From: Opitutus terrae PB90-1
GTDB lineage: Bacteria; Verrucomicrobiota; Verrucomicrobiia; Opitutales; Opitutaceae
DNA: 64,000 bases
Reading direction: 5' to 3'
Assembly (NCBI RefSeq): GCF_000019965.1
Contig: NC_010571.1
Coordinates: 4,597,001-4,661,000, forward strand
The notes under the pieces were generated by a model that saw nothing but the letters and a program-made list of their open reading frames with translations, was not told where the DNA came from and ran no database searches. The translations under genes and the position numbers were made by a program. Position 1 is the stretch's first letter. Each line of letters begins with the position of its first letter. Positions 1 to 64,000 of this stretch are shown one piece after another.

Positions 1-109
1 CCTCACCCTTTCTGCCTACGACTGGCGCATGAGTATTTAACCCTAGTTTTTCGTTGAGGTTTACACTCCAGAAAAACCCGTTCCGTGCCGATACGTAACC
101 GCCCAAGTC
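1..109. other. Leader region upstream of the giant surface protein
   Basis: This stretch holds no complete gene. Reading frame 2 stays open from the window edge to a TAA at 38-40 and could be the last dozen codons of a gene entering from the left, but that is too short to judge. Bases 41-109 are the untranslated leader of the next gene. I see no convincing sigma-70 or sigma-54 promoter and no strong Shine-Dalgarno sequence before the ATG at 110. Confidence 0.3.
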
Positions 110-3100
110 ATGAAGGTCCACCGCGAGCCTCTCGTCCATCGCCGCCTTCTCCGCGGCTGGATCGCCGCGTTCGCAGCCTTTTTCCTGGCAGTTCAGGCGC
201 GCGGACAACTGGTCGTCGTCAATGAAACCTTCAAAGATACGACCTTCGCTGCTGGAGCTTCCTGGGTGGTCGGCGGCACCAACTACACGCCGAACCTGAC
301 CGCCGCGAGCGGCGTGGATTCCCCGGGCAACGGCTGGTTGCGACTCACGAGTGCAGGCGGTCAGCAAGCGACGTACGCGTATGACTCGCAGTCGTTCAAC
401 GGCGCGGACGCCACGATCGCCGTAAAGTTCAGCTACGCAGCCTACGGCGGCTCCGGTGCGGACGGCATCACCTTCTTCCTGGCCGACGCGAGCAAGACGT
501 TCTCCGTGGGCGCGTATGGTGGCAGTCTCGGTTACGCCCAGAAGACCCTCGTCGCCGGCGGCGAAGCAGACATTCAGGGCATGAACGGCGGCTACATCGG
601 TCTGGGCATTGACGAGTTTGGCAACTACTCGAATGCCACCGAGGGCCGTATCGGCGGCATCGGTTCCAATCCGGGGAATGTTTCTGTACGCGGCCCTGGC
701 TCCAGCTACAGCGGATACGACTACCTGGGCGGCACGGGCTCGCTGAGCACGCCGATCGCCTTCTCGGGCGCCAGCCGGCCGACGGGCGACAATGCCCGAA
801 TCTTCCAGGTCGTCATCACCGCCACCAACCAGCTGACGGTGTTCATGCAGGCCGGCGAAACTGCGCCGATGGAGGCCCTCTACTCGATCGACCTTTCCGG
901 CTATGCCCGGCCCGAAGACCTGATCCTGGGGTTCACCGGCAGCACGGGCGGTTCGACCAACATCCACGAAATCCAGGGCCTGTCGCTCACGAGCCTGAAG
1001 GCCGATCTTTGGACCAACAGCGGCGGTACGAGCACCTGGGCGAACGGTTCGAACTGGGATGGCACCGACGGCAACATTCCCGAGGTGGGCGCCGACATCC
1101 TGCTCAACAACCGTTACGTGAGCACGCCGCAGACGATCGATGTGGGTGGTACGCGCTCGATCCGCAGCCTCCAGATCGACGCGCCCTTCGCCTACACGCT
1201 CAACAACGGCGCCATCGAATTCAACGACCAAGGCGTGCTCGGGCCGTCGGGGATCTTCGTTTCCAAGGGCAACGGCTCCGCCAATCACACCGTGAATTCC
1301 GCGCTGGTGGCGCGGAACGCCATCACGATCACCAACAGCAGCACGGGCACGCTGCAGTTGAACGGCACGCTCGCCACCGACGGCAACGCGGTCACGCTCA
1401 GCGGCACGGGCAACACCGCGCTCGCGGGCGTGGTTTCCGGCGGCGGCAGCATCACAAAACTCGGCGCCGGCAACGCAACACTATCAGGCAACAACACCTA
1501 CTCCGGTGGCACGACGTTGCAGGCCGGCACGCTCACCGCCGGGCACAACAATGCCTTCGGCACCGGCGATATCACGATCAAGGGCGGCACGCTCGCCTCC
1601 AGCGCCGGGAACGTCGTCGCCAACGCCGTCGTCCTCAAGGGCAATGCCGGGGTGAGCAACATCACGACCAGCGGCACGCTCACTCAGACCGGAGGCAACT
1701 ACACGCTGTCGATGGCCAACGCCACGCAGTCCGGTGTTGTGAACCTGTCGAACAACACGACCTCGCGCAGCCTGACCGTCGCCGTCGGCAGCGGCACTTC
1801 GACGATCTCGGGCGTGATTCAGGACGGCGGTGGCAGCACGGCCGGCAATCTCACCAAGACGGGCTCAGGCACGTTGGTGCTCGGCGGGGCCAACACCTAC
1901 ACTGGCACGACCTCGATCGACGCCGGCACCCTGCAACTCGGCGCGAATGACCGGCTGGCGGATACGAGCAGCGTGAGCATCGCCGCGTCCGGCACACTCA
2001 ACCTCAACGGCTATTCCGACAAGGTGGGCTCGCTCACCGCGATCGGCGGCGCGACGCTGAACTTCGGCAGCCCCACGGGCGCGAACACCTTTGTCTTCGG
2101 CAACTACACCGCCCCCGCGAGCGGCGTGCTCGTGGTCAACAACTGGCAGCAGGGCGTCGACACGCTGGCCACCTCGGTCGGCGGACAGAACGTGAGCAGC
2201 GTCTACTTCTCCGGATTCGGCGTAGCCCAAGTCGCCGGCGCGCGGTCCGACAACATGTATGGCACCGGCGCGAACGGCGCCTATCTGCTGACGCCGGCGG
2301 CGGCCAGCTACAAGGAATGGGACGGCAGCTCCAGCACTGCCTGGACCAACAACAACAATTGGACCTCGGCCGGCGCTCCCAACTCGACCCAGGTCGCCCT
2401 GTTCGACGCGTTGGGCGTGGGCCGCACCACGGCGTCCCTGGCCAACAACAGCACCACGATCGCCGGCATCAAATTCGGGAGCGGAGCGAGCGTCAGCTAC
2501 ACGCTCACCAGCAATGCCAACCGCACCCTCACGCTGTCGGGCGCGGTGCCTTACATCCAACAGCAGAGTTCGAAGAACCAGACGATCTCCGTCGGCACCC
2601 TCGCGCTCGGCGCCAACAGCGTCGCCGACATCACCGGCGCGGGTAATCTGGCCATCACCTCGGTCATTTCCGGCACCAACCGTGCGCTCATCAAGGACGG
2701 CAATGGCGCCGGCAAGTTGATCCTCTCCGGCAACAACACGTTTTCCGGCGGCCTCTACGTGAACAACGGCGTGGCCCAGGCCAACAGCAATACCGCGCTC
2801 GGCACGGGCACCGCGACCGTTTCACCGGGCGCCACCCTCGAAGTCTCCGGCAGCCGCACGATCGCCAACGCCCTCTCCCTGAGCGGCGCCGGCGTCGGCG
2901 GCAATGGCGCGCTCCGCAGCGTCGCGGGCGCCAACACCTTCTCCGGCACGATCACCGAGACCGGCGACACCACCATCGTCGCGGACACCGGCACGACGCT
3001 CAGCCTGACCGGGAATATCACCGGCACGGCAGTCGACACGACGTTCGGCGGCGCCGGCAGCTTCACCGTCAACCGGATTACCACCGACACGGGCGGCGTA

Positions 3101-6100
3101 ACGCTCGCGGGCACCGGCACGCTGACAATGGCCGGCACGACCAACGCGAACACCTATACCGGCGCCACCACGGTCAATTCCGGCACCCTGGTCCTTTCGA
3201 AGACGGCCGGCACGACCGCAGTCGCCGGGAATCTGATCATCGGCGACGGAGCCGGCGCCGGTTCCAGCGCCGTCGTCCGGCTCGGCGCGGCCAACCAGAT
3301 TGCGGATACGTCGGCGGTGGTCCTCGGCAGCGATGGTTTGCTCAACCTCAATGGCTCGTCTGAAACGATCGCCTCGCTTGCCGGCTCCGGCGTGATCGAC
3401 AACGCGAGTACGACGGCCACGACCCTCACGTTCGGTGACACGGGCAGCACCACGTTCAGCGGATTGATTCAAGACTCCGGCACCGGCAATCTCTCCCTGG
3501 TCAAACAGGGTTCCGGCAAGATCACGCTCACCGGTGCCAACACCTACGCCGGCACCACGTCGCTCGCCAGCGGCATTATCGCGATCCAGCACAACACCGC
3601 CCTCGGCTCGGGCGCGGCGACCATCAGCAGCGGCGCCAACCTCGAGGTGGCGGGCGGGCTCACCGTGACGAATGCGATCGCGCTGAACGGGCCGGGCACG
3701 CTGGCCAATGACGGCGCGATTCAAAGCACCGCCGGCAACAACACGCTGTCAGGCAATCTTACACTGCAGAGCGCCAGTCGGCTCGTGGCCGACGCGAGCA
3801 GCTCGCTCACCCTCACTGGCGCAGCGCTCACCAGCACCGCCGGGAGCGCGCAAAACCTCAGCTTCGGCGGCGCCGGCGACATCACCGTCAACAAGGTCAT
3901 CGGCAGCGCCACGGCGGCGAACAACGTCGGCACGCTCACCAAGGATGGCGACGGCACGCTGGTGCTCACCGCCGCGAATCTCTTCAGCGGCGCCACGACG
4001 ATCAACGCCGGCACGCTCGAGCTTCGCAGCAATGCCGGCCTCGGCGCCACCGCGACCGGCACGGCCGTGGCAAACGGCGCCACCTTGGCGCTCGCGAACA
4101 ATATTACGTCCGCCGAGTCGCAGATCGCCATCAGCGGCGCCGGTGTCGGCGGCGCGGGTGCCCTGCGCAATCTCAGCGGCACCAACACGCTTTCCGGCGC
4201 CATCGCCCTGAACGCCGCCGCGACCATCGGAGTGGACGCAGGCTCGCTCACCGCTTCCGGCGTCGTGTCCGGCGCCAACAGTTTGACGAAGGTCGGCGCG
4301 GGCTCGCTCACCCTCTCGGGCACCGCCGCCAACACCTTCAGCGGTGGCGTCACGGTCAACGAAGGCACGCTCGCCCTCGCCAAGACGGCCAACGTCAGCG
4401 CCGTCGGCTCCGGCAACGTAACGATCGGCGATGCCACCGGCGCCGCCAACTCGGCCGTCGTGCAACTGACGAACGCCAATCAAATCGGCGCCACTGCCAA
4501 CGTCACCATCAACTCCGACGGGCAGCTGAACCTCAACAGCAAGAACGAGACGATCGGTTCTCTCGCCGGTTCCGGCAGCGTGACGCTCGGCAGCACGGCC
4601 AACCTCCTGACCGTCGGCAACACGACGAGCACGGTCTTCACCGGCTCGGTCACCACCACCGGCACGGGCGCGGTGACCAAGACCGGCACCGGCACCCTGC
4701 AGATCGGCGGCATCAGCGGCTCCAACTCTTTCGCCGCTGCCACGCTCAATCTGAACCAGGGCACGGTGCAGCTCGGCGCCAGCAACATCCTCGGCACCGC
4801 GCTCAATTTCAACGGCGGCACCTTCTCGGTCAATGGCTTCGACGAGACGGTCAGCAGCGCCACGCTCACCAGCAGCTCGATCCTCGACTTCAACAGCCTC
4901 GCGGGCGTGTTCGATCTGAGCAGCGGCATCTACATCGGCGGCACGCTCACGATCAACGGCTGGGCTGGCAGCATCAGCGGCGGCGGCGCCAGCCAGCTGC
5001 TGCTCGGCGGCACGATCACGGGGGCGCTGCTGGGGAACATCAACTTCACCGGCTATGGCTCCGGCGCGCAGATTGTGAACGGCGAAATCGTGCCGATCAC
5101 CGGCACGGTCTACACGTGGAAGGCCGCCGGCGGCGGCAACTGGGTGGCCGATGCCAACTGGAATCCCGATCCTCCCCTCACCGGCGTGGGCCCGACGGGA
5201 GCCGGCGTCTCCGTGGTCTTCGGCAACGCCCTCACCGCCGACAGCACGGTCGCGCTCACCGCCGGCAAGACGGTCGGCTACATGACGTTCAACGACGACA
5301 ACCGCTATACGATCAGCGGCAGCACCGTGACGATGGATGTCAACTCCGGCTCGGCGCAGATCAACGTCAGCAACAGCGGCGGCGGCACCATCGCCTCGAC
5401 GCTGGCGTTGTCCGATGCCCTGCAGATCGCGCAGAACTCTTCCAGCCAGTTCATCATCTCGGGCAACATCACCGGCACCGCGCGCAACCTCACGGTCGGC
5501 GGCTCGGGCGACACGCTCATCAGCGGGAACATCGCCACGACGACCGGCACGCTGACCAAGAACAACGCCGGCACGCTCACGTTGTCCGGCACCAACACGT
5601 TCACCGGCGCGACCACCGTCAACGCCGGCGTGCTCGCCATCAGCAGCGAGACCAATCTCGGCAACAACCCCGCCGCACTCAGCGCGGCTCAGCTCACGCT
5701 CAACGGCGGCACGCTGCGCACGATCACCAACGCCGTCACGCTCGACGATGCCAACCGCGGTGTGACGATCGGCGCCAGCGGCGGCACGTTCGACACGGTG
5801 AGCAACCTGACGATCGGCGGCACGGGAGCCGCGACGAATGTGCTCGCGATCAACGGCACCCTTACGAAGACCGGCAGTGGGACGCTCACCTTCGCCGGCA
5901 CGGGCGCGAACACCGGCAACGGCGCCGTCAACGTCGACGCCGGCACGCTCGCGATCACCAAGAGCGCCAACGTCTCCGCGCTCGGCGACACCGCCGCCGT
6001 CACGATCGGCTCGGGCGCCACGCTCCAGTTCAACGGCACGAGCACCTACACCGCGGAAACGATCGGCAGCCTGGCCGGCGGCGGCACGGTCACCAACGCC

Positions 6101-8038
6101 AGCGCCGGCGCATTCGCGCTCACCGCCGGCGGCGCCGGTACTTCCACCACGTTCTCCGGTGCGCTGCAGAACACCGGCGGCGCGCTCTCGCTCACCAAGA
6201 CCGGCGCCGGCACGCTCACGCTCACCGACACCGCCGGCGCCAGCAACTTCACGGGCGCCACCACGGTGAACGCAGGCGCGCTCAATATCCGCGCCGGCAC
6301 CGCGCTCGGTTCCACCACCGGCGGCACCACGGTCGCTTCCGGTGCCGCGCTCGAATTGCAGGGCGGGATCAGTGTGGGCACGGAGGCGTTGAGCCTCACC
6401 GGCACCGGCGTCGGCGCCAACGGCGCGCTGCGCAATATCAGCGGCAACAATTCTTTCGCCGGCGCAATCACCCTCGGCGGCGCCACCGAAATCCAAAGCG
6501 ACAGCGGCACGCTGACGTTGTCGGGCGGGATCGGCGGCGCGCAGAATCTGACGCTCGCCGGCGTGGGCAACACCACGGTGTCCGGCGCAATCACCACGGG
6601 AGCCGGCACGCTAACGAAAGCCGATTCCGGCTACGCGGTGCTCTCGGGCGTGAACACGTTCACGGGCGCGACGAGCATAACCGGCGGCACGCTCGAAATC
6701 CGCAGCAACGCCGCGCTGGGCACGACCGCCGGCGCCACCACCGTCTCCGCGGGCGGCACGCTCGCGCTCTCGTCCGGCATCAGCACCGCCGAGGGCCTGA
6801 CGATCAACGGCGTGGGCTCCAGTTCCGCGGGCGCGCTCCGCAGCCTCAGTGGCAACAACACCGTGAGCGGCACCGTCGCGCTCGGCAGTTCCAGCCTCGT
6901 CGGCGTGGATGCGGATACGCTCACTGTTTCGGGCGTGGTCTCCGGCGGTGGCTCCTTGACCAAGGTCGGCGCCGGCACGCTGGCACTCAACGCCACCAAC
7001 ACCTACACGGGCGGCACCGCCATCAACGCTGGCATCGTGCAGATCGCCGCCGACCGCGGACTCGGCGCGCTGCCCGGCACGGCCACGCCGGGCAACGTGA
7101 CGCTCAACGGCGGCACGCTCGCCACGACGTTTACCGGTGCGCTCACCACCAACCGCGGCGTCGCACTCGGCGCCGCCGGCGGTACGATCAGCCCCTCGGC
7201 CGGCACCACGCTCACCTACGGCGGCATCGTTGCCGGCACCGGCGCGCTCACCAAGAGCGGCGACGGCACGCTCACGCTCACCGGCGCCAACACTTACAGT
7301 GGCGGCACCGCGCTCACCGGCGGCACCCTCAGCATCAACAGCGACGCGCGGCTCGGCGCGGTGCCCGGGACCCCGAACGCCAATCACCTGACGTTCGCCG
7401 GCGGCACGCTCGCCACCACCGCCTCGATGACGCTCAATCCGAACCGCGGCGTCCAAGTCAGCGGCGCCGGCGGCAAGATCAGCGTGGCCAACGGCACGAC
7501 CTTGAGCTTCGGCGGCACGATCACGGGACCGGGTGAACTCGAGCTCGCGCTCGGCGGCTCCGGCGTGTTCGCCCTCACCAACGATATCAACTGGACCGGC
7601 GGCACACTCGCCCTCGGCGGCGGCACGTTCCGGCTGGCCGGTTACGATCTGTCAGTCGGCACGCTGCGCATCACCGGTGACACCATCCTCGATTTCGGCA
7701 GCGGCCTCGCCTCCATCCTCACGACGGCGAACGTCATCATCCAGGAAGGTGCCACGCTCACGATCACCAACTGGGTCAACGGCACCGACCAGTTCATTGC
7801 CACGAATTCGCTCGCAAGCAGCAACGGCACGCAGGCGCAGCGCGGCGCCACCGGCGTGGCGCCGCAAAACCAGATCGTCTTCACCGGCTTCGGCGGCAAT
7901 TCCAGCCGCTGGTCGAGCTATGACAACCAGATCACCCCGGTGCCCGAGCCGTCCACCTACGGCCTGATCCTGCTCGGCGGCTGCCTCGGGCTGTTCGCCT
8001 GGCGCCGGTGGAAGAAGCAGCCGGCTGCTCGCGCGTAA
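110..8038 (+). CDS. Giant secreted lectin-like / autotransporter-associated beta-strand repeat protein with PEP-CTERM anchor
   Basis: A 2642-residue exported protein, probably sorted to the cell surface. Residues 1-33 form a signal peptide (Arg-rich start, hydrophobic core, cleavage near ARGQ). Residues about 35-300 look like a bacterial L-type-lectin-like jelly roll (motifs GADGITFFLAD and GLGIDEFGNY), which suggests glycan binding. The bulk, about 300-2590, is made of Gly/Thr/Asn-rich beta-strand repeats of the PATR type (TIGR02601); I count about 14 copies of the hallmark LxGxNTYxGxTxxxxGTL. The C-terminus has the PEP-CTERM tripartite signal: VPEPSTYG, a hydrophobic helix, then RRWKK. Known PEP-CTERM proteins are processed by exosortase and are often linked to exopolysaccharide. 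No autotransporter barrel is present, so despite the repeat name it is not a classical type V protein. ATG 110 is the only start giving the signal peptide. The ligand is unknown. Confidence 0.9.
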   Translation: MKVHREPLVHRRLLRGWIAAFAAFFLAVQARGQLVVVNETFKDTTFAAGASWVVGGTNYTPNLTAASGVDSPGNGWLRLTSAGGQQATYAYDSQSFNGADATIAVKFSYAAYGGSGADGITFFLADASKTFSVGAYGGSLGYAQKTLVAGGEADIQGMNGGYIGLGIDEFGNYSNATEGRIGGIGSNPGNVSVRGPGSSYSGYDYLGGTGSLSTPIAFSGASRPTGDNARIFQVVITATNQLTVFMQAGETAPMEALYSIDLSGYARPEDLILGFTGSTGGSTNIHEIQGLSLTSLKADLWTNSGGTSTWANGSNWDGTDGNIPEVGADILLNNRYVSTPQTIDVGGTRSIRSLQIDAPFAYTLNNGAIEFNDQGVLGPSGIFVSKGNGSANHTVNSALVARNAITITNSSTGTLQLNGTLATDGNAVTLSGTGNTALAGVVSGGGSITKLGAGNATLSGNNTYSGGTTLQAGTLTAGHNNAFGTGDITIKGGTLASSAGNVVANAVVLKGNAGVSNITTSGTLTQTGGNYTLSMANATQSGVVNLSNNTTSRSLTVAVGSGTSTISGVIQDGGGSTAGNLTKTGSGTLVLGGANTYTGTTSIDAGTLQLGANDRLADTSSVSIAASGTLNLNGYSDKVGSLTAIGGATLNFGSPTGANTFVFGNYTAPASGVLVVNNWQQGVDTLATSVGGQNVSSVYFSGFGVAQVAGARSDNMYGTGANGAYLLTPAAASYKEWDGSSSTAWTNNNNWTSAGAPNSTQVALFDALGVGRTTASLANNSTTIAGIKFGSGASVSYTLTSNANRTLTLSGAVPYIQQQSSKNQTISVGTLALGANSVADITGAGNLAITSVISGTNRALIKDGNGAGKLILSGNNTFSGGLYVNNGVAQANSNTALGTGTATVSPGATLEVSGSRTIANALSLSGAGVGGNGALRSVAGANTFSGTITETGDTTIVADTGTTLSLTGNITGTAVDTTFGGAGSFTVNRITTDTGGVTLAGTGTLTMAGTTNANTYTGATTVNSGTLVLSKTAGTTAVAGNLIIGDGAGAGSSAVVRLGAANQIADTSAVVLGSDGLLNLNGSSETIASLAGSGVIDNASTTATTLTFGDTGSTTFSGLIQDSGTGNLSLVKQGSGKITLTGANTYAGTTSLASGIIAIQHNTALGSGAATISSGANLEVAGGLTVTNAIALNGPGTLANDGAIQSTAGNNTLSGNLTLQSASRLVADASSSLTLTGAALTSTAGSAQNLSFGGAGDITVNKVIGSATAANNVGTLTKDGDGTLVLTAANLFSGATTINAGTLELRSNAGLGATATGTAVANGATLALANNITSAESQIAISGAGVGGAGALRNLSGTNTLSGAIALNAAATIGVDAGSLTASGVVSGANSLTKVGAGSLTLSGTAANTFSGGVTVNEGTLALAKTANVSAVGSGNVTIGDATGAANSAVVQLTNANQIGATANVTINSDGQLNLNSKNETIGSLAGSGSVTLGSTANLLTVGNTTSTVFTGSVTTTGTGAVTKTGTGTLQIGGISGSNSFAAATLNLNQGTVQLGASNILGTALNFNGGTFSVNGFDETVSSATLTSSSILDFNSLAGVFDLSSGIYIGGTLTINGWAGSISGGGASQLLLGGTITGALLGNINFTGYGSGAQIVNGEIVPITGTVYTWKAAGGGNWVADANWNPDPPLTGVGPTGAGVSVVFGNALTADSTVALTAGKTVGYMTFNDDNRYTISGSTVTMDVNSGSAQINVSNSGGGTIASTLALSDALQIAQNSSSQFIISGNITGTARNLTVGGSGDTLISGNIATTTGTLTKNNAGTLTLSGTNTFTGATTVNAGVLAISSETNLGNNPAALSAAQLTLNGGTLRTITNAVTLDDANRGVTIGASGGTFDTVSNLTIGGTGAATNVLAINGTLTKTGSGTLTFAGTGANTGNGAVNVDAGTLAITKSANVSALGDTAAVTIGSGATLQFNGTSTYTAETIGSLAGGGTVTNASAGAFALTAGGAGTSTTFSGALQNTGGALSLTKTGAGTLTLTDTAGASNFTGATTVNAGALNIRAGTALGSTTGGTTVASGAALELQGGISVGTEALSLTGTGVGANGALRNISGNNSFAGAITLGGATEIQSDSGTLTLSGGIGGAQNLTLAGVGNTTVSGAITTGAGTLTKADSGYAVLSGVNTFTGATSITGGTLEIRSNAALGTTAGATTVSAGGTLALSSGISTAEGLTINGVGSSSAGALRSLSGNNTVSGTVALGSSSLVGVDADTLTVSGVVSGGGSLTKVGAGTLALNATNTYTGGTAINAGIVQIAADRGLGALPGTATPGNVTLNGGTLATTFTGALTTNRGVALGAAGGTISPSAGTTLTYGGIVAGTGALTKSGDGTLTLTGANTYSGGTALTGGTLSINSDARLGAVPGTPNANHLTFAGGTLATTASMTLNPNRGVQVSGAGGKISVANGTTLSFGGTITGPGELELALGGSGVFALTNDINWTGGTLALGGGTFRLAGYDLSVGTLRITGDTILDFGSGLASILTTANVIIQEGATLTITNWVNGTDQFIATNSLASSNGTQAQRGATGVAPQNQIVFTGFGGNSSRWSSYDNQITPVPEPSTYGLILLGGCLGLFAWRRWKKQPAARA

Positions 8039-8081
8039 GCGACGTTTCGGCGGCGCGCGCGCCCAACCCCGGTTTCAGATT

Positions 8082-8098
8082 GCGGGCAAGATGCCCGC
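8082..8098. repeat. Class A palindrome (GCGGGCAAGATGCCCGC)
   Basis: A 6-base-arm palindrome around AAGAT lies between the surface-protein gene and parA. The same core recurs at 11897 and 34270. It belongs to the most common palindrome family of the window. It has no U-run, so it is not an obvious intrinsic terminator. Confidence 0.75.
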
Positions 8099-8116
8099 CC
8101 TCCCACAGTGTGGCGC

Positions 8117-8947
8117 ATGGCCACCACTGTCTTCACCATTGCGAATCAGAAGGGCGGAGTCGGCAAAACCACGACCGCGGTCAACCTTGCCGCCGCGCTT
8201 GCCGAGAAGAAACTGCCCACGCTGCTCGTCGACCTCGATCCGCAAGCCAACGCCACCAGTTCCATTGGGGTCGAGAAGACGGCCGGCAAGAGCCTGTATG
8301 GACCGCTGCACAACGAAGGCACCGCGGCCGAGATGATCACCGGCACCGCCTACGAAAACCTCTCCCTCATTCCCGCCGAGGAGGACCTCGCCGCCGCGGA
8401 GATGGAGCTCGCCCAATCCGAGAATTACCTGCTCCGCTTGCGCGGCGTGCTGGAACCGGTCCGCGCCTCGGACCGCTACCGCGTGATCATCATCGATTGC
8501 CCGCCGGCCCTCGGAATGCTGTCGATGAACAGCCTCGCCGCCGCCAACCACCTCCTCATCGCGTTGCAGTGCGAGTACATGGCGCTCGAGGGACTGGGGC
8601 AGATCCTGCGCAATGTCGACCGGCTGAAGGCCGCGCACATCAACGACAATCTCGATCTCGGCGGCGTCGTCATGACCATGTTCGACATGCGCACCAACCT
8701 CTCGCGCCAGGTGGTCGACGAGGTAAAAAAGCATCTGCCGGACAAAATTTTCAAAACGGTGATCCCCCGCACCGTGCGGCTGAGTGAGGCGCCCAGCTTC
8801 GGGAAGACGATCTTTGCCTATGACAACGCCAACCCCGGCGCCACCGCCTACCGCCAGCTGGCGAAGGAAGTGATCGACCGCTTCAACCTGAAAGCCGCGC
8901 CCGCGCCCGCCGCCGCTTCCGCGGCCACCACCGCGCCGGCCAGCTAA
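8117..8947 (+). CDS. parA: ParA/Soj-family ATPase (orphan)
   Basis: A MinD/ParA-type P-loop ATPase of 276 residues. The deviant Walker A motif KGGVGKTT lies at residues about 12-19, the Walker A' segment LLVDLDPQ around residue 35, and the switch/Walker B region IIIDCPPALG around residue 120. It reads like chromosomal Soj proteins that drive origin segregation with ParB. No parB follows: the next genes are ABC-2 permeases, so either parB lies elsewhere or this paralogue positions other cargo. A GTG at 8108 would add three residues, but the ATG at 8117 begins directly at the conserved MATTVFTIANQKGG start. The last 20 residues are an Ala/Pro-rich tail. Family assignment is firm; cargo is not shown. 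Confidence 0.92.
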   Translation: MATTVFTIANQKGGVGKTTTAVNLAAALAEKKLPTLLVDLDPQANATSSIGVEKTAGKSLYGPLHNEGTAAEMITGTAYENLSLIPAEEDLAAAEMELAQSENYLLRLRGVLEPVRASDRYRVIIIDCPPALGMLSMNSLAAANHLLIALQCEYMALEGLGQILRNVDRLKAAHINDNLDLGGVVMTMFDMRTNLSRQVVDEVKKHLPDKIFKTVIPRTVRLSEAPSFGKTIFAYDNANPGATAYRQLAKEVIDRFNLKAAPAPAAASAATTAPAS

Positions 8948-8977
8948 CCAGGACCCGAACGCTCCCGTTCCTGCTTT

Positions 8978-9014
8978 GGGGACGCGACGCCCTCGCCGCG
9001 TCCAGGGCGACGCG
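8978..9014. repeat. Class B palindrome pair (GCGACGCCCTCG-type)
   Basis: Two facing copies of a GCGACGCCCTCG-like arm lie between parA and the first permease. The same family occurs at 16866, 19267 and 45682. The run 8948-9120 holds no gene that I can support. Confidence 0.65.
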
Positions 9015-9120
9015 AGCATCGCCGCTCCATCCAGCGCCGAGTGACTGCCACGAACGTGGCTTGCGCTCCCTGCACCCCGCTGCTCACTACCCGCTACGCC
9101 TTACTCGCCGCTCCACGCGC

Positions 9121-9933
9121 ATGTTCTCCGCTCTCGCCAAATACCGCCACTCGTTCCTCGTCGGGCTGCAGAGCAATCTGGTGTATCGCTGGAATTTCGC
9201 GATCCGCGGGTTCTTCTCCCTCTTCCATCTCGCGGCCGTGGTCATCCTCTGGACCGCCGCCTACGCCGGTCGCGACACCATCGGTGGCTATACGCTCGGT
9301 CAGACGATCACGTATTTCATCATGCTGATCGTGCTGCAGTTTTTCGTCAGCGCGTTCAACGAGGACTATCAGATCAGCGAGGAAATCCGCAACGGCCTCA
9401 TCAATCAGTTCCTGCTCAAGCCGATCAATTACTACGCCTATCGGTTTTCGATTTTCCTCGCCGCGCGGCTGGTGTCCGGACTGCTCGTGCTCCTGCCGCT
9501 GGCGCTGGCGGCTCCTCTGCTGTACGAGCATCTCAGTTTTCCCGACGGCGCGTGGCGGATCGCACTCGGCCTGCCAGCGGTGCTCGTCGCGGCGCTGGTC
9601 CAATTCAGCATCGCGTTCGCCTTCGGCATGCTGACGTTCTGGTTTCTCGAGATCCAGGGCTTCGTGATCCTCTCCTACGCGGTCGAGACGCTGCTCAGCG
9701 GCCAGGTCTTTCCGCTCGATTTGCTCCCGCCCGGCGTGCTCCGCGTCGCGGAGTTTCTGCCGTTTTACTACCAAATGTATTTCCCGGCGGCGATCCTCAC
9801 CGGGCGCATCGACGATCCGGTGTTTGCCGTGCAGCACCTTGCCATCGGTGTCGGCTGGGTCGTGCTGCTGCTCTCATTCAACCGGCTGCTGTGGGTCCGC
9901 GGACTCCGACGCCACACCGCCGTCGGCGGCTGA
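9121..9933 (+). CDS. ABC-2 type transporter permease, first of a pair
   Basis: An integral membrane protein of 270 residues with about six hydrophobic segments, resembling COG4587 permeases. In known systems it forms a heterodimeric exporter with a COG3694 permease and a NatA/DrrA-like ATPase. Recognisable parts are the N-terminal FLVGLQSNLVYRWNF segment, the central EEIRNGLINQFLLKPINYY amphipathic stretch typical of this family, and the late FPLDLLPPGVLRVAEFLPFYY loop. A longer reading from 9061 is possible, but MFSALAKYRHSF at 9121 is the family-like start. The partner permease follows 132 bases downstream. No ABC ATPase is adjacent, which is unusual; ParA upstream is not an ABC protein. 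Substrate unknown. Confidence 0.85.
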   Translation: MFSALAKYRHSFLVGLQSNLVYRWNFAIRGFFSLFHLAAVVILWTAAYAGRDTIGGYTLGQTITYFIMLIVLQFFVSAFNEDYQISEEIRNGLINQFLLKPINYYAYRFSIFLAARLVSGLLVLLPLALAAPLLYEHLSFPDGAWRIALGLPAVLVAALVQFSIAFAFGMLTFWFLEIQGFVILSYAVETLLSGQVFPLDLLPPGVLRVAEFLPFYYQMYFPAAILTGRIDDPVFAVQHLAIGVGWVVLLLSFNRLLWVRGLRRHTAVGG

Positions 9934-9935
9934 GG

Positions 9936-10065
9936 GAATTTCCGATTTTTGATTTCCGATTTTCGATTCAATCGAGACCGCCACTCGCACCCGTGCGCCG
10001 CTTCCGTCAACGCACGCGTCGAATTCGAAATCAAAAATCCCCGATCGAAAATCGAAAATCATTCC
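9936..10065. repeat. AT-rich inverted repeat between the two permease genes
   Basis: The whole gap is two facing AT-rich arms (9936-9977 and about 10021-10065) made of GATTTTCGATT / AATCGAAAATC words, separated by GC-rich sequence. They can pair into a long imperfect hairpin. The arms contrast sharply with the GC-rich genes on each side. Nothing suggests a gene here. Confidence 0.7.
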
Positions 10066-10854
10066 ATGCTCCACTACCTGCGCATCTGGTTCGCGAGCGT
10101 TCGCTACTGTCTCGTGCGGACGATGATGTTCCGTTTCGACTTCTTCCTGTGGTCGGCGGTGGAGCTCGGCTGGATGGCGGTCAACGTGCTGATGGTTTCG
10201 GTCATCTACCGGCACACCGACAGCATCGCCGGCTGGAACAAATACGAGATGCTGCTGCTGATCGGCACCGGCATGCTGATTCAGCGTTTCCTCATGGGTT
10301 TCTTCTGGAGCAGCATCTACGAGCTCGGCCGCAATGTCCGCACGGGCCACTTCGACTTCTTCATCGCCCAGCCGGGCAATGTCATGTTCATGGCCACCAC
10401 GCGAAAGCTCGATCCGGACAGCTTGATCAACTCGCTCGTGGCCGTGGCGCTCGTGATCTACTCCGGCCGGCAGCTCGGGCTCTCGCCCAGTTTTGCTGAC
10501 GCCGCACTCTACGCCCTGCTCGTCGCCGGCGGCATCGTGATTCACTACAGCATCCTCGTGATGTCGATTTCGCTCTCGTTCTGGATCACCAGCGCGCAAG
10601 GCGTCGAGGGCAGCTATTTCTCGCTGATGGAATTCTCGCGTCTGCCGCGCGAGGCCTTTCGCGGGATCGCGAGCTTCGTCTTTGTCTGGCTGCTCCCCGT
10701 GGTGGTCGTGAGTAACGCCCCTGCCCGCACCTTGCTTTACGGCTTCGATCCGGTCTGGGCCTTCTGGCTCTGCGGCATCGCGGTCGTGTGGTTCGGACTC
10801 GCGGTCCTGATGTTCAACGCCGGACTGCGCCGCTACTCCAGCGCCAGTTCGTAG
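10066..10854 (+). CDS. ABC-2 type transporter permease, second of a pair
   Basis: A 262-residue, six-segment membrane protein resembling COG3694 permeases. It starts MLHYLRIWFASVRYCLVRTMMFRFDFFLW, and the segment NVRTGHFDFFIAQPGN aligns in character with the RNGLINQFLLKP loop of the preceding permease, as expected for partners of one heterodimeric exporter. The ATG at 10066 lies just after the AT-rich repeat and opens at the family-like start. Reading further upstream would translate the repeat. The gene ends 27 bases before the convergent zinc-ribbon gene. The required ATP-binding subunit is not adjacent. Confidence 0.85.
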   Translation: MLHYLRIWFASVRYCLVRTMMFRFDFFLWSAVELGWMAVNVLMVSVIYRHTDSIAGWNKYEMLLLIGTGMLIQRFLMGFFWSSIYELGRNVRTGHFDFFIAQPGNVMFMATTRKLDPDSLINSLVAVALVIYSGRQLGLSPSFADAALYALLVAGGIVIHYSILVMSISLSFWITSAQGVEGSYFSLMEFSRLPREAFRGIASFVFVWLLPVVVVSNAPARTLLYGFDPVWAFWLCGIAVVWFGLAVLMFNAGLRRYSSASS

Positions 10855-10881
10855 CGCCGCTCGCTGCGGCGGAGCGGCCGC

Positions 10882-11712
10882 TCATCCGCTGCGCGCCGCC
10901 ATCCGCCGCTGGCACCGGGGAAAATTCGGACACCGCCACATCGGTTTCGTCGCCGTCTCCACCAGCTCCATCTTCACTCCGCAATTCGGACACGTGGGCG
11001 TCCGGTAATCGTCCCGCAGCACCGCGTGCAAAATCCGATCGCGGTCCTCCACCCGCAGCGCGGCGAACCGCGCCACCAGGCCCGGCCCATCGATCCTTTC
11101 CACCCCCTCGGCTCCCGCCGCAGCGCGAACCTCGGGCGTGATTTCGCCCGCGGAAATAAAAGTTCCCTGCGCAGTTTCCGTCGACGCCATCAGCGCCGCG
11201 AGCTCGCGCACGCGGCGGATGTTCAGCGACGGTTCGTGCGGCGGGCTGCACGTGACGCACGCGAATGGCCGATGTTCACCCCCCCGGTAGAGCAGCAGGT
11301 TCGAGCCGCCGACGGTGCCAGGATGCGTGGCTTGCACCACGATTCCTTGCGCCGCATACCACGCACCCACGAGTTCCTCCAAGCGTTTCCATTCCAGCTG
11401 CCGCAGCAGCGCAACCGTGAGCTCGCGCGGCTCACTCAGCTCGAAGGCAATCGTCTCCGGCGGCGGCGGCGTGGTGTAATAGGGATAAACCTCGGTGAAA
11501 TCCCAGCGCCAAGCGGGCTCTTCTTCATCGTCCCGCGATTCAGCCAGCCAGCGCTGCGAAATTTGCCAGACGATCAACGCCAGGACGGCGATGCCGACCA
11601 CCCACATCCATTCCGTGCCCCACGGCGTCTGCGCACTACGTCCTGCCGCGGCTGCCGGCGTCGCGCTGAGGAGCACCACGATCACGCTCCACACCCAACC
11701 TTCGATCGCCAT
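10882..11712 (-). CDS. Membrane-anchored degenerate Mrr-like domain protein with topoisomerase-type zinc ribbon
   Basis: About 276 residues. The N-terminus has two hydrophobic segments (residues about 5-22 and 36-53). A middle domain (about 110-225) has the layout of the Mrr/restriction-endonuclease-like fold: LEWKRLEELVGAWYAAQG, then strands ending in FACVTCSP, then RVRELAALM. In active Mrr proteins the core reads D...QxK; here the strand reads VTCS and no lysine sits at that place, so nuclease activity is doubtful. The C-terminus carries a four-Cys ribbon CPNCGVKM...WRCPNFPRC typical of topoisomerase I DNA-binding C4 fingers. The ATG at 11712 is chosen because upstream codons run through a palindromic repeat. 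Role unknown: nucleic-acid binding at the membrane is an inference. Confidence 0.7.
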   Translation of the reverse strand: MAIEGWVWSVIVVLLSATPAAAAGRSAQTPWGTEWMWVVGIAVLALIVWQISQRWLAESRDDEEEPAWRWDFTEVYPYYTTPPPPETIAFELSEPRELTVALLRQLEWKRLEELVGAWYAAQGIVVQATHPGTVGGSNLLLYRGGEHRPFACVTCSPPHEPSLNIRRVRELAALMASTETAQGTFISAGEITPEVRAAAGAEGVERIDGPGLVARFAALRVEDRDRILHAVLRDDYRTPTCPNCGVKMELVETATKPMWRCPNFPRCQRRMAARSG

Positions 11713-11823
11713 CGCCGGCCGGCGGTGGCGGTGGTTGCGAACGTCTGGTGCCGGTTGGTCCATCGTGCGCACGATCGTGTACGAGCCGGACGCGCCCCAC
11801 AACCGCTTTCCCGGCCCACGTGG

Positions 11824-11915
11824 CACGGGCGTCTCGCCCGTGGACGGCGCTCCGCGCAGCGAGCCTTGGAAAACGTCCCCAAGAGGCTCGATCAATCACG
11901 GGCAAGATGCCCGTG
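11824..11915. repeat. Composite class A element (two facing palindromes)
   Basis: Palindrome CACGGGCGTCTCGCCCGTG (11824-11842) faces CACGGGCAAGATGCCCGTG (11897-11915). The outer flanks TGGCACGGG / CCCGTGCCA are also inverted, so the 90-base unit can fold as a two-hairpin element. It lies between the divergent zinc-ribbon and ThuA genes (11713-12017), where it must coexist with both promoters. Confidence 0.8.
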
Positions 11916-12017
11916 CCACGAATAGGCGCGCCACTTGAGCCGAGCCAGGCGCTCCACCCGCGCCTGCATCGTCGCTTCCCGTTTGACCCGCCGCCCGCAG
12001 CTCGCTTGCTCGGCGGC

Positions 12018-13451
12018 GTGAGAACTGTGACCGCGCTGCTGTTTTCGTGCTGCCTCGCCGTGTGTCCGGCTGCGGCGCTCGGCGCGCCTGAAATTCTCCT
12101 GATCGCCGGCGCGCCCAGTCACGGCCCCGGCGAACATCGGTTCCCCGCCGGTTGCACCCTGCTCGCTGACGCCCTCAACGAAAGCCCGCACCTCGTTCAC
12201 GCCACCGCGGTCGACGCCTGGCCGGCGCCCGCGCGGCTCGCCGCCGCCGACGTGCTGGTGATTTTTTCCGACGGACTTGAACGCCATGTTGCACGCGAAC
12301 ACCTCGCCGAGCTCCGCCAACACGTCGCCGCGGGCAAGGGGCTGGCCGTGCTCCATTTCGCGCTCGAGCCGAGCCCGGGCCCGCTCGCTGACTTCCTGCT
12401 GGAGAACGTCGGCGGCCGATTCGAGCCCGACTGGTCGGTGAATCCGGTCTGGAAACTCGAGCATCCCATTGTCGGCTCACACGAGGTCACGCGCGGCGTG
12501 ATGCCGTTCTCGCTCGAAGACGAATGGTATTTCCACCTGCGGTTTCGGCCTGAGATCGTTCCCGTGTTGCAGGCGCATCCGCCGGTGGACGTCCTCGGCG
12601 AAGACGGCCCGCGCTCGGGCAATCCCACCGTACGTGCGGCGCTCACCGCCGGCGAACCGCAAACTCTCGCCTGGGTGTTCGAGCAAAACGGCCGCCGCGC
12701 ATTCGGCTTCACCGGCGGACACTTCCATCGCAATTGGGCCGACGAAGCCTTTCGTCGACTGGTCTTGAACGGGATCGTCTGGACGGCGCACGCCGCGGTC
12801 CCGCCCGGCGGCGTCACCTCGAGTGCCCCAGCGCTTCCCCGCTTCGCCACGATCGACGAGGCGATTGCGCGCGACGACCTGGCCGACGTTCAGCGTCATC
12901 TCGCGCTCAATCCGACGCTCGCCCGTCACGGCGCCAACGCCGCGCTTGCACCCCTGCACCAGGCGATTCTGCGCAATCGGACCGCGATCGCGCTGCTCCT
13001 GCTCGAGGCCGGCGCGGACGCCAACGCGCCGGACCGCAGCCGCCGGACCCCGTTGCACCTCGCCGTCGAACGCGACAATCTCCCGATCCTCGAAGCGCTG
13101 CTCGCCCGTGGCGCGCGACCGAGCGAACGCGACCGGATCGGCTGGACGCCCCTGCACCATGCCGCCGCCAAGGACCGCCTCGATCTCGCCCGCGCGCTGC
13201 TGAAATCCGGCGCCGATCCGATGACACTCAGCGATGGCGGCGGCACGCCGTTGCACGAAGCCGCCGCCAGCGGCAGCGCGGAGATGGTGCGTCTGTTGCT
13301 CGATGCCGGCGTCGACGCCAGCGTGGTTTCGAAATCTGGCGTCACCGCTTTGGAGATCGCTCGCGAATACCACAACGAGCCCGCCATCGCGGCGCTCACG
13401 AAGGCGGCTTCTCCGAACCCAGCTTCAACACGACCTGACGTCCGCCTCTAG
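12018..13451 (+). CDS. Secreted ThuA-domain protein fused to ankyrin repeats
   Basis: About 477 residues. A signal peptide (about 1-21, VTALLFSCCLAVCPAAALGA) precedes a ThuA-like glutamine-amidotransferase fold (about 22-260): EILLIAGAPSHG, VLVIFSDG, GKGLAVLHFALEP, and the late GFTGGHFHRNW typical of ThuA proteins, which are implicated in disaccharide catabolism. The nucleophilic Cys of true amidotransferases is absent, as is usual for ThuA. After a linker come four to five ankyrin repeats (about 290-465) with the canonical TPLHxAA...LLxxGAD pattern. Start choice is GTG at 12018 (or 12027), because anything further upstream translates palindromic repeats and lacks a signal peptide directly at the N-terminus. 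The stop TAG at 13449 coincides with the first bases of an inverted-repeat element. The exported ankyrin fusion is unusual; partner unknown. Confidence 0.82.
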   Translation: MRTVTALLFSCCLAVCPAAALGAPEILLIAGAPSHGPGEHRFPAGCTLLADALNESPHLVHATAVDAWPAPARLAAADVLVIFSDGLERHVAREHLAELRQHVAAGKGLAVLHFALEPSPGPLADFLLENVGGRFEPDWSVNPVWKLEHPIVGSHEVTRGVMPFSLEDEWYFHLRFRPEIVPVLQAHPPVDVLGEDGPRSGNPTVRAALTAGEPQTLAWVFEQNGRRAFGFTGGHFHRNWADEAFRRLVLNGIVWTAHAAVPPGGVTSSAPALPRFATIDEAIARDDLADVQRHLALNPTLARHGANAALAPLHQAILRNRTAIALLLLEAGADANAPDRSRRTPLHLAVERDNLPILEALLARGARPSERDRIGWTPLHHAAAKDRLDLARALLKSGADPMTLSDGGGTPLHEAAASGSAEMVRLLLDAGVDASVVSKSGVTALEIAREYHNEPAIAALTKAASPNPASTRPDVRL

Positions 13452-13582
13452 CCCGGAAATTTCATGGACCGGAGTGAAGCTCAGCCCAAAATTTCCGTCC
13501 GCTTGCGGCGGAGCGACCTTGTCGCGGCTAGCCCCGACAGAGTCGGCCCGGAGGGCGGATATTTCATGAAATATCCGGGCTA
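13449..13582. repeat. Inverted-repeat element TAGCCCGGA...TCCGGGCTA
   Basis: The left arm (13449-13466) and right arm (13565-13582) match at 17 of 18 positions when inverted. The right arm contains the perfect 20-base palindrome GGATATTTCATGAAATATCC (13557-13576). The interior carries a further small hairpin CCGACAGAGTCGG. The left arm supplies the stop codon of the upstream ThuA gene. No transposase is encoded, so this looks like a small non-autonomous repeat unit. Confidence 0.75.
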
Positions 13583-13663
13583 GGCATTCGCCCGATCCGG
13601 CTTTCAGGCGCCGACACGCGCGCCAGCGGGTTGTGCGTTGCGGTCGGTCGCGCAACCTCGCTG

Positions 13664-14599
13664 ATGAACGGCGAGTCGGGATCGATCTTTAACCCCGCCG
13701 CACCCCACGCGCAGGCGATTTCAGATCTGTTCGTCATCAACCTGTGGGTTTGCGCCGTAATCTTCGCGCTCGTCGCCGGCGCAGTCGGCTACAGCCTCGT
13801 GCGCTACCGCTGGCGCGAAGGCGACGCCGAGCCCGTCCAACTCGCCGGCCACACGACGGTCGAGATCATTTGGACGGTGATCCCCTTCCTCATCGTCGTG
13901 GTGCTGTTCGGACTCACGGTCCACGCGATGCAGAAATCCGATCCGCCGGCCGCACCCGAGCCCGACCTCGTGATCATCGGCCACCAATGGTGGTGGGAGA
14001 TCCGCGACCCCAAGCTCGGCTATGTCGCGGCCAACGAGATTCACATTCCGGTCGGCAAACCGCTGTCCATCCGTCTGGACACCGTCGACGTGCTCCACGA
14101 GTTCTGGGTCCCGCGGCTGACGCGCAAGATGACCACCGTGCCCGGCGCGGGCAATCACGTGTGGATGCAGGCCGACCAGCCGGGCGTCTACCAGGGCGTC
14201 TGCTCCGAGTTCTGCGGCACCCAGCATGCGTGGATGCGGTTCGAAGTCATCGCCGAGTCGCAGGCCGACTATGAGGCCTGGGTTCGCCAGCAGCAGCAGG
14301 CCGCACCCGCGCCCCCCACGCCCGTCGCGGCGCGCGGGCAGCAACTCTTCCGCGAGCTGACGTGCGTCAACTGCCACGCCATCCAGGGCGCCGGTGGCAC
14401 CAGCAACGCCGGACCCGATCTCACGCACCTCGCCGGCCGCCGCTATCTGGGCGCGGGCATCGTGCCTAACACGCCCGAAAACCTGCGGCGCTGGCTGGAG
14501 GATCCGCAGCAGGTCAAACCCGGCGTCCTCATGCCCAATTTCAAGCTCAGCGAGCGCCAGCTCGACGAGCTCATGGCTTATCTCGAAACGCTGCGATGA
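13664..14599 (+). CDS. ctaC: Cytochrome c oxidase subunit II with C-terminal cytochrome c domain (caa3-type)
   Basis: A 311-residue electron-entry subunit of a heme-copper oxidase. Two transmembrane helices (about 20-44 and 66-89) are followed by the aromatic segment HQWWWE (107-112) and a CuA cupredoxin domain with all ligands: His145, Cys180, Glu182, Cys184, His188 and Met191. Residues 220-311 form a fused class I cytochrome c with C234VNCH238 and Met290 as likely axial ligand. The fusion means electrons enter without a separate soluble cytochrome c. The ATG at 13664 gives a short N-terminus with no extra signal sequence; a TTG at 13631 is the alternative. It overlaps the next gene by ATGA, so the two are translationally coupled. 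Confidence 0.93.
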   Translation: MNGESGSIFNPAAPHAQAISDLFVINLWVCAVIFALVAGAVGYSLVRYRWREGDAEPVQLAGHTTVEIIWTVIPFLIVVVLFGLTVHAMQKSDPPAAPEPDLVIIGHQWWWEIRDPKLGYVAANEIHIPVGKPLSIRLDTVDVLHEFWVPRLTRKMTTVPGAGNHVWMQADQPGVYQGVCSEFCGTQHAWMRFEVIAESQADYEAWVRQQQQAAPAPPTPVAARGQQLFRELTCVNCHAIQGAGGTSNAGPDLTHLAGRRYLGAGIVPNTPENLRRWLEDPQQVKPGVLMPNFKLSERQLDELMAYLETLR

Positions 14600-16827
14600 A
14601 TCACGCCGCCTCGCCTTCCGCTCCCGTCCTCGCCTCCGGTCTCGTTTCCGAGGAACAGCAGACCCACTGGCGGCTGGCTTGGCTCGCCACGGTCGACCAC
14701 AAGCGCATCGGCGTGCTCTACCTGCTGTTCGCGCTGTTGTTTTTCGTGATCGGCGGACTCGAGGCGCTGTTCATCCGGCTGCAGCTCGCGGTGCCCAACA
14801 ACACGCTGGTTTCCGCAAACACGTTCAACGCGTTGTTCACGATGCACGGCACGACGATGATCTTCCTCGTCGCCATGCCCGCGCTGTTCGGCCTGGCGAA
14901 TTACTTCGTGCCGCTGATGATCGGCGCGCGCGACATGGCCTTTCCGCGGCTCAACGCGCTGAGCGTCTGGCTCCTCCCGCTCGGCGGCGCGCTCCTGCAT
15001 TTCTCGATCTTCACCGGCGTGCCCAAGGTCGGCTGGTTCGCCTACGCGCCGCTGAGCGAGACGCCTTACAGCTCCGAGCGCGGCGTCGAATACTGGATCC
15101 TCGCGCTCATCGTGCTCGGCATCGGCTCCGTCGCCACCGCGGTCAACCTCATCGCCACCACGCTCAGCATGCGCGCGCCGGGCATGACGATGCGGCGGCT
15201 GCCGCTGTTCGTGTGGATCAACTTCGTCAACTCCTTCATCGTCATCTTTGCGCTGCCGGTGCTGAACGCCGGCCTCGTGATGCTGCTGATGGACCGCCAG
15301 CTCGGCACGCACTTTTTCCTCGCGCGCGAGGGCGGCTCACCGGTGCTGTGGCAGCACATCTTCTGGGCCTTCGGTCATCCCGAGGTCTACATTCTCGCGC
15401 TGCCCGCGTTCGCCATCATCTCCGAGGTCGTCCCGGTTTTTTCGCGGAAGCCGATCTTCGGCTACGAATTCGTGGCGATGTCCTCGGTCGCGATCGCGCT
15501 GCTGAGCTTCGGCGTCTGGGCGCACCACATGTTCACCGTCGGCATGGGCTTCGCCGCCGACGCCTTCTTCGCCATCGCCTCGATGCTCATCGCCATCCCC
15601 ACCGGCGTGAAGGTGCTCAACTGGACCGCCACGATGTTCCAGGGCCGGATCCAACTGACGGTGCCAATGCTCTACGCGATCGCGTTCGTGATTCAGTTCA
15701 CCGCCGGCGGATTGAGCGGGGTCACGCACGCGTCCGCCGCACTCGATTGGCAGACCAAGAACAGCTACTACCTCATCGCCCACTTTCACTACGTCGCCGT
15801 CGGCGGCGTGGTGTTCGCGATCCTCGCGGGACTGCACTACTGGTTCCCGAAGATGAGCGGCCGGATGCTCTCGGAAAAACTCGGCCGCTGGACGTTCGCG
15901 TTCATGGTGCTCGGCTTCAACGGCACGTTCGCGATCCAACACTTCCTCGGATTCATGGGCATGCCGCGGCGCGTTTACACGTATCCCGATTTCACGCACT
16001 GGGGCTGGATGAACTTCGTCTCGACGACCGGCGCCTGCCTGATGGGCGTCGCGGCCGTGCTGCTGGTGATCAATTTACTCCGGAGCTATTTCCGCGGCGC
16101 GCCCGCTGGCGCCAACCCGTGGAGCGCCTGGACGCTGGAGTGGGCCACCACCTCGCCTCCGCCCGTCTACAATTTCACCGCGCTGCCGCCGCTGCACAGC
16201 CGCCGGCCGCTCTGGGATACCGCAAATCCCGACCGACCCGATCCGCGCGTCGGCACGTCCGGCGCCATCCTCGCGCCCGATCGCTCGAAGACGTCCGTCT
16301 GGGCGCTGATCGCCTCGGAGGCGGCGTTCTTCGGCACGCTGCTCTTCGTGTTCCTCTACTTCAACCTGCGCCCGCCGGCCGGCGCCAACGCGAAGAACAG
16401 TCTCGAACTCGCGCCAACGCTGATGTTCAGCGCGTGCCTGTTCGCCAGCAGCTTCACGCTGTGGCGCGCCGAGGTCGCCGAACACCGGCAGCACCACGGC
16501 GGCATGATCGGCTGGCTCGCGCTCACGATCGCACTCGGCGCCACCTTCATCGGCGGCCAGGCCTGGGAGTATTACCACCTCTACCACAGCGGCGTCACGG
16601 TCGGCACCAACCTGTTCGGCGCCTCGTTCTATCTCGTCACCGGCTTCCACGGCTTTCACGTCGTCGCCGGTCTCATCGCCCTCGCCATCGTACTCGGGCT
16701 GGCAATGGGCGGCGACTTCCGGACGCGTCGCTCCCCACTGGTGGCGATCGGACTCTACTGGCACTTCGTCGACGTCGTGTGGGTGTTCGTCCTCGCCATC
16801 GTCTACTTCCTCCCGCGCTTCCTATGA
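14596..16827 (+). CDS. ctaD: Fused cytochrome c oxidase subunit I-subunit III
   Basis: A 743-residue membrane protein joining the catalytic subunit and subunit III. Subunit I part (about 25-525): heme a ligand His84 in TMHGTTMIF; CuB ligands His261 (in GHPEVY, with the crosslinked Tyr265 and the A1-family channel Glu263), His310 and His311; heme a3/a ligands His396 and His398 in HFHYV. These place it in A-type heme-copper oxidases. Subunit III part (about 555-740): ASEAAFFGTLLFVF, WEYYHLY, GFHGFHVVAGL and the final YWHFVDVVWVFVLAIVYFLP. I-III fusions are known in some bacteria. It is coupled to coxII by a 4-base overlap, and the small subunit gene begins about 160 bases downstream, past palindromic repeats. 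Confidence 0.93.
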   Translation: MNHAASPSAPVLASGLVSEEQQTHWRLAWLATVDHKRIGVLYLLFALLFFVIGGLEALFIRLQLAVPNNTLVSANTFNALFTMHGTTMIFLVAMPALFGLANYFVPLMIGARDMAFPRLNALSVWLLPLGGALLHFSIFTGVPKVGWFAYAPLSETPYSSERGVEYWILALIVLGIGSVATAVNLIATTLSMRAPGMTMRRLPLFVWINFVNSFIVIFALPVLNAGLVMLLMDRQLGTHFFLAREGGSPVLWQHIFWAFGHPEVYILALPAFAIISEVVPVFSRKPIFGYEFVAMSSVAIALLSFGVWAHHMFTVGMGFAADAFFAIASMLIAIPTGVKVLNWTATMFQGRIQLTVPMLYAIAFVIQFTAGGLSGVTHASAALDWQTKNSYYLIAHFHYVAVGGVVFAILAGLHYWFPKMSGRMLSEKLGRWTFAFMVLGFNGTFAIQHFLGFMGMPRRVYTYPDFTHWGWMNFVSTTGACLMGVAAVLLVINLLRSYFRGAPAGANPWSAWTLEWATTSPPPVYNFTALPPLHSRRPLWDTANPDRPDPRVGTSGAILAPDRSKTSVWALIASEAAFFGTLLFVFLYFNLRPPAGANAKNSLELAPTLMFSACLFASSFTLWRAEVAEHRQHHGGMIGWLALTIALGATFIGGQAWEYYHLYHSGVTVGTNLFGASFYLVTGFHGFHVVAGLIALAIVLGLAMGGDFRTRRSPLVAIGLYWHFVDVVWVFVLAIVYFLPRFL

Positions 16828-16865
16828 GGACTGATCACGCTCGCCCGAACACGTGTCTCCCTGGG

Positions 16866-16964
16866 GACGCGACGCCCTCGTCGCGTCAATCGTTACCTGC
16901 CGCGGCGAGGGCGCCGCGGCTCCAGCACACGCTTGCGTGGGAGCGCGGCCGCCCTCGGCCGCTC
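16866..16964. repeat. Palindrome cluster of classes B and C inside the oxidase operon
   Basis: Three palindromes in a row: a class B copy (16866-16887, core GCGACGCCCTCGTCGC), a related GCCGCGGCGAGGGCGCCGCGG copy shifted to 16899-16921, and a class C copy (16936-16964, GTGGGAGCGCGGCCG arm then CGGCCGCTCC). They fill the only sizeable gap (16828-16986) of an otherwise tightly packed operon, so they may form mRNA hairpins within the transcript. Confidence 0.75.
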
Positions 16965-16986
16965 CGATAGCGTCCCGCTCCATCCC

Positions 16987-17244
16987 ATGAACCCACCCGA
17001 GAAAAACATCTCCGTGTCTTCGGCCACACCCGGTGAAGTTCCCCCGGGCTGGACGCCGCTGCCGCTCGATCACCTCCCGTCGCCGACGTTCTGGCCCGCC
17101 GGACTCGCGCTGGGCATCACGTTTCTCTTCTGGAGCCTGATCACCTCGTGGGTCGTGTTCGTCGTCGGCCTCATCGTGTTCACCGGCTCGCTCGCCGGCT
17201 GGATCGCAGACATTCGTCATGAACGAAGCCACCCCCACTCCTGA
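16987..17244 (+). CDS. Small two-helix membrane protein, probable cytochrome c oxidase subunit IV-like
   Basis: Eighty-five residues with a proline-rich cytoplasmic start (PPGWTPLPLDHLPSPTFWP) and two transmembrane helices (about 36-56 and 58-76). The short two-helix form and its place between the oxidase and Rieske genes match the small accessory subunit IV found in bacterial aa3/caa3 oxidase operons. The ATG at 16987 follows the repeat cluster; an upstream in-frame start at 16933 would translate the palindrome. It overlaps the Rieske gene by 26 bases. The assignment rests mainly on context. Confidence 0.7.
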   Translation: MNPPEKNISVSSATPGEVPPGWTPLPLDHLPSPTFWPAGLALGITFLFWSLITSWVVFVVGLIVFTGSLAGWIADIRHERSHPHS

Positions 17245-17776
17245 GCCTCACGGCCACCCGGCTGCGCCGCCGACGCGGGAAACCGTCGCGCTGCTCTCGC
17301 GGCGAAAATTTCTCGGCCGGATGTCGATCGCGCTCGGCGTCGCCTGCGCGGGCATGCTGGGCGTGCCGGTGGTTGGGTTCGTCGTGGCGCCCGTCTTCCG
17401 CAAGATCGCGGGCGGGTGGCGCTCGGTGGGCGGCATCAATGATTTCACGGTGGGCGAAACCGTCAGCGTCGTCTTCGAGGATCCGTCACCGCTCCCGTGG
17501 GCCGGCGTGACCGCACGCGCCGCCGCCTGGCTGCGTCGCGACGCCGACGAGGCGTTCACGGCGTTTTCCGCCCACTGCACTCACCTCGGTTGTCCGGTCC
17601 GGTGGATGCCCGGCGCGAAGCTTTTTCTCTGTCCGTGCCATGGCGGCGTCTACTACGCCGACGGCAGCGTCGCCGCCGGTCCACCGCCGCTACCGCTCTT
17701 CCGCTACGACGTGCGCGTGCACGAGGGCGAGGTCCAGATCAAGGCCACCGCAATCCCGATCACCACGACGCTATGA
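17219..17776 (+). CDS. Rieske iron-sulfur protein, quinol-oxidising complex
   Basis: A 185-residue [2Fe-2S] subunit of a bc-type complex. The N-terminus has a Tat-like anchor: [11 protein letters not shown] followed by one hydrophobic helix (about 36-60). Both cluster motifs are intact: CTHLGC (about 120-125) and CPCHGG (about 140-145), supplying the two Cys and two His ligands plus the disulfide pair. In the respiratory chain it moves electrons from quinol at cytochrome b to the c domain. The gene overlaps the small subunit gene upstream and shares ATGA with cytochrome b downstream, so the oxidase and bc genes form one transcription unit. Confidence 0.93.
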
Positions 17777-19239
17777 AGCGGAGGATCGTCTCGATTTGGG
17801 ATTGGCTCGATGACCGGCTTGGACTGAGCGCGCTGTTCGGGCCGTCGCTCAAGCACCTCGTGCCGCACGACGCGCGGTGGTGGTATGTGTTCGGCAGCGC
17901 CACGCTCGCGGCGTTCATTGTCCAGATCATCACCGGCGTGGCGCTCGCGTTTTCCTACGTGCCCTCGTCGGCCGAGGCCTACGAGTCGCTGCGATTCATC
18001 ACCGACGAAGCGCCACTCGGCTCGTTCATGCGCGGGCTGCACTATTTCGGCGCCTCCGCGATGGTGCTGATGATCGGCGCGCACATGGCACAGACGTTTC
18101 TGTTTGGCGCCTACAAATATCCGCGCGAGATGAGTTGGAGCACCGGCGTGCTGCTCCTCGGATTCACGCTGGTCATGGGGTTCACCGGCCAGCTGTTGCG
18201 TTGGGATCAGACCGCGGCGTGGTCGGTCGTCGTCGCCGCCGAGCAGGCCGGCCGCGTGCCGTTCATCGGCAACTGGCTCGCGACCTTCATCCTCGGCGGA
18301 TCGACGCTCGGCGGCGCCACGCTCAGCCGGTTCTTCGCGATCCACGTGTTCCTGATTCCAGGAATCATGTTCGCATTCATCGGGCTGCACCTCTGGCTCG
18401 TGCTGCGTCACGGCATCTCGGAACCGCCCAAGCCCGGCCGGCCGGTCAACCCTGCGACCTACCGGCAGGAATATCATGCCGAGCTCGAGCGCACCGGCGT
18501 GCCGTTCTGGCCGGACGGCGCCTGGCGCGATTTCGTTTTCGGCGCGGCGATGATTGTCGTCATCGCGGTGCTCGCGATCGTGTTTGGACCACCGCCGATC
18601 GAGAATCCACCCGACCCGTCGATCCTTCAAGCCGACCCTCGGCCAGACTGGTATCTGCTCTGGTATTTCGCCGTGCTGGCGCTCATCCCCGAGAGCATGG
18701 AGGGCATCGTGATGATCCTCGCGCCCGCGCTGATCGGAATCATCCTGCTGCTCGCCCCCATCCTCGGCCACAAGGGCGAGCGCCACTGGTCGCGCCGCCC
18801 TTGGTCGATCGCCGTCGTGCTGTTCAGCGTGCTCATGATCGGTTCGCTCTGGATTGTCGGCAAACAGTCACCCTGGTCGCCGAATTTCGAAGCCAAACCG
18901 CTGCCCGCCTCCGTCGTCCGCAGCGAGGATCCGCTCGTCGTTGACGGCGCCCGCGTTTTCCACGACCGCGCGTGTCTCAACTGCCACCTCGTGGAGGGAC
19001 ACGGCGGCCGCCGCGGCCCCGACCTCACGCTCGTGGGCGATCGACTAAAGGAAACCGACGTGATCATCCGGATCGTCAACGGCGGCCGAAACATGCCGGC
19101 CTACGGCACGATCCTGCGACCCGACGAAGTGCACGCGCTCACCGCGTTCCTGCTCACGCGTAACCGGGCGAACGTTCCTCGCGAACACGAGCCCGCTCGA
19201 CACGACCGCGGCCCCGCGGCTGGCCAGCCGGGACAGTAA
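17773..19239 (+). CDS. Cytochrome b fused to a C-terminal cytochrome c domain
   Basis: A 488-residue quinol-oxidising subunit. The four bis-His heme ligands are His90, His104, His191 and His206; the 15-residue step between the last two is the b6-type spacing, whereas mitochondrial-type b has 14. The second half has the subunit-IV-like Qo region ([28 protein letters not shown], shortened here to its ends PDPSI and YLLWY). After the last helix a periplasmic class I cytochrome c follows with C401LNCH405 and a NMPAYG axial-Met segment near 441. No separate cytochrome c1 gene is present, so this fused domain probably replaces it and could pass electrons to the c domain on CoxII. ATG 17773 overlaps the Rieske stop. 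Confidence 0.9.
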
Positions 19240-19266
19240 GTCGGGCAGCGAAACCGTTCCCTTGGA

Positions 19267-19311
19267 GCGGCGACGCCCTCGTCGCCGCGTAACGCGACGA
19301 GGGCGTCGCGT
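19267..19311. repeat. Tandem class B palindromes after the respiratory operon
   Basis: Palindromes at 19267-19288 (GCGGCGACGCCCTCGTCGCC core) and 19292-19311 (ACGCGACGAGGGCGTCGCGT) are adjacent and are inverted copies of each other, so they can also pair as one long stem. They directly follow the cytochrome b stop. Without a T-run they are not standard terminators, though the stem could stop exonucleases. Confidence 0.75.
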
Positions 19312-19366
19312 CTCCATCATTCGTTACTCGTGTAGGGGCACAGCCGTTTCTGCTTTCCGCGCCGGG

Positions 19367-19400
19367 CTGTAGGCCTACAGGTTATCGCCTATAGCCTATT
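19367..19400. repeat. Palindrome CTGTAGGCCTACAG and flanking inverted words upstream of GH43
   Basis: A perfect 14-base palindrome (19367-19380) is followed by GGTTATCGCCTATAGCC. It ends about 10 bases before the GTG start of the GH43 gene. It could be an operator or simply another repeat unit; no known regulator motif is recognised. Confidence 0.45.
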
Positions 19401-19410
19401 CCTTCCCCCC

Positions 19411-21054
19411 GTGCCCTCCACCATCCGCAACCCCATCCTTCCCGGCTTCAATCCGGACCCGTCCATCGTCCGCGTCGGCGACGACTACTACATCGGCACC
19501 TCCACCTTCGAATGGTTTCCCGGAGTGCAGATTCACCATTCGCGCGATCTCGTCCACTGGCAGCTGCTCACACGTCCGCTGACGCGCGCCAGCCAACTCA
19601 ACATGCTCGGCGATCCCGATTCATGCGGCATCTGGGCGCCTTGCCTCTCCCACGCCGACGACCAGTTCTGGCTGATCTACACCGACGTGAAGCGCTACGG
19701 CCGCACGACCGTCGGCGGCGCCTCCGGCGCGTCGCTGCGCGATTTCCACAACTTCCTTGTCACCGCGCCCGCGGTCGACGGCCCGTGGTCCGACCCGGTT
19801 TATCTCAACAGCAGCGGGTTCGATCCGTCGCTCTTCCATGACGACGACGGAAGAAAATACCTCGTCAACATGCTCTGGGACCACCGGCCCGGGCAGAACC
19901 GCTTCGCCGGCATCGTGCTCCAGGAATACTCGGCGGCCGAGCGTCGGCTGGTCGGCCAACGCCGGCTGATTTTCGGCGGCACGGCGCTCGGATTCACCGA
20001 GGCACCGCATCTCTACAAGCGGAACGGTTTCTATTATCTGCTCGTCGCCGAAGGCGGCACCGGCTGGAACCACGCCGTCACGATGGCACGGTCGCGCTCG
20101 CTGACCGGCCCCTACGAACTGCACCCCGACATCTACATCCTGAGCTCGCGCCTGCGTCCCGACGCCGAGCTCCAGCGCGCCGGCCACGCGGATTTCGTCG
20201 AGACGCCTGCAGGCGACACCTACCTGGTCTACCTCTGCGGACGTCCGCTCCGAAACCGCGGCCGCTGCACGCTCGGACGCGAGACCGCGATTGCTCGCAT
20301 GCGTTGGGATTCGGATGGCTGGCTCCGCACGGCCGATGGCGATGGACTCCCGCGCTTGTCCGTCCCTGCGCCCGCGCTGCCGCCGCAGCCTTTTCCTGCG
20401 ACGGCTACGCGCGAAGATTTCAATACGGCGCAACTCCCGCTCGATTTCCAATGGCTGCGTTCTCCTTATCCAGACGAGCTTTTTAGTCTCACAGCCCGGC
20501 CCGGACATCTCCGGCTCTACGGCCGCGAGACGATCGGCAGCTTGTTCAAGCAGTCGCTCGTCGCGCGGCGCCAGCAAACGCACTGCTTCAGCGCGGAGAC
20601 CGTGCTCGAGTTCGAGCCTGAGCACTTCCAGCAGGCGGCGGGACTCGTGTGCTACTACAACAGCACCAAGTTTCACTACCTGCACGTCTCGCACGACGAA
20701 CATCTGGGCAAGCACCTGCGGGTCATGTCGGCGCTGCCCGACAGTCCGCAAGCCGACGCGTTCACGCCGCCGGTGGTCGTCCGCGCTCGCCAACCGCTGC
20801 ATCTCCGCGTCGAGGTGGATCACGAGCGGCTGCTTTTCGCCTACCGTCACGCCGACGAGCCGGAGTGGCGCTGGCTGCCGCAGCAGTTCGATGCGAGCAT
20901 TCTGTCCGACGAAGCGACGACGCCTGGCCTGCCGAATTTCACCGGAGCGTTTGTCGGCGTCGCCTGCCAGGACCTCGCCGGGACCGCCGCGCCGGCCGAC
21001 TTCGACTACTTCGAATACCGCGAACGCGAATATCTCCCCGACGTCCGCGCGTAG
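19411..21054 (+). CDS. Glycoside hydrolase family 43 (beta-xylosidase / arabinofuranosidase type)
   Basis: A 547-residue enzyme acting on xylan or arabinoxylan side products. The five-blade propeller domain (about 1-310) shows the GH43 triad: base Asp16 in NPILPGFNPDPS, pKa-modulating Asp138 in GFDPSLFHDD, and acid Glu197 in GFTEAPHLY. The C-terminal beta-sandwich (about 330-545) matches the XynB-type accessory domain, with segments FNTAQLPLDFQWLRSPYP and AGLVCYYNSTKFHYLHV. No signal peptide is visible, so it probably works in the cytoplasm on imported oligosaccharides. The GTG at 19411 starts right at the conserved TIRNPILPGF. The xylulokinase gene at 36-37.6 kb would fit the same pentose pathway. 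Exact substrate cannot be told. Confidence 0.92.
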   Translation: MPSTIRNPILPGFNPDPSIVRVGDDYYIGTSTFEWFPGVQIHHSRDLVHWQLLTRPLTRASQLNMLGDPDSCGIWAPCLSHADDQFWLIYTDVKRYGRTTVGGASGASLRDFHNFLVTAPAVDGPWSDPVYLNSSGFDPSLFHDDDGRKYLVNMLWDHRPGQNRFAGIVLQEYSAAERRLVGQRRLIFGGTALGFTEAPHLYKRNGFYYLLVAEGGTGWNHAVTMARSRSLTGPYELHPDIYILSSRLRPDAELQRAGHADFVETPAGDTYLVYLCGRPLRNRGRCTLGRETAIARMRWDSDGWLRTADGDGLPRLSVPAPALPPQPFPATATREDFNTAQLPLDFQWLRSPYPDELFSLTARPGHLRLYGRETIGSLFKQSLVARRQQTHCFSAETVLEFEPEHFQQAAGLVCYYNSTKFHYLHVSHDEHLGKHLRVMSALPDSPQADAFTPPVVVRARQPLHLRVEVDHERLLFAYRHADEPEWRWLPQQFDASILSDEATTPGLPNFTGAFVGVACQDLAGTAAPADFDYFEYREREYLPDVRA

Positions 21055-21121
21055 CCCGCAGGACGAAGCGGATCGCGAGTTCACGACGTCACCGCGCGGC
21101 AAGGAGGTGTGGGGAGCGGCG

Positions 21122-22495
21122 CTAGCGCGTCAGCGCCGCGATCACTTGGTATCCGCCGAGTGCGGTCATCGCCACGGCCGCGACGATCAGGCCGGCCAAC
21201 GAGAACGGTCGTGCGCGCAGCTCGCGATGCGGACTCGTGAAATGGAAATACAGCGCCGCGCCCGCGAGGAATGGCAGCATCATGCCCTGGGCTACGGCGC
21301 CGAGGAAAACCAGCGACACCGGGTTGCCGACGAGCAGGAAAATCGAGGTGAACGCCACCGCCAGGATCACCGCCGAGATCTTCACCCAGCGCACCCGGTG
21401 CTCGGCGTCGCGATAGGTCTTGAGTCGGAACACGGCGAGCGAATCCGCGAGCAACCGCGCGTTCGACGCCGTCCCGCCAAACACCGTCGAATAGAGCACG
21501 GCGATCGCGCCGATCGCGAACACCCACAGGCTCCAGCCGCCGAAAGCGTCGAGATACATGAACGACAGCGTCTCGATCATCTTGCTGTCTTCGACCTGCA
21601 GCTGCTTCGCGTGGAGGATCGCCGCGCCCAGCAGGTAGAAGGCAATCGTCGTGATCGTATAGACGGTGAAGCACAGCCACGCGTCGACGCGCATTACTCG
21701 CAGCCACGCCGCCGCCCGCGCGCGCCACTCGGGCGTGCCGTCGTCCGGCCCGATTTTTCGCGCGTAACCTTTTTCCAAACACCAGTAGGGGTAGTAGATC
21801 AACTCCGACGCGCCGACCCCGATCAGCCCGAACGCGCCAAACGCCGTCGCGAGATTCGCCGGCAGGTGAAACGACAGCCCGCTCGCCAGCTGCTCGCCGG
21901 TCACCGCATAGGGAGTGAACTGCAGCGCCACGACCGCGACCAGCGTCGTCACCGTGAACGCGCCTACCAGCACCGTGGAGAACGACTCCACCAATCGATA
22001 CCTTCCCACCACGAGTAGCGCCGCCGTGCTCGCGCCAACCAGCACGGCCAGCCAACCGACCGGAATCGCCGCGCCGCCCAGCTTCAGTGCCGTCGCCACG
22101 CCGCCGACGATCCCGGCGACCTGCGGCACGAGACAGAGATACATCGCCAGCCAGATCCACATCACCCAGGAGACGATCAGCCGCGGCCCCGGCAGTGTGT
22201 TCAACGCCTCCAGCGTCGTGCGGCCCCGCGTCACGGCATACCGGCCGAGTTCGATCTGCACGAAGACCTTCACCAGGCAGCCAAGGATGATGAACCACAA
22301 CAACCGAAACCCCACCTCCGCGCCGAGCTTCGGCGTCACGATCAACTCGCCCGCGCCGACGATGATCGCCGACAAAATCAACCCCGGCCCGAGTTGCCGC
22401 GTAAGCCCGCGCAGCGTTGTCGGCGCTGGCTCGATCGTCGAAAGAAGCTTCGCGGCGGCAGGCGCAGGGTTTGCCGGGGTCATGGGGTGACGCAC
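21122..22495 (-). CDS. Nramp-like membrane transporter lacking canonical metal-binding residues
   Basis: A 457-residue membrane protein with about 11 helices and the overall Nramp/SLC11 layout: [20 protein letters not shown] at helix 1, then [29 protein letters not shown]. In metal-transporting Nramps helix 1 carries DPGN and helix 6 MPHN; here the matching places read GAGE and YYPYW, so Asp, Asn and Met ligands are missing. It therefore belongs to a divergent clade and should not be assumed to move manganese or iron. The start may be 22495 (MRHP) or 22483 (MTPA). It is divergent from hemL, leaving about 130 bases for both promoters, and converges with the GH43 gene. Substrate unknown. Confidence 0.75.
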
Positions 22496-22624
22496 GATGC
22501 GAGACGGTCCGCTGCACCTTCAAGACAGAACATCCGCCAGGTCGCCCAGAAGCGGCGCCCGCCACCAACGCCTCTCCCCAGACTTGCTTCAGCCCCGGGG
22601 TTGAGCGTTCCTTCTGCCCTCGCC

Positions 22625-23902
22625 ATGTCTGTCTCCGACTCGCTCTTCGAACGCGCCAAGCAGCTGATGCCCGGCGGCGTCAACTCCCCCGTCCGCGCCT
22701 TCCGCTCCGTCGGCGGTGCGCCGTTCTTCGTCAAGGCCGCACGCGGCGCCACCCTCGTCACCGCCGACGATCAGGAGCTGATCGACTTCGTGTGCACGTG
22801 GGGACCCGCGATCCACGGCCACAACCACCCACGCATCAAGGCGGCGATCGCCGAGGCGCTCGAACACGGCACGTCGTTCGGTACGCCGAATCCTTACGAG
22901 GTCGAGATGGCCGAGCTGATCGTGCGCTTCTTCCCGTCGATCCAGAAGGTTCGGATGTGCAACAGCGGCACCGAGGCCACGATGTCGGCCATCCGGCTCG
23001 CGCGCGGCTTCACGAAGCGCAGCAAGATCATCAAGTTCGCCGGCTGTTACCACGGCCACTCCGACTCGCTGCTGATCAAGGCCGGCTCCGGCGCGCTCAC
23101 GCACGGGCATCCCGACAGCGCCGGCGTGCCGATCTCGTTCGCCCAGGAAACCGTCGTCGTCACCTACAACGATCGCGCCGCGCTCGAGGCCGCATTCGCC
23201 GCGAACGTGGGCCAGATCGCGTGCGTCATCATCGAACCCTACTGCGGGAACGTCGGCTTCATCATGCCAGACGCGGGGTACCTGCAGGCCGTTCGCGAAC
23301 TCTGCACGCGTGAAGGCGCCGTGCTCATCTTCGACGAGGTGATGACCGGCTTCCGCCAGGCCCGCGGTGGCGTGCAGGAACTCGAGAACATCACGCCCGA
23401 CCTCACCTGCCTGGGCAAAATCATCGGCGGCGGATTGCCGGTCGGCGCCTTCGGCGGTCGCACCTACCTCATGGATCTGCTCGCGCCGCTCGGGCCCGTC
23501 TACCAGGCTGGCACGCTCAGCGGCAATCCGCTGGCGATGGCCGCCGGCATCGCCGCGTTGAAGTTGCTCGACGAGGAAAATCCTTACGCTCGGCTCGACC
23601 AGCTCGGCCGACAGCTGCGCGACGCGGTGCTGGCCGCGGCCAAAACCAAGGGCCTGCCGGTGCAGGTCCCGCAACGCGGATCGATGTTTAGCATTTTCTT
23701 CACCCCTCAGCCGGTGCGCGATTATGCCTCCGCGCTGGCAGGAGATGCGAAGCTGTTTGGCCGGTTCTTCCACACGTGTCTCGCGAACGGTGTGTATCTT
23801 GCGCCAAGCGCCTACGAGGCCGCGTTCCTCAGCACGGCCCATGAAGGCGCGGCGATCGACCGGGCATGTGAAGTGCTTGCTTCAGCGATCAACGAGCTTT
23901 GA
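22625..23902 (+). CDS. hemL: Glutamate-1-semialdehyde 2,1-aminomutase
   Basis: A 425-residue PLP enzyme that converts glutamate-1-semialdehyde to 5-aminolevulinate in the C5 heme pathway, in the cytoplasm. Motifs: [20 protein letters not shown] at the start, [15 protein letters not shown] for cofactor phosphate binding, [10 protein letters not shown] with the cofactor Asp, and the Schiff-base Lys265 in [14 protein letters not shown]. Length is normal for HemL. The ATG at 22625 matches the family start; reading further upstream enters the divergent promoter region. Heme supply fits the respiratory cluster a few kilobases upstream, though they are separate units. The next gene starts 50 bases downstream. 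Confidence 0.97.
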
Positions 23903-23952
23903 TGTTTTCCACGCCGGCTTAATTTCCTTCGCACATTGTCGTAATCGTACCG

Positions 23953-25806
23953 ATGGGTCGTCTCCTTTCCCTAGTCCTCCTTGTCGCCGGCAGCGCCTGG
24001 GCCACCCAGCCCTCGGCCGCACTCTCTCCCACAGGGGTCCCGGTAGGGCCGCAGCTTGCTGCGCCCTCTGCAGTGGCGAATGCCGCCCCCGCAAACCGCC
24101 CGCCCGCCCAGCCATCCGGCGTCCAAATCATTTCCGTCGACGAGCTGAAGACCGGGCAGCGTGGCGAGGTGTGGACCGTTTTTCGTGGCACCGAGCCGGA
24201 GCCTTTCACGGTGGAAGTCACCGGCGTCGTGCGCAACGCGCTCGGACCCGGCAAATCGCTGATCCTCTGCCAGCTGACCGATCCGCGCGTGCAGTCGATG
24301 GGCGCGGTCGCCGGCATGAGCGGCAGCCCGCTCTACGTCGACGGCAAGCTCGCCGGCGCGCTGAGTTATCAGATCCAGCGGTTCGAAACCGTGCGCTACG
24401 CCGGCTTCACTCCCGCCGCCGATCTGATCGAGGTGCAAACCAAGATGGCCGCGGCCGCGGACAGCTCGGCCGCGCCCGTGGCGCCGTCCGTCGCCAACAC
24501 GACCAGCGACGGCTTTCGTCCGCTGCGCCCGGTGTTCACGCTGAGCGGATTGAGCCCGGTCGTCGCCGATCTGTTCGCTCCGAAGCTTGCCGCGCTCGGC
24601 CTCTCCGCCACCTCGCTCGGCGGCAGCACGCAGACTGCGTCCCTCAACTCTCAACCCTCAACTCTCAACTCCTCTCCCCTCACCCCCGGCTCCGCCGTGG
24701 CGGTGGCGCTCGCCACCGGCGACATCACCCTCGCCGGCACCGGCACCGTTTCGAATGTCGAGGGCAACGCCATCACCGCGTTCGGCCATCCGATGCTCTC
24801 GCTCGGCGAAGTCGCGCTGCCGATGTGCGCCGCCGAGATCGTCACGATTCTGCCGTCCAACATGCAGTCGGTGAAGGTGGCCAACACCGGCGCCGTCATC
24901 GGCACCATCACGCAGGACCGGCTGTCTGCCGTCTCCGGCCGACTCGGCGAAGGGCCCGAAATGACCGATGTCGAGGTCACCGTCTCGTCACGCACCGCGC
25001 CGTCGAAGACGCTGAAGTTCTCCGTCGCCCGTCAGGAACAACTCACGCCCGTGCTCGTCGCCACCGGCGTCACGCAGGCGATCCTCGGTTCCAACGACGC
25101 GGGCCTGAGCAAGGGCTTTCTGCTGCGCAGCGACGTGATGTTCCCCGCCAAGCCGACGCTCGCGTCCCGCACGCTCTACTCCGGCCCGCAGGGGTTCCAG
25201 CAGGGTCTCACCGAATTCGTGCAGGATCTCGCCCAAAGCCTGCAGAATCCCTACGAGAAAACCTTCCCGAAGCGCGTCGTCTTCAATGTCGAGGCGCTCG
25301 ACGAGAATCCCGCGGTCACGCTCGAACTCTTCCAACTCTCCCGCTCCGCCGCCCGCGCGGGCGAGGTCGTGCAAGCCACCCTCGCGTGGCGCGATTTTCA
25401 GGGCGAGGCCCGCCGCCAGACCGTCGACATTCCGATCGATCCGTCCTGGACCGGCCGCGATCTCGAGGTCGTGCTCGCGCCCGGTCGCGTGCTGGACGAA
25501 ATGTCCGGCCGGCCGCGCGTCCTGCAAGCCGCGCAGCTGCGCAGCTTCGACGCCTATCTCGCCGCGCTGCGCGATTCGCGTGCGGCCGATGGGCTATGCC
25601 TGGCCGTCGTTGAGAAGACCCGTCTCTTCACCGATCAAACCAGCGGCACGCCCGACGCGCCTGCATCGATCGAGCGGATCGCGCGTGCGGCTGACGAAGC
25701 GCGCTTCAACCACGTCGATGCGCTGGTGCCGCTCTGGGAAAGCCACGTGCTGCACGGCAAGCTCTCCTCCGCCACCCTCCGCCGCAGCCTGAAGGTGGAC
25801 GAGTAG
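23953..25806 (+). CDS. Secreted SpoIVB-like (S55) peptidase domain protein with permuted motif order
   Basis: A 617-residue exported protein with a signal peptide (about 1-17). The segment DELKTGQRGEVWTVFRGTEP and GMSGSPLYVDGKLAGAL (Ser123/Ser125) match the serine-nucleophile region of SpoIVB/S55 peptidases. The His-like motif ITAFGHPML (His279) comes after the serine motif, whereas in Bacillus SpoIVB the His motif comes before it. The rest (about 330-600) is beta-rich and unassigned, with EVVQATLAWRDFQGE resembling a surface or filament-type domain. Two stretches look repeat-derived: residues 30-39 (a class E palindrome) and about 231-246 (a CTCAACT array, read as LNSQPSTLNS). The Bacillus enzyme acts in sporulation signalling; no such role is implied here. 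Activity and target are unknown. Confidence 0.72.
   Translation: MGRLLSLVLLVAGSAWATQPSAALSPTGVPVGPQLAAPSAVANAAPANRPPAQPSGVQIISVDELKTGQRGEVWTVFRGTEPEPFTVEVTGVVRNALGPGKSLILCQLTDPRVQSMGAVAGMSGSPLYVDGKLAGALSYQIQRFETVRYAGFTPAADLIEVQTKMAAAADSSAAPVAPSVANTTSDGFRPLRPVFTLSGLSPVVADLFAPKLAALGLSATSLGGSTQTASLNSQPSTLNSSPLTPGSAVAVALATGDITLAGTGTVSNVEGNAITAFGHPMLSLGEVALPMCAAEIVTILPSNMQSVKVANTGAVIGTITQDRLSAVSGRLGEGPEMTDVEVTVSSRTAPSKTLKFSVARQEQLTPVLVATGVTQAILGSNDAGLSKGFLLRSDVMFPAKPTLASRTLYSGPQGFQQGLTEFVQDLAQSLQNPYEKTFPKRVVFNVEALDENPAVTLELFQLSRSAARAGEVVQATLAWRDFQGEARRQTVDIPIDPSWTGRDLEVVLAPGRVLDEMSGRPRVLQAAQLRSFDAYLAALRDSRAADGLCLAVVEKTRLFTDQTSGTPDAPASIERIARAADEARFNHVDALVPLWESHVLHGKLSSATLRRSLKVDE
24042..24068. repeat. 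Class E palindrome inside the S55-like gene
   Basis: GGTAGGGCCGCAGC facing GCTGCGCCC lies within codons about 30-39, in the low-complexity linker after the signal peptide. The family also occurs at 54662. It suggests a repeat captured by the reading frame. Confidence 0.5.
24643..24670. repeat. Four-unit heptamer array inside the S55-like gene
   Basis: Units read CTCAACT, CTCAACC, CTCAACT, CTCAACT: exactly four copies, 28 bases. The array lies in a linker just before GSAVAVALATGDI. Because 28 is not a multiple of three, flanking bases must compensate to keep the frame. Confidence 0.85.
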
Positions 25807-25831
25807 CCTTCGCAGCGGCCCTGCCTGTCTG

Positions 25832-25880
25832 CAAGCCACCTCGTTGAGGTGGCTTTTGCCAGGTCACCGACCTGACCTAC
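25832..25880. repeat. Class D composite element (CCACCTCGTTGAGGTGG)
   Basis: Palindrome CCACCTCGTTGAGGTGG (25837-25853), extended by AG/CT, is followed by TTTT and then by the second palindrome AGGTCACCGACCT (25861-25873). The first stem plus TTTT could act as a weak terminator for the S55-like gene. The same two-part unit occurs at 49137. The gap 25807-26024 also holds a degenerate CTC-rich tract at about 25931-25984 and no supported gene. Confidence 0.75.
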
Positions 25881-26024
25881 CGGGTGACCGGTCGCCCCGG
25901 CCCGACCTACCCAAGCCGGCATCTTCTCGCACGCGGGCTCAAGACTCCGGGCTCTCGGCTCTGGACTCTGCACTCCCTCCCCCTGCTTGCCTTTTTCTCC
26001 GATGGGGCCCGACTTGTTCGCGTT

Positions 26025-28271
26025 GTGCCTTCTCACGCGTTTCGCCCTCTCGCATCGTTGTTTTGCTTCCTCGCGGCCCTTGCGACCGTTTCCGCCGATC
26101 CGCTCTCGCATCGCGTGGAAATCGACTTCTTCCGCGATGTGCCGAGCCGCAACCTCAAGGGCCTCGCCGCGCGTTCGGATGGCCGGCTCGTTGCTGGCCC
26201 GGTGTTGAGCGAGCTCGCCGGCGCCGCGCCCGCGGATCTGCTCTGGTCGCTTTCGCCGACGAACGATCCGGCGAAGTGGCTCGTCGGCACCGGCCCCGAT
26301 GGCAAGATTTTCGAGATCACGATCGACGCCGCGAAGGCCACGTTCTCCGCCCGCGAGATCGCCAAGCTCGACGAACCCCACGTATTCGCCCTCGCCCGAC
26401 TGCCCGATGGCGCCCTGCTCGCCGGCACCTCGCCCACCGGCGCGCTTTGTCTCGTGCGCGAGGGCAAACCAGTCGCGCGCGTTGCGCTGCCGGTGGATTC
26501 GATTTTCGATCTGCTGCTGGTCGACAACTGGACCGCGCTCGTGGCCACCGGCAACCCGGCGCGGCTGTATCGCGTCGATCTCCGCAAGTTTGCCGCCGCC
26601 GGCGTCGCGGCCGACAAGCTCGCCGAGGCCAAGCTGCTCGCCGAGCGCGGTATCACGCTCTTCGGCGAGATCCGCGACCGGAACATTCGCCGGATCGCCC
26701 AGCTCGCCGATGGCCGGATCGCGGTCGGCTCCTCGCCCAAGGGCAACCTCTACGCGTTCGCGCGCGACGGCGGCGCACCGATCATCCTGCAGGAAAACCG
26801 CGAAGCTGAGGTCACCGATCTGCTGCCGACGCCGGACGGTGGACTCTACGCCGCGCTCACGTTCTCCGGCGGCAACAACGAGGCCCGCATCACGCCCCCG
26901 AAAAACCCGCCGAAGGAGCCGAACGAGTCACCGATCTTCACCCCGCTGGCGAACGATCGCTTCGGCGGACGCGGCGCCGTGGTCTGGCTGCCGGACAATG
27001 GCTTTCCCGAGACGATTGTGAGCCGCGGCAACACCGCGTTCTACCGCATGGTCCGCCACGGCGACGTGCTGCTGATCACCGGCGGCGAACAGGGCGAGAT
27101 CGTCGGCTACGATCTGCCGCACCGGATGTCGCTCACCTACGCGGGCAGCGTGTCGTCGCAGCTCAACGCGCTCGCCCCGCTGGCCGGCGCGCCCGGGCGG
27201 TTTCTCGTAATGCGCAACAACGCGCCCGGTTTCGCGCTCCTCGACTTCTCGCAGGCTGCCCCACGCGAAGCCGAGACGCGCCGGATCGACCTTGGTGCAC
27301 CGTCACTGCTCGGCGCACTCCGCTTCAACCGACTGCGTGGACTCACGGACGCGCAGGTCGGTGTCGCGTTGAAGACCAGCAATGGCAGCGACGAGATCGA
27401 AGGCTGGAGCCAATGGACGCCCCTGACCGCGGCCGAGCAGGGCTGGAATGCCCCGGCGCTGCGCGGCCGCTACGTAAAGCTGCGCGTTCAGGTCCCGGCC
27501 AACTCGGCCCCGGCGCTGGAGCTTGATCGCGCCGCGCTCTACGCGCTGCCGCAGAACCGCCGGCCGCAGCTGCAGGATTTCCGCGTGCTCTCCGCGAACT
27601 TTGGTCTCGTGCCGATGCCCGAACCGCCGCCCCAGACGCTGATCTCCATCGGCCAGTTGTTGCAGACCGGCAAGCAGGACGACGACAAGCGCAAGAATGC
27701 GTTCCTCGGCAGCCAGATTGTCCCCACGCCCGGCGCGCAGGTCGTGCTCTGGACGGTGACGGATCCGGACAATGACGCCATCGTCTGCACCTTTTCGCTG
27801 CGCCGCGACGGCGAGGAGAAATGGATCGACGTGGTCCGCAACACCCGCGAGCCCTACGCGCAGTTCGATACCGCCCACATGCCGGATGGCGTCTATTTCA
27901 CGCGACTGATCGCCACCGAAACGGATCCGCGTCCGGCCGACGCGCGGCTCACCACCACCTTCGAAACCGACGATCTGGTGATCGATCACACGCCGCCGCA
28001 AATCCTCGCGGCCTCCGCGCAACGCAAAGGCGAGATGTTCGAGATCCGCGTCGAGGGTCGCGACGCGCTGTCGCTCCTTGACGGCATCGAGGCCGTTTTC
28101 AATCACGGTGTGCGCGAGCAAACGGAGCAGCCGGTCGACGGCATTCTCGACAGCCGCAGCGAGACGTTCGTGCTGGAGCTTCCGTTGGCGCGCGTGGCGG
28201 GCGCGACCTCGGTCGAGGTCACGCTCTACGACGTTTTCGGCAACACCACCGCACAACGGCTGAGCTGGTAG
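26025..28271 (+). CDS. Secreted beta-propeller protein of unknown function
   Basis: About 748 residues. A signal peptide (about 1-24, FRPLASLFCFLAALATVSA) starts at GTG 26025; upstream codons in the same frame are CTC-rich repeat and are less likely coding. Residues about 30-400 contain repeated blade-like units (KWLVGTGPDGKIFEI, LARLPDGALLAGTSPTG, IAQLADGRIAVGSSPKG, LLPTPDGGLYAALTF) typical of WD40/PQQ-like propellers. After a Pro-rich part, residues about 560-740 hold a beta-sandwich with the pattern WTVTDPDNDAIVCTFSLR...PDGVYFTRLIATE seen in secreted propeller proteins of Acidobacteria and Planctomycetes. No catalytic motif is seen. It may bind polymers or proteins outside the cell; this is inference. 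Confidence 0.75.
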   Translation: MPSHAFRPLASLFCFLAALATVSADPLSHRVEIDFFRDVPSRNLKGLAARSDGRLVAGPVLSELAGAAPADLLWSLSPTNDPAKWLVGTGPDGKIFEITIDAAKATFSAREIAKLDEPHVFALARLPDGALLAGTSPTGALCLVREGKPVARVALPVDSIFDLLLVDNWTALVATGNPARLYRVDLRKFAAAGVAADKLAEAKLLAERGITLFGEIRDRNIRRIAQLADGRIAVGSSPKGNLYAFARDGGAPIILQENREAEVTDLLPTPDGGLYAALTFSGGNNEARITPPKNPPKEPNESPIFTPLANDRFGGRGAVVWLPDNGFPETIVSRGNTAFYRMVRHGDVLLITGGEQGEIVGYDLPHRMSLTYAGSVSSQLNALAPLAGAPGRFLVMRNNAPGFALLDFSQAAPREAETRRIDLGAPSLLGALRFNRLRGLTDAQVGVALKTSNGSDEIEGWSQWTPLTAAEQGWNAPALRGRYVKLRVQVPANSAPALELDRAALYALPQNRRPQLQDFRVLSANFGLVPMPEPPPQTLISIGQLLQTGKQDDDKRKNAFLGSQIVPTPGAQVVLWTVTDPDNDAIVCTFSLRRDGEEKWIDVVRNTREPYAQFDTAHMPDGVYFTRLIATETDPRPADARLTTTFETDDLVIDHTPPQILAASAQRKGEMFEIRVEGRDALSLLDGIEAVFNHGVREQTEQPVDGILDSRSETFVLELPLARVAGATSVEVTLYDVFGNTTAQRLSW

Positions 28272-28286
28272 CGGCGCGAGGCTTTG

Positions 28287-28319
28287 GGCCCGATAGGTCT
28301 CGTAAGTCCTATCGGTCCC
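28287..28319. repeat. Hairpin CCGATAGG...CCTATCGG
   Basis: Arms CCGATAGG (28290-28297) and CCTATCGG (28308-28315) lie between two convergent genes with GGGCC/GGTCCC flanks. It could act as a bidirectional transcription barrier, but there is no T-run. Confidence 0.6.
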
Positions 28320-28334
28320 GTGCCGGGGCGCCCC

Positions 28335-29309
28335 TCACGCCCGCGGATGCGCCTTGGCGTAGATCTCCTTCAGCCGCGCCACGCTCACGTGCGTGTAGAC
28401 TTGCGTGGTCGCGAGCTGCGCATGGCCGAGCAGTTCCTGCACGAGCCGCAGGTCGGCGCCCGCGTTGAGCAGATGCGTGGCATACGAATGCCGCAGCTTG
28501 TGCGGCGTCAGGTCCATCGGCAGCTCGGCCAGCGCGAGATAGCGCTTCAGCATCAACTGCACCTCGCGCGGTGACATCCGCGTGCCCCGTTGGGTGACGA
28601 TCACCGGCGCGTCTGGCGCCGTGGCAGGCGCGAACTCGTCGCGGAATTTCCGCAGCACCGCGACCGCGACGCGTCCGATCGGACACAGCCGCTCCTTGCG
28701 GCCTTTGCCCACGATCCGCGCGACCCCCGCCTCCAGATCGATCGCGCCGTAGTTGAGCCCGGTCAGCTCGCTGACCCGCAGCCCCGCGCCGTAGAGAAGC
28801 TCCAGTACCAGCCGGTCGCGATGCGCCGTGAAGGCATCGATGCTCTCGCTCGCCAGTAACTGCTGCGGACCGGCCAACAGCCGGACCATCTGTTCCTCGG
28901 TCAAAAATTTCGGCAGTCGCTTCTCCAGTTTCGGCAGCGGCACACCGAGGAAGGGATTGCGCTGCACCTTGCCGCGGCGCAGCCAGAATTTGAAGAACGA
29001 TCGCAACCCCGACACGTGGTTATGCAGCGTCCGGCGTCCGAACCGCCGCTGCGCTTCGATCACGAAGTCGCGCAGCTCGCGCATCTGCAGCGCGTCGAAT
29101 CCGCGCTCCCATACGCCCGCCAGCACGAGCCAGCGGTAGAAATCCTCAAACGCCTGCCGGTAGTTGCGCACGGTGTAGGCCGAATACCGCCGCTCGTGCG
29201 CGAGGTAGTTCTCGAACGGCTGCCACCACTCCGCCTGCACCTCGGCTGGCAGCGCGGCTTCGGCCTTTGGATTCGCAGGCTCCACGTACACGAGTGAACC
29301 ACAGTCCAC
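28335..29309 (-). CDS. xerC: Tyrosine recombinase XerC/XerD type
   Basis: A 324-residue site-specific recombinase of the type that resolves chromosome dimers at dif. The N-terminal SAM-like core-binding domain spans about 28-120 and the catalytic domain about 135-315. All catalytic residues are present: Arg178 (GAGLRVSEL), Lys202 (GKGRKERL), His270 and Arg273 (HKLRHSYATHLL), His296 (LLGHAQLATTQ) and nucleophile Tyr305 (VYTHV). The length fits chromosomal Xer proteins better than phage integrases, and no attachment repeats or phage genes are nearby. The start is taken as GTG 29309. It is last in a minus-strand unit after a small conserved ORF and a membrane protein. Confidence 0.92.
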   Translation of the reverse strand: MDCGSLVYVEPANPKAEAALPAEVQAEWWQPFENYLAHERRYSAYTVRNYRQAFEDFYRWLVLAGVWERGFDALQMRELRDFVIEAQRRFGRRTLHNHVSGLRSFFKFWLRRGKVQRNPFLGVPLPKLEKRLPKFLTEEQMVRLLAGPQQLLASESIDAFTAHRDRLVLELLYGAGLRVSELTGLNYGAIDLEAGVARIVGKGRKERLCPIGRVAVAVLRKFRDEFAPATAPDAPVIVTQRGTRMSPREVQLMLKRYLALAELPMDLTPHKLRHSYATHLLNAGADLRLVQELLGHAQLATTQVYTHVSVARLKEIYAKAHPRA

Positions 29310-29350
29310 CCGCAAAACTCCACAGGATTTCCGTCGTTCGTTACGACCCT

Positions 29351-29581
29351 CTACGTGGCGGGAGCAGTCGGCACCTTGTTGTCCCGCAAGAAACGATCCA
29401 CCGCGTCCAGGTCCTTCATCGCGGTCGCGTCGAACACATAGTGTGGGTCTTGCGCGCGGGCGAGCAACTCGGCCAGCCAGTCGAGGAGAACCTCGCGGCG
29501 CGGCACCCAAACGGTGGGGCTGGCCAGCAAATCGGCCCGCAGAGCGCGGGCGTGGAGGACATGGTGATTCAGTGTGCTCAT
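29351..29581 (-). CDS. Small hypothetical protein upstream of xerC
   Basis: A 76-residue soluble, Leu/Ala/Asp-rich protein starting MSTLNHHVLHARALRADLL. It has no transmembrane segment or metal motif and is probably helical. The ATG at 29581 lies 29 bases after the upstream membrane-protein stop and the gene ends 41 bases before xerC, so the three are likely co-transcribed. The even spacing and clear start support a real gene. I do not recognise the family. Confidence 0.65.
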   Translation of the reverse strand: MSTLNHHVLHARALRADLLASPTVWVPRREVLLDWLAELLARAQDPHYVFDATAMKDLDAVDRFLRDNKVPTAPAT

Positions 29582-29610
29582 GAGAGGAAGACGAGTTGGG
29601 GTGAGGACAA

Positions 29611-30237
29611 TCAACGCGCGAGCCGTGGGCCAGAGTCGTTGCGGGTGGGCAATTCCAGGGTGCTGCCGCTGACCGCTGCAGCCAGCGCCGGCAGCGCCAG
29701 CGCGCTCGCGGCGGGCACCATCCAGAACGGCTCGGTCCCGAACGCCATTCCCAGCAGCGGGAGCGCCAAGGCGCCACACGTGAAAAACGCACCGAAGCGC
29801 CTGAAGCCAAACAAACCCAAGACCGCCCCCGCGAGGGCCGGGAGCGCGAGCGACCAAGGCGTCAGGGCAGCCACCAGTCCGGCCACGAAACCGATGGGCG
29901 CCAGCAAGACGCCTCGACCTCCCCGGCGCGTGATCGTTTGGCTGAAGATGCTCAAGCCGAGGATCGCGAGCAGCACGCCATACCCATCCTTCGGCAAAAG
30001 TGACCAGAACCCAACGTCGAGTCCGAGCGCGGCGATGAGCAGCCAGGTGCCGGCGAAGCCCCGAAACGGATCCACCCACAAGGCCGGCACCCACCACCAC
30101 GGCCGATGACGCGGGCTGTTATCAAGCGAGTTGAAGCAATCGAAGCTGCGCAGTTCCACGCGCGCTGACAGGAGTCGATCCGCCGGGAAAAGCAGCAGCA
30201 GCAAAGCAGGCACGAGCGGAACCCAGTGGAGTGTCAT
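29611..30237 (-). CDS. Hypothetical polytopic membrane protein
   Basis: A 208-residue protein with about six hydrophobic segments (for example PLVPALLLLLFPADRLL, GTWLLIAALGLDVGF, GVLLAILGLSIF, LPALAGAVLGLFGF). A Trp-rich motif RPWWWVPALWVDPFRGFAG sits near residue 50. The start ATG 30237 has a good ribosome site, GGAGGT, 5 bases upstream. It heads the unit with the 76-residue protein and xerC. No family recognised and no catalytic motif is seen. Confidence 0.75.
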   Translation of the reverse strand: MTLHWVPLVPALLLLLFPADRLLSARVELRSFDCFNSLDNSPRHRPWWWVPALWVDPFRGFAGTWLLIAALGLDVGFWSLLPKDGYGVLLAILGLSIFSQTITRRGGRGVLLAPIGFVAGLVAALTPWSLALPALAGAVLGLFGFRRFGAFFTCGALALPLLGMAFGTEPFWMVPAASALALPALAAAVSGSTLELPTRNDSGPRLAR

Positions 30238-30421
30238 GGAACACCTCCACCTTCTCTGCTTCTACGCTAATGTCGAATTCCATCCCGCCCAAGTTCGCTC
30301 GCCGCCGTCCTCGCCCAACGCGGCACTGCCAGCCTTCGCGCGGATTTTGGCCGCGCCGAAACCAACCCGCCGCGCGAGTTGCTTCTCGTCCGCGAACACG
30401 GGACACGAAAGTCCCTCGGGG
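30238..30421. other. Spacer between the membrane-protein gene and mazG
   Basis: Both neighbours lie on the minus strand. This 184-base spacer carries the GGAGGT ribosome site of the membrane-protein gene and presumably its promoter. No palindrome of the main families and no supported gene is seen. Confidence 0.5.
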
Positions 30422-31099
30422 TCAGCCGCCGGCCGGACGCGCGACGGTGACCTTCGCCTCGACCTCGCGCATTACCTTGGTCGCGTGCAGCCGCAGCGCG
30501 CCCTCGGGATCGAGTCCCTTGGCGCGAGCCGCCGCCGTCAGCTCAAACAGCATTCGGCCCAGCGTCGGCTCGTCGAGCTGACGCCCAAGCGCGTCGACCT
30601 GCGCCCGGTCGACGACGTTTCCCGCCGGCAGCTCCTTTTTGTCGATCTGCTTCCACACGGCTTCGGCGAACATCAGCGCCGGCAAGCGTGGCGGGAGTTC
30701 CTTGAACACGCCCGCGCTCGCCGGGCCGTTCTTCTTCTCCGTCGCCTTGATCGCATCCCATTGCACGATCACCTGCTCCGACGTATCGAGCTTGCCGGTG
30801 CCGAATACATGGGGATGCCGGCGCACGAGCTTCTCGTTAATCTCCCGCGCCACGTCCTCGAAATTGAAATGCCCCGCCTCCTCGGCCATTCGCGCGTGAA
30901 ACACAATCTGGATCAGCACGTCGCCGAGTTCCTCGCGCATATGCGGCATGTCGCCGCGATCGATCGTGTCGATCAGCTCGCTCACCTCGTCGATCAGGCA
31001 GCGCACCAGCGTCGCATGCGTTTGCTCCTGATCCCACGGGCAGCCGCCCGGTCCGCGGAGCCGGGCCATCGTGTGCAGTAGATCTTCGATCGCGCTCAT
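30422..31099 (-). CDS. mazG: Nucleoside triphosphate pyrophosphohydrolase MazG
   Basis: A 225-residue all-alpha NTP pyrophosphatase that hydrolyses (d)NTPs to NMP and pyrophosphate, usually read as house-cleaning of damaged nucleotides. The first MazG domain has LRGPGGCPWDQEQTH, the EVSELIDTID segment and the EELGDVLIQIVFHAR metal-binding block; the second domain has RRHPHVFG and AIKATEKK, as in E. coli MazG. The ATG at 31099 gives the family start MSAIEDLLHTMARLRGPGG. It is divergent from trpC across a long inverted repeat, so both promoters must lie in or beside that repeat. Confidence 0.95.
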   Translation of the reverse strand: MSAIEDLLHTMARLRGPGGCPWDQEQTHATLVRCLIDEVSELIDTIDRGDMPHMREELGDVLIQIVFHARMAEEAGHFNFEDVAREINEKLVRRHPHVFGTGKLDTSEQVIVQWDAIKATEKKNGPASAGVFKELPPRLPALMFAEAVWKQIDKKELPAGNVVDRAQVDALGRQLDEPTLGRMLFELTAAARAKGLDPEGALRLHATKVMREVEAKVTVARPAGG

Positions 31100-31112
31100 G
31101 GCTTTCAGGAGA

Positions 31113-31188
31113 CCACGAAACACACGAAATACACGAAAAAACCGGCCGAACTCTGGTCTCGTTTTCGTGTGATTCGTGTGTTTCGTGG
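31113..31188. repeat. Long inverted repeat CCACGAAACACACGAA between mazG and trpC
   Basis: The left arm (31113-31139) and right arm (31162-31188) are inverted copies matching at 25 of 27 positions; the outer 16 bases are perfect. The loop is 22 bases. The arm is itself built from CACGAAA-like words. It fills nearly the entire 96-base divergent intergenic region, so it must overlap both promoters. Confidence 0.85.
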
Positions 31189-31195
31189 GGGCTCC

Positions 31196-31996
31196 ATGCC
31201 CGACAAGCTCATCGAGATCATGGCGCACAAGCGGCGCGAAATCGCCCCGCTGATTCGTCCGGTCACCGAGACCGAGCTCGCGCAGCTCGACGCCTCGCGG
31301 CCGAAGCCGCCTTCGTTCGCCGACGCCCTGCGCCGGCCCGACGGTACGCTGGCCGTGATCTCCGAGATCAAACGCCGCTCGCCGTCCGCCGGCGAGATCA
31401 AGGCCGGTGCGTCCGCGGTCGAGCAGGCCCGCCGCTACCGAGCCGCCGGCGCCGACGCGCTCTCGATTCTCACCGACACGGAATTCTTCGGCGGCACGCT
31501 CGCCGACTTGAGCGACGTCACGACCGAGTTCCGGGACCAACGTCCCGCGCCGCCATGTCTGCGCAAGGATTTCATGGTGCATCCGGTGCAGGTCGCGCAG
31601 GCGCGCGAGGCCGGCGCCTCCGCCATCCTGATCATTGTGCGCGCGCTGGATGACGCCGAGATTCAGGCCCTGTACAGCGCCGCCCAAGCGGCCGGATTGG
31701 ACGCGCTGTTCGAGGTTCACCACGAAACCGAGCTCGAGCGCGCCCTGCATCATCGCGCGCGGATCATTGGCGTGAACAATCGCGACCTCGCCGTCTTCAA
31801 GACCGACCTGGCGCTCAGCGAACGGCTGATCCCGCAATTCCCGCGCGACGTGATCGCCGTGAGTGAAAGCGGCATCTTCACGGGCGCCGACGCGCGGCGC
31901 GTGCACGCCGTCGGCGCGCACGCCGTGCTCGTCGGCGAAGCGCTCATGAAAGCGCCCGATCCCGCCGCGCTGATCGCCGAGTTCCGCGCGCGTTGA
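31196..31996 (+). CDS. trpC: Indole-3-glycerol phosphate synthase
   Basis: A 266-residue TIM-barrel enzyme closing the indole ring in tryptophan synthesis. Motifs: VISEIKRRSPSAGEI with the catalytic Lys/Glu, LSILTDTEFFGG, CLRKDFMVHPVQV with the catalytic Lys, IIGVNNRDLAVFKTDL and AVSESGI. The length is normal. The ATG at 31196 starts MPDKLIEIMAHKRREI, the family start. It stands alone here, away from other trp genes, followed by rsmA after a repeat-rich gap. Confidence 0.96.
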   Translation: MPDKLIEIMAHKRREIAPLIRPVTETELAQLDASRPKPPSFADALRRPDGTLAVISEIKRRSPSAGEIKAGASAVEQARRYRAAGADALSILTDTEFFGGTLADLSDVTTEFRDQRPAPPCLRKDFMVHPVQVAQAREAGASAILIIVRALDDAEIQALYSAAQAAGLDALFEVHHETELERALHHRARIIGVNNRDLAVFKTDLALSERLIPQFPRDVIAVSESGIFTGADARRVHAVGAHAVLVGEALMKAPDPAALIAEFRAR

Positions 31997-32154
31997 TTGC
32001 CCGAGCCCCGAGGGGCAGAGCCCCGCGCGAGGTTTCGGATTTTCCTAACGGTCCAGCTCGATTCGCCGCTCAACTCTCAACCCTCATCTCTCAACCTGCC
32101 GCGCGCTCTCCTCTCCGCTCTAGACCCTCCGCTCTCAGCTCTAGCCTCCGTCTC
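31997..32154. repeat. Heptamer array and CTC-rich tract upstream of rsmA
   Basis: Four heptamers CTCAACT, CTCAACC, CTCATCT, CTCAACC occupy 32069-32096, the same order as at 40988-41015. A degenerate GCTCTC-rich tract runs on to the rsmA start at 32155. No gene is seen in this spacer. Confidence 0.8.
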
Positions 32155-32988
32155 ATGCCCCTCACCCCCACCGCCACCCGTGAGTTGCTCGCCCAACTTG
32201 GGCATCAACCGAAGCGGTTTCTCGGCCAGAATTTCCTGGTCGACGGGAACATCGTCCGGAAATCGCTTGAACTCGCGCAGGTGCGCCGCGGCGACGCGGT
32301 GGTCGAGATCGGTCCGGGTCTGGGCACCTTAACGGGCGCACTGCTCGAGGCCGGCGCGGAGGTCTGGGCCGTCGAGAAGGATCGCACGCTGCACGCCCAC
32401 CTCTCATCCACGCTGCAGCCGCGGCATCCGGATACCTTTCACCTGCTCGAAGCCGACGCCGTCGAGCATCCCCTTGCCGATCTGCCGGCCGCTCACGCCG
32501 CAGCGTTCAAGATCGTCGCCAATCTGCCCTACGCGATCGCCACCCCTTGGCTCGACGCGGTGCTCGGGGGGCCTCTGCCGGAGCGGATGGTGCTGATGCT
32601 TCAGCAGGAGGCGGCGCAACGCTACGTGGCCATGCCCGGCTCCAAATCATTCGGCGCGATCTCGGTGTTCTTGCAATCGGCCTACGAGGTCGCACCCGGT
32701 CATCGCGTCGAGGCCAGCTGCTTTTTCCCGCGACCGGACGTGGATTCCTATCTCCTGCACCTCGTCCGCCGCGCCGAGCCCTTCGTATTCACCCCGGAGG
32801 TGAAGGCGCTGATCCGTTCCGTGTTTCAGCAGCGCCGCAAGCAGATCGGCGGGCTGCTCCGCGACCGTTTGCCCGATCACGGTGCCAGCTGGCTGGCTCG
32901 TCTCACCGCGGCCGGACTGTCGTCGCTTACCCGACCCGAAGCAATTCCGACGGAACTTTGGCGTGCGCTGCAGGTTAGAGAATCCTGA
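32155..32988 (+). CDS. rsmA: 16S rRNA dimethyladenosine transferase RsmA/KsgA
   Basis: A 277-residue SAM-dependent enzyme that dimethylates two adjacent adenosines in helix 45 of 16S rRNA during small-subunit maturation. Motifs: HQPKRFLGQNFLVD at the start, motif I VVEIGPGLGTLTGALLEAG, VANLPYAIATPW (the NLPY catalytic motif IV) and CFFPRPDVDSYLL. The ATG at 32155 begins shortly before QPKRFLGQNFL; earlier codons would translate the CTCAACT array. Family and function are clear. Confidence 0.96.
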   Translation: MPLTPTATRELLAQLGHQPKRFLGQNFLVDGNIVRKSLELAQVRRGDAVVEIGPGLGTLTGALLEAGAEVWAVEKDRTLHAHLSSTLQPRHPDTFHLLEADAVEHPLADLPAAHAAAFKIVANLPYAIATPWLDAVLGGPLPERMVLMLQQEAAQRYVAMPGSKSFGAISVFLQSAYEVAPGHRVEASCFFPRPDVDSYLLHLVRRAEPFVFTPEVKALIRSVFQQRRKQIGGLLRDRLPDHGASWLARLTAAGLSSLTRPEAIPTELWRALQVRES

Positions 32989-33023
32989 CCGCGCTTGAAA
33001 GCGGCGGCGCAACCGCTACACGT

Positions 33024-33701
33024 ATGAAGATGCTTCGCTCCTGTCTTCTTGCTCTCGCCCTCCTCAGTGTCCCGGCGTTCGCCCAGACCGGCGAGCCGGT
33101 GGATCTGCTCGGCAAGATCGAGGGCCGAACGTATGCCTCACCGACCGGCGCATTCCGCGTCACCATTCCCGTTCTGCCGGAGCTCGGTGGCCGCGTCATG
33201 GATACGGACAACGTCGTGACGTTTCAGGACGATTTCAACGTACTCAGCACGATCGCGGCGTTTCCGATGGATGCGACGCAGCGCTGGGAACTCTCGACGC
33301 GCGGGCTGAAGGATTACCTCGCCTATTTCTTCGGCAATTTCGTGATGCCGGATTTCCAGCAGAGCATTCCGGGCACGCGCGTCGAAAGCGCAAAGTTCGC
33401 TCCGTCGATCGGCGACGGCGCGCTGTTGGTTTACACGCTCCTGCCCGGCGGCTCGATGTTCAACCACCGGCTCACCTTCGTTCGCCCCGGCGAGCGGCCG
33501 CCCGAAGCCAAGCGCGGCAATCTGCTGTTCGTGCGCAACGAATGGATCTACGTGCTCAGCATCGAACTCGCCGAGCGCGTGCTCGAACGCTCGACCTACA
33601 ACAAGACGCCGGCCGAGGAGGATGAGATCCTGCGGCAGCGGCTCATCGAACTCCGCGAAAAGATGGAGTTCACCACGCCCGCCGCGGCCCCCACGAAATG
33701 A
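33024..33701 (+). CDS. Hypothetical secreted protein
   Basis: A 225-residue protein with a clear signal peptide (about 1-20, MKMLRSCLLALALLSVPAFA). The mature part is mixed alpha/beta with YASPTGAFRVTIPVLPELGGRV near the start, which resembles the opening of proteins that bring a surface-exposed beta-domain, and a basic helical tail (about 190-220). It overlaps the acetyltransferase gene by ATGA, so the two are translationally coupled. I do not recognise a named family. Confidence 0.7.
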   Translation: MKMLRSCLLALALLSVPAFAQTGEPVDLLGKIEGRTYASPTGAFRVTIPVLPELGGRVMDTDNVVTFQDDFNVLSTIAAFPMDATQRWELSTRGLKDYLAYFFGNFVMPDFQQSIPGTRVESAKFAPSIGDGALLVYTLLPGGSMFNHRLTFVRPGERPPEAKRGNLLFVRNEWIYVLSIELAERVLERSTYNKTPAEEDEILRQRLIELREKMEFTTPAAAPTK

Positions 33702-34228
33702 CGCCGGTCGACCCGGAGGTACTACCCCCCGGCATCATCGTCCGCGACGCCCAGGCGTCCGATCTCCCGGCGATCGTCTCGATCTACAACGAGATCATCC
33801 CCGGCCGGATGGTCACGGCCGATCTGGATCTCGTCACCGTCGAAAGCCGGCTGCCCTGGCTGCAACTGCACAATCCCGCGCATCATCCGGTCTGGGTGGT
33901 CGAGGAAAACGGCGCCGTGATCGCGTGGCTGAGCTTCGACACCTTTTATCCGCGCCCGGCTTACGACGGCACCGCGATGCTGGCGATCTACGTCACCAAG
34001 GCGCGGCGCGGCAGCGGACTTGGCCGGATGCTGCTCACCCGGGCGATGCGGCATGCGCCGAAGCTCGGGATCCGCGTGCTGCTCGGCTACATCTTCGCCC
34101 ACAACGAGCCGAGCCTGAAACTTTTCGCCGCCCACGGCTTCGGCCGCTGGGCGCACTTGCCCGGCGTAGCCCAACTCGATGGCATCGACCGCGACGTGAT
34201 CATCATGGGCAAGCGCGTGATGGAGTAG
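33698..34228 (+). CDS. GNAT acetyltransferase, phosphinothricin acetyltransferase-like
   Basis: A 176-residue N-acetyltransferase. It opens with VRDAQASDLPAIVSIYNEII and has MLAIYVTKARRGSGLGRMLL, the acetyl-CoA pyrophosphate loop (RxxGxG/A type), then IFAHNEPSLKLFAAHGFGRW, the HN...S...GF signature of the PAT/Bar subgroup. Those enzymes acetylate small amines such as phosphinothricin or methionine sulfoximine; the true substrate cannot be told here. It is coupled to the upstream secreted-protein gene. Confidence 0.88.
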   Translation: MTPVDPEVLPPGIIVRDAQASDLPAIVSIYNEIIPGRMVTADLDLVTVESRLPWLQLHNPAHHPVWVVEENGAVIAWLSFDTFYPRPAYDGTAMLAIYVTKARRGSGLGRMLLTRAMRHAPKLGIRVLLGYIFAHNEPSLKLFAAHGFGRWAHLPGVAQLDGIDRDVIIMGKRVME

Positions 34229-34420
34229 CCGGAAAACGCGGCCCCGGAGCGCAGGCCTCTGTCGCGATTGCGGGCAGGATGCCCGCTCCGGGTTGCCATG
34301 CCGTTCACGTCTCCCGTGCGCAGCTAAACGCCAAAATCTGCGTGGCATTTGGATTAGCCTAATCCTACCAAACGGTCGACGGTCTGGAGGCTTCCAGCAG
34401 CTCGCAGCTCGCTCGTCCTC
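34229..34420. repeat. Intergenic region with a class A palindrome
   Basis: Palindrome GCGGGCAGGATGCCCGC lies at 34270-34286, a one-base variant of the copy at 8082. The remainder includes an AT-richer stretch around 34340-34375 (GGATTAGCCTAATCC palindrome, about 34350) that may be the promoter of the radical SAM gene. No gene is seen. Confidence 0.6.
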
Positions 34421-35893
34421 ATGAACATCCTGCTCGTCAGCCCTCAGACTCCCGACACGTTCTGGAGTTTCAAACACGTCCTGCGCTTCGTCTCCAAGAA
34501 AGCCGCCTTCCCGCCGCTCGGCCTGCTGACGATCGCCGCCATGCTGCCGCGCGACTGGAAGCTCCGGCTCGTCGACCTCAACGTCGAACGGCTCCGCGAC
34601 GAACTTCTCCGCGAAGCCGATTACGTCCTGATTGGCGCGATGCTCGTGCACCAGGAATCCGTGCACGAGATCGTGGCGCGCTGTGCCGCCCTCGGCAAAC
34701 GCGTGATCGGCGGTGGCCCGCTGTTCACGACCGGACACGAAAAGTTCCCCGAGATCGCCCACTTCGTGCTCGGCGAGGCGGAGGAGATCATGCCGCAGCT
34801 CGTCGCCGATCTCGTTTCTGGCGACTTGCAACCGAGCTATCAGGCGCCGCGGTTCCCGACCATCACGCAGACACCGGTGCCGCGTTGGGACCTGATCAAC
34901 GTCCGTCACTATGTCACGATGGCCGCACAGTTTTCCCGCGGCTGCCCATTCGACTGCGAATTCTGCGACATCATCGTGATGAACGGCCGTGTGCCGCGCA
35001 CGAAAACGCCCGCACAATTCGTCGAGGAACTCGAAGTGCTGCGTCGCCACGGCTGGCGCGACATGGTGTTCGTCGTCGACGACAACTTCATCGGCGACAA
35101 GCGCCGCACCCGTGCTCTGCTCGAAGCGCTGATCGAGTGGCGGCGGCGGACCAACCCCAAAATGGGCTTCTTCACCGAGGCTTCGGTCAACCTCGCTGAC
35201 GACCCCGAACTCTGCGCGCTGATGGTTGCCGCCGGGTTCACGAAGGTGTTCGTGGGCATCGAAACGCCCTCCGCCGATGCGCTCGAGGAATGCCACAAGG
35301 TGCAGAACCGCAATCGCGATCTGGTCTCCGCCGTGCACACGCTGCAGCATGCGGGACTCGAGGTCATGGGCGGGTTCATCGTTGGGTTCGACAGCGACCT
35401 GTCCGACATCTTCAAGCGCCAGTTCGATTTCATCCAACGTTCGGGCGTCGCGATCGCGATGGTGGGACTGCTGACCGCGCTGCCGCGCACCAAACTCTGG
35501 ATGCGGCTCAAGCGCGAAGGTCGGCTCGAAGCGGAGAGCACCGGCAACAACACTCAGGCCGAACTGAATTTCGTGCCGAAGCTGAGTCGGGAGTATCTGC
35601 AGCAGGGCTACCGCGAGCTGATGCACCGACTCTACCGGCCGCGCGACTACTACGCCCGGATCCGCACCTTCCTCCGCAACTATCAGCCGAAGGGACCGCG
35701 GCTCCGGTTGAGCCGCGCCGACCTCGTGGCCTTCCTGAAATCGCTCTGGCTGCTCGGGGTCTGGCACCGCGGCCGGATCGGATACTGGCGGCTCTTTTGG
35801 GGCACACTCGTGAAACGACCGACCAAGTTCCGTTTCGCGCTCGAGCTCGCAATCATGGGCTACCACTTCCGCCGCGTGGCCCGGGCGTTGTAG
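34421..35893 (+). CDS. Radical SAM protein with N-terminal cobalamin-binding-type domain and DUF4070-like tail
   Basis: A 490-residue enzyme of the B12-binding/radical SAM superfamily. Residues about 1-150 form a Rossmann-like cobalamin-binding-type domain without the base-off DxHxxG motif. The radical SAM core (about 165-370) has the cluster motif C175PFDCEFC182 (CxxxCxxC). The C-terminal part (about 390-490; LNFVPKLSREYLQQGY, YRPRDYYARI) resembles DUF4070, common in this clade. Members include hopanoid and Mg-protoporphyrin-type enzymes, but many are uncharacterised. The start ATG 34421 opens MNILLVSPQTPDTFWSF, a usual start. No hopanoid genes surround it, so the substrate is unknown. Confidence 0.85.
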   Translation: MNILLVSPQTPDTFWSFKHVLRFVSKKAAFPPLGLLTIAAMLPRDWKLRLVDLNVERLRDELLREADYVLIGAMLVHQESVHEIVARCAALGKRVIGGGPLFTTGHEKFPEIAHFVLGEAEEIMPQLVADLVSGDLQPSYQAPRFPTITQTPVPRWDLINVRHYVTMAAQFSRGCPFDCEFCDIIVMNGRVPRTKTPAQFVEELEVLRRHGWRDMVFVVDDNFIGDKRRTRALLEALIEWRRRTNPKMGFFTEASVNLADDPELCALMVAAGFTKVFVGIETPSADALEECHKVQNRNRDLVSAVHTLQHAGLEVMGGFIVGFDSDLSDIFKRQFDFIQRSGVAIAMVGLLTALPRTKLWMRLKREGRLEAESTGNNTQAELNFVPKLSREYLQQGYRELMHRLYRPRDYYARIRTFLRNYQPKGPRLRLSRADLVAFLKSLWLLGVWHRGRIGYWRLFWGTLVKRPTKFRFALELAIMGYHFRRVARAL

Positions 35894-35970
35894 CCGGCTT
35901 CAGCCCGGCCCCGAACCGCGACGTCGCCATCAGCTGGAGGCCGACGCTCCTTCGGCTCACGAACACGCGT

Positions 35971-36000
35971 GCGTGGGAGCGCGGCCGTCCCCGGCCGCGC
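35971..36000. repeat. Class C palindrome
   Basis: GTGGGAGCGCGGCCG facing CGGCCGCGCC lies between the convergent radical SAM and xylulokinase genes (gap 35894-36044). The same element occurs at 16936, 42863 and 42944. No gene is present in the gap. Confidence 0.7.
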
Positions 36001-36044
36001 CTATTCAGCCGGCCGGCCCGACGTTCGCGCTCCCCGCGCTCGAC

Positions 36045-37577
36045 TCAGGCCTTGTTCGCCAGCGCGCGCTGGTCGGCAAACACCTCGCGCAGCGCGAGGC
36101 TGAGCTTGTCCTGCAACGCCTGCAGTTCGCGGTAACGCGCGACGTTCGCCTTGTTCGGCGTGCACCGCGTCGACTCGTCCAGCGCCACCGTGCCCGTGGT
36201 GAAATCCGTCAGCTTTGCCTTCTTGTTGCCGTCGCGGATCGCCACGCACCACGCGGCCTGCAACGCGCCGCCAAGCGCCGCGCCTTCATCCTCGACCATG
36301 CCGACCACCGGCACGCCGAAGATGTCCGCCATCATCTGCCGCCAGAACGGCGACTTCGAGCCGCCGCCCGTGACGCGAATTTCCTTCGCCTTCACCCCGA
36401 GCGTTGCGAGCCGGCGCAGACCGTAGTTCATGCCCATGGTCACGCCCTCCATCGCGGCACGGTTCAGGTGCGCTGCGTTGAAGGTTTTCTGGTTCAACCC
36501 GAAGAACACGCCCGAGCCGTCCGGCACGTTCGGCGTGCGCTCGCCGGCCAGATACGGCAGCAGGATCAGCCCGTTCGCACCCGCCGGCGCTTTCGCCGCG
36601 GAATCGTCGAGCGCGCGCACGTCGAGCCCGAACAGCGTGCGGATCTGCTCCGTCACGGTCGTGACATTCATCGTGCAGAGCAATGGCAGCCAGCCGCCGG
36701 TCGACGAGCAGAACGCCGCGATCTCGCCCTGCGGATCAATCACCGGCTTGCTCGCGAACGCGTAAATCGTGCCGCTCGTGCCGAAGCTCGCCGTCACCAC
36801 GCCCGGCGCCACGTTGCCGGTGCCGATCGCGCCCATCATGTTGTCGCCACCGCCGGCGCTGACGACCACGTCAGTCGAGAGTCCGTATTTCGCCGCCAGC
36901 TCCGCGCGCAGCGTGCCTGCGGCTTGATGCGATTCGGAAATCGGCGGCAGGTAGTCGGCCAGCTTCCGATCGATCGCAGCGATCACGTCCTTCGACCACT
37001 TGCGCGTCCGCACGTCCATCATCGCCGTGCCCGAAGCGTCGCCGAACTCCATGAAGTAATTCCCGGTGAGGTGGAAATTGAGATAGTCGTGCGGCAGCAG
37101 CACGTGCCGGAGCTTCTTGTAGTTCTCGGGCTCGTGGCGCTTCAGCCAGAGGATTTTCGGCGCGGTGAATCCCGGCAGAATCAGATTGCCGGTCTTCCTG
37201 ATCGCCGCCTTCGGCCCGCCGAGTTTTTTCGTGATGATCGCGCATTCCGGCGCCGTGCTCGTATCGCACCAGAGTTTCGCCGGCCGGATGACTGCGCCGT
37301 TCTCGTCCAGCGGCACAAAGCCGTGCTGCTGGCCGGACACGCCGATCCCGCGCACGCGCTTCGCCTGCTCGGCCCCGATCTTCGCCACCACCTCGCCGAT
37401 CACGAAGTCGAGCGCGGAGGTCCAATCCTCCGGGTGCTGCTCCATGTGCCCAACGGGCAGCCCTTCGATCAACTGGTGAGGCGCGCGCGCCTCCGCCACG
37501 ACCTTGCGGGTCTCGAGATCGAGGACGATCGCTTTGACACTCTGTGTGCCGGAATCAATGCCGATGAAGAGGCTCAT
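36045..37577 (-). CDS. xylB: Xylulokinase (FGGY family)
   Basis: A 510-residue carbohydrate kinase phosphorylating D-xylulose to xylulose 5-phosphate in pentose catabolism. Motifs: MSLFIGIDSGTQSVKAIVLD (phosphate 1), GIGVSGQQHGFVPLD, FGDASGTAMMDVRTRKW, SAGGGDNMMGAIGTGN with the catalytic Asp region, and IRVTGGGSKSPFWRQMMADIF (adenosine motif). The length fits XylB. The ATG at 37577 gives the conserved start. It is a single gene here; the GH43 enzyme at 19.4 kb is a plausible upstream step in the same pathway. Confidence 0.93.
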   Translation of the reverse strand: MSLFIGIDSGTQSVKAIVLDLETRKVVAEARAPHQLIEGLPVGHMEQHPEDWTSALDFVIGEVVAKIGAEQAKRVRGIGVSGQQHGFVPLDENGAVIRPAKLWCDTSTAPECAIITKKLGGPKAAIRKTGNLILPGFTAPKILWLKRHEPENYKKLRHVLLPHDYLNFHLTGNYFMEFGDASGTAMMDVRTRKWSKDVIAAIDRKLADYLPPISESHQAAGTLRAELAAKYGLSTDVVVSAGGGDNMMGAIGTGNVAPGVVTASFGTSGTIYAFASKPVIDPQGEIAAFCSSTGGWLPLLCTMNVTTVTEQIRTLFGLDVRALDDSAAKAPAGANGLILLPYLAGERTPNVPDGSGVFFGLNQKTFNAAHLNRAAMEGVTMGMNYGLRRLATLGVKAKEIRVTGGGSKSPFWRQMMADIFGVPVVGMVEDEGAALGGALQAAWCVAIRDGNKKAKLTDFTTGTVALDESTRCTPNKANVARYRELQALQDKLSLALREVFADQRALANKA

Positions 37578-37693
37578 AGTCGGTAAGGTGATTGGGGAAC
37601 CTGAGCGGTTGTTTTCGCCAGCCCCGGCGCGCACCGCAAAGCGAAACTGCGGCAAACATTAGCCCGGTACGCATCCCACCCGCTAGGACCCGC

Positions 37694-39832
37694 TCAGTTT
37701 CTCATCAATGCCCGTTGGATCGACTCGATCAACGCCTTCGGTCCGCATGGTTTCGGCAGGATGTCGCTGAGCCCGAGCTCAGCCAGCTCGCCGTCACCCG
37801 CGTGGGAATCCAGCCCGCTGGTGGCGATGACTTTGAGCTGCGGATTGAGCAACCGCAGCGCCCGAATCAGCGCCGCGCCCCCCATCTGGGGCATCATCAT
37901 GTCGGTCAGCAGCAACTGCACGTTGTCGCGCTGATCCAGAAAAGCCGTCACCGCTTCCTTGCCGTCCGTCGCCGTCACGACGCGATAGTTCTGTTTCACC
38001 AGCACGTGCCGGGTGGCATCGCGAATCGGCTCCTCGTCATCGACCACTAGGATCAGCTCGCCGTGGCCCAGCGGCAACGGCTCAGCCGGTTCGGCCGCGG
38101 GTTCCGCCACCTCGGCCCGCGACGCGGGCAGGTAGACGCGGAAGTCGCTGCCCTTCCCCGCCTCGCTCGACACGTTCACAAACCCGCCGTGGCTGCGCAC
38201 GATTCCGAGCACGGTCGAAAGCCCCAGCCCCGTGCCGCGGCCCAGGTCCTTCGTCGTGAAGAACGGATCGAAGATTCGCTCCATGATCTCCGGGGTCATG
38301 CCGACGCCGGTGTCCTTCACCGACAGCATCACGTAAGAGCCTGGCGGGGCGTCATGCGGCAACTGCGCATCGCCCGCCACGAATTCGACGTTCACCGCGC
38401 TGATCGCGAGCGTCCCGCCGTGCGGCATGGCGTCGCGTGCATTCACGCAGAGGTTCACCAACACCTGGTGCAGTTGGGTCGCATCGGCGACCACCGGCCA
38501 GAGCTCGCCCTTGGTCTGATCGATCAGCGTGATCTCGCGCGGGAACGTCTCGCGCATGATCCCCATCATCTCCCGCACGAGATGCCGGATCTGCAGGGCA
38601 AGCCGCGAGCCTTCGACGCCACGGCTGAAGGTCAGCAACTGCCGGATGATGTCGGCGCCGCGCCGCGCGCTGCGCTCCACCATCGAGAGCATTTCGCGAT
38701 CGTGCTCGTTGGTGATGTTTTCCTTCAACAGCCCGGCGGCCATCAGCATCGGCGCGAGAATGTTGTTCAAATCGTGCGCCACGCCGCCGGCCAGCGTGCC
38801 GATCGCCTCGAGCCGCTGCGCCCGCAGAAACTGCGACTCGAGCTGTTTGCGTTCGGTAATGTCCTGGGCCACCCCGACGATCCGCACCACGCGCCCGGCG
38901 CCGTCCTTGACCGGGAACGACCGGTCGTGCACCCAGCGTTCCGTGCCGTCCGGCCGCAAAATTCGATATTGCTCGTCGTAGCCCTCAGGGGTCCCCCCCT
39001 GCACGACGCGGCGCAACCGCTCGCGGTCGTCCGCGTGCAGCGTCTGGAGCCACGTCTCCGAATCCCAGTTTACCACCTCCGCGCACGGCCGCCCCCAGAT
39101 CTTTTCGAAGGCCGGACTCACATAGACGATCCGGATATGGCTGGGGTCGTGAATCCAAAACACCTCGTGGATGTTCTCGACCACCGCGCGGAACCGATCC
39201 TCGCTCTCCCTCCGTTGTGCCTCCGCCCGGTTGCGCTCGGTCACGTCCTGCACGGTGGTCACGCGGTAAAGCAGTGCTTCGTTCGCGTCGCGGACCGAGA
39301 CCAGGTCGACCTGCACCGTGAAGACCGAGCCGTCCTTGCGCACCCTGTTCGCCTGGAATTGCACGCGTCCGTCACGGTCGGCGATCGCCACATTGCGCCG
39401 CACGTGTTCCCAATCGCTCGGCACATAGAGGGTCAACACGTCCCGGCCATTCATCTCGGCGACAGTGAAGCCGTGCATCGCGGCAAACGCGGGGTTGCAG
39501 GCCAACAAACGATTCGTGGCCGGAATGCCGATCGCGATGCCGTGCGCGCAATGGTTGAACGCATCCGCCCACTGCCGCAGCTCGACCTCGATCTTCGCCT
39601 GCTCGTCCAGCTGCCGCTTCAGCCGCGCCATCCACTGCTGCAGCACGCCGTAGAGCAGCAGTGACGTCACCGCCACGAAGGCCCAACCTTTGTAAATCGA
39701 GAGCCGGGCCGCCGCAGGGACATCCTGCACGAGGAGCAACACCGCCCAATCTGAAAACGTGATCCAGAGCGCCGCCGCCGCCGCGTAGACCAACGTTGTC
39801 CGCAACGCGAAACCGTGAGGGTAGATCCGCAT
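37694..39832 (-). CDS. PAS-containing hybrid sensor histidine kinase
   Basis: About 712 residues. Two transmembrane helices near the N-terminus (about 9-33 and 48-66; ALWITFSDWAVLLLVQD and KGWAFVAVTSLLLYG) are followed by two PAS/PAC units (about 85-220 and 225-345), a HisKA domain with the phospho-acceptor in GGVAHDLNNILAPML, an HATPase domain (VLVNLCVNARDAM N-box, VKDTGVGM, GRGTGLGLSTVLG) and a C-terminal receiver with the acceptor Asp in LLLTDMMMPQMGG. It is a membrane kinase whose output partner is not encoded nearby. ATG 39832 is preferred over the TTG at 39898. The signal is unknown. Confidence 0.92.
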   Translation of the reverse strand: MRIYPHGFALRTTLVYAAAAALWITFSDWAVLLLVQDVPAAARLSIYKGWAFVAVTSLLLYGVLQQWMARLKRQLDEQAKIEVELRQWADAFNHCAHGIAIGIPATNRLLACNPAFAAMHGFTVAEMNGRDVLTLYVPSDWEHVRRNVAIADRDGRVQFQANRVRKDGSVFTVQVDLVSVRDANEALLYRVTTVQDVTERNRAEAQRRESEDRFRAVVENIHEVFWIHDPSHIRIVYVSPAFEKIWGRPCAEVVNWDSETWLQTLHADDRERLRRVVQGGTPEGYDEQYRILRPDGTERWVHDRSFPVKDGAGRVVRIVGVAQDITERKQLESQFLRAQRLEAIGTLAGGVAHDLNNILAPMLMAAGLLKENITNEHDREMLSMVERSARRGADIIRQLLTFSRGVEGSRLALQIRHLVREMMGIMRETFPREITLIDQTKGELWPVVADATQLHQVLVNLCVNARDAMPHGGTLAISAVNVEFVAGDAQLPHDAPPGSYVMLSVKDTGVGMTPEIMERIFDPFFTTKDLGRGTGLGLSTVLGIVRSHGGFVNVSSEAGKGSDFRVYLPASRAEVAEPAAEPAEPLPLGHGELILVVDDEEPIRDATRHVLVKQNYRVVTATDGKEAVTAFLDQRDNVQLLLTDMMMPQMGGAALIRALRLLNPQLKVIATSGLDSHAGDGELAELGLSDILPKPCGPKALIESIQRALMRN

Positions 39833-40121
39833 GACCGGGGGTAAACTCGCCGAGCCTTTTTTGGGGGTCGCGGCCCGTCCCGCGTCGATCCTCGCCAAGT
39901 CGCTCCGGGCGCCGTCCCGATCGACACCGGCGAGATCTCCAGCCGAAGGGCCGCGCTGATCACCACCCCGGGGGCGGAAGGAGACAAACGAAATAGTTTT
40001 GGCGCGCCATCGCTCTTTGCTTGCAATTGCAGAAACGCCAGCGGCGTTCCTGGCCCATGCGACGGCCGTAAGATTTGCTTCCCCCTTGCTCTCGCGGGCT
40101 TCCGGCCTCTGTTTGCCCGCG
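39833..40121. other. Divergent promoter region, kinase and ABC importer
   Basis: A 289-base region between divergent genes. It contains small perfect palindromes TGCAATTGCA (40022-40031) and AACGCCAGCGGCGTT (40034-40048), either of which could be an operator. I looked for a TPP riboswitch, given the NMT1/THI5-type importer downstream, and saw no core consensus. No gene is supported. Confidence 0.4.
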
Positions 40122-40898
40122 ATGGAGCGATCGCCGCTGGTCGAGTTTCAAGAGGTTACCAAACGTTTCGGCGACGGCCCGGCCGTGCTGGAGCAGATTT
40201 CGCTCACCGCGGCCGCCGGCGACTTCATCGGCCTGATCGGCCCCAGCGGCTGCGGGAAATCCACGCTACTGCGCCTGATCGCGGGCCTTAGTCCAATCAC
40301 TCATGGCTCGCTGACCATCGGCGGCCGCTCCCCGGAAGCCGCCGCGGCTGATCTGGCGTTTGTCTTTCAAGAATCGACGCTCCTGCCCTGGCTCAACGTC
40401 GCGAAAAACGTCGAAGCGCCGCTCCGACTGCGCCGCATTCCCGGCGGCCAGCGCGTCGCCACCCGCCAGCGCGTACTCGAGCTCGTGGGGCTCGGCGATC
40501 GCGGCCCCGCCTACCCGCGACAACTCTCGGGCGGGCAGAAGATGCGCGTGTCGATCGCCCGCGCCCTGGCCCTCGCGCCCCGGCTGCTGCTGCTCGACGA
40601 ACCGTTCGGCGCGCTGGACGAAATGACGCGCGAGCGGCTCAACGAGGAATTGCTCGCCATTCGCGAGCAGCAGGCGTGGACGGCGTTTTTCGTCACGCAC
40701 TCCGTCGCCGAGGCGGTGTTCCTCTCGAACCGGATCGTCGTGCTGTCCAGTGCACCCGGCCGGATCGCCGCCGAGGTGCCCGTCGACCTCCCTTATCCCC
40801 GCACCGCCGAAACGCGGCTGTCGCGCGCTTATCACGATCTCGTCACCGAGGTCTCCCGCGTGCTCCGCCAAGCAGAATCTCCGCGCCCGGTCGCCTGA
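40122..40898 (+). CDS. ABC importer ATP-binding subunit (SsuB/TauB/ThiZ-like)
   Basis: A 258-residue ATPase. Walker A GPSGCGKST, Q-loop FVFQESTLLPWLNV, signature LSGGQKMRVSIARAL, Walker B LLLLDEPFGALDE and the H-loop FVTHSVAEAV are complete. The Q-loop wording is typical of the nitrate/sulfonate/taurine/thiamine-precursor subgroup. ATG 40122 begins MERSPLVEFQEVTKRFG. It is followed by a permease and an NMT1/THI5-type binding protein, making a complete three-part importer. The 144-base gap before the permease is filled with repeats. Confidence 0.92.
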   Translation: MERSPLVEFQEVTKRFGDGPAVLEQISLTAAAGDFIGLIGPSGCGKSTLLRLIAGLSPITHGSLTIGGRSPEAAAADLAFVFQESTLLPWLNVAKNVEAPLRLRRIPGGQRVATRQRVLELVGLGDRGPAYPRQLSGGQKMRVSIARALALAPRLLLLDEPFGALDEMTRERLNEELLAIREQQAWTAFFVTHSVAEAVFLSNRIVVLSSAPGRIAAEVPVDLPYPRTAETRLSRAYHDLVTEVSRVLRQAESPRPVA

Positions 40899-40913
40899 CC
40901 TCTCCGGGCTCAA

Positions 40914-40934
40914 CCCTTCGACAAGCTCAGGGCC
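40914..40934. repeat. Palindromic repeat CCCTTCGACAAGCTCAGGGC
   Basis: The 20-base word is an imperfect palindrome with arms CCCT/AGGG and CTT/AAG around it. I recall the same word as a widely distributed intergenic repeat in unrelated bacteria, but cannot search for it here. It lies immediately after the ATPase gene. Confidence 0.6.
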
Positions 40935-40941
40935 TTCGACT

Positions 40942-41015
40942 CTCATCCCTCAACTCTCAACCCGTTCCCAGTCCACTCGTCTCCTCTCTCAACTCTCAAC
41001 CCTCATCTCTCAACC
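40942..41015. repeat. Heptamer arrays between ABC ATPase and permease genes
   Basis: A three-unit array (CTCATCC, CTCAACT, CTCAACC; 40942-40962) and a four-unit array (CTCAACT, CTCAACC, CTCATCT, CTCAACC; 40988-41015) lie within 75 bases. The second is identical to the copy at 32069. They sit in the operon between two co-oriented genes, so they would be transcribed. Confidence 0.85.
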
Positions 41016-41042
41016 TTCCTCCGCTCTCGCCTCATTCGCCCC

Positions 41043-41834
41043 ATGCCCCGCCGCCTGCTACCTTTGCTGCTCACCGTCGCGACGGGCGTCGCGTTCGTGG
41101 CGCTGTGGTATGGCGTACACTTCTGGCTCAGCGAGGACAGTCGGTTCCTGCTGCCTGCGCCCGACGCCGTTCTTCGCGCTTTCGGCGAATACCGAACCGA
41201 TCTCGTTCGCGCCACGCTCAATACCGTTTACGGTGCGCTGCTCGGCTTCGCGCTGGCGATCGGCGTCAGCATCCTCGCTGCGGTGGTACTGTCGCTCTCT
41301 CCCATCGTTCGGATCAGCCTGTATCCTTATCTGATGCTGCTGCAGATGACGCCGATCATCATCGCCGCCCCGATCCTGATCCTCTGGGTCGGCCCGGGCC
41401 TGCCGAGCGTCGTGTTGATCACGTTCCTGATTTGTTTCTTTCCCTTGGCGGTGAACACCACCCAGGGCCTCGTCTCGACCGACCGCAACCTCGTCGATCT
41501 TTTTCGGATGTGGCGCGCATCGCGTTTCCAACAGCTGGTGTTGCTGCGCCTGCCCGCGGCCCTGCCGTATTTCTTCACCGGCTTGCGGATCGCCGCCACG
41601 CTCGCGCCGATCGGCGCGCTGGTGGGCGATTACACCGCCGGCAGTTCCGCGGGCGATGGCGGCGGGCTCGGATTTCAAGCCTTGATCTATTCGAGCCAGG
41701 CGAAATACGCCGCGCTCTTCGCCACCGCCGCGGTCACGTGCGTGCTCGGCTTCGTCTTCGTCGGCTTCGTGCTCGGCGCAAGCCGGCTCGCGCTTCGTCA
41801 CTGGCACGACTCCTTCGACCCCGCCGACAAATAG
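41043..41834 (+). CDS. ABC importer permease (SsuC/TauC/ThiX-like)
   Basis: A 263-residue membrane subunit with about six helices. The cytoplasmic EAA-type loop is seen as FRMWRASRFQQLVLLRLPAALPYFFTGLRIAA, which docks on the ATPase. Helix 1 MPRRLLPLLLTVATGVAFVALWYGV opens at ATG 41043. Family members import nitrate, aliphatic sulfonates, taurine or thiamine precursors. It lies between the ATPase and the binding-protein genes of the same system. Confidence 0.92.
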   Translation: MPRRLLPLLLTVATGVAFVALWYGVHFWLSEDSRFLLPAPDAVLRAFGEYRTDLVRATLNTVYGALLGFALAIGVSILAAVVLSLSPIVRISLYPYLMLLQMTPIIIAAPILILWVGPGLPSVVLITFLICFFPLAVNTTQGLVSTDRNLVDLFRMWRASRFQQLVLLRLPAALPYFFTGLRIAATLAPIGALVGDYTAGSSAGDGGGLGFQALIYSSQAKYAALFATAAVTCVLGFVFVGFVLGASRLALRHWHDSFDPADK

Positions 41835-41861
41835 CCGCCGCCCACGACCCAACTTTTCCCG

Positions 41862-42830
41862 ATGAAACGCCCCCTCCCCCTCGCCCTCACCTTCCTCGCC
41901 CTCGCCCTCTGGATGCACGGCGCCGATCGACCGCTGACGAAGCTTACCGTCCAACTCGATTGGATGCCCGAGCCGGAGCACGGCGGATTTTACCAGGCGC
42001 AGGCGCTCGGTTTCTTCCGCGAGGAGGGACTCGACGTGACGCTCCTGCCCGGCGGGCCCAACGCGCTCGTCATGCCGAAGGTCGCGACCGGACGCGCCGA
42101 CATCGGTCAGGCCGACAGCACCAACACGCTCCTCCAACAGGCCGAAGGGCTGCCCGTCCTGCAGTTCGCGGCCGTGTTCCAAGACGATCCCTCCGGGCTG
42201 CTCGTCAACGCGGCGAGTTCGGTGCATCGGTTCGAGGACCTGCAAGGGAAGACGATCATCGCCCGACCCGAGTGGGCGTTCCTCGCGTTTCTCGAAAAAA
42301 AATACCAGCTGAAGTTCGCGGTCGTGCCGCAGACGTTTTCGGTCGCCGCATTTTTGGGCAACAAGGAAGCCATTCAGCAGGGCTACTTCATCGCCGAGCC
42401 ACATCACATCGTGAAGGCCGGGGGCGAGATGCCCCGCTTCCTGTCGACGTGGGATGCCGGCTTCCGCGCGTACGCCGTGCTGGTCACGAGCCGCAAGTTC
42501 GCGCGCGACCATCCCGACGCGCTCCGGGCGTTTGTGCGCGCCTACCTTCGCGGCTGGCGCAGCTACCTCGAGGAAGACCCCACTCCCGCACACGCCGCGT
42601 TGAAGGCGGCGAATCCAAGTAACACCGACGAATTCATGGCGTTCTCCCGGCAAAAGATCATCGCCGAGAAACTCGTGACCGGGCGCGATGCGAGCGGCGG
42701 CGTCACGCAAATCGGCCGGCTCGATCCCGCACGCTTCGACACGCAGATCCGCCAACTGGAGGAACTCGGCATCCTGAAACCCGGCAAAGTCACCACCGCG
42801 CAAGCGATCACGACCGATTTTGTGCCGTAG
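41862..42830 (+). CDS. ABC importer substrate-binding protein (NMT1/THI5-like)
   Basis: A 322-residue exported binding protein with a signal peptide (about 1-20). TKLTVQLDWMPEPEHGGFYQAQALGFFREEGLDV and GRADIGQADSTNTL are the fold's ligand-site segments. The NMT1/THI5 family binds pyrimidine-type thiamine precursors or related small molecules; similar proteins bind nitrate and sulfonates. The ligand-specific residues cannot be read with certainty. It follows the permease by 27 bases, completing the importer. Confidence 0.88.
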   Translation: MKRPLPLALTFLALALWMHGADRPLTKLTVQLDWMPEPEHGGFYQAQALGFFREEGLDVTLLPGGPNALVMPKVATGRADIGQADSTNTLLQQAEGLPVLQFAAVFQDDPSGLLVNAASSVHRFEDLQGKTIIARPEWAFLAFLEKKYQLKFAVVPQTFSVAAFLGNKEAIQQGYFIAEPHHIVKAGGEMPRFLSTWDAGFRAYAVLVTSRKFARDHPDALRAFVRAYLRGWRSYLEEDPTPAHAALKAANPSNTDEFMAFSRQKIIAEKLVTGRDASGGVTQIGRLDPARFDTQIRQLEELGILKPGKVTTAQAITTDFVP

Positions 42831-42862
42831 CCGGGGTCGCCGCCGCTCGCGCGAGAGTACGC

Positions 42863-42973
42863 CTGCGTGAGAGCGTGGCCGCCCTCGGCCGCTGCTTGGT
42901 GCGTTGAGTGCAACGCGCTCCACCTCGATCCTTCGCACCCGCTTGCGTGGGAGCGCGGGAATCCTGCCCGCTC
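42863..42973. repeat. Two class C palindromes before the methyltransferase gene
   Basis: Copies lie at 42863-42893 (GTGAGAGCGTGGCCG variant) and 42944-42973 (GTGGGAGCGCGGG variant). They occupy the gap 42831-43087, which holds no gene that I can support. Confidence 0.65.
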
Positions 42974-43087
42974 TCTTCCCGCCCCACGTTCGAACGTCGG
43001 CTTCGCCCGTTTTGATTTGTCATCCCTCCTGTCGGCCGCGTCCACTCCTCGCCGCGCCGCGACTCCTCCGAGCTCACGGCCCGTCCG

Positions 43088-44329
43088 ATGACTGCTTCTC
43101 CCCGTGAACGTTTCTTCGCCCTGCTGCGTGCCGCCGTCGAGTCGCACACGCTGCAAAAGCTCACGCTGGGGAAATACCGCGGCGCCGACGCGTCGCTGCG
43201 CAATCTGTTTGTCCGACCGATCACGCTCAAGAGCGGTCCCCATCTGACGTTTCTCTGGCGCCACGCCACCCGCGACGTGACGAAGAACCACCCGCCCGCC
43301 GAAGCGCTCGCCGACCTCGATCGGCTTGTCGGCACCGACTTTCTCGACGCGCATCTCTTCACCTCCACCGCGACCGCGCAGCTCGAGTGCCAGCCCGACG
43401 GACCCGCCCGCCTGCGAACGAAGAAAATCTCTGGAGCCGCGGCGCCCTCGCCGCCGCCCATCACACATGATCGTTCGAAGTCTCACCTGATTCCGGCCGA
43501 TGCGCCTTGGCTTCGCGCGCTCGGCGTGACGAACGATCGCGGCCAGCCGCGCGAGGGCATGGCGGACAAGTTCCGCCAGATTCAGAGATTCGCCGAAGTT
43601 CTGTCCCACTTGTTGGCCGAATCTGGTCTGGCGAGCGTCGCGCCACACTCGGACCCCTCTCCGGCCACTCAACCCTCAACTCTCAACTCTCAACTCCCTC
43701 CGTCCCCCCTCCGGATCGTCGACATGGGCTGCGGCAAGGGCTATCTCACCTTCGCCGTCGCCGCGCTGCTGGGCGAGCGCGCCCGGGTTGTCGGCGTGGA
43801 ACTCCGGCCCGAGCTCGTCGCGGAGAGCAACCGGATCGCACGGGAGCACCATCTCGATCACTGTCTGCAATTCACCGCGGGCACGATTGCGAGCACCGAA
43901 CTTTCCGGCATCGACGTGCTGATCGCACTGCACGCGTGCGATACCGCCACTGACGACGCGCTCGCCCAGGGCCTCGCCGCCAACGCCGGGTTGCTCGTCG
44001 TCTCGCCCTGCTGCCAGAAGGAACTGCGCCCGCAACTCGCCGCCCCGCGCGTGCTGGCCGACGCGCTGCGTCACGGAATTTTTCAGGAACGCCAGGCCGA
44101 GTTCGTCACCGACGCGTTGCGCGCGCAGTTGCTCGAATGGGCGGGTTATCGGACCAAGGTCTTCGAGTTCATCTCCACCGAGCACACGGCGAAGAACCTG
44201 ATGATCACCGCCGTCAAGGCCCACGCCCCGGGCGACGCCGCCCGTGCCGCGCGCATCCGCGAGTTCGCGGGTTTCTACGGCATCCGCACACAGCGGCTTG
44301 CGTCGCATCTCGGCTTCACGCTCGGCTAA
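43088..44329 (+). CDS. SAM-dependent methyltransferase, Methyltransf_32/GSTCD-like
   Basis: A 413-residue protein. The N-terminal half (about 1-190) has conserved RGADASLRNLFVRPITLKSG, which resembles a nucleic-acid or protein-binding module. The Rossmann methyltransferase domain (about 210-390) has motif I RIVDMGCGKGYLTFAVA, then IDVLIALHACDTATDDAL and SPCCQKELR, the HACDTAT and PCCQK words being typical of Methyltransf_32 relatives such as eukaryotic GSTCD. Substrate is unknown; RNA is plausible. A CTCAACT array is read through just before motif I (QPSTLNSQL). ATG 43088 is the natural start. The Rsm22-like methyltransferase follows. Confidence 0.82.
   Translation: MTASPRERFFALLRAAVESHTLQKLTLGKYRGADASLRNLFVRPITLKSGPHLTFLWRHATRDVTKNHPPAEALADLDRLVGTDFLDAHLFTSTATAQLECQPDGPARLRTKKISGAAAPSPPPITHDRSKSHLIPADAPWLRALGVTNDRGQPREGMADKFRQIQRFAEVLSHLLAESGLASVAPHSDPSPATQPSTLNSQLPPSPLRIVDMGCGKGYLTFAVAALLGERARVVGVELRPELVAESNRIAREHHLDHCLQFTAGTIASTELSGIDVLIALHACDTATDDALAQGLAANAGLLVVSPCCQKELRPQLAAPRVLADALRHGIFQERQAEFVTDALRAQLLEWAGYRTKVFEFISTEHTAKNLMITAVKAHAPGDAARAARIREFAGFYGIRTQRLASHLGFTLG
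43668..43695. repeat. Four-unit heptamer array inside the methyltransferase gene
   Basis: Units read CTCAACC, CTCAACT, CTCAACT, CTCAACT. The array falls in the linker between the N-terminal part and the catalytic domain, giving TQPSTLNSQL. As in the S55-like gene, 28 bases require compensation to keep the frame. Confidence 0.85.
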
Positions 44330-44332
44330 CGC

Positions 44333-44432
44333 GTGGCACCGGCGTCTCGCCCGTGATGCCTTCGCACGCAGCCTGTCGCCTCGCCTCTCCGTCTCGCGCT
44401 CGCGCCTCTTCGTGGCACGGGCGTCTCGCCCG
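44333..44432. repeat. Two class A elements between methyltransferase genes
   Basis: A variant copy (44333-44355, GTGGCACCGGCGTCTCGCCC) and a perfect copy (CACGGGCGTCTCGCCCGTG, 44414-44432) lie in the gap 44330-44570. No gene is supported in this gap. Confidence 0.75.
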
Positions 44433-44570
44433 TGGTCTCTCCGTCGCGCCGTCCCTGCCGCCGGCGCCCGCGTTCCACGCACGGCTGCAGCTGTGCCGGG
44501 ACGCTCGACGAGCGTCAGACCCGTCTTTGGGATTGGCGAACCGGGCCGGATTGGTGCGGAATTGCGGCCG

Positions 44571-45611
44571 ATGACTTGGGACGAACTCGATTGGCCCGCG
44601 CTGGACCGGCTGCGCGACGGATTCTTGCGCGGCGGCGCCGCCAGCGGGCACTACTGGCAAAACGCCTCGGATCTCGCGTCCTATGATTTCACCTACGGGG
44701 AGCGGATCGGCTGGAAATGGGACCACGTCTTGCGCGAGCTCCGACTGCGCGGCTGGAGCCCGCGCTCGCGCCGCATCTTCGACTGGGGCTGCGGCAGCGG
44801 CATCGCCGGCCGTCGCGTCGTCGAGTTCTTCGGCGCGGCGACCTTCGACGAGTTGCTGCTCTGGGATCACTCGCCCGTCGCGGCCGATTTCGCCGCCGCA
44901 GCCGCGAGCCGAGCGTTCCCCTCGCTGCAGGTCTCCCCGGTGACACCGGGGTTTCTCGCCAGCGACGAACCGCTCGGATTGTTGCTGATCAGTCACGTCC
45001 TCAACGAACTTTCCGTCGACGCACTCGCCTCCCTGCGCGCGATGTTGGAACGCGCCGACGCCATGCTCTGGGTCGAGCCGGGCACCCACGAGATCAGCCG
45101 CCGGCTCGGACAAATTCGCGACGCGTTGCTCCCGACCCACCGCGTCATCGCCCCGTGCACGCACCAGCTCGGATGCCCGATGTTCCGCGATGGCCGCGAA
45201 CGCGACTGGTGCCACTTCTTCGCCCCGCCACCTGCGGGGATCCACGCGGATTCCGACTGGGTGAAATTCGGTCAGCGCGCCGGTATCGATCTCCGCAGCC
45301 TGCCCTACGCATTCTTCGCGACGGAACGCACCGCCGCTTCCACCGACGCACCCGCGTCGATCGCGCGCGCCGGAGAAACTCCCGTGCCAGCCGAATCGGT
45401 GGAGCTTTCGCGCGTGATCGGCCGAGCCGAACATTTCAAGCCCTACGCGCGCGTGCTCAGCTGCGACGCCGCCGGCCTGGCCGATCTCGAACTCCCGAAG
45501 CGCGCCGATCCCGCGCTCTTCAAGCAGCTCGAGCGCACGAAATCTCCGCTGCTCTACCACTGGCATCGCGAGGGAAACAAAATCGTCGGTGGCGAACCGC
45601 TGGCGGAATAG
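44571..45611 (+). CDS. Rsm22-like methyltransferase (mitochondrial small-subunit type)
   Basis: A 346-residue SAM-dependent protein. Methyltransferase motif I is IFDWGCGSGIAGRRVVEFF (about 67-85). The late signature VIAPCTHQLGCPMFRDG with DWCHFF (about 195-220) is the Cys/His cluster typical of the Rsm22 family (PF09243), whose mitochondrial members act in small ribosomal subunit assembly. ATG 44571 begins MTWDELDWPALDRLRDGFL. Residues around 270 read GETPVPA, the translation of a class A repeat (45372-45390), so a repeat seems to be embedded in the coding sequence. The neighbouring methyltransferase may act in the same RNA-modification setting. Function in this organism is inferred. Confidence 0.82.
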   Translation: MTWDELDWPALDRLRDGFLRGGAASGHYWQNASDLASYDFTYGERIGWKWDHVLRELRLRGWSPRSRRIFDWGCGSGIAGRRVVEFFGAATFDELLLWDHSPVAADFAAAAASRAFPSLQVSPVTPGFLASDEPLGLLLISHVLNELSVDALASLRAMLERADAMLWVEPGTHEISRRLGQIRDALLPTHRVIAPCTHQLGCPMFRDGRERDWCHFFAPPPAGIHADSDWVKFGQRAGIDLRSLPYAFFATERTAASTDAPASIARAGETPVPAESVELSRVIGRAEHFKPYARVLSCDAAGLADLELPKRADPALFKQLERTKSPLLYHWHREGNKIVGGEPLAE

Positions 45612-45681
45612 CAGCTCCGCCAGCGCAGCCCGCCGCGACGAGTGAAATGGAGATGCGCCCCGGCCGCATCCGCTCTAGATG

Positions 45682-45796
45682 GAGACGCGACGCCCTCGTC
45701 GCGTCTGCGGCGACAAGGGCGTCGCCGCTCGAATTCATTGCCGCCGATGTAGCCGGGCTCGCTGAGCCCGGCCGCCGAGGTCAGCGACCTCGGCTA
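45682..45796. repeat. Mixed class B and class E palindrome cluster
   Basis: Class B palindromes at 45682-45706 and about 45707-45729 are followed by GTAGCCGGGCTCGCTGAGC (45749-45772) and GCCGAGGTCAGCGACCTC (45773-45796) hairpins with GTAGCC/GGCTAC outer arms. The region 45612-45836 between convergent genes is almost wholly repeat. Confidence 0.75.
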
Positions 45797-45836
45797 CAAC
45801 ACCAGTCACCAGCCCAGCGGCGACTCCGGATTCCGC

Positions 45837-46526
45837 CTACTTCAGTTCGCGGAGCTTGATCGCGCGATAGCTCACGACGTCGCCGTGATCCTGCAGCGCG
45901 AGGTGGCCGCGCGCGAGCGAAGCGAATTTTTCCCAATGCTTGAATTTGCTGGCGGCGATCAGCGCCTTTCCCGCCGGACTCGCGAGATCGACGTCGACGA
46001 TTTGCCGGCCATTCAGCCAGTGCTGCACCCGCCAGCCACTTACCACGATCCGCGCCTGATTCCACTCGCCGACCGGCCGGGTGACGTCCTCCTCGATGCC
46101 CTCCAAATCGTAGAGCGCACCGGCGCGATGACTCGCCGGGTGGTTGTCGTGCGCCTTCACGTTGTCGAGCACCTGATACTCGGGTCCGGTCGTGAAGGTG
46201 TTCGCCTCGCCCAGACCGACGCGGTAGATCACGCCGCTGTTGGCGCCTTCGGCGACCTTCCATTCCAGCGTCAGCTCGAAATCGCCAAACGCCTCCTGCG
46301 TGACCAGGTCGCCCGCCTTGCCGCGCAACACCAGCGCGCCGTCTTCCACGCGCCAGTTCTTGTCTGGCCGCTCGCTCTTGAATCCCCGCCACCCGTCGAG
46401 CGAGCTCCCGTCAAATAGCAGCCGCCACCCCTCCCGCGCCTCGTCCTCAGTCAGCGAATTCACGTCGCTCGCGGCCATCCGGCCAACCAATCCGAGAACC
46501 AGCATTCCAAGGACGACGGTTTTCAT
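45837..46526 (-). CDS. Secreted DUF1080 (3-keto-disaccharide hydrolase-like) protein
   Basis: A 229-residue exported protein with a signal peptide (about 1-19). The DUF1080 concanavalin-like domain (about 30-228) shows WRLLFDGSSLDGWRGF, DFELTLEWKVAEGANSGVIYRV, the conserved GPEYQVLDN and RPVGEWNQARIVV. The family (PF06439) includes 3-keto-disaccharide hydrolases and is expanded in Planctomycetes and Verrucomicrobia. A role in glycan or sugar processing outside the cytoplasm is likely. ATG 46526 starts MKTVVLGMLVLGLVG. It is divergent from the low-GC gene. Confidence 0.88.
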   Translation of the reverse strand: MKTVVLGMLVLGLVGRMAASDVNSLTEDEAREGWRLLFDGSSLDGWRGFKSERPDKNWRVEDGALVLRGKAGDLVTQEAFGDFELTLEWKVAEGANSGVIYRVGLGEANTFTTGPEYQVLDNVKAHDNHPASHRAGALYDLEGIEEDVTRPVGEWNQARIVVSGWRVQHWLNGRQIVDVDLASPAGKALIAASKFKHWEKFASLARGHLALQDHGDVVSYRAIKLRELK

Positions 46527-46751
46527 CACTTCGTTCTCTGTCGTCCGGCCGAAAACGCCAGTGCGATTTCCGGCACGCTCTCGGGGTCGGACTACTCTCA
46601 ACGGGGCAGTTCCCCTCCGTCCCGACTTTGCCGGCAGGGGTCACGATCGCTCGCACCGTTATGCGCAATCCAAGTTTGGTGGTCACCGATGCACTATGGC
46701 TACTACAGCTCCACTATTGCTTGCACTAACAGCCCACGTTATCAGAGCCCC

Positions 46752-47357
46752 ATGCTCCAACTCGACAGATTTACCGAAGCACCTGTCCCAATTAAGATCA
46801 TCATTACGATCGTGTGGGCCGGTGTTTTCTTTGCCGGGCTATGGATCTTGTGGTGGAGAACACCCGCGACCGCCAAAACGCCGGCTCCAGAAGTAACGTC
46901 ACAGATGTCCGATAGTTCCAGCAAGGTAGTCGCTGGAACAGTGGGCCAAGTTCAGCAAGGCGGAGCCGGCTCGACATTCATCACGCATGTCGCCGTTAAT
47001 GAGCCAGATTCAGACCGGCAAACACAGGATCTCTATTTCCGCGCGATCTCTCTAGCCCGCGAGATTCTTCAATTCTCGGCAGACCGTCAGAAATCAGAGC
47101 CACCGTATGGCCCGCCATCCGACAGGCTCAACTACGAGCGGCAGATTAGCTACTCTCGCACAACTGTCGCGACGTACACTGAACGCTACTCTTGGCGTGT
47201 CACAGGAATCCTGGAAGAATTGCGTCGGGAAGGTCTGATCGACAGGAGTCTCGAGTCTAGTAATGCGCATCCCACCAACCCGCTTGGCGTGGAAAGCATT
47301 GGGCATGACCTGACAAAGATTTCAGAGCAGTACAGAATTGCCCAGGCCGCTAAGTAG
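46752..47357 (+). CDS. Hypothetical membrane-anchored protein of lower GC
   Basis: About 201 residues. One transmembrane helix (about 13-34, IKIIITIVWAGVFFAGLWILWW) is followed by a Ser/Gln/Gly-rich linker and a soluble domain (about 80-195) with RAISLAREILQFSADRQ and YTERYSWRVTGILEELRREG. Two 60-base stretches I counted by hand gave 52% and 55% GC, below the flanking genes. ATG 46752 gives the compact form; an ATG at 46689 is possible. No family recognised. The composition and lack of relation to neighbours suggest transfer. Confidence 0.65.
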   Translation: MLQLDRFTEAPVPIKIIITIVWAGVFFAGLWILWWRTPATAKTPAPEVTSQMSDSSSKVVAGTVGQVQQGGAGSTFITHVAVNEPDSDRQTQDLYFRAISLAREILQFSADRQKSEPPYGPPSDRLNYERQISYSRTTVATYTERYSWRVTGILEELRREGLIDRSLESSNAHPTNPLGVESIGHDLTKISEQYRIAQAAK

Positions 47358-47447
47358 CTCACTCCACCTTGGCAGACGAGTGCTCCTCATCGGGGCAGAT
47401 TCGCTTTCAGAGCTGCTTTGAAGACGGTCACACTCCTTCCGCAGCGC

Positions 47448-47497
47448 TTGACTCGATCCCGACGCTATGAAACATCGCCCGTTCACTCTCTCCAACC
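47448..47497 (+). promoter_or_regulatory. Possible promoter of the 32-residue basic protein
   Basis: TTGACT at 47448-47453 resembles a -35 box. A weak -10 candidate, AAACAT, lies about 16 bases further on. This is suggestive only; no clear Shine-Dalgarno sequence precedes the ATG at 47498. Confidence 0.3.
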
Positions 47498-47596
47498 ATG
47501 GGCCAACAACTGAACAAGGTCATCAAACGTAAACGCCGCGCCGCCTACTTGAAGCGCAAGAAGGCTCAGGCCAAGACCGCCGCAAAGAAGAAGTAA
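47498..47596 (+). CDS. Very small basic protein (32 residues) next to rimO
   Basis: The product starts MGQQLNKVIKRKRRAAYLKR and ends in a Lys/Ala tail (KTAAKKK); about half of its residues are Lys or Arg. It is the only short open frame in a gap of about 340 bases, has a clean ATG and stop, and is followed 29 bases later by an intrinsic terminator. The composition is that of a nucleic-acid-binding peptide, like very small ribosomal proteins (for example bTHX or bL34), though it matches neither. I have a weak memory of similar short proteins in related Verrucomicrobia, which I cannot check. Its neighbour rimO modifies ribosomal protein S12, which makes a ribosome-associated role plausible but unproved. 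Confidence 0.7.
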   Translation: MGQQLNKVIKRKRRAAYLKRKKAQAKTAAKKK

Positions 47597-47625
47597 GCTC
47601 GCGCACCCTCCCTTTTTTCCGATCG

Positions 47626-47651
47626 CGGCCCCGCAGCGTCGGGGCCGTTTT
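47626..47651 (+). terminator. Rho-independent terminator of the basic-protein gene
   Basis: An 8-base-pair stem CGGCCCCG / CGGGGCCG (47626-47633 and 47640-47647) with loop CAGCGT is followed directly by TTTT (47648-47651). It is the clearest intrinsic terminator in the window and separates the small gene from rimO. Confidence 0.85.
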
Positions 47652-47701
47652 ATTTGGGCGTCCTCGACCGCATCAACGGACGCCACCACACACCTCCCTG
47701 A

Positions 47702-49117
47702 ATGATCAAGGTCAGTCTGATTTCCCTCGGTTGCGCCAAGAATCTCGTCGATAGCGAGATCATGGTCGGCCACCTGCACCAGGCCGGCATGGCCGTCATC
47801 CCCGAGGCCGAGAAGGCCGACGTCGTCATCGTCAACACCTGCTCGTTCATCGATTCCTCCAAGGAGGAGTCGATCGGCCACATCCTCGAAGTCCACCAGC
47901 ACCGCGGCCTGCGCAAGCGCCGCAAGGAACAGAAGCTCATCGTCGCCGGCTGCATGTCGCAGCGGTTCTCCAAGGACCTCTCCTCCTCGCTGCACGACGA
48001 GGTCGACGCGTTCATCGGCCTCGACCAGGTCACCAAGGTCGCCCCGATCATTCAGGAAATCTACGCCCGCGAGCGCACGAAGACCGACGATCCGGTTTCG
48101 TTTGTCGAGGGCCGGTCCACCTTCATCCCCGATTACGACACGCCCCGCTTTCGGCTCACGCCGAAGCATTTTGCCTACGTCAAGATCGCCGAGGGCTGCA
48201 ACCACCCGTGCACGTTCTGCATCATCCCGCAGATCCGCGGCCGGCATCGCAGCCGCACCGTCGAAAGCGTCGTCGCGGAGGTCCGGCAGCTCGTCCGCGA
48301 GGGCGTGAAGGAGATCAACCTGATCTCGCAGGACACCACGTTCTTCGGCATGGACACGTGGGAACAGCGGCCGAACCCGCGCACGCCGGTCGATTCCGGC
48401 CGCGGCACCGCGCTCACCACCCTGCTCCGCCAGCTCAACGCGATCGAGGGCGATTTCTGGATCCGGCTGCTCTACACGCACCCGGCGCATTGGAGCGACG
48501 AACTGATCCGCACCATCGCCGAATGCCCGAAGGTCGCGCGCTACATCGATATTCCGCTCCAGCACATCAGCGACGCGATGCTCAGCCGGATGCAGCGCGA
48601 AACCAGCGGTGGCTATATTCGTGATTTGATCGCGCGCATCCGCGCCGGCATTCCCGGCATCGCCGTGCGCACCACGTTCATCGTCGGTTTTCCCGGTGAA
48701 ACCGACGCCGACGTCGACGAGCTCTGCGCGTTCATCAGCGAGACGAAATTCGAACGGCTCGGCGTCTTTCGCTATTCGCAGGAGGACGGCACGCGCGCCG
48801 CGAAAATGCCCGAGCAGCTCTCCGCCAAAACCAAGGAGGCCCGCTGGCACCGCACGATGGCGCTGCAGAAGCAAATCGCCGCCGACGTCAGCAAGACTTA
48901 CGTCGGCCGAACGCTGCGCGTCCTCGTCGAAGAACCCGGTGTGGCCCGCGGCGAGGCCGACGCGCCGGACATCGACGGTCGCGTCTACGTGCCGCGCGAG
49001 TTGCCCGTCGGCGAATTCGCCGACGTGACTGTCACCGGCTATCACGATTACGACCTGCTCGCGCTGCCTCCGGGACAGAAGCCCGCCCAGTGGAAGGTTG
49101 CGCGCCAAGCGCAGTGA
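47702..49117 (+). CDS. rimO: Ribosomal protein S12 methylthiotransferase RimO
   Basis: A 471-residue radical SAM enzyme that adds a methylthio group to an Asp of ribosomal protein S12. The N-terminal MTTase domain carries the three cluster cysteines Cys11 (SLGCAKN), Cys47 (VNTCSF) and Cys84 (AGCMSQ). The radical SAM motif is C166NHPCTFC173, followed by IPQIRGRHRSR typical of RimO/MiaB. A C-terminal TRAM domain spans about 400-465. The start MIKVSLISLGCAKN at ATG 47702 is the RimO-type opening, which separates it from MiaB. It lies downstream of the basic-protein terminator. Confidence 0.95.
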   Translation: MIKVSLISLGCAKNLVDSEIMVGHLHQAGMAVIPEAEKADVVIVNTCSFIDSSKEESIGHILEVHQHRGLRKRRKEQKLIVAGCMSQRFSKDLSSSLHDEVDAFIGLDQVTKVAPIIQEIYARERTKTDDPVSFVEGRSTFIPDYDTPRFRLTPKHFAYVKIAEGCNHPCTFCIIPQIRGRHRSRTVESVVAEVRQLVREGVKEINLISQDTTFFGMDTWEQRPNPRTPVDSGRGTALTTLLRQLNAIEGDFWIRLLYTHPAHWSDELIRTIAECPKVARYIDIPLQHISDAMLSRMQRETSGGYIRDLIARIRAGIPGIAVRTTFIVGFPGETDADVDELCAFISETKFERLGVFRYSQEDGTRAAKMPEQLSAKTKEARWHRTMALQKQIAADVSKTYVGRTLRVLVEEPGVARGEADAPDIDGRVYVPRELPVGEFADVTVTGYHDYDLLALPPGQKPAQWKVARQAQ

Positions 49118-49136
49118 CGCGCCGCAGCGTGCCATG

Positions 49137-49182
49137 TAGGCCACCTCGTTGAGGTGGTGGGCCAGGTCACCGGCCTAACCGA
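49137..49182. repeat. Class D composite element
   Basis: CCACCTCGTTGAGGTGG (49141-49157) plus GGCCAGGTCACCGGCC (49160-49175) repeats the two-part layout of 25832-25880, here between convergent genes. Confidence 0.75.
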
Positions 49183-49200
49183 CCGCCGGAGCCAGCGCTG

Positions 49201-49785
49201 CTAGTTCCGCGTCTCGAACTCTTCCGCCCGGTGCGCCCGGCGCTTTCGTGACCGCGCCGGCTGCGCCGCGTGTCCGTCGCCGGCTTCCGGAGACATGGCG
49301 AATGGATGCCGCGACGGCAATTTCGCCACCGCCCGCAAATCGCCATAGCGGCACTCCGCCGCGCGACCGCAGCGCCGGCACAGTGCCTCGAGCTGGCACT
49401 GCACGAGTACGTTGAACGCCGCGCACAACTCGTCGCAGTCGCGCCAATGGGCCCGGCGCGTTTTCGGCGGCTCCGTTTCCAGCACCTCGCCGGCGACGAG
49501 CTCGAGCGCGCGCTCTCCGGCGTTGAAATACGGCAGATGCGTGGTCAACAGGCACTCGCCTCCGGCGGGCAACGGCGGCGGCGCCGACGTCGCCTGCTGC
49601 AGGCCCGCTTCGGCCGGACCGTCGCGCAACAACGACCACAGCTGGTCGAGCGTTTGATCCATTGCGCAGTTGAGGACCTCCGGAGACAACGTCTCCGCGT
49701 CTGGGAGCTCGCGAAGCAAAAGATCCCAAGTAGCCTTTTCGGCCGACTGCAGCGACTGACACGCCTCGAGAAAGCGCGGGGTCAT
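49201..49785 (-). CDS. Hypothetical cysteine-containing protein
   Basis: A 194-residue soluble protein. The N-terminal half is helical and acidic (MTPRFLEACQSLQSAEKATWDLLL). A Cys cluster in the middle (CDELCAAFNVLVQCQLEALC then CRRCGRAAEC, trimmed to its parts) could bind a metal. The C-terminal 40 residues are basic and low-complexity (SRKRRAHRAEE). Homologues might be conserved in the lineage, but no family is recognised. It lies just downstream of, and co-oriented with, the pseudoprotease gene, with a 121-base gap. Confidence 0.65.
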   Translation of the reverse strand: MTPRFLEACQSLQSAEKATWDLLLRELPDAETLSPEVLNCAMDQTLDQLWSLLRDGPAEAGLQQATSAPPPLPAGGECLLTTHLPYFNAGERALELVAGEVLETEPPKTRRAHWRDCDELCAAFNVLVQCQLEALCRRCGRAAECRYGDLRAVAKLPSRHPFAMSPEAGDGHAAQPARSRKRRAHRAEEFETRN

Positions 49786-49906
49786 GGTCGGAATCGTAAG
49801 CGGGAACGGATCCGGGGGCTACGCATCCGTTGCCAATTCCATCATTCAGACAAGCCTATTCGGAGCGGAGAAGGCCCGCTCCGTATCCGCGCATCCCCTG
49901 CGGCAG

Positions 49907-50776
49907 CTACGGCTTCGGCGCACCGTCCGGGGTGCTTTCCCCCGTCGCCGCGGCGGGTTCTGCCGCGGGAGAAGCCGGCGCCGCTGATTCGGCAGGCTTC
50001 GTGAACACGACCTGGCGGGCGATCTCGGCAATGTCTGCCGCCGGCAGCACGACCATCCCGCTTCGCCGCCCATTCGCGAGGTGTTGCAGCGTCACGCCGA
50101 GGACGGCCCCCTTCGGATCGAACACCGCCGTACTCAGCATGTTTTGCGACAACAGATAGAATCGACGCGGCTTCTCCACGATGCCGATGACCGTGGTTTC
50201 CTGCACCAACGGCGTTCGCTGCAAAACCTTCGCAGCGCGGCTCACCACGAAGAAACGATCGAGCACCGCCCCGTCCGCGGCCGTCGCGAGGTCGACATGG
50301 GTGAACTTCCTTGGCCCTGCCTCCGCGGTCGCGTCCTCCGGCGCCATGAACGCCAGATCAAGGTCCGCATCCTTTAACACGAATCGCGCCGGCACTTCCG
50401 TGCCGTCCGCGAGCCGGAGTTTCACCTGCTTGAAATCCACCCCCAACAGTTCGATCGGCCGGCCCGGCTGCAGCGCCCGCATGCTTTCGAACGCCATCTG
50501 CGGATCGACCTCGATGAGCGAGGTGACCGTCAGACCGTTCGGTGCGATCACCACGCCATTCACCTCCACGCGCTGTTCGCGTGGCGGCATTTCCTGGCCG
50601 CCGGATTTCACCTTGAGCGTGACCACCAGTTCCACGCCCACGACGGCATCCGCGTAACGCGCCGCGAGCGCGCGACCCGCGGCGGCCGTTTCGGCCGTGG
50701 CGGCCGCTGTGCGCGGGGAAAACGCACCGCCGCACAGCAGCGCGACAGCGATGACGAACGAAGGAAAACGTTTCAT
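49907..50776 (-). CDS. Secreted trypsin-fold pseudoprotease coupled to htrA
   Basis: A 289-residue exported protein with a signal peptide (about 1-23, KRFPSFVIAVALLCGGAFS). The order of strands resembles the HtrA protease fold: VVGVELVVTLKVK, then VNGVVIAPNGLTVTSLIEVDP where active enzymes read GSGVI..GxILTNxHVV, and later LLSQNMLSTAVFDPKGAVLGV where they read GNSGGPL. The catalytic His and Ser are both replaced, so it is probably inactive. The tail is Ala/Pro-rich. ATG 50776 overlaps the htrA stop (ATGA), giving tight coupling; a regulatory or scaffold role for HtrA is an inference. Confidence 0.75.
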   Translation of the reverse strand: MKRFPSFVIAVALLCGGAFSPRTAAATAETAAAGRALAARYADAVVGVELVVTLKVKSGGQEMPPREQRVEVNGVVIAPNGLTVTSLIEVDPQMAFESMRALQPGRPIELLGVDFKQVKLRLADGTEVPARFVLKDADLDLAFMAPEDATAEAGPRKFTHVDLATAADGAVLDRFFVVSRAAKVLQRTPLVQETTVIGIVEKPRRFYLLSQNMLSTAVFDPKGAVLGVTLQHLANGRRSGMVVLPAADIAEIARQVVFTKPAESAAPASPAAEPAAATGESTPDGAPKP

Positions 50777-52848
50777 GATTTCGAGTGGGCGGGTTTCAGG
50801 TTGATCTCCACAAAAAGCGTCTGGCCCGCCCGGCGCACGAGCAGCACCCACCAATCGGCCTTGCCGGCCACGGCGCGCTCCCGCTCGCTCCGCAGCTCCG
50901 CGACGTTGGTGACGGGCCGCCCGCTGGCGCTCTCGATCACATCGTCGCTGCGCAACCCGGCGAGCGCCGCCCACCCTGCCGGCATCGCACTCTCGACGAG
51001 CACGCCTTGCGCGTCGCGCGAAAGTTGCAGCCGCACGCGATCGTCGAACGCGATGTCGTGCACCGAGAACTCCAAATCGGTGTCTTCCCACCACGGCATC
51101 TCGGCCGCCGGCGTGGGCTGCGCCTCCAGCAGCACCGGCAACGACCGCGTCTGGCCGTCCCGCCAGATCGTGAACACCGCTGACGTCCCGGCGCGATACT
51201 GCCGGATCTGTCGCGCCAGCACGTCCGTATCCTCCGGCCGCCGCGCAGTGACCGGCGCGCCATCGAGCGCGAGCACGACGTCGCCCACTTTCAGCTCGGC
51301 CTTTTCGGCCTCCGTGCCCGGATAAATCCGCGTCAGCCGCGCGCCGCCTTCCGCCTTGATTCCGAGCCGGTCGCCCAGCTTCGGTGTCAGCGGCTGCGAC
51401 GCCGCCCCCAGCCACGCCTTTCGCGCCTGCTGCGTGACGTTGTGATCACTCGTCTCGCGAAGCTCGACGACCGAACTCAGCACCGCTCCATCGCGGCGCA
51501 CGCTGGCCAGCACGGTCCGCCGGTGATTCGGCGCTGCAGCCAGCAACCGGTCGGTCAACGCACGCAACTCCGCGACGGTCGCGACGGGCTTGCCATCCAC
51601 CGCCAGCAGCACGTCCTCGCGCCGCAGGATCGGCTCGGCCTGCCCGCAGGGCCCCGCCGGGCGCACGTTTTCCAGCCACACGCCGGCGGTTTCCGGCAGT
51701 CGCTGTTCGCGCACGAGTTCGCGCGTCAGGTCCCGCACCACGGCGCCCCAGCCGCGGATCTCGACATCATCGGCCTGCGCCGGCTGGCGTTCCGCCAGCG
51801 TGAGCCGAATCGTTTGCGCCGCGCCCTCGCGCGTGAAGTCGATCGCGAAAACGTCGCCCGGCAGTCGGCTCATCTCGAGCCGGTTGAAATGCGCCACCGC
51901 CTTTTCCTCCGCACCTTCGATCGGCTGGCCGTCGCAGGCCGTCACCAAATCGCCCGGACGCAGGCCCGCTGCCGCCGCCGGCGAGTTCTCCGCCACGTCG
52001 CCGACGATGACGCCGGCGCCTCGGCCGTTCGCCTCGAGTCGCGGCTGCACCGTGATGCCCGACCAGCCGCGCGTCACCCGGCCGCTCTTCCCGAGCTGCG
52101 CCGCCACGGCGCGCGCGAGGTTGCCGGGAATCGCTCCGCTCAAGTTGAACACGCCGAGCTCATTGATGCCGACAATCTCGCCGCGGGCGTTCACCAGCGG
52201 CCCGCCGCTGTTGCCGCCGAAGATTCGCGCGTCATGCAAAATCCAGCGCACGAGCGTGCCCACGTTTTCCCCGCGCAGCACCATCCGCCCGGCGGTTTGC
52301 TCCGGCAGCACGAGCGAAGGATTCGAAACGATGCCGCGCGTGACCGACTGCGAGAGAAACCCCGGACTGCCCAGCGCGAACACCGTGTCGCCCGCGCGCA
52401 GCGCATCCGAATCACCAAACGTCGCCGCCACCAGTGCGGGCGCGCCGCTCGGGCGCTGGGACAGGTCCATCTGCAGCACGGCCAGATCGGTCAGCGGATC
52501 CTGGCCCTGCAGCTTCGCGTCGATGTGCGAACCATCGAAAAGGTAGCAGCGGAAGTAGTCTCCGTCTTGCGTCACGTGCGCGTTCGTCAGCACGCGGCCC
52601 TCGACCGCGATCACCACGCCGCTGCCGGCGGTCCACTGTTTGGTCAGCCGGCCGTCGCTGGGCCGCAGCCGGATCGCTTCGATCCGCACGATCGACGGGA
52701 AAATCTTCGCGAGCATCGGATCATGCGTCGGCGTGGTCGCCGCGGTTTCCGTCGGTTTTCCCGTGGCTCCGATCGCCGCGGCGGCGACCGACCACACCGC
52801 GCACACGATCAACCCGCTCAGCAGCTTCCGCAACGACGAGGCATCCAT
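50773..52848 (-). CDS. HtrA/Deg-family serine protease with multiple PDZ domains
   Basis: A 691-residue exported S1C protease. The signal or anchor segment is about residues 8-27. The catalytic triad is intact: His91 (LTNAHV), Asp121 (TDLAVLQ) and Ser214 (GGNSGGP). After the protease domain come three or more PDZ units: RGAGVIVGDVAENSPAAAAGLRPGDLV (about 300), a second near 420-520, and ARLTRIYPGTEAEKAELKVGDVVLALDG (about 530), with a last GWAALAGLRSDDVIESASG near 650. Most DegP-like proteins have two PDZ domains, so this one is enlarged. It probably works in the periplasm in protein quality control. The pseudoprotease is coupled downstream. Confidence 0.9.
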   Translation of the reverse strand: MDASSLRKLLSGLIVCAVWSVAAAAIGATGKPTETAATTPTHDPMLAKIFPSIVRIEAIRLRPSDGRLTKQWTAGSGVVIAVEGRVLTNAHVTQDGDYFRCYLFDGSHIDAKLQGQDPLTDLAVLQMDLSQRPSGAPALVAATFGDSDALRAGDTVFALGSPGFLSQSVTRGIVSNPSLVLPEQTAGRMVLRGENVGTLVRWILHDARIFGGNSGGPLVNARGEIVGINELGVFNLSGAIPGNLARAVAAQLGKSGRVTRGWSGITVQPRLEANGRGAGVIVGDVAENSPAAAAGLRPGDLVTACDGQPIEGAEEKAVAHFNRLEMSRLPGDVFAIDFTREGAAQTIRLTLAERQPAQADDVEIRGWGAVVRDLTRELVREQRLPETAGVWLENVRPAGPCGQAEPILRREDVLLAVDGKPVATVAELRALTDRLLAAAPNHRRTVLASVRRDGAVLSSVVELRETSDHNVTQQARKAWLGAASQPLTPKLGDRLGIKAEGGARLTRIYPGTEAEKAELKVGDVVLALDGAPVTARRPEDTDVLARQIRQYRAGTSAVFTIWRDGQTRSLPVLLEAQPTPAAEMPWWEDTDLEFSVHDIAFDDRVRLQLSRDAQGVLVESAMPAGWAALAGLRSDDVIESASGRPVTNVAELRSERERAVAGKADWWVLLVRRAGQTLFVEINLKPAHSKS

Positions 52849-52951
52849 GACTTCGTCCGCAGTGACTTGAAATACCATCAACTTGCAAGCGGCAAAACCG
52901 ACGATCCGGAACGTGTGCTGATGTTCGCCCCGCCAAAACGGGCCGTCGTGG

Positions 52952-53029
52952 CACGGGCCTCTCGCCCGTGAAGTAGCCCTTGTAAGCCACACGGCCGCAC
53001 CCAGTGCCCTCCACGGGCGAAACGCCCGT
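52952..53029. repeat. Composite class A element upstream of htrA
   Basis: CACGGGCCTCTCGCCCGTG (52952-52970) faces CACGGGCGAAACGCCCGT (53012-53029) in the gap 52849-53073. The paired layout is like that at 11824-11915. The htrA promoter must lie in or next to it. No gene is seen. Confidence 0.75.
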
Positions 53030-53073
53030 ACCACATCATCACGCGGCGGACGCTCGGTTGGCCGCCCCTGCTC

Positions 53074-54564
53074 TCAGCTCGCAGCGTCCGAGGACGATCC
53101 GCTCATCGCCGCGACGAATTTGCCGATGATCCCATCGAACGAGCCGTTGGTGAAAAACGCCACCACGCGCCGCCGCTCGGCGCGCGCGCCGCTGTATGCG
53201 AGCATTTTCTCGAGCAGCACCGCATTCGTCGGCGCGCTGTGCGCCTTCACTCCGAGCTGCTCGAGATGTTGCGCCACCGCCACCGTGTCGAAACGCTCGC
53301 CCGCCGCGAGCTTGTCCGCCCGATTCACCGCGCCGAGGTAAACTTCGTCCGCGAGCGCCAGCGAACGCATGAACGCCGCCTCCAGCGCCTTCGTGCGCGC
53401 CGTGTTGCTCCGCGGCTCAAACACCGCCGTCAAGATCGCGCCGGGAAACCGCGCGCGAAACGAGTGCAGCGTTTCCGCCAGCGCCGTGGGATGATGCCCG
53501 AAATCCTCGATCACCGTCAGCGCCGGCGTGTCCAGCAACACTTCCTGCCGCCGTTTCACCCCGCGGAAACGCGCCAGCGCGGCGAGATCCAGCCGCTCGG
53601 CGCCGGCCGCGCTCGCGAACAACTCGCCCACGCGTCCACTCCGCGCCGCGTCGCGGGGCAGCAGCGCGAGTTGCGCCGCCGTCGCGGCCATCGCCGCGTT
53701 GCGCGCGTTGAACAGCCCCGGCAGCGGCCAGCGCACTTCCGCCCAGGGCTGTCCTTGCCAGCTCAACCCAAACTCGCCGCCCGCGGCCGATTCGCGGAAT
53801 GCTTCGATGCGCAGATCGTTGCGCTCGCCCGTGCCGACCCGCACCACGTTCGTCCACGGCAACGCGCCGAGCGCGCGCAGGTTCTCGTCGTCGCCATTGA
53901 GCACCACAAAGCCGTTGCGCGGCACGATCCGCGTCAGGTGCACGAACGTCCGCTGCACATCCGCCAGGTCGCGGAAGATGTCCGCGTGATCGAACTCGAG
54001 ATTGTTCAACACCGCGATGTGCGGCGCGTAGTGGATGAACTTGCTGCGCTTGTCGAAGAACGCGCTGTCGTACTCGTCGCCCTCGATCACGAACGGATCC
54101 GCCGCCGCGCCGAGGTGATTGCCCGTCGGCGGATCGATCGGCACGCCGCCAATCAGGAAGCCGGGATCGCGGCCATTCGCACGCAGCAGGTAGGCCGTGA
54201 GCGCGGTGGTGGTCGTTTTGCCATGCGTGCCACAGACCACGATGTTCCGCCGCACGTTCAGCACCAGGCTGTGCAGCGCCGCCGGCAACGAGGTGAACGC
54301 GAACCGGCGCGTGTCCAGCAGCCACTCCACCTCGGGATTGCCGCGCGACATCGCATTGCCGATCACGACGAGATCTGGCGCGAGCCGCTCGAGCCGGGCG
54401 GCATCGTAGCCCTCGTGCAGCGCGATGCCCGACTGCGCGAGCACCGTGCTCATCGGCGGATACACGTCGACGTCGGCGCCGAGCACGTCATGGCCGGCGG
54501 CGCGCGCCAGCAGCGCCGCGTTGCCCATCGCCGTGCCGCAAACACCCATGAAATAGATTCTCAT
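53074..54564 (-). CDS. mpl: UDP-N-acetylmuramate:tripeptide ligase
   Basis: A 496-residue Mur-type ligase. Mpl attaches the recycled tripeptide L-Ala-gamma-D-Glu-mDAP to UDP-MurNAc in peptidoglycan recycling. The N-terminus RIYFMGVCGTAMGNAALLA is the UDP-binding Rossmann part, the ATP loop is CGTHGKTTTT with Lys116, EGDEYDSAFFDKRSKF binds metal/substrate, and NNLEFDHADIF and IEDFGHHPTAL complete the family pattern. GTAMG in the opening and EGDEYDSAFFDKRSKF favour Mpl over MurC. ATG 54564 starts MRIYFMGVCGT. It is divergent from the ABC exporter. Gram-negative-type envelope and wall recycling are implied. Confidence 0.93.
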   Translation of the reverse strand: MRIYFMGVCGTAMGNAALLARAAGHDVLGADVDVYPPMSTVLAQSGIALHEGYDAARLERLAPDLVVIGNAMSRGNPEVEWLLDTRRFAFTSLPAALHSLVLNVRRNIVVCGTHGKTTTTALTAYLLRANGRDPGFLIGGVPIDPPTGNHLGAAADPFVIEGDEYDSAFFDKRSKFIHYAPHIAVLNNLEFDHADIFRDLADVQRTFVHLTRIVPRNGFVVLNGDDENLRALGALPWTNVVRVGTGERNDLRIEAFRESAAGGEFGLSWQGQPWAEVRWPLPGLFNARNAAMAATAAQLALLPRDAARSGRVGELFASAAGAERLDLAALARFRGVKRRQEVLLDTPALTVIEDFGHHPTALAETLHSFRARFPGAILTAVFEPRSNTARTKALEAAFMRSLALADEVYLGAVNRADKLAAGERFDTVAVAQHLEQLGVKAHSAPTNAVLLEKMLAYSGARAERRRVVAFFTNGSFDGIIGKFVAAMSGSSSDAAS

Positions 54565-54661
54565 GCGCGCACCCTGTCTGAGCCGGCCACGGCTCCGGCT
54601 CAAACGCTAAACGCAAAAAGGTCGGTGGGACTCGGCAGCCAATCCGCCGATCTGCCCGTTC

Positions 54662-54743
54662 GTAGGGCTGCCGCTCGCCGGCAGCCGCGAAACAAAACAG
54701 AGTGTCCAACGCGTTCCTGGCCGGCGGCAAGCGCCGGCCCTAC
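54662..54743. repeat. Class E composite element
   Basis: Outer arms GTAGGGC (54662-54668) and GCCCTAC (54737-54743) enclose two hairpins: GGCTGCCG...GGCAGCC (54666-54686) and GGCCGGCG...CGCCGGCC (54719-54739). The gap 54565-54802 between divergent genes contains this element and no supported gene. Confidence 0.75.
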
Positions 54744-54802
54744 CGGGTCCCACAGCAACGCCCCGCCGCCGAACGCGAATTGACAGCGCCCGCCGGAACC
54801 CG

Positions 54803-55795
54803 TTGCCATCGAGCGTGCCCGCAGCTCGCCTCGCCGCCGACGTTCGGATTCGCGACCTGACCAAACATTACGGTCGGCTCGCGGCGTTGCGAGGCATCAG
54901 CTTCGACGTGGCCGCCGGCGAGATCTTCGGGCTGCTTGGCCCCAACGGTGCTGGCAAGACCACCACCCTCGAGTGCCTGCTCGGCTTGCGTCGCGCCGAC
55001 GCGGGCGCGCTGCACGTCGGCGGAATCGACGCGCTCGCGCAGCCGGAAGACGTCCGCCAGATCGTCGGCGCGCAGCTGCAAGCCGCCACGCTGCAGGACA
55101 AGATCACACCGCGTCAGGCGCTGCAGCTCGCCGCCTCGTTCTACGCCGAGCCGTGTCCGCCGGACGAACTGCTCGAGCGCTTCGGGCTGCACGCGAAAGC
55201 GCACGCCGCGTTTGACACCCTTTCGGGCGGACAAAAACAGCGCGTGCTGCTCGCGCTCGCGTTCGTCAATCGGCCGCGGCTCGTGGTGCTCGACGAACCC
55301 ACCGCCGGACTCGATCCGCAGTCGCGCCGGGAATTGCACGCCGTCATTCGCCAGCTGCGCGCGGACGGCTGTACGATTCTGTTGAGCACGCATCAACTCG
55401 ACGAGGCCGGGCAGCTCTGCGACCGAATCGGCATCCTGCACGAAGGCCGGCTCGTCGCCGACGCGCCGCCGTCCCAACTCATTGCCGGCGCCCGCGCGCT
55501 GCCGAAGGTCGTCTTCACCACCGCGCAGCCGCTCACGGCAACGATGGTCTCTGGTCTGCACGGGGTCGCGTCGGTCGCAGCGCACGACGGCGGCTGGTGT
55601 GCGGACACCCGCGATGTCAGCGGCACGATCACGGCGTTGACGCGCCAGCTCGAGCGTGACGGCAATCCGCTCATCGGTCTTCAGATCCAGCGTCCCACCT
55701 TGGAGGATGTTTTTCTCGAGCTCACCGGCCGCGCGTGGATGCCGCCAGCCAACCCCCTCGAGGGCGGCGTGACCGACGAAAGGAACACGCCGTGA
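54803..55795 (+). CDS. ABC-2 exporter ATP-binding protein
   Basis: A 330-residue ATPase of the NatA/CcmA/DrrA type. Walker A GPNGAGKTT, signature LSGGQKQRVLLALA, Walker B LVVLDEPTAGLDP and the H-loop STHQLDEAG are complete. The C-terminal 90 residues form a small accessory domain ending in PTLEDVFLELTGR, the usual ending of this subfamily. The start may be TTG 54803 or GTG 55795-independent GTG 54815, which gives a start four codons later. It is coupled to the permease by GTGA at 55792. Substrate unknown. Confidence 0.9.
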   Translation: MPSSVPAARLAADVRIRDLTKHYGRLAALRGISFDVAAGEIFGLLGPNGAGKTTTLECLLGLRRADAGALHVGGIDALAQPEDVRQIVGAQLQAATLQDKITPRQALQLAASFYAEPCPPDELLERFGLHAKAHAAFDTLSGGQKQRVLLALAFVNRPRLVVLDEPTAGLDPQSRRELHAVIRQLRADGCTILLSTHQLDEAGQLCDRIGILHEGRLVADAPPSQLIAGARALPKVVFTTAQPLTATMVSGLHGVASVAAHDGGWCADTRDVSGTITALTRQLERDGNPLIGLQIQRPTLEDVFLELTGRAWMPPANPLEGGVTDERNTP

Positions 55796-57123
55796 GCGGC
55801 GCACGCCCTTGGGCCGGTGCGCTCCGGCATTTCTGGGTGACGCTGCAACTCAACTCCCGGAGCAAGCAGGCGATCGGTTACGGCTATCTGTTGCCGGTGT
55901 TCTTCCTGCTCGCATTCGGCAGCGTCTTTCGCGGCGGCGAGCCGCTCCTTCTCGATCAGATGGGCCAACTGCTCACGATCACGATTCTCGGCACGGCGTC
56001 GATCGGACTGCCGACCGCGCTCGTCGCCGAACGCGAACGCGGTGTCTGGCGCCGCTATCGGTTACTCCCTGTCTCCACCGCTCGACTGCTCGCCGGTACG
56101 TTGCTCGCGCGGCTGGTGATCGTCGTCACCGCGGTTGCGCTGCAGGTCGTCCTCGCGCGGCTGATCTACGACACGCCGCTGCCGCAGCATCCGTTCTCCG
56201 CGTTCGCCGCGTTGCTGGTGGTGACGTTCGCTTTTCTCGGGCTCGGATTGGTCGTGGCCGCGCTCGCGAACGATGTTCCTTCCGTGCAGGCGCTCGGTCA
56301 GTGCCTCTTCCTCCCCATGATCATGATCGGCGGCGTCGGCGTACCGCTGAGCGTCCTGCCCGCGTGGGCGCAGCGCGTCGCCGGTTTCATGCCCGGGCGT
56401 TATGCTGTCGAAGCGCTGCAATCCACGTTCAACGCTCCCGCCGGACTCCGCCGCGAAGGTTTCGCGGTGCTCGCCCTGCTCGTGATCGGCGCGGCCGCGG
56501 CCGGCGTGGGACTCAAGCTTTTCCGCTGGGATCCGCTGCACCGCGCCGGCCGCACCGCGGGCGGATGGATCGCCGTCGCGCTGCTCGCCTGGCTGGGCGT
56601 CGGGCTCACCGCCTCTGTGACGGGCCGGCTTGCCCCGATCGGCGCGGCGGGGGCGAGTTACGAGACGATCACAGACGAGGAATTGGAGCAGATCCGCTTC
56701 GATGATCTCACGGGAGACAACGAGCTCGTCACGCGTCTGGCCCGGCCCTTCGATGCGGCCGCGGCGGAGCGTATCCGCCCTTTCCTGGAAAAATTGCATG
56801 CGTGGCCCCCTGGGCAGGTGACCGATCCCGTGCAGCACGCGCGCAATCTGCTGAGCGTCGCCGCGATCGCCGACGTCACCGCGGACTTGCAGGAAGCGCA
56901 GATCGGCCGCGCCGTTTTTGATGAATTGCAGGCGCGCTACCCGCGTCCGCAGCTCCGCCGGATTCTCGGCTGGATCATCCTGAATCCCGATGGCGAACGC
57001 GTGATCACCGCCACGCCGGAGTTGGGGCTGCGCCGCGAGATCAACGAACGCGCGGTGCGGCAACGCAGCATTTTCTACGCGAAGAAATTCCTCGGCCGGC
57101 TGCTCGGCAAGCTGCCCGACTGA
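55792..57123 (+). CDS. ABC-2 permease with long soluble C-terminal extension
   Basis: A 443-residue protein. Residues about 1-245 make a six-helix ABC-2 permease (LPVFFLLAFGSVF, AERERGVWRRYRLLPVS, LPAWAQRVAGFMPGRYAVEAL). One more helix lies near 262-280. The last 150 residues are soluble and helical (YETITDEELEQIRFDDLTGDN...), ending AKKFLGRLLGKLPD. This extension is not part of typical ABC-2 permeases and looks like a cytochrome-free helical domain of unknown role. GTG 55792 overlaps the ATPase stop. It converges with the hybrid kinase, leaving 18 bases. Confidence 0.85.
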   Translation: MSGARPWAGALRHFWVTLQLNSRSKQAIGYGYLLPVFFLLAFGSVFRGGEPLLLDQMGQLLTITILGTASIGLPTALVAERERGVWRRYRLLPVSTARLLAGTLLARLVIVVTAVALQVVLARLIYDTPLPQHPFSAFAALLVVTFAFLGLGLVVAALANDVPSVQALGQCLFLPMIMIGGVGVPLSVLPAWAQRVAGFMPGRYAVEALQSTFNAPAGLRREGFAVLALLVIGAAAAGVGLKLFRWDPLHRAGRTAGGWIAVALLAWLGVGLTASVTGRLAPIGAAGASYETITDEELEQIRFDDLTGDNELVTRLARPFDAAAAERIRPFLEKLHAWPPGQVTDPVQHARNLLSVAAIADVTADLQEAQIGRAVFDELQARYPRPQLRRILGWIILNPDGERVITATPELGLRREINERAVRQRSIFYAKKFLGRLLGKLPD

Positions 57124-57141
57124 GCCGCCGCCCGTCGCGCG

Positions 57142-59349
57142 TCAGTTCGCGCCGTTGCCGTTCCCGTTGATCGCCCGCCCGGCCCGGCTGATCGCCGCGT
57201 GCAGCCGCTGCATGTCCACGGGCTTGGTCAGATGGTCGCGGAAACCCGCGTCGCGGCAGGCCTGCAGGTCGTCCTCCATCCCATAGCCGCTCAGACAAAT
57301 GCCAACCAGGTCCGGCCGCCGCGCGCGAAGCTTGCGCATCAAATCGAGCCCGCTCTCGTCCGGCAGTCCGAGATCGGAAATGAGCAGATCGATCGGCAGC
57401 TGCTGAAACACCTCGACCGCCGCGGCCGCGGTCTCGGCATATTCCACCTGATGCCCGGCCTTGCGCAACAGCCGCGTCAGCAGCCTGCCGGTGTCGCCAT
57501 GATCTTCCACGAGCAGAATCCGGTAGCCGTGCTCGCCGGACGTGCCGTCCGGCCGCTGCCCGCGCGTGCCGGAAGAAGACAACGGCGGCATGGTCCGGTC
57601 GGTCAGCGGCAGCTCGACGCTGAACGTCGCGCCGCAGCCCAGTCCCTCCGAGGCGACCGCAATCTTGCCGCCGTGCAGGTCGACGATCGCGCGGGCGATG
57701 GAAAGCCCGAGGCCCAGGCCCGATTCGCCGGATCGCCGTTTGCCGTTCGTGGCAACCTGCTCGAACGGCCGGAAGATCCGGTCGAGGTGCGTCGGATCGA
57801 TGCCCATACCCTTGTCCACCACGTCCACGATGAGTCGGGCCGGCGCGCCCTCGGCCCGACGGGTGCGCAGCGCGATCCGCGTCTTGGCCGGACTAAACTT
57901 GTTCGCGTTCTTGAGCAGGTTCCAGAACACCTGCTGCAACCGTGGTCCGTCACCCTCCACGCGCTGCCCTTCCGCGGCGAACAGATCCATCTCGATCTGC
58001 TGGTCTTTCGCGTCGAGATCAGGCGCCACGATCAGCGCCGTCTCGTGCAGCAGCGCGGCGATGTCGAGCACCTGCGGCTCAAACTCGAGCTTGCCGCGCT
58101 CGAGCTTGGTGAGGTCGAGCAGGTCGTCGACCAGCCGGCTCTGAATGCCGATGTTGCGCCGGATCATCCGCAGATCCTCGCGCACATCCTGGGGGAGCCG
58201 GTCGTCGTGTTCCAGCACGCCGGCCGCCGCGAGCACCGGCGTCAACGGCGTGCGCAGCTCGTGCGAGAGCATCGCGAGAAAATGATCCTTCGCCTGGTTC
58301 GCGGCTTCGGTTTCGCGGGCGCGCTCCGCAAGCTCGTTCTGCCAGCGCAGCGCCTCGGCGATGAGCCCGCATTGCGCCGCCACCCATTCCATCACCCGGA
58401 ACTGCTCCTGCGTCCATTGCGCCGGCTGGGTGCTGGTTGCCATCACCAGCCCGTAGAGCTCCCCACGTACGCGCATCGGCGTCGCGAGCACGGAGCACAC
58501 CGGCCCTTGCCCGCCAAACGGCGCCGCCAACGCGGGCTCCTTGCGCAGATCGGAGACGTATGCCGTCCGATCGCAGCTCAACACCACGCCGGCAATCGAG
58601 CCCGCCATCGGCCAGTTGTCGGGCACCGGCGGCATGTCGCCCACCGTCGCCTGCGCCTTGATCCGGATCCGATCGCCCTGCGTCTTGAGCACGGCGACGC
58701 CTTGCGCCGGGCTGTCGAGGATGCGCAACGCGCGCCGACAGATATCAGCCAGCGCCGCGCGGCCGGATTCCGGTGTGCGCGCCGCTTCAAGCAATCCCTG
58801 CAGCACCTCCTCGCGATTCGCGAGCTGTTGGTTGGCCAGCTGCAGCTCCTCGTTTTGGCCCGCGAGCTCCTCGGACTGGGCCTCGATCTCCTCGTTCTGC
58901 TGAGCGAGTTCCTCCGACTGCGCTTTGATCTCCTCGTTTTGCTGCGCCAGCTCCTCCGCTTGGGCCTCGAGCTCCGCCGCTTGCGCGGCGATCTGCGCGT
59001 TGCGCCGCTCCAGTCCGTCCCGCAACACGATGAGCGCATGGACCACCACCGCACCGAGGAGGATGTTGACCCAGGTGCCCGCCAGATAGATCTGTCCGTC
59101 CGCCCGGCTGATCACCGATTCGGGTAGGAGCCACCAGACCTTCACAAATGCGACAACGGCAAAGAATGCCGCCATTGACCAGAGCTGCCAGAACCGCCGC
59201 GTCCAGACACACACGAGCATGGGCAGCACGAAGGTCAGCGGCACCAAGCTCTCGCGAAACACCACCATCCGCAGAAGCGCCCAACCAATGGACAGCAGCA
59301 GCACGAGGATCGTGCTCAGGGCGTTCGAAGGACTGCGGTCGGATTTCAT
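57142..59349 (-). CDS. Hybrid histidine kinase with coiled coil and GAF domain
   Basis: About 735 residues. Three or four N-terminal helices (to about residue 110) are followed by a heptad-rich coiled coil (about 115-180) made of near-identical AQ(S/A)EELAQQNEEI units, a GAF domain (about 185-335), HisKA with the acceptor His in LAMLSHELRTPLTP, an HATPase domain (NLLKNANKFSP, DKGMGIDP, GESGLGLGLSIAR) and a C-terminal receiver with Asp in LLISDLGLPDESG. ATG 59349 overlaps the cheR stop (ATGA), which supports this start over 59376. CheR and kinase are thus co-expressed, suggesting a methylation-linked signalling branch. The signal is unknown. Confidence 0.92.
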   Translation of the reverse strand: MKSDRSPSNALSTILVLLLSIGWALLRMVVFRESLVPLTFVLPMLVCVWTRRFWQLWSMAAFFAVVAFVKVWWLLPESVISRADGQIYLAGTWVNILLGAVVVHALIVLRDGLERRNAQIAAQAAELEAQAEELAQQNEEIKAQSEELAQQNEEIEAQSEELAGQNEELQLANQQLANREEVLQGLLEAARTPESGRAALADICRRALRILDSPAQGVAVLKTQGDRIRIKAQATVGDMPPVPDNWPMAGSIAGVVLSCDRTAYVSDLRKEPALAAPFGGQGPVCSVLATPMRVRGELYGLVMATSTQPAQWTQEQFRVMEWVAAQCGLIAEALRWQNELAERARETEAANQAKDHFLAMLSHELRTPLTPVLAAAGVLEHDDRLPQDVREDLRMIRRNIGIQSRLVDDLLDLTKLERGKLEFEPQVLDIAALLHETALIVAPDLDAKDQQIEMDLFAAEGQRVEGDGPRLQQVFWNLLKNANKFSPAKTRIALRTRRAEGAPARLIVDVVDKGMGIDPTHLDRIFRPFEQVATNGKRRSGESGLGLGLSIARAIVDLHGGKIAVASEGLGCGATFSVELPLTDRTMPPLSSSGTRGQRPDGTSGEHGYRILLVEDHGDTGRLLTRLLRKAGHQVEYAETAAAAVEVFQQLPIDLLISDLGLPDESGLDLMRKLRARRPDLVGICLSGYGMEDDLQACRDAGFRDHLTKPVDMQRLHAAISRAGRAINGNGNGAN

Positions 59350-60221
59350 ATCGATCCGCTCAGTTGATAGAAGCACCGGGCAATCCGCTCAAGCGGCAAC
59401 CCAGCCGGGGGATGATCGGCCTTGCCGCATACGATCAAGCCGCCCGGCGCCAGCTCCCGCGTCAGCCGCGCCCAAACCTCCTCAGCTGGCGCCTCTTCGA
59501 GATAAATGGCCATGTTTCGCCAAAGAATCAGATCCCACGGGCCACGCTCCACCCCCGCCAGCAAGTCCGCCTGGCGCCACTCGGTCGCCCACCGCAGATC
59601 GGCGTTGATCAAACCCGAATTTCCGTAACGCGTGAAATAGCGCTCGCGTCGGAACGGCGCCAACGACGCGACCGCTTCCCAGTCGAACGCTCCCGCACGC
59701 GCCTGCTCGATTGCGTCCGCCCGGCAGTCCGTGCCGAGCAACTCGGCGTCGGCGAGGCGGCCCAACTCGGCGAGCAGCATCGCGACGGAATACAACTCAT
59801 GCCCGGATGAGCACGCCGCGCTCCACACGCGTATCCGGCCCCGGCGCGCGAGCAGCTCCGGCAGCACGGCCGAGCCGAGTCGCTCGAAGACCGCCTGGTC
59901 GCGAAAAAACTCCGTCACGCCCAGCAACGCCACGCTCAACGCCGACTGCGTCAGTCGGGGATCGCACTCGATTCGCCGCAGGCCCTCGTCCGCGCTCGCG
60001 ACGCCAAGGAACCGCAGGCAGGCCGCCGTCCGCCGGTGCAACGCCGGGCCCCGGTAAGACGCCGCCGAAAGATTGGCTCGCTGCAGCAGGGCGGCGATGA
60101 AACCGCTGACCTGCTCGGCTGGTTCGTCCCCACCCGGCCGGACGAGCGCCCGCGTTCGACACCCACTCTTGCGCCGCGGCGCCGTGGCGATGCCCTCGAA
60201 GAAAAGGTGTTCGAACTGCAT
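59346..60221 (-). CDS. cheR: CheR-type receptor methyltransferase, divergent
   Basis: A 291-residue SAM-dependent methyltransferase. After an N-terminal helical region the core reads VTEFFRDQAVFERLGSAVLPELL, then IRVWSAACSSGHELYSVAMLL and DLILWRNMAIYL. Classical CheR has CSTGEEPYS and CRNVLIYF at those places, so this copy departs at the SAM site and final motif but keeps the fold. It methylates glutamates on chemoreceptors in the usual case. ATG 60221 starts MQFEHLFFEG. It lies next to two receptors on the other strand; no CheA, CheW or CheB is in the window. Confidence 0.85.
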   Translation of the reverse strand: MQFEHLFFEGIATAPRRKSGCRTRALVRPGGDEPAEQVSGFIAALLQRANLSAASYRGPALHRRTAACLRFLGVASADEGLRRIECDPRLTQSALSVALLGVTEFFRDQAVFERLGSAVLPELLARRGRIRVWSAACSSGHELYSVAMLLAELGRLADAELLGTDCRADAIEQARAGAFDWEAVASLAPFRRERYFTRYGNSGLINADLRWATEWRQADLLAGVERGPWDLILWRNMAIYLEEAPAEEVWARLTRELAPGGLIVCGKADHPPAGLPLERIARCFYQLSGSI

Positions 60222-60571
60222 GGAGGGGAAATGTGATCCCCGGCAGTCGCACACAAGAATACTGCCGGATGGACCGATGAGGAAAAAGTTCCTGCTCGGT
60301 CCGAGTCAAACCAAGTCGCTGCCGATTGGCATTCGGTGGCGAATTTCTGCAATTCTCCTGCGGCGCAGGCGGGCCCCTCTGTCGCGTGGAGGAATGACAG
60401 GGCGTAATGGTCAATCGGTCACAAAACCGTTGAAGCGCAGGGGCGACTGCGCCGATGAGGGGGGCCGGTGCATCATCGTTGCCACCCCGCTTCCCCCGAC
60501 GCGGCGCTTGTCTCTGCCCCGGCCGAGATCCGTCCCTTCGCGTCCCGGCGGCCTCACCCTTCCTTCCCCCC
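60222..60571. other. Divergent regulatory region of the signalling cluster
   Basis: A 350-base region between cheR and the first receptor gene. I see no main-family palindrome, no clear sigma-54 (GG-N10-GC type) or sigma-28 promoter, and no gene. A short inverted pair CCGGCAGT...ACTGCCGG lies at about 60240-60264. Confidence 0.45.
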
Positions 60572-62533
60572 ATGAAGCGTTCCCTCGGACTCCGCAGGAC
60601 CATGCTCGTCATGGTTTTGGTGCCGCTGCTCGGCGCCACCTTCTTCGCGGTCGTGCAGGTCCGGCAACTGACGCGCAAGGTCAACGAGTTGGGCCGTCTC
60701 GCCGACGTTATCGCGGTCTCGGTCGACGTCGCCCGGTTCAACATTCTGATGGGCCTCGAATACAACGCTTCGTGGGCCATGTTCCTGGATCCCCATGGGG
60801 CCGATGTTTACCGCCGGCACATTGCCGAGAGTGAACAACTCGTCGCCCGCATTCGTGAGGACGTCCGCCGCAACGGCGCCAACTATAACCAGAACTTCAT
60901 CTCGAACATCGAGGCCGCGTTGAAGCTCTACGAGCGGATTCCCGAAATCCGCACGTACTATTTAGCGCGGCGTCCGGGCGACGACCGCGAGGCACGGGCC
61001 ATCAACAACCAGGTTTACGTCGCCATCGCCACCCCGCTCGGCGCCGTCACGCGTTCGCTCGTCAACGAGTCCAGCGAGCTGCCCATCCGGCTGCGCATTC
61101 AAACGCTGATCTGGTGCGCCGACCTGCACAACAACGCGACCACCGAGAGCGGGATGTATTGCTGGGGGCACGAGCTGGGCAGCTACCTCACCCTCGCGAA
61201 CTGCGCCGGGCCCGAATACGCGACGCTGATGCGGCGCGACATCGAGCGATTGCTGCTGGCCAACACGGTCCCCGAGCTTCGGCCGTATTTTCAAAAGATC
61301 TTTTCCGATCCCATCTACACCGAGGCCGATCAGGTCGTGCGCCGTTTCGTGCAGGAGGACACCATCGCCAAGCATCGCTTCAACCCCGCCGAACTCGCGG
61401 CTTGGCGCGAGCTCACGGAAAAAAAGCGCTACGCCCTGCTGGTGGAGATGCAGCCGCACGTACTGAACGATCTGCAGACGTTCGCGCAGCATTACATTGG
61501 GCGCGTGAAACGCGAACGCGTGTGGATGTTCGGACTGCTCGGCGGACTGCTGCTCGCCTCCGGCGCGACCGCCTACCTCCTGGGCCGGGCACTCTTCCGT
61601 ACGGTTTCCGCATCGATCGCTTCGCTCAAGCAGTGCGCGGACAACATGCTGCAGGCCGCCGCCCAAACGTCCGATTCCGGCACGCAGCTGGCCGACATCG
61701 TCTCGCAGCAGGCCGCTGCTTCCGAGGAAACCGCCACGTCGCTCGAGGAGCTCACCGCGACCAACCGCCAGAATGCCGACAATGCCCGGCACGGCGCCGA
61801 GCGGATGAAGCAGACCGACGCCGTCGTGCAGCGCGCCACCCGCTCGATGGCCGAACTCGTGCAGGCCGTGCAGAAAATCGCGACCACCAGCGGGCAGACC
61901 AAGCACATCGCCAGCACGATCGATGAGATCGCGTTCCAAACCAATCTCCTCGCGCTTAACGCGTCGATCGAAGCCGCGCGCGCGGGGGAAGCCGGCGCGG
62001 GTTTCGCCGTCGTCGCCGAAGAAGTCCGCCGCATGGCCATGCGCGCCGCCGCCGAATCCGCCTCGATCGCGCAGCTGATCGAAGGCGCGCACGGGCTCAC
62101 CGAAGAAGGCGTGACCCTCAGCCAGCAGGTCAACGCGATCTTCCAGCAGGTCGAAACCAAGGCGCACGAAGCCAGCGGCCGGATGAGCGAGATCCAGCGT
62201 TCCACCCAGGAGCTGGTCACCGGCATCAACGAGATCAATACCGCGATGCGCGAACTCGACCGCCACACGCAGCAGAACGCGGCGATCGCGCAGGAAAATG
62301 CCTCCACGGCCGAACTGATCGGCCAGCAAACCACGGAGCTCAACCGGAGCATCGCGCTGCTGGAAAGTTTGATTGCCCGCGATGTCAGCGCCGCCCCCGC
62401 GTCGACCGCGGAGCCGCCCCGCTCCTCCCCACCGCCGGGCACCACGACGGCCGAGCGCGCTCCCGCGCCCGCCCCGCCGGCGGATGACGTCCAACCGCGC
62501 TCCACGCCCACCCCGGTCCCCGCCGCCCGATGA
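60572..62533 (+). CDS. Methyl-accepting chemotaxis protein
   Basis: A 653-residue receptor. Transmembrane helix 1 (about 9-28) precedes a long helical sensor region (about 30-310) resembling NIT-type four-helix bundles ([19 protein letters not shown]). Helix 2 is about 330-350. The cytoplasmic signalling domain has the hairpin tip [20 protein letters not shown] then [17 protein letters not shown]. The last 60 residues are Pro/Ala-rich and lack a CheR-docking NWET/F pentapeptide. ATG 60572 starts [20 protein letters not shown]. It overlaps the next receptor by ATGA. Confidence 0.92.
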
Positions 62534-64000
62534 ACCTTTCCCTCGCGCGCAAACTGCAGCTGCTCGTCGCGATTCCGCTCGCGGGCGCCTTGATCTTTTC
62601 CGGCATCGAATGGGTTCGGGCGCTCGCCGCCGTGCGGCAGCTCAAGCGAGTCGCCGCGTCCGTCGAGCTCACCGCCGATCTCGCCGCCGTGCGCGCCGGT
62701 TTGCTCGCAGAGCAACGCGAGTCCTGGGACCTTTACACCGACGCGAACCGGCTCATCACCTATCGCCGCAACGCCGAGCTAACGGCGGATGCCGTGCGCC
62801 GGGTGGCCGCGCGGCTCAATCAGGGAAGTGCGCTCGACCAGGACGTGCGCGACGCCGTCCGGGCGCTGCTCACTGCATGCGACGGATTGCGGGAAGCACG
62901 AGACTATTTCAGCACGCGGGGGCCGGAGGCCCGCCGGATCGATCCGCAGGCCTTGGCGCTGCGCGCACGCTACGGCGAGGTGATCGAACAGCTGCTCTTC
63001 CTCGTCTTCCGGCTCAACCAGGAAACCGACGCGGCGTCGCTGCGCGGGCGCCTCGACGGGCTCGTGTGGTTTGGCCGGCTCGCGCTGGCTGCCGAATCCG
63101 AGCGCACGTGGTATCAGCGTGGTTTCGCCGAGGAGCAGCTGACCGTCGCGAGCCTGATCCGCGTTCAGAACGTCACCGCGCAACGGCGCTATTTCGCCTC
63201 CAACGCGGTGCTCATGGCGCCGGCGGAACTGCTGGAATATTGGAACGGGCTGCTCGCCCATCCGGTGTACGCCGGCACCGACGCGCTGGCCACCGACGCC
63301 TTCAACTATTCCGCCCCCGAGCCGGTCCCCTTCAAGCGCGCGCTCGGCGCGGAGTGGACGCGCCTCACCCAGGAACGCACTCAGTTGCTCGATACGGTCG
63401 AGCCTCACCTTTTCATCGAACTGCACGGCTTCCTCGGCACGGCGCAACAGGCGGCGCTGCGCCATCTCGCGCAGCTGTCCGGCGCGATCGCGCTGCTGGT
63501 CGCCGTCGCCGTGGCGATCGCCGCTTGGTTTATCCGCCGGATCAAACGCGAGCTGCGCACAGCCGTCACCGGCCTCGACACCAGCACCGCGACGATCGCC
63601 CATGCGGTGAACGCCTCGTCCGAAGCCGCCCAGCGGCTCGCCGCCGGCGCGCTGAAGGAAGCCGCTGGCGTGGAGGAGACCGGCTCCGCCCTCGTCACGC
63701 TCACCTCAACCAACCAGCAGAACGTCACGCTGGCCGACCAGACGGTGGAGCACATGAACGAAACCGGCGCGCTCGTCCGCAACTCGCAGAGCACGATGCA
63801 AACGCTGTCGACGGCCATGCAGAAGATCTCCGACTCGAGCAAAGCCACGACCCGGATCGTCAAAACGATCAACGAAATCGCCTTTCAGACGAACATCCTT
63901 GCGCTCAATGCCTCGATCGAGGCCGCCAGCGCCGGCGAAGCGGGCACGGGCTTCGCCGTCGTGGCCGAAGAAGTGCGCAACCTCGCCAAGCGCTCCTCCG
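62530..64000 (+). CDS. Methyl-accepting chemotaxis protein, second of pair (truncated by window end)
   Basis: At least 490 residues; the frame stays open at base 64000, so the gene continues beyond the window. It opens [20 protein letters not shown] (helix 1), has a long helical sensor region of the same NIT-like kind (Asp/Arg/Leu-rich, about 35-300), helix 2 at about 317-335, and reaches the signalling tip [40 protein letters not shown]. Sensor sequence differs from that of the first receptor, so the two may respond to different cues. ATG 62530 overlaps the preceding stop (62531-62533). Confidence 0.9.

Follow-up and report, generated by a model that had tools for sequence, protein, structure and literature searches.

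A conserved 32-residue basic protein encoded ahead of rimO, a candidate ribosome-associated protein of Verrucomicrobiota

Organization of the small gene and its surroundings

The window, namely the whole stretch of 64,000 nucleotides analysed here, carries a small gene that encodes a protein of 32 residues and lies directly ahead of rimO (Table 1). Its frame runs from ATG to TAA, and 14 of the 32 residues of the product are Lys or Arg, in addition to a complete lack of Asp and Glu. These features, together with the hairpin past the stop codon and the start of rimO further downstream, agree with the first-pass annotation, which had described a short Lys/Arg-rich frame with clean start and stop codons, an intrinsic terminator 3' of it and rimO as the adjoining gene. 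Single-sequence search against the own genome, a single contig of 5,957,605 bases, returned one match for the small-gene sequence. The small gene is a genuine, single-copy gene.

Table 1. Features around the small gene, in coordinates of the window
Feature	Coordinates	Strand	Evidence
Rsm22/METTL17 homologue, start codon assumed	44571..45611	+	Pfam PF09243, 53.7 bits, cut-off 23
222-residue ORF	46689..47357	+	No Pfam or NCBIfam match
Conserved -35-like element, CTTGACTC	47447..47454	+	CTTGACT in rimO-linked loci
Small gene, 32 residues, MGQQLNKVIKRKRRAAYLKRKKAQAKTAAKKK	47498..47596	+	ORF, conservation, pN/pS 0.40 in frame
Intrinsic terminator between small gene and rimO	47625..47648	+	Hairpin of 9 pairs, 8 of them G-C, followed by TTTATTT
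rimO, ribosomal protein S12 methylthiotransferase	47702..49117	+	NCBIfam TIGR01125, 460.7 bits, cut-off 356.95

Further upstream, the homologue of Rsm22/METTL17 sits 1.9 kb ahead of the small gene, separated from it by a 3-keto-disaccharide hydrolase gene and an ORF of 222 residues. By eye, the latter has a possible membrane segment; among the 155 loci of the small gene compared in this study, its only tblastn match is in its own locus. These 155 loci correspond to 135 distinct 78-base starts and stem from two locus collections that share some genomes.

The upstream region of the rimO-linked loci contains a conserved -35-like element. Within 75 nt before the start codon, the motif CTTGACT was found in 71 of 71 loci, compared to 0 of 71 in the control window of -375 to -300; the remaining one of the 72 rimO-linked loci has too little upstream DNA for the search. 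In these loci the motif lies about 47-65 bases ahead of the start codon. The core TTGAC is kept 54 bases upstream in locus L024 and in L028/L156, which belong to one genome, where rimO is absent from the flanks examined, and the element therefore seems tied to the small gene. Among the 83 loci without rimO, however, 12 have TTGAC within 120 bases, and the -35-like element is thus a feature of the host's family. The extended pattern SCTTGACTCN{12,20}GAAAC has a single match in the genome, that of the small gene; as no regulon is visible with this promoter pattern, co-regulation with other genes was rejected.

Downstream of the stop codon, a terminator-like structure was detected within 110 bases in 69 of the 72 rimO-linked loci, compared to 14 of 72 after shuffling, the control being a simple mononucleotide shuffle. 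A Shine-Dalgarno-like motif is present in none of these 72 loci; elsewhere, 12 of the 35 short members and 2 of the 48 long ones possess it. The small gene seems to form a transcription unit by itself, with promoter use predicted from the conserved element.

Distribution of the small protein and selection on its sequence

Search with the single sequence matched 54 of 95 relatives. In samples drawn from the host's class and from its phylum, the profile A1, built from 30 loci, matched 273 of 384 and 198 of 387 genomes, respectively; the phylum matches include other classes, and the two samples overlap in part. Such recurrence of the frame goes well beyond chance. The matching genomes listed have one copy each, except G405 with two. 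Within the host's order, 51 of 132 genomes gave clear matches, and the gene is absent or undetected in 81, near-complete genomes among them. Given this patchy presence, the small gene might be dispensable or replaceable in whole families, or have diverged past detection.

When genome contigs of every phylum were scanned, 348 relatives were obtained. The best 80 of the 348, close relatives named Opitutaceae, Opitutus or Opitutae among them, all bear names of Verrucomicrobiota, some of them genus names that we take to belong to this phylum. The family is likely restricted to Verrucomicrobiota; this is likely rather than proved, because the names concern the best 80 of the 348 and the patterns of the scan were taken from close relatives, the other genome searches being centred on the host's phylum. 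Spread by mobile elements was rejected, as no relative was confirmed in the viral contigs (27 pattern matches), plasmids or phages searched. A non-coding RNA was rejected as well: the Rfam match lies on the opposite strand and is sub-threshold, with 20.4 bits against a gathering score of 70.

Comparison of 41 diverse members revealed that residues Q4, K10 and R20 are invariant, and that M1, G2, N6, K7, R13, R14 and Y17 are shared by at least 90 percent. The core is nearly invariant, including the uncharged residues Q4, N6 and Y17, and can be written as MGQQxNKxIKRxRRxxYLKRKK. For 55 non-redundant rimO-linked copies, obtained by removing those at least 95 percent identical over the 78-base start, pN/pS is 0.40 in the frame of the small gene, compared to 1.19 and 0.95 in the two shifted frames and 1.28, 0.65 and 1.60 in the three reverse frames. 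The mean column entropy is 0.59 bits within the small gene, against 1.57-1.89 bits upstream of it. Purifying selection is specific to this frame and the entropy within the gene is low; therefore selection acts on the small protein itself. The new very small protein proposed from the first reading of the DNA is thus borne out: conservation, codon-level selection, the conserved promoter-like element and the terminator strongly support it.

Lys/Ala tails of some relatives

At 48 of the 155 loci the relatives are 65-184 residues long, with a core of about 26 residues followed by Lys/Ala/Pro tails of the AKKAPAKKA type; many of them are named Akkermansiaceae, Verrucomicrobiaceae or Prosthecobacter. 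The tailed members include L148, L149 and many of L078-L136, and L147, which stands outside the locus counts, encodes a long-tailed member, too. The window protein itself ends in a C-terminal tail of the form AKxAAKKK. Because some relatives carry such Lys/Ala tails, an H1-like role is conceivable: the small protein would be a nucleoid-associated peptide whose Lys/Arg/Ala composition lets it bind DNA or RNA of any sequence. In line with this, of two tailed proteins scanned against the libraries, one matches HC2 (19.2 bits, cut-off 40) and an H1-like model (19.8 bits, cut-off 80), and the other matches the family of Rv3852 (23.1 bits, E 8e-5, cut-off 100), which we take to be a nucleoid protein.

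However, these matches are all below cut-off and confined to the tails, whereas the conserved part is the core at the N-terminal end, in which particular uncharged residues are kept, and the short members stop about ten residues past it. Moreover, the ribosomal protein bL17 possesses a Lys/Ala-containing tail in three of five genomes (the host, G020 and G275). The tail of bL17 is not Lys-rich in G111 and G449, and the small protein of G111 is a tailed one. Ribosomal proteins of these genomes can thus bear such tails as well, without a strict pairing to a tailed small protein. Altogether, we regard an H1-like nucleoid peptide as unlikely.

Linkage to rimO and to the Rsm22/METTL17 homologue

At 72 of the 155 loci the small gene is followed by rimO on its 3' side, and the proteins of all these loci have 30-40 residues. 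The family label is available for 39 of the 72, all of which belong to the host's family; the other 33 come from the all-phyla scan. At the remaining 83 loci rimO is missing from the flanks examined, 79 of which extend at least 1 kb downstream. Four loci of the host's family (L024, L028, L038 and L052) also have no rimO in the 1.5 kb examined.

For the homologue of Rsm22, 54 non-redundant loci of the host's family type with sufficient upstream DNA were compared, all of them selected for rimO or Rsm22. In 17 of these the homologue lies upstream at no more than 400 bp from the small gene, and in the other 37 it does not. Anywhere upstream, it is present in 9 of the 19 loci that have at least 2.3 kb of upstream DNA. 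Locus L024, included by virtue of Rsm22, has this gene adjacent to the small gene, with rimO absent from the flanks examined. Part of the host's family shows the gene order rsm22 - small gene - rimO. Outside this family, neither rimO nor Rsm22 was found in the flanks examined, the other neighbours vary, and no stable neighbourhood of translation genes was detected. Among these neighbours, by-eye calls that were not used as evidence, are a leucyl-tRNA synthetase-like gene directly before the small gene in another class (L055/L143), a tryptophanyl-tRNA synthetase (L150/L151) and an Obg-like GTPase (L146).

As described in passages of PMC9892005, METTL17/Rsm22 is an assembly factor of the mitoribosomal small subunit; bound between the head and the body, it sequesters h31, a part of the decoding centre. 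The Rsm22 paper PMC8171064, looked through for bacterial members, yielded no passage on them. With RimO, which acts on S12, and the Rsm22/METTL17 homologue as neighbours, the small subunit is indicated, and the linkage of the homologue to the small gene and rimO in part of the family suggests that the homologue takes part in 30S assembly. The neighbourhood support for a ribosomal reading comes from one bacterial family.

Across the order, the two genes also tend to occur together. Counted by genome, 24 of the 31 that have an Rsm22 match (E up to 0.001) possess the small gene, compared to 27 of the 101 that have none (Fisher p 1e-6, kinship uncorrected); the Rsm22 match is over the Pfam cut-off in 24 of the 31. 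Counted by family at the Pfam cut-off, the proportions are 7 of 11 versus 1 of 17 (Fisher p 0.002), or, seen from the other side, Rsm22 occurs in 7 of the 8 families with the small gene and 4 of the 20 without it, 28 families in all; with weaker Rsm22 matches included, they are 7 of 13 versus 1 of 15 (p 0.011). In these counts the surveys of the small gene and of Rsm22 were taken as the same 132 genomes, and the weak small-gene matches in G094 and G713 were left out. With kinship uncorrected, the co-occurrence is suggestive only.

The gene order and the co-occurrence would both fit a dedicated cofactor that acts with Rsm22 and RimO in 30S assembly and is not a stoichiometric component of the ribosome. 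Against such a cofactor, among the 51 genomes of the order in which the small gene was detected, 27 lack an Rsm22 match (E 0.001), and elsewhere in the phylum neither partner gene is found in the flanks examined; we consider it rather improbable. The arrangement of a short ORF, a terminator and then rimO also resembles an attenuator, in which translation of a leader peptide would control the terminator ahead of rimO. Yet the linkage to rimO is not obligate (72 of the 155 loci), and the protein is conserved at the 83 loci lacking rimO in the flanks examined, some of which encode long-tailed members. In addition, TTGAC keeps its spacing from the small gene in L024 and L028/L156, and the protein itself is under purifying selection. 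Since the small gene occurs without rimO outside the host's family, a leader of rimO is very unlikely. A chance ORF, as the short length and the Lys-rich codons might suggest, is contradicted by conservation, frame-specific selection and the conserved start codon, and is extremely improbable.

Proposed role at the small subunit

The structure of the small protein predicted by AlphaFold2 from 30 sequences consists of one helix spanning residues 5-31, with a mean pLDDT of 86.5 and a pTM of 0.45, although the predictor may give a single charged helix for many basic peptides. Size, charge and predicted helix are like those of bS22; together with the neighbours rimO and Rsm22 in the host's family and the invariant or near-invariant uncharged residues of the core, they make, as indirect evidence, a ribosome-associated protein the favoured reading. 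Such an association had been put forward in the first-pass annotation on account of the composition and of rimO. It gains from the Rsm22/METTL17 homologue and from the likeness to bS22, whereas the argument from rimO itself turned out weaker than was held there, because rimO is absent from the flanks examined at 83 of the 155 loci. On balance, the small protein is probably a lineage-specific rRNA-binding protein of the 30S subunit or an assembly peptide, ribosome binding being what we infer from these features.

We propose that the small protein binds rRNA and that its place is most likely in the small subunit. It would be a permanent component of the ribosome or else a peptide stabilizing a late state of 30S assembly. 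The single basic helix, preceded by a short N-terminal arm of the sequence MGQQ, would lie in a groove of the rRNA, where the Lys and Arg residues could neutralize the phosphates. Specific contacts might be provided by the MGQQ arm, including Q4, in addition to N6 and Y17, and the C-terminal Lys/Ala tail would form the variable part.

A more precise location may be put forward tentatively by analogy with the mitoribosome. Passages of PMC9892005 suggest that binding of mS38 in yeast begins after the departure of Rsm22; in human, mS38 is already there in the states that hold METTL17. Taking the suggested order of events in yeast mitochondria as a model, the small protein could be a hitherto uncatalogued ribosomal protein of Verrucomicrobiota, located in the vicinity of the decoding centre or of the 30S head and installed when the Rsm22/METTL17 homologue leaves, alongside the bS22-like protein of the same genome, a possibility that we consider somewhat doubtful. 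By gene order, a bacterial METTL17 homologue is tied to a 30S modification enzyme, which opens the function of bacterial Rsm22 to testing.

Comparison with known families and ribosomal proteins

Search of the window protein against Pfam and NCBIfam gave no match at E up to 10. Among the 41 diverse members, none matched NCBIfam, and Pfam gave three weak matches of single members, to CBFB_NFYA (E 0.031), Ribosomal_S15 (E 0.043) and CcdA (E 0.055). No chain in the PDB is significantly similar to the single sequence or to the profile, the best hits being a designed coiled coil (E 0.13) and an unrelated enzyme (E 7.7), respectively. Five peptide strings of the family are absent from the literature searched, and among the entries listed on novel ribosomal proteins in this phylum, none concerns the small protein. 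A table row in PMC10039652 places an Opitutaceae bacterium among the ribosomes, the nearest solved structure being that of B. subtilis. The family is new to the libraries searched, and in kind it belongs to the lineage-restricted small basic proteins.

The known small ribosomal families bS21, bS22 and bTHX were rejected as an identity of the small gene, since they are separate genes or gave no match. The small-subunit protein bS21 is likewise small, basic and helical, but has its own gene at G000:C1:2686630 (56.6 bits), the sole match of PF01165 in the genome, and the small gene has no match to it. bTHX, a very small, basic protein of the 30S subunit found in certain lineages only, is comparable in size and charge; its model Thx (PF17070), however, gives only 15 bits elsewhere in the genome, against a cut-off of 29.7. 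Compared to the H1-like nucleoproteins (Hc2 and similar), Lys/Ala-rich tails are common to some relatives, whereas the core of the small protein is specific and no HC1/HC2 or H1-like match exceeds its cut-off.

The closest resemblance in size, charge and predicted helix is to bS22, known from mycobacteria, Bacteroidota and Borrelia, with the analogues mS38 and eL41, a location in the h2/h27/h44/h45 pocket of the 16S rRNA, and the Pfam model COX24_C. Nevertheless, the small gene shares no sequence match with bS22, profile comparison aligns one column only, and COX24_C (PF08213) matches elsewhere in the genome, at G000:C1:785859-785945 on the reverse strand (locus L158). This bS22-like gene scores 25.3 bits against COX24_C (cut-off 23) and 18.8 bits against the NCBIfam model ribo_bS22, below the cut-off of 34; across the order, the COX24_C model matches 106 of 132 genomes at E up to 0.01, and in 55 of these the match exceeds the cut-off. 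According to passages of PMC10618245, bS22 of Borrelia has about 31 residues, is extremely basic and helical, binds rRNA and was missed by annotation. The small gene of the window is likewise conserved, single-copy, small and basic, as lineage-specific small ribosomal proteins are, and its product would be a good candidate for a missing component of the ribosome, similar to bS22 and bL38 in Borrelia as presented in PMC10618245.
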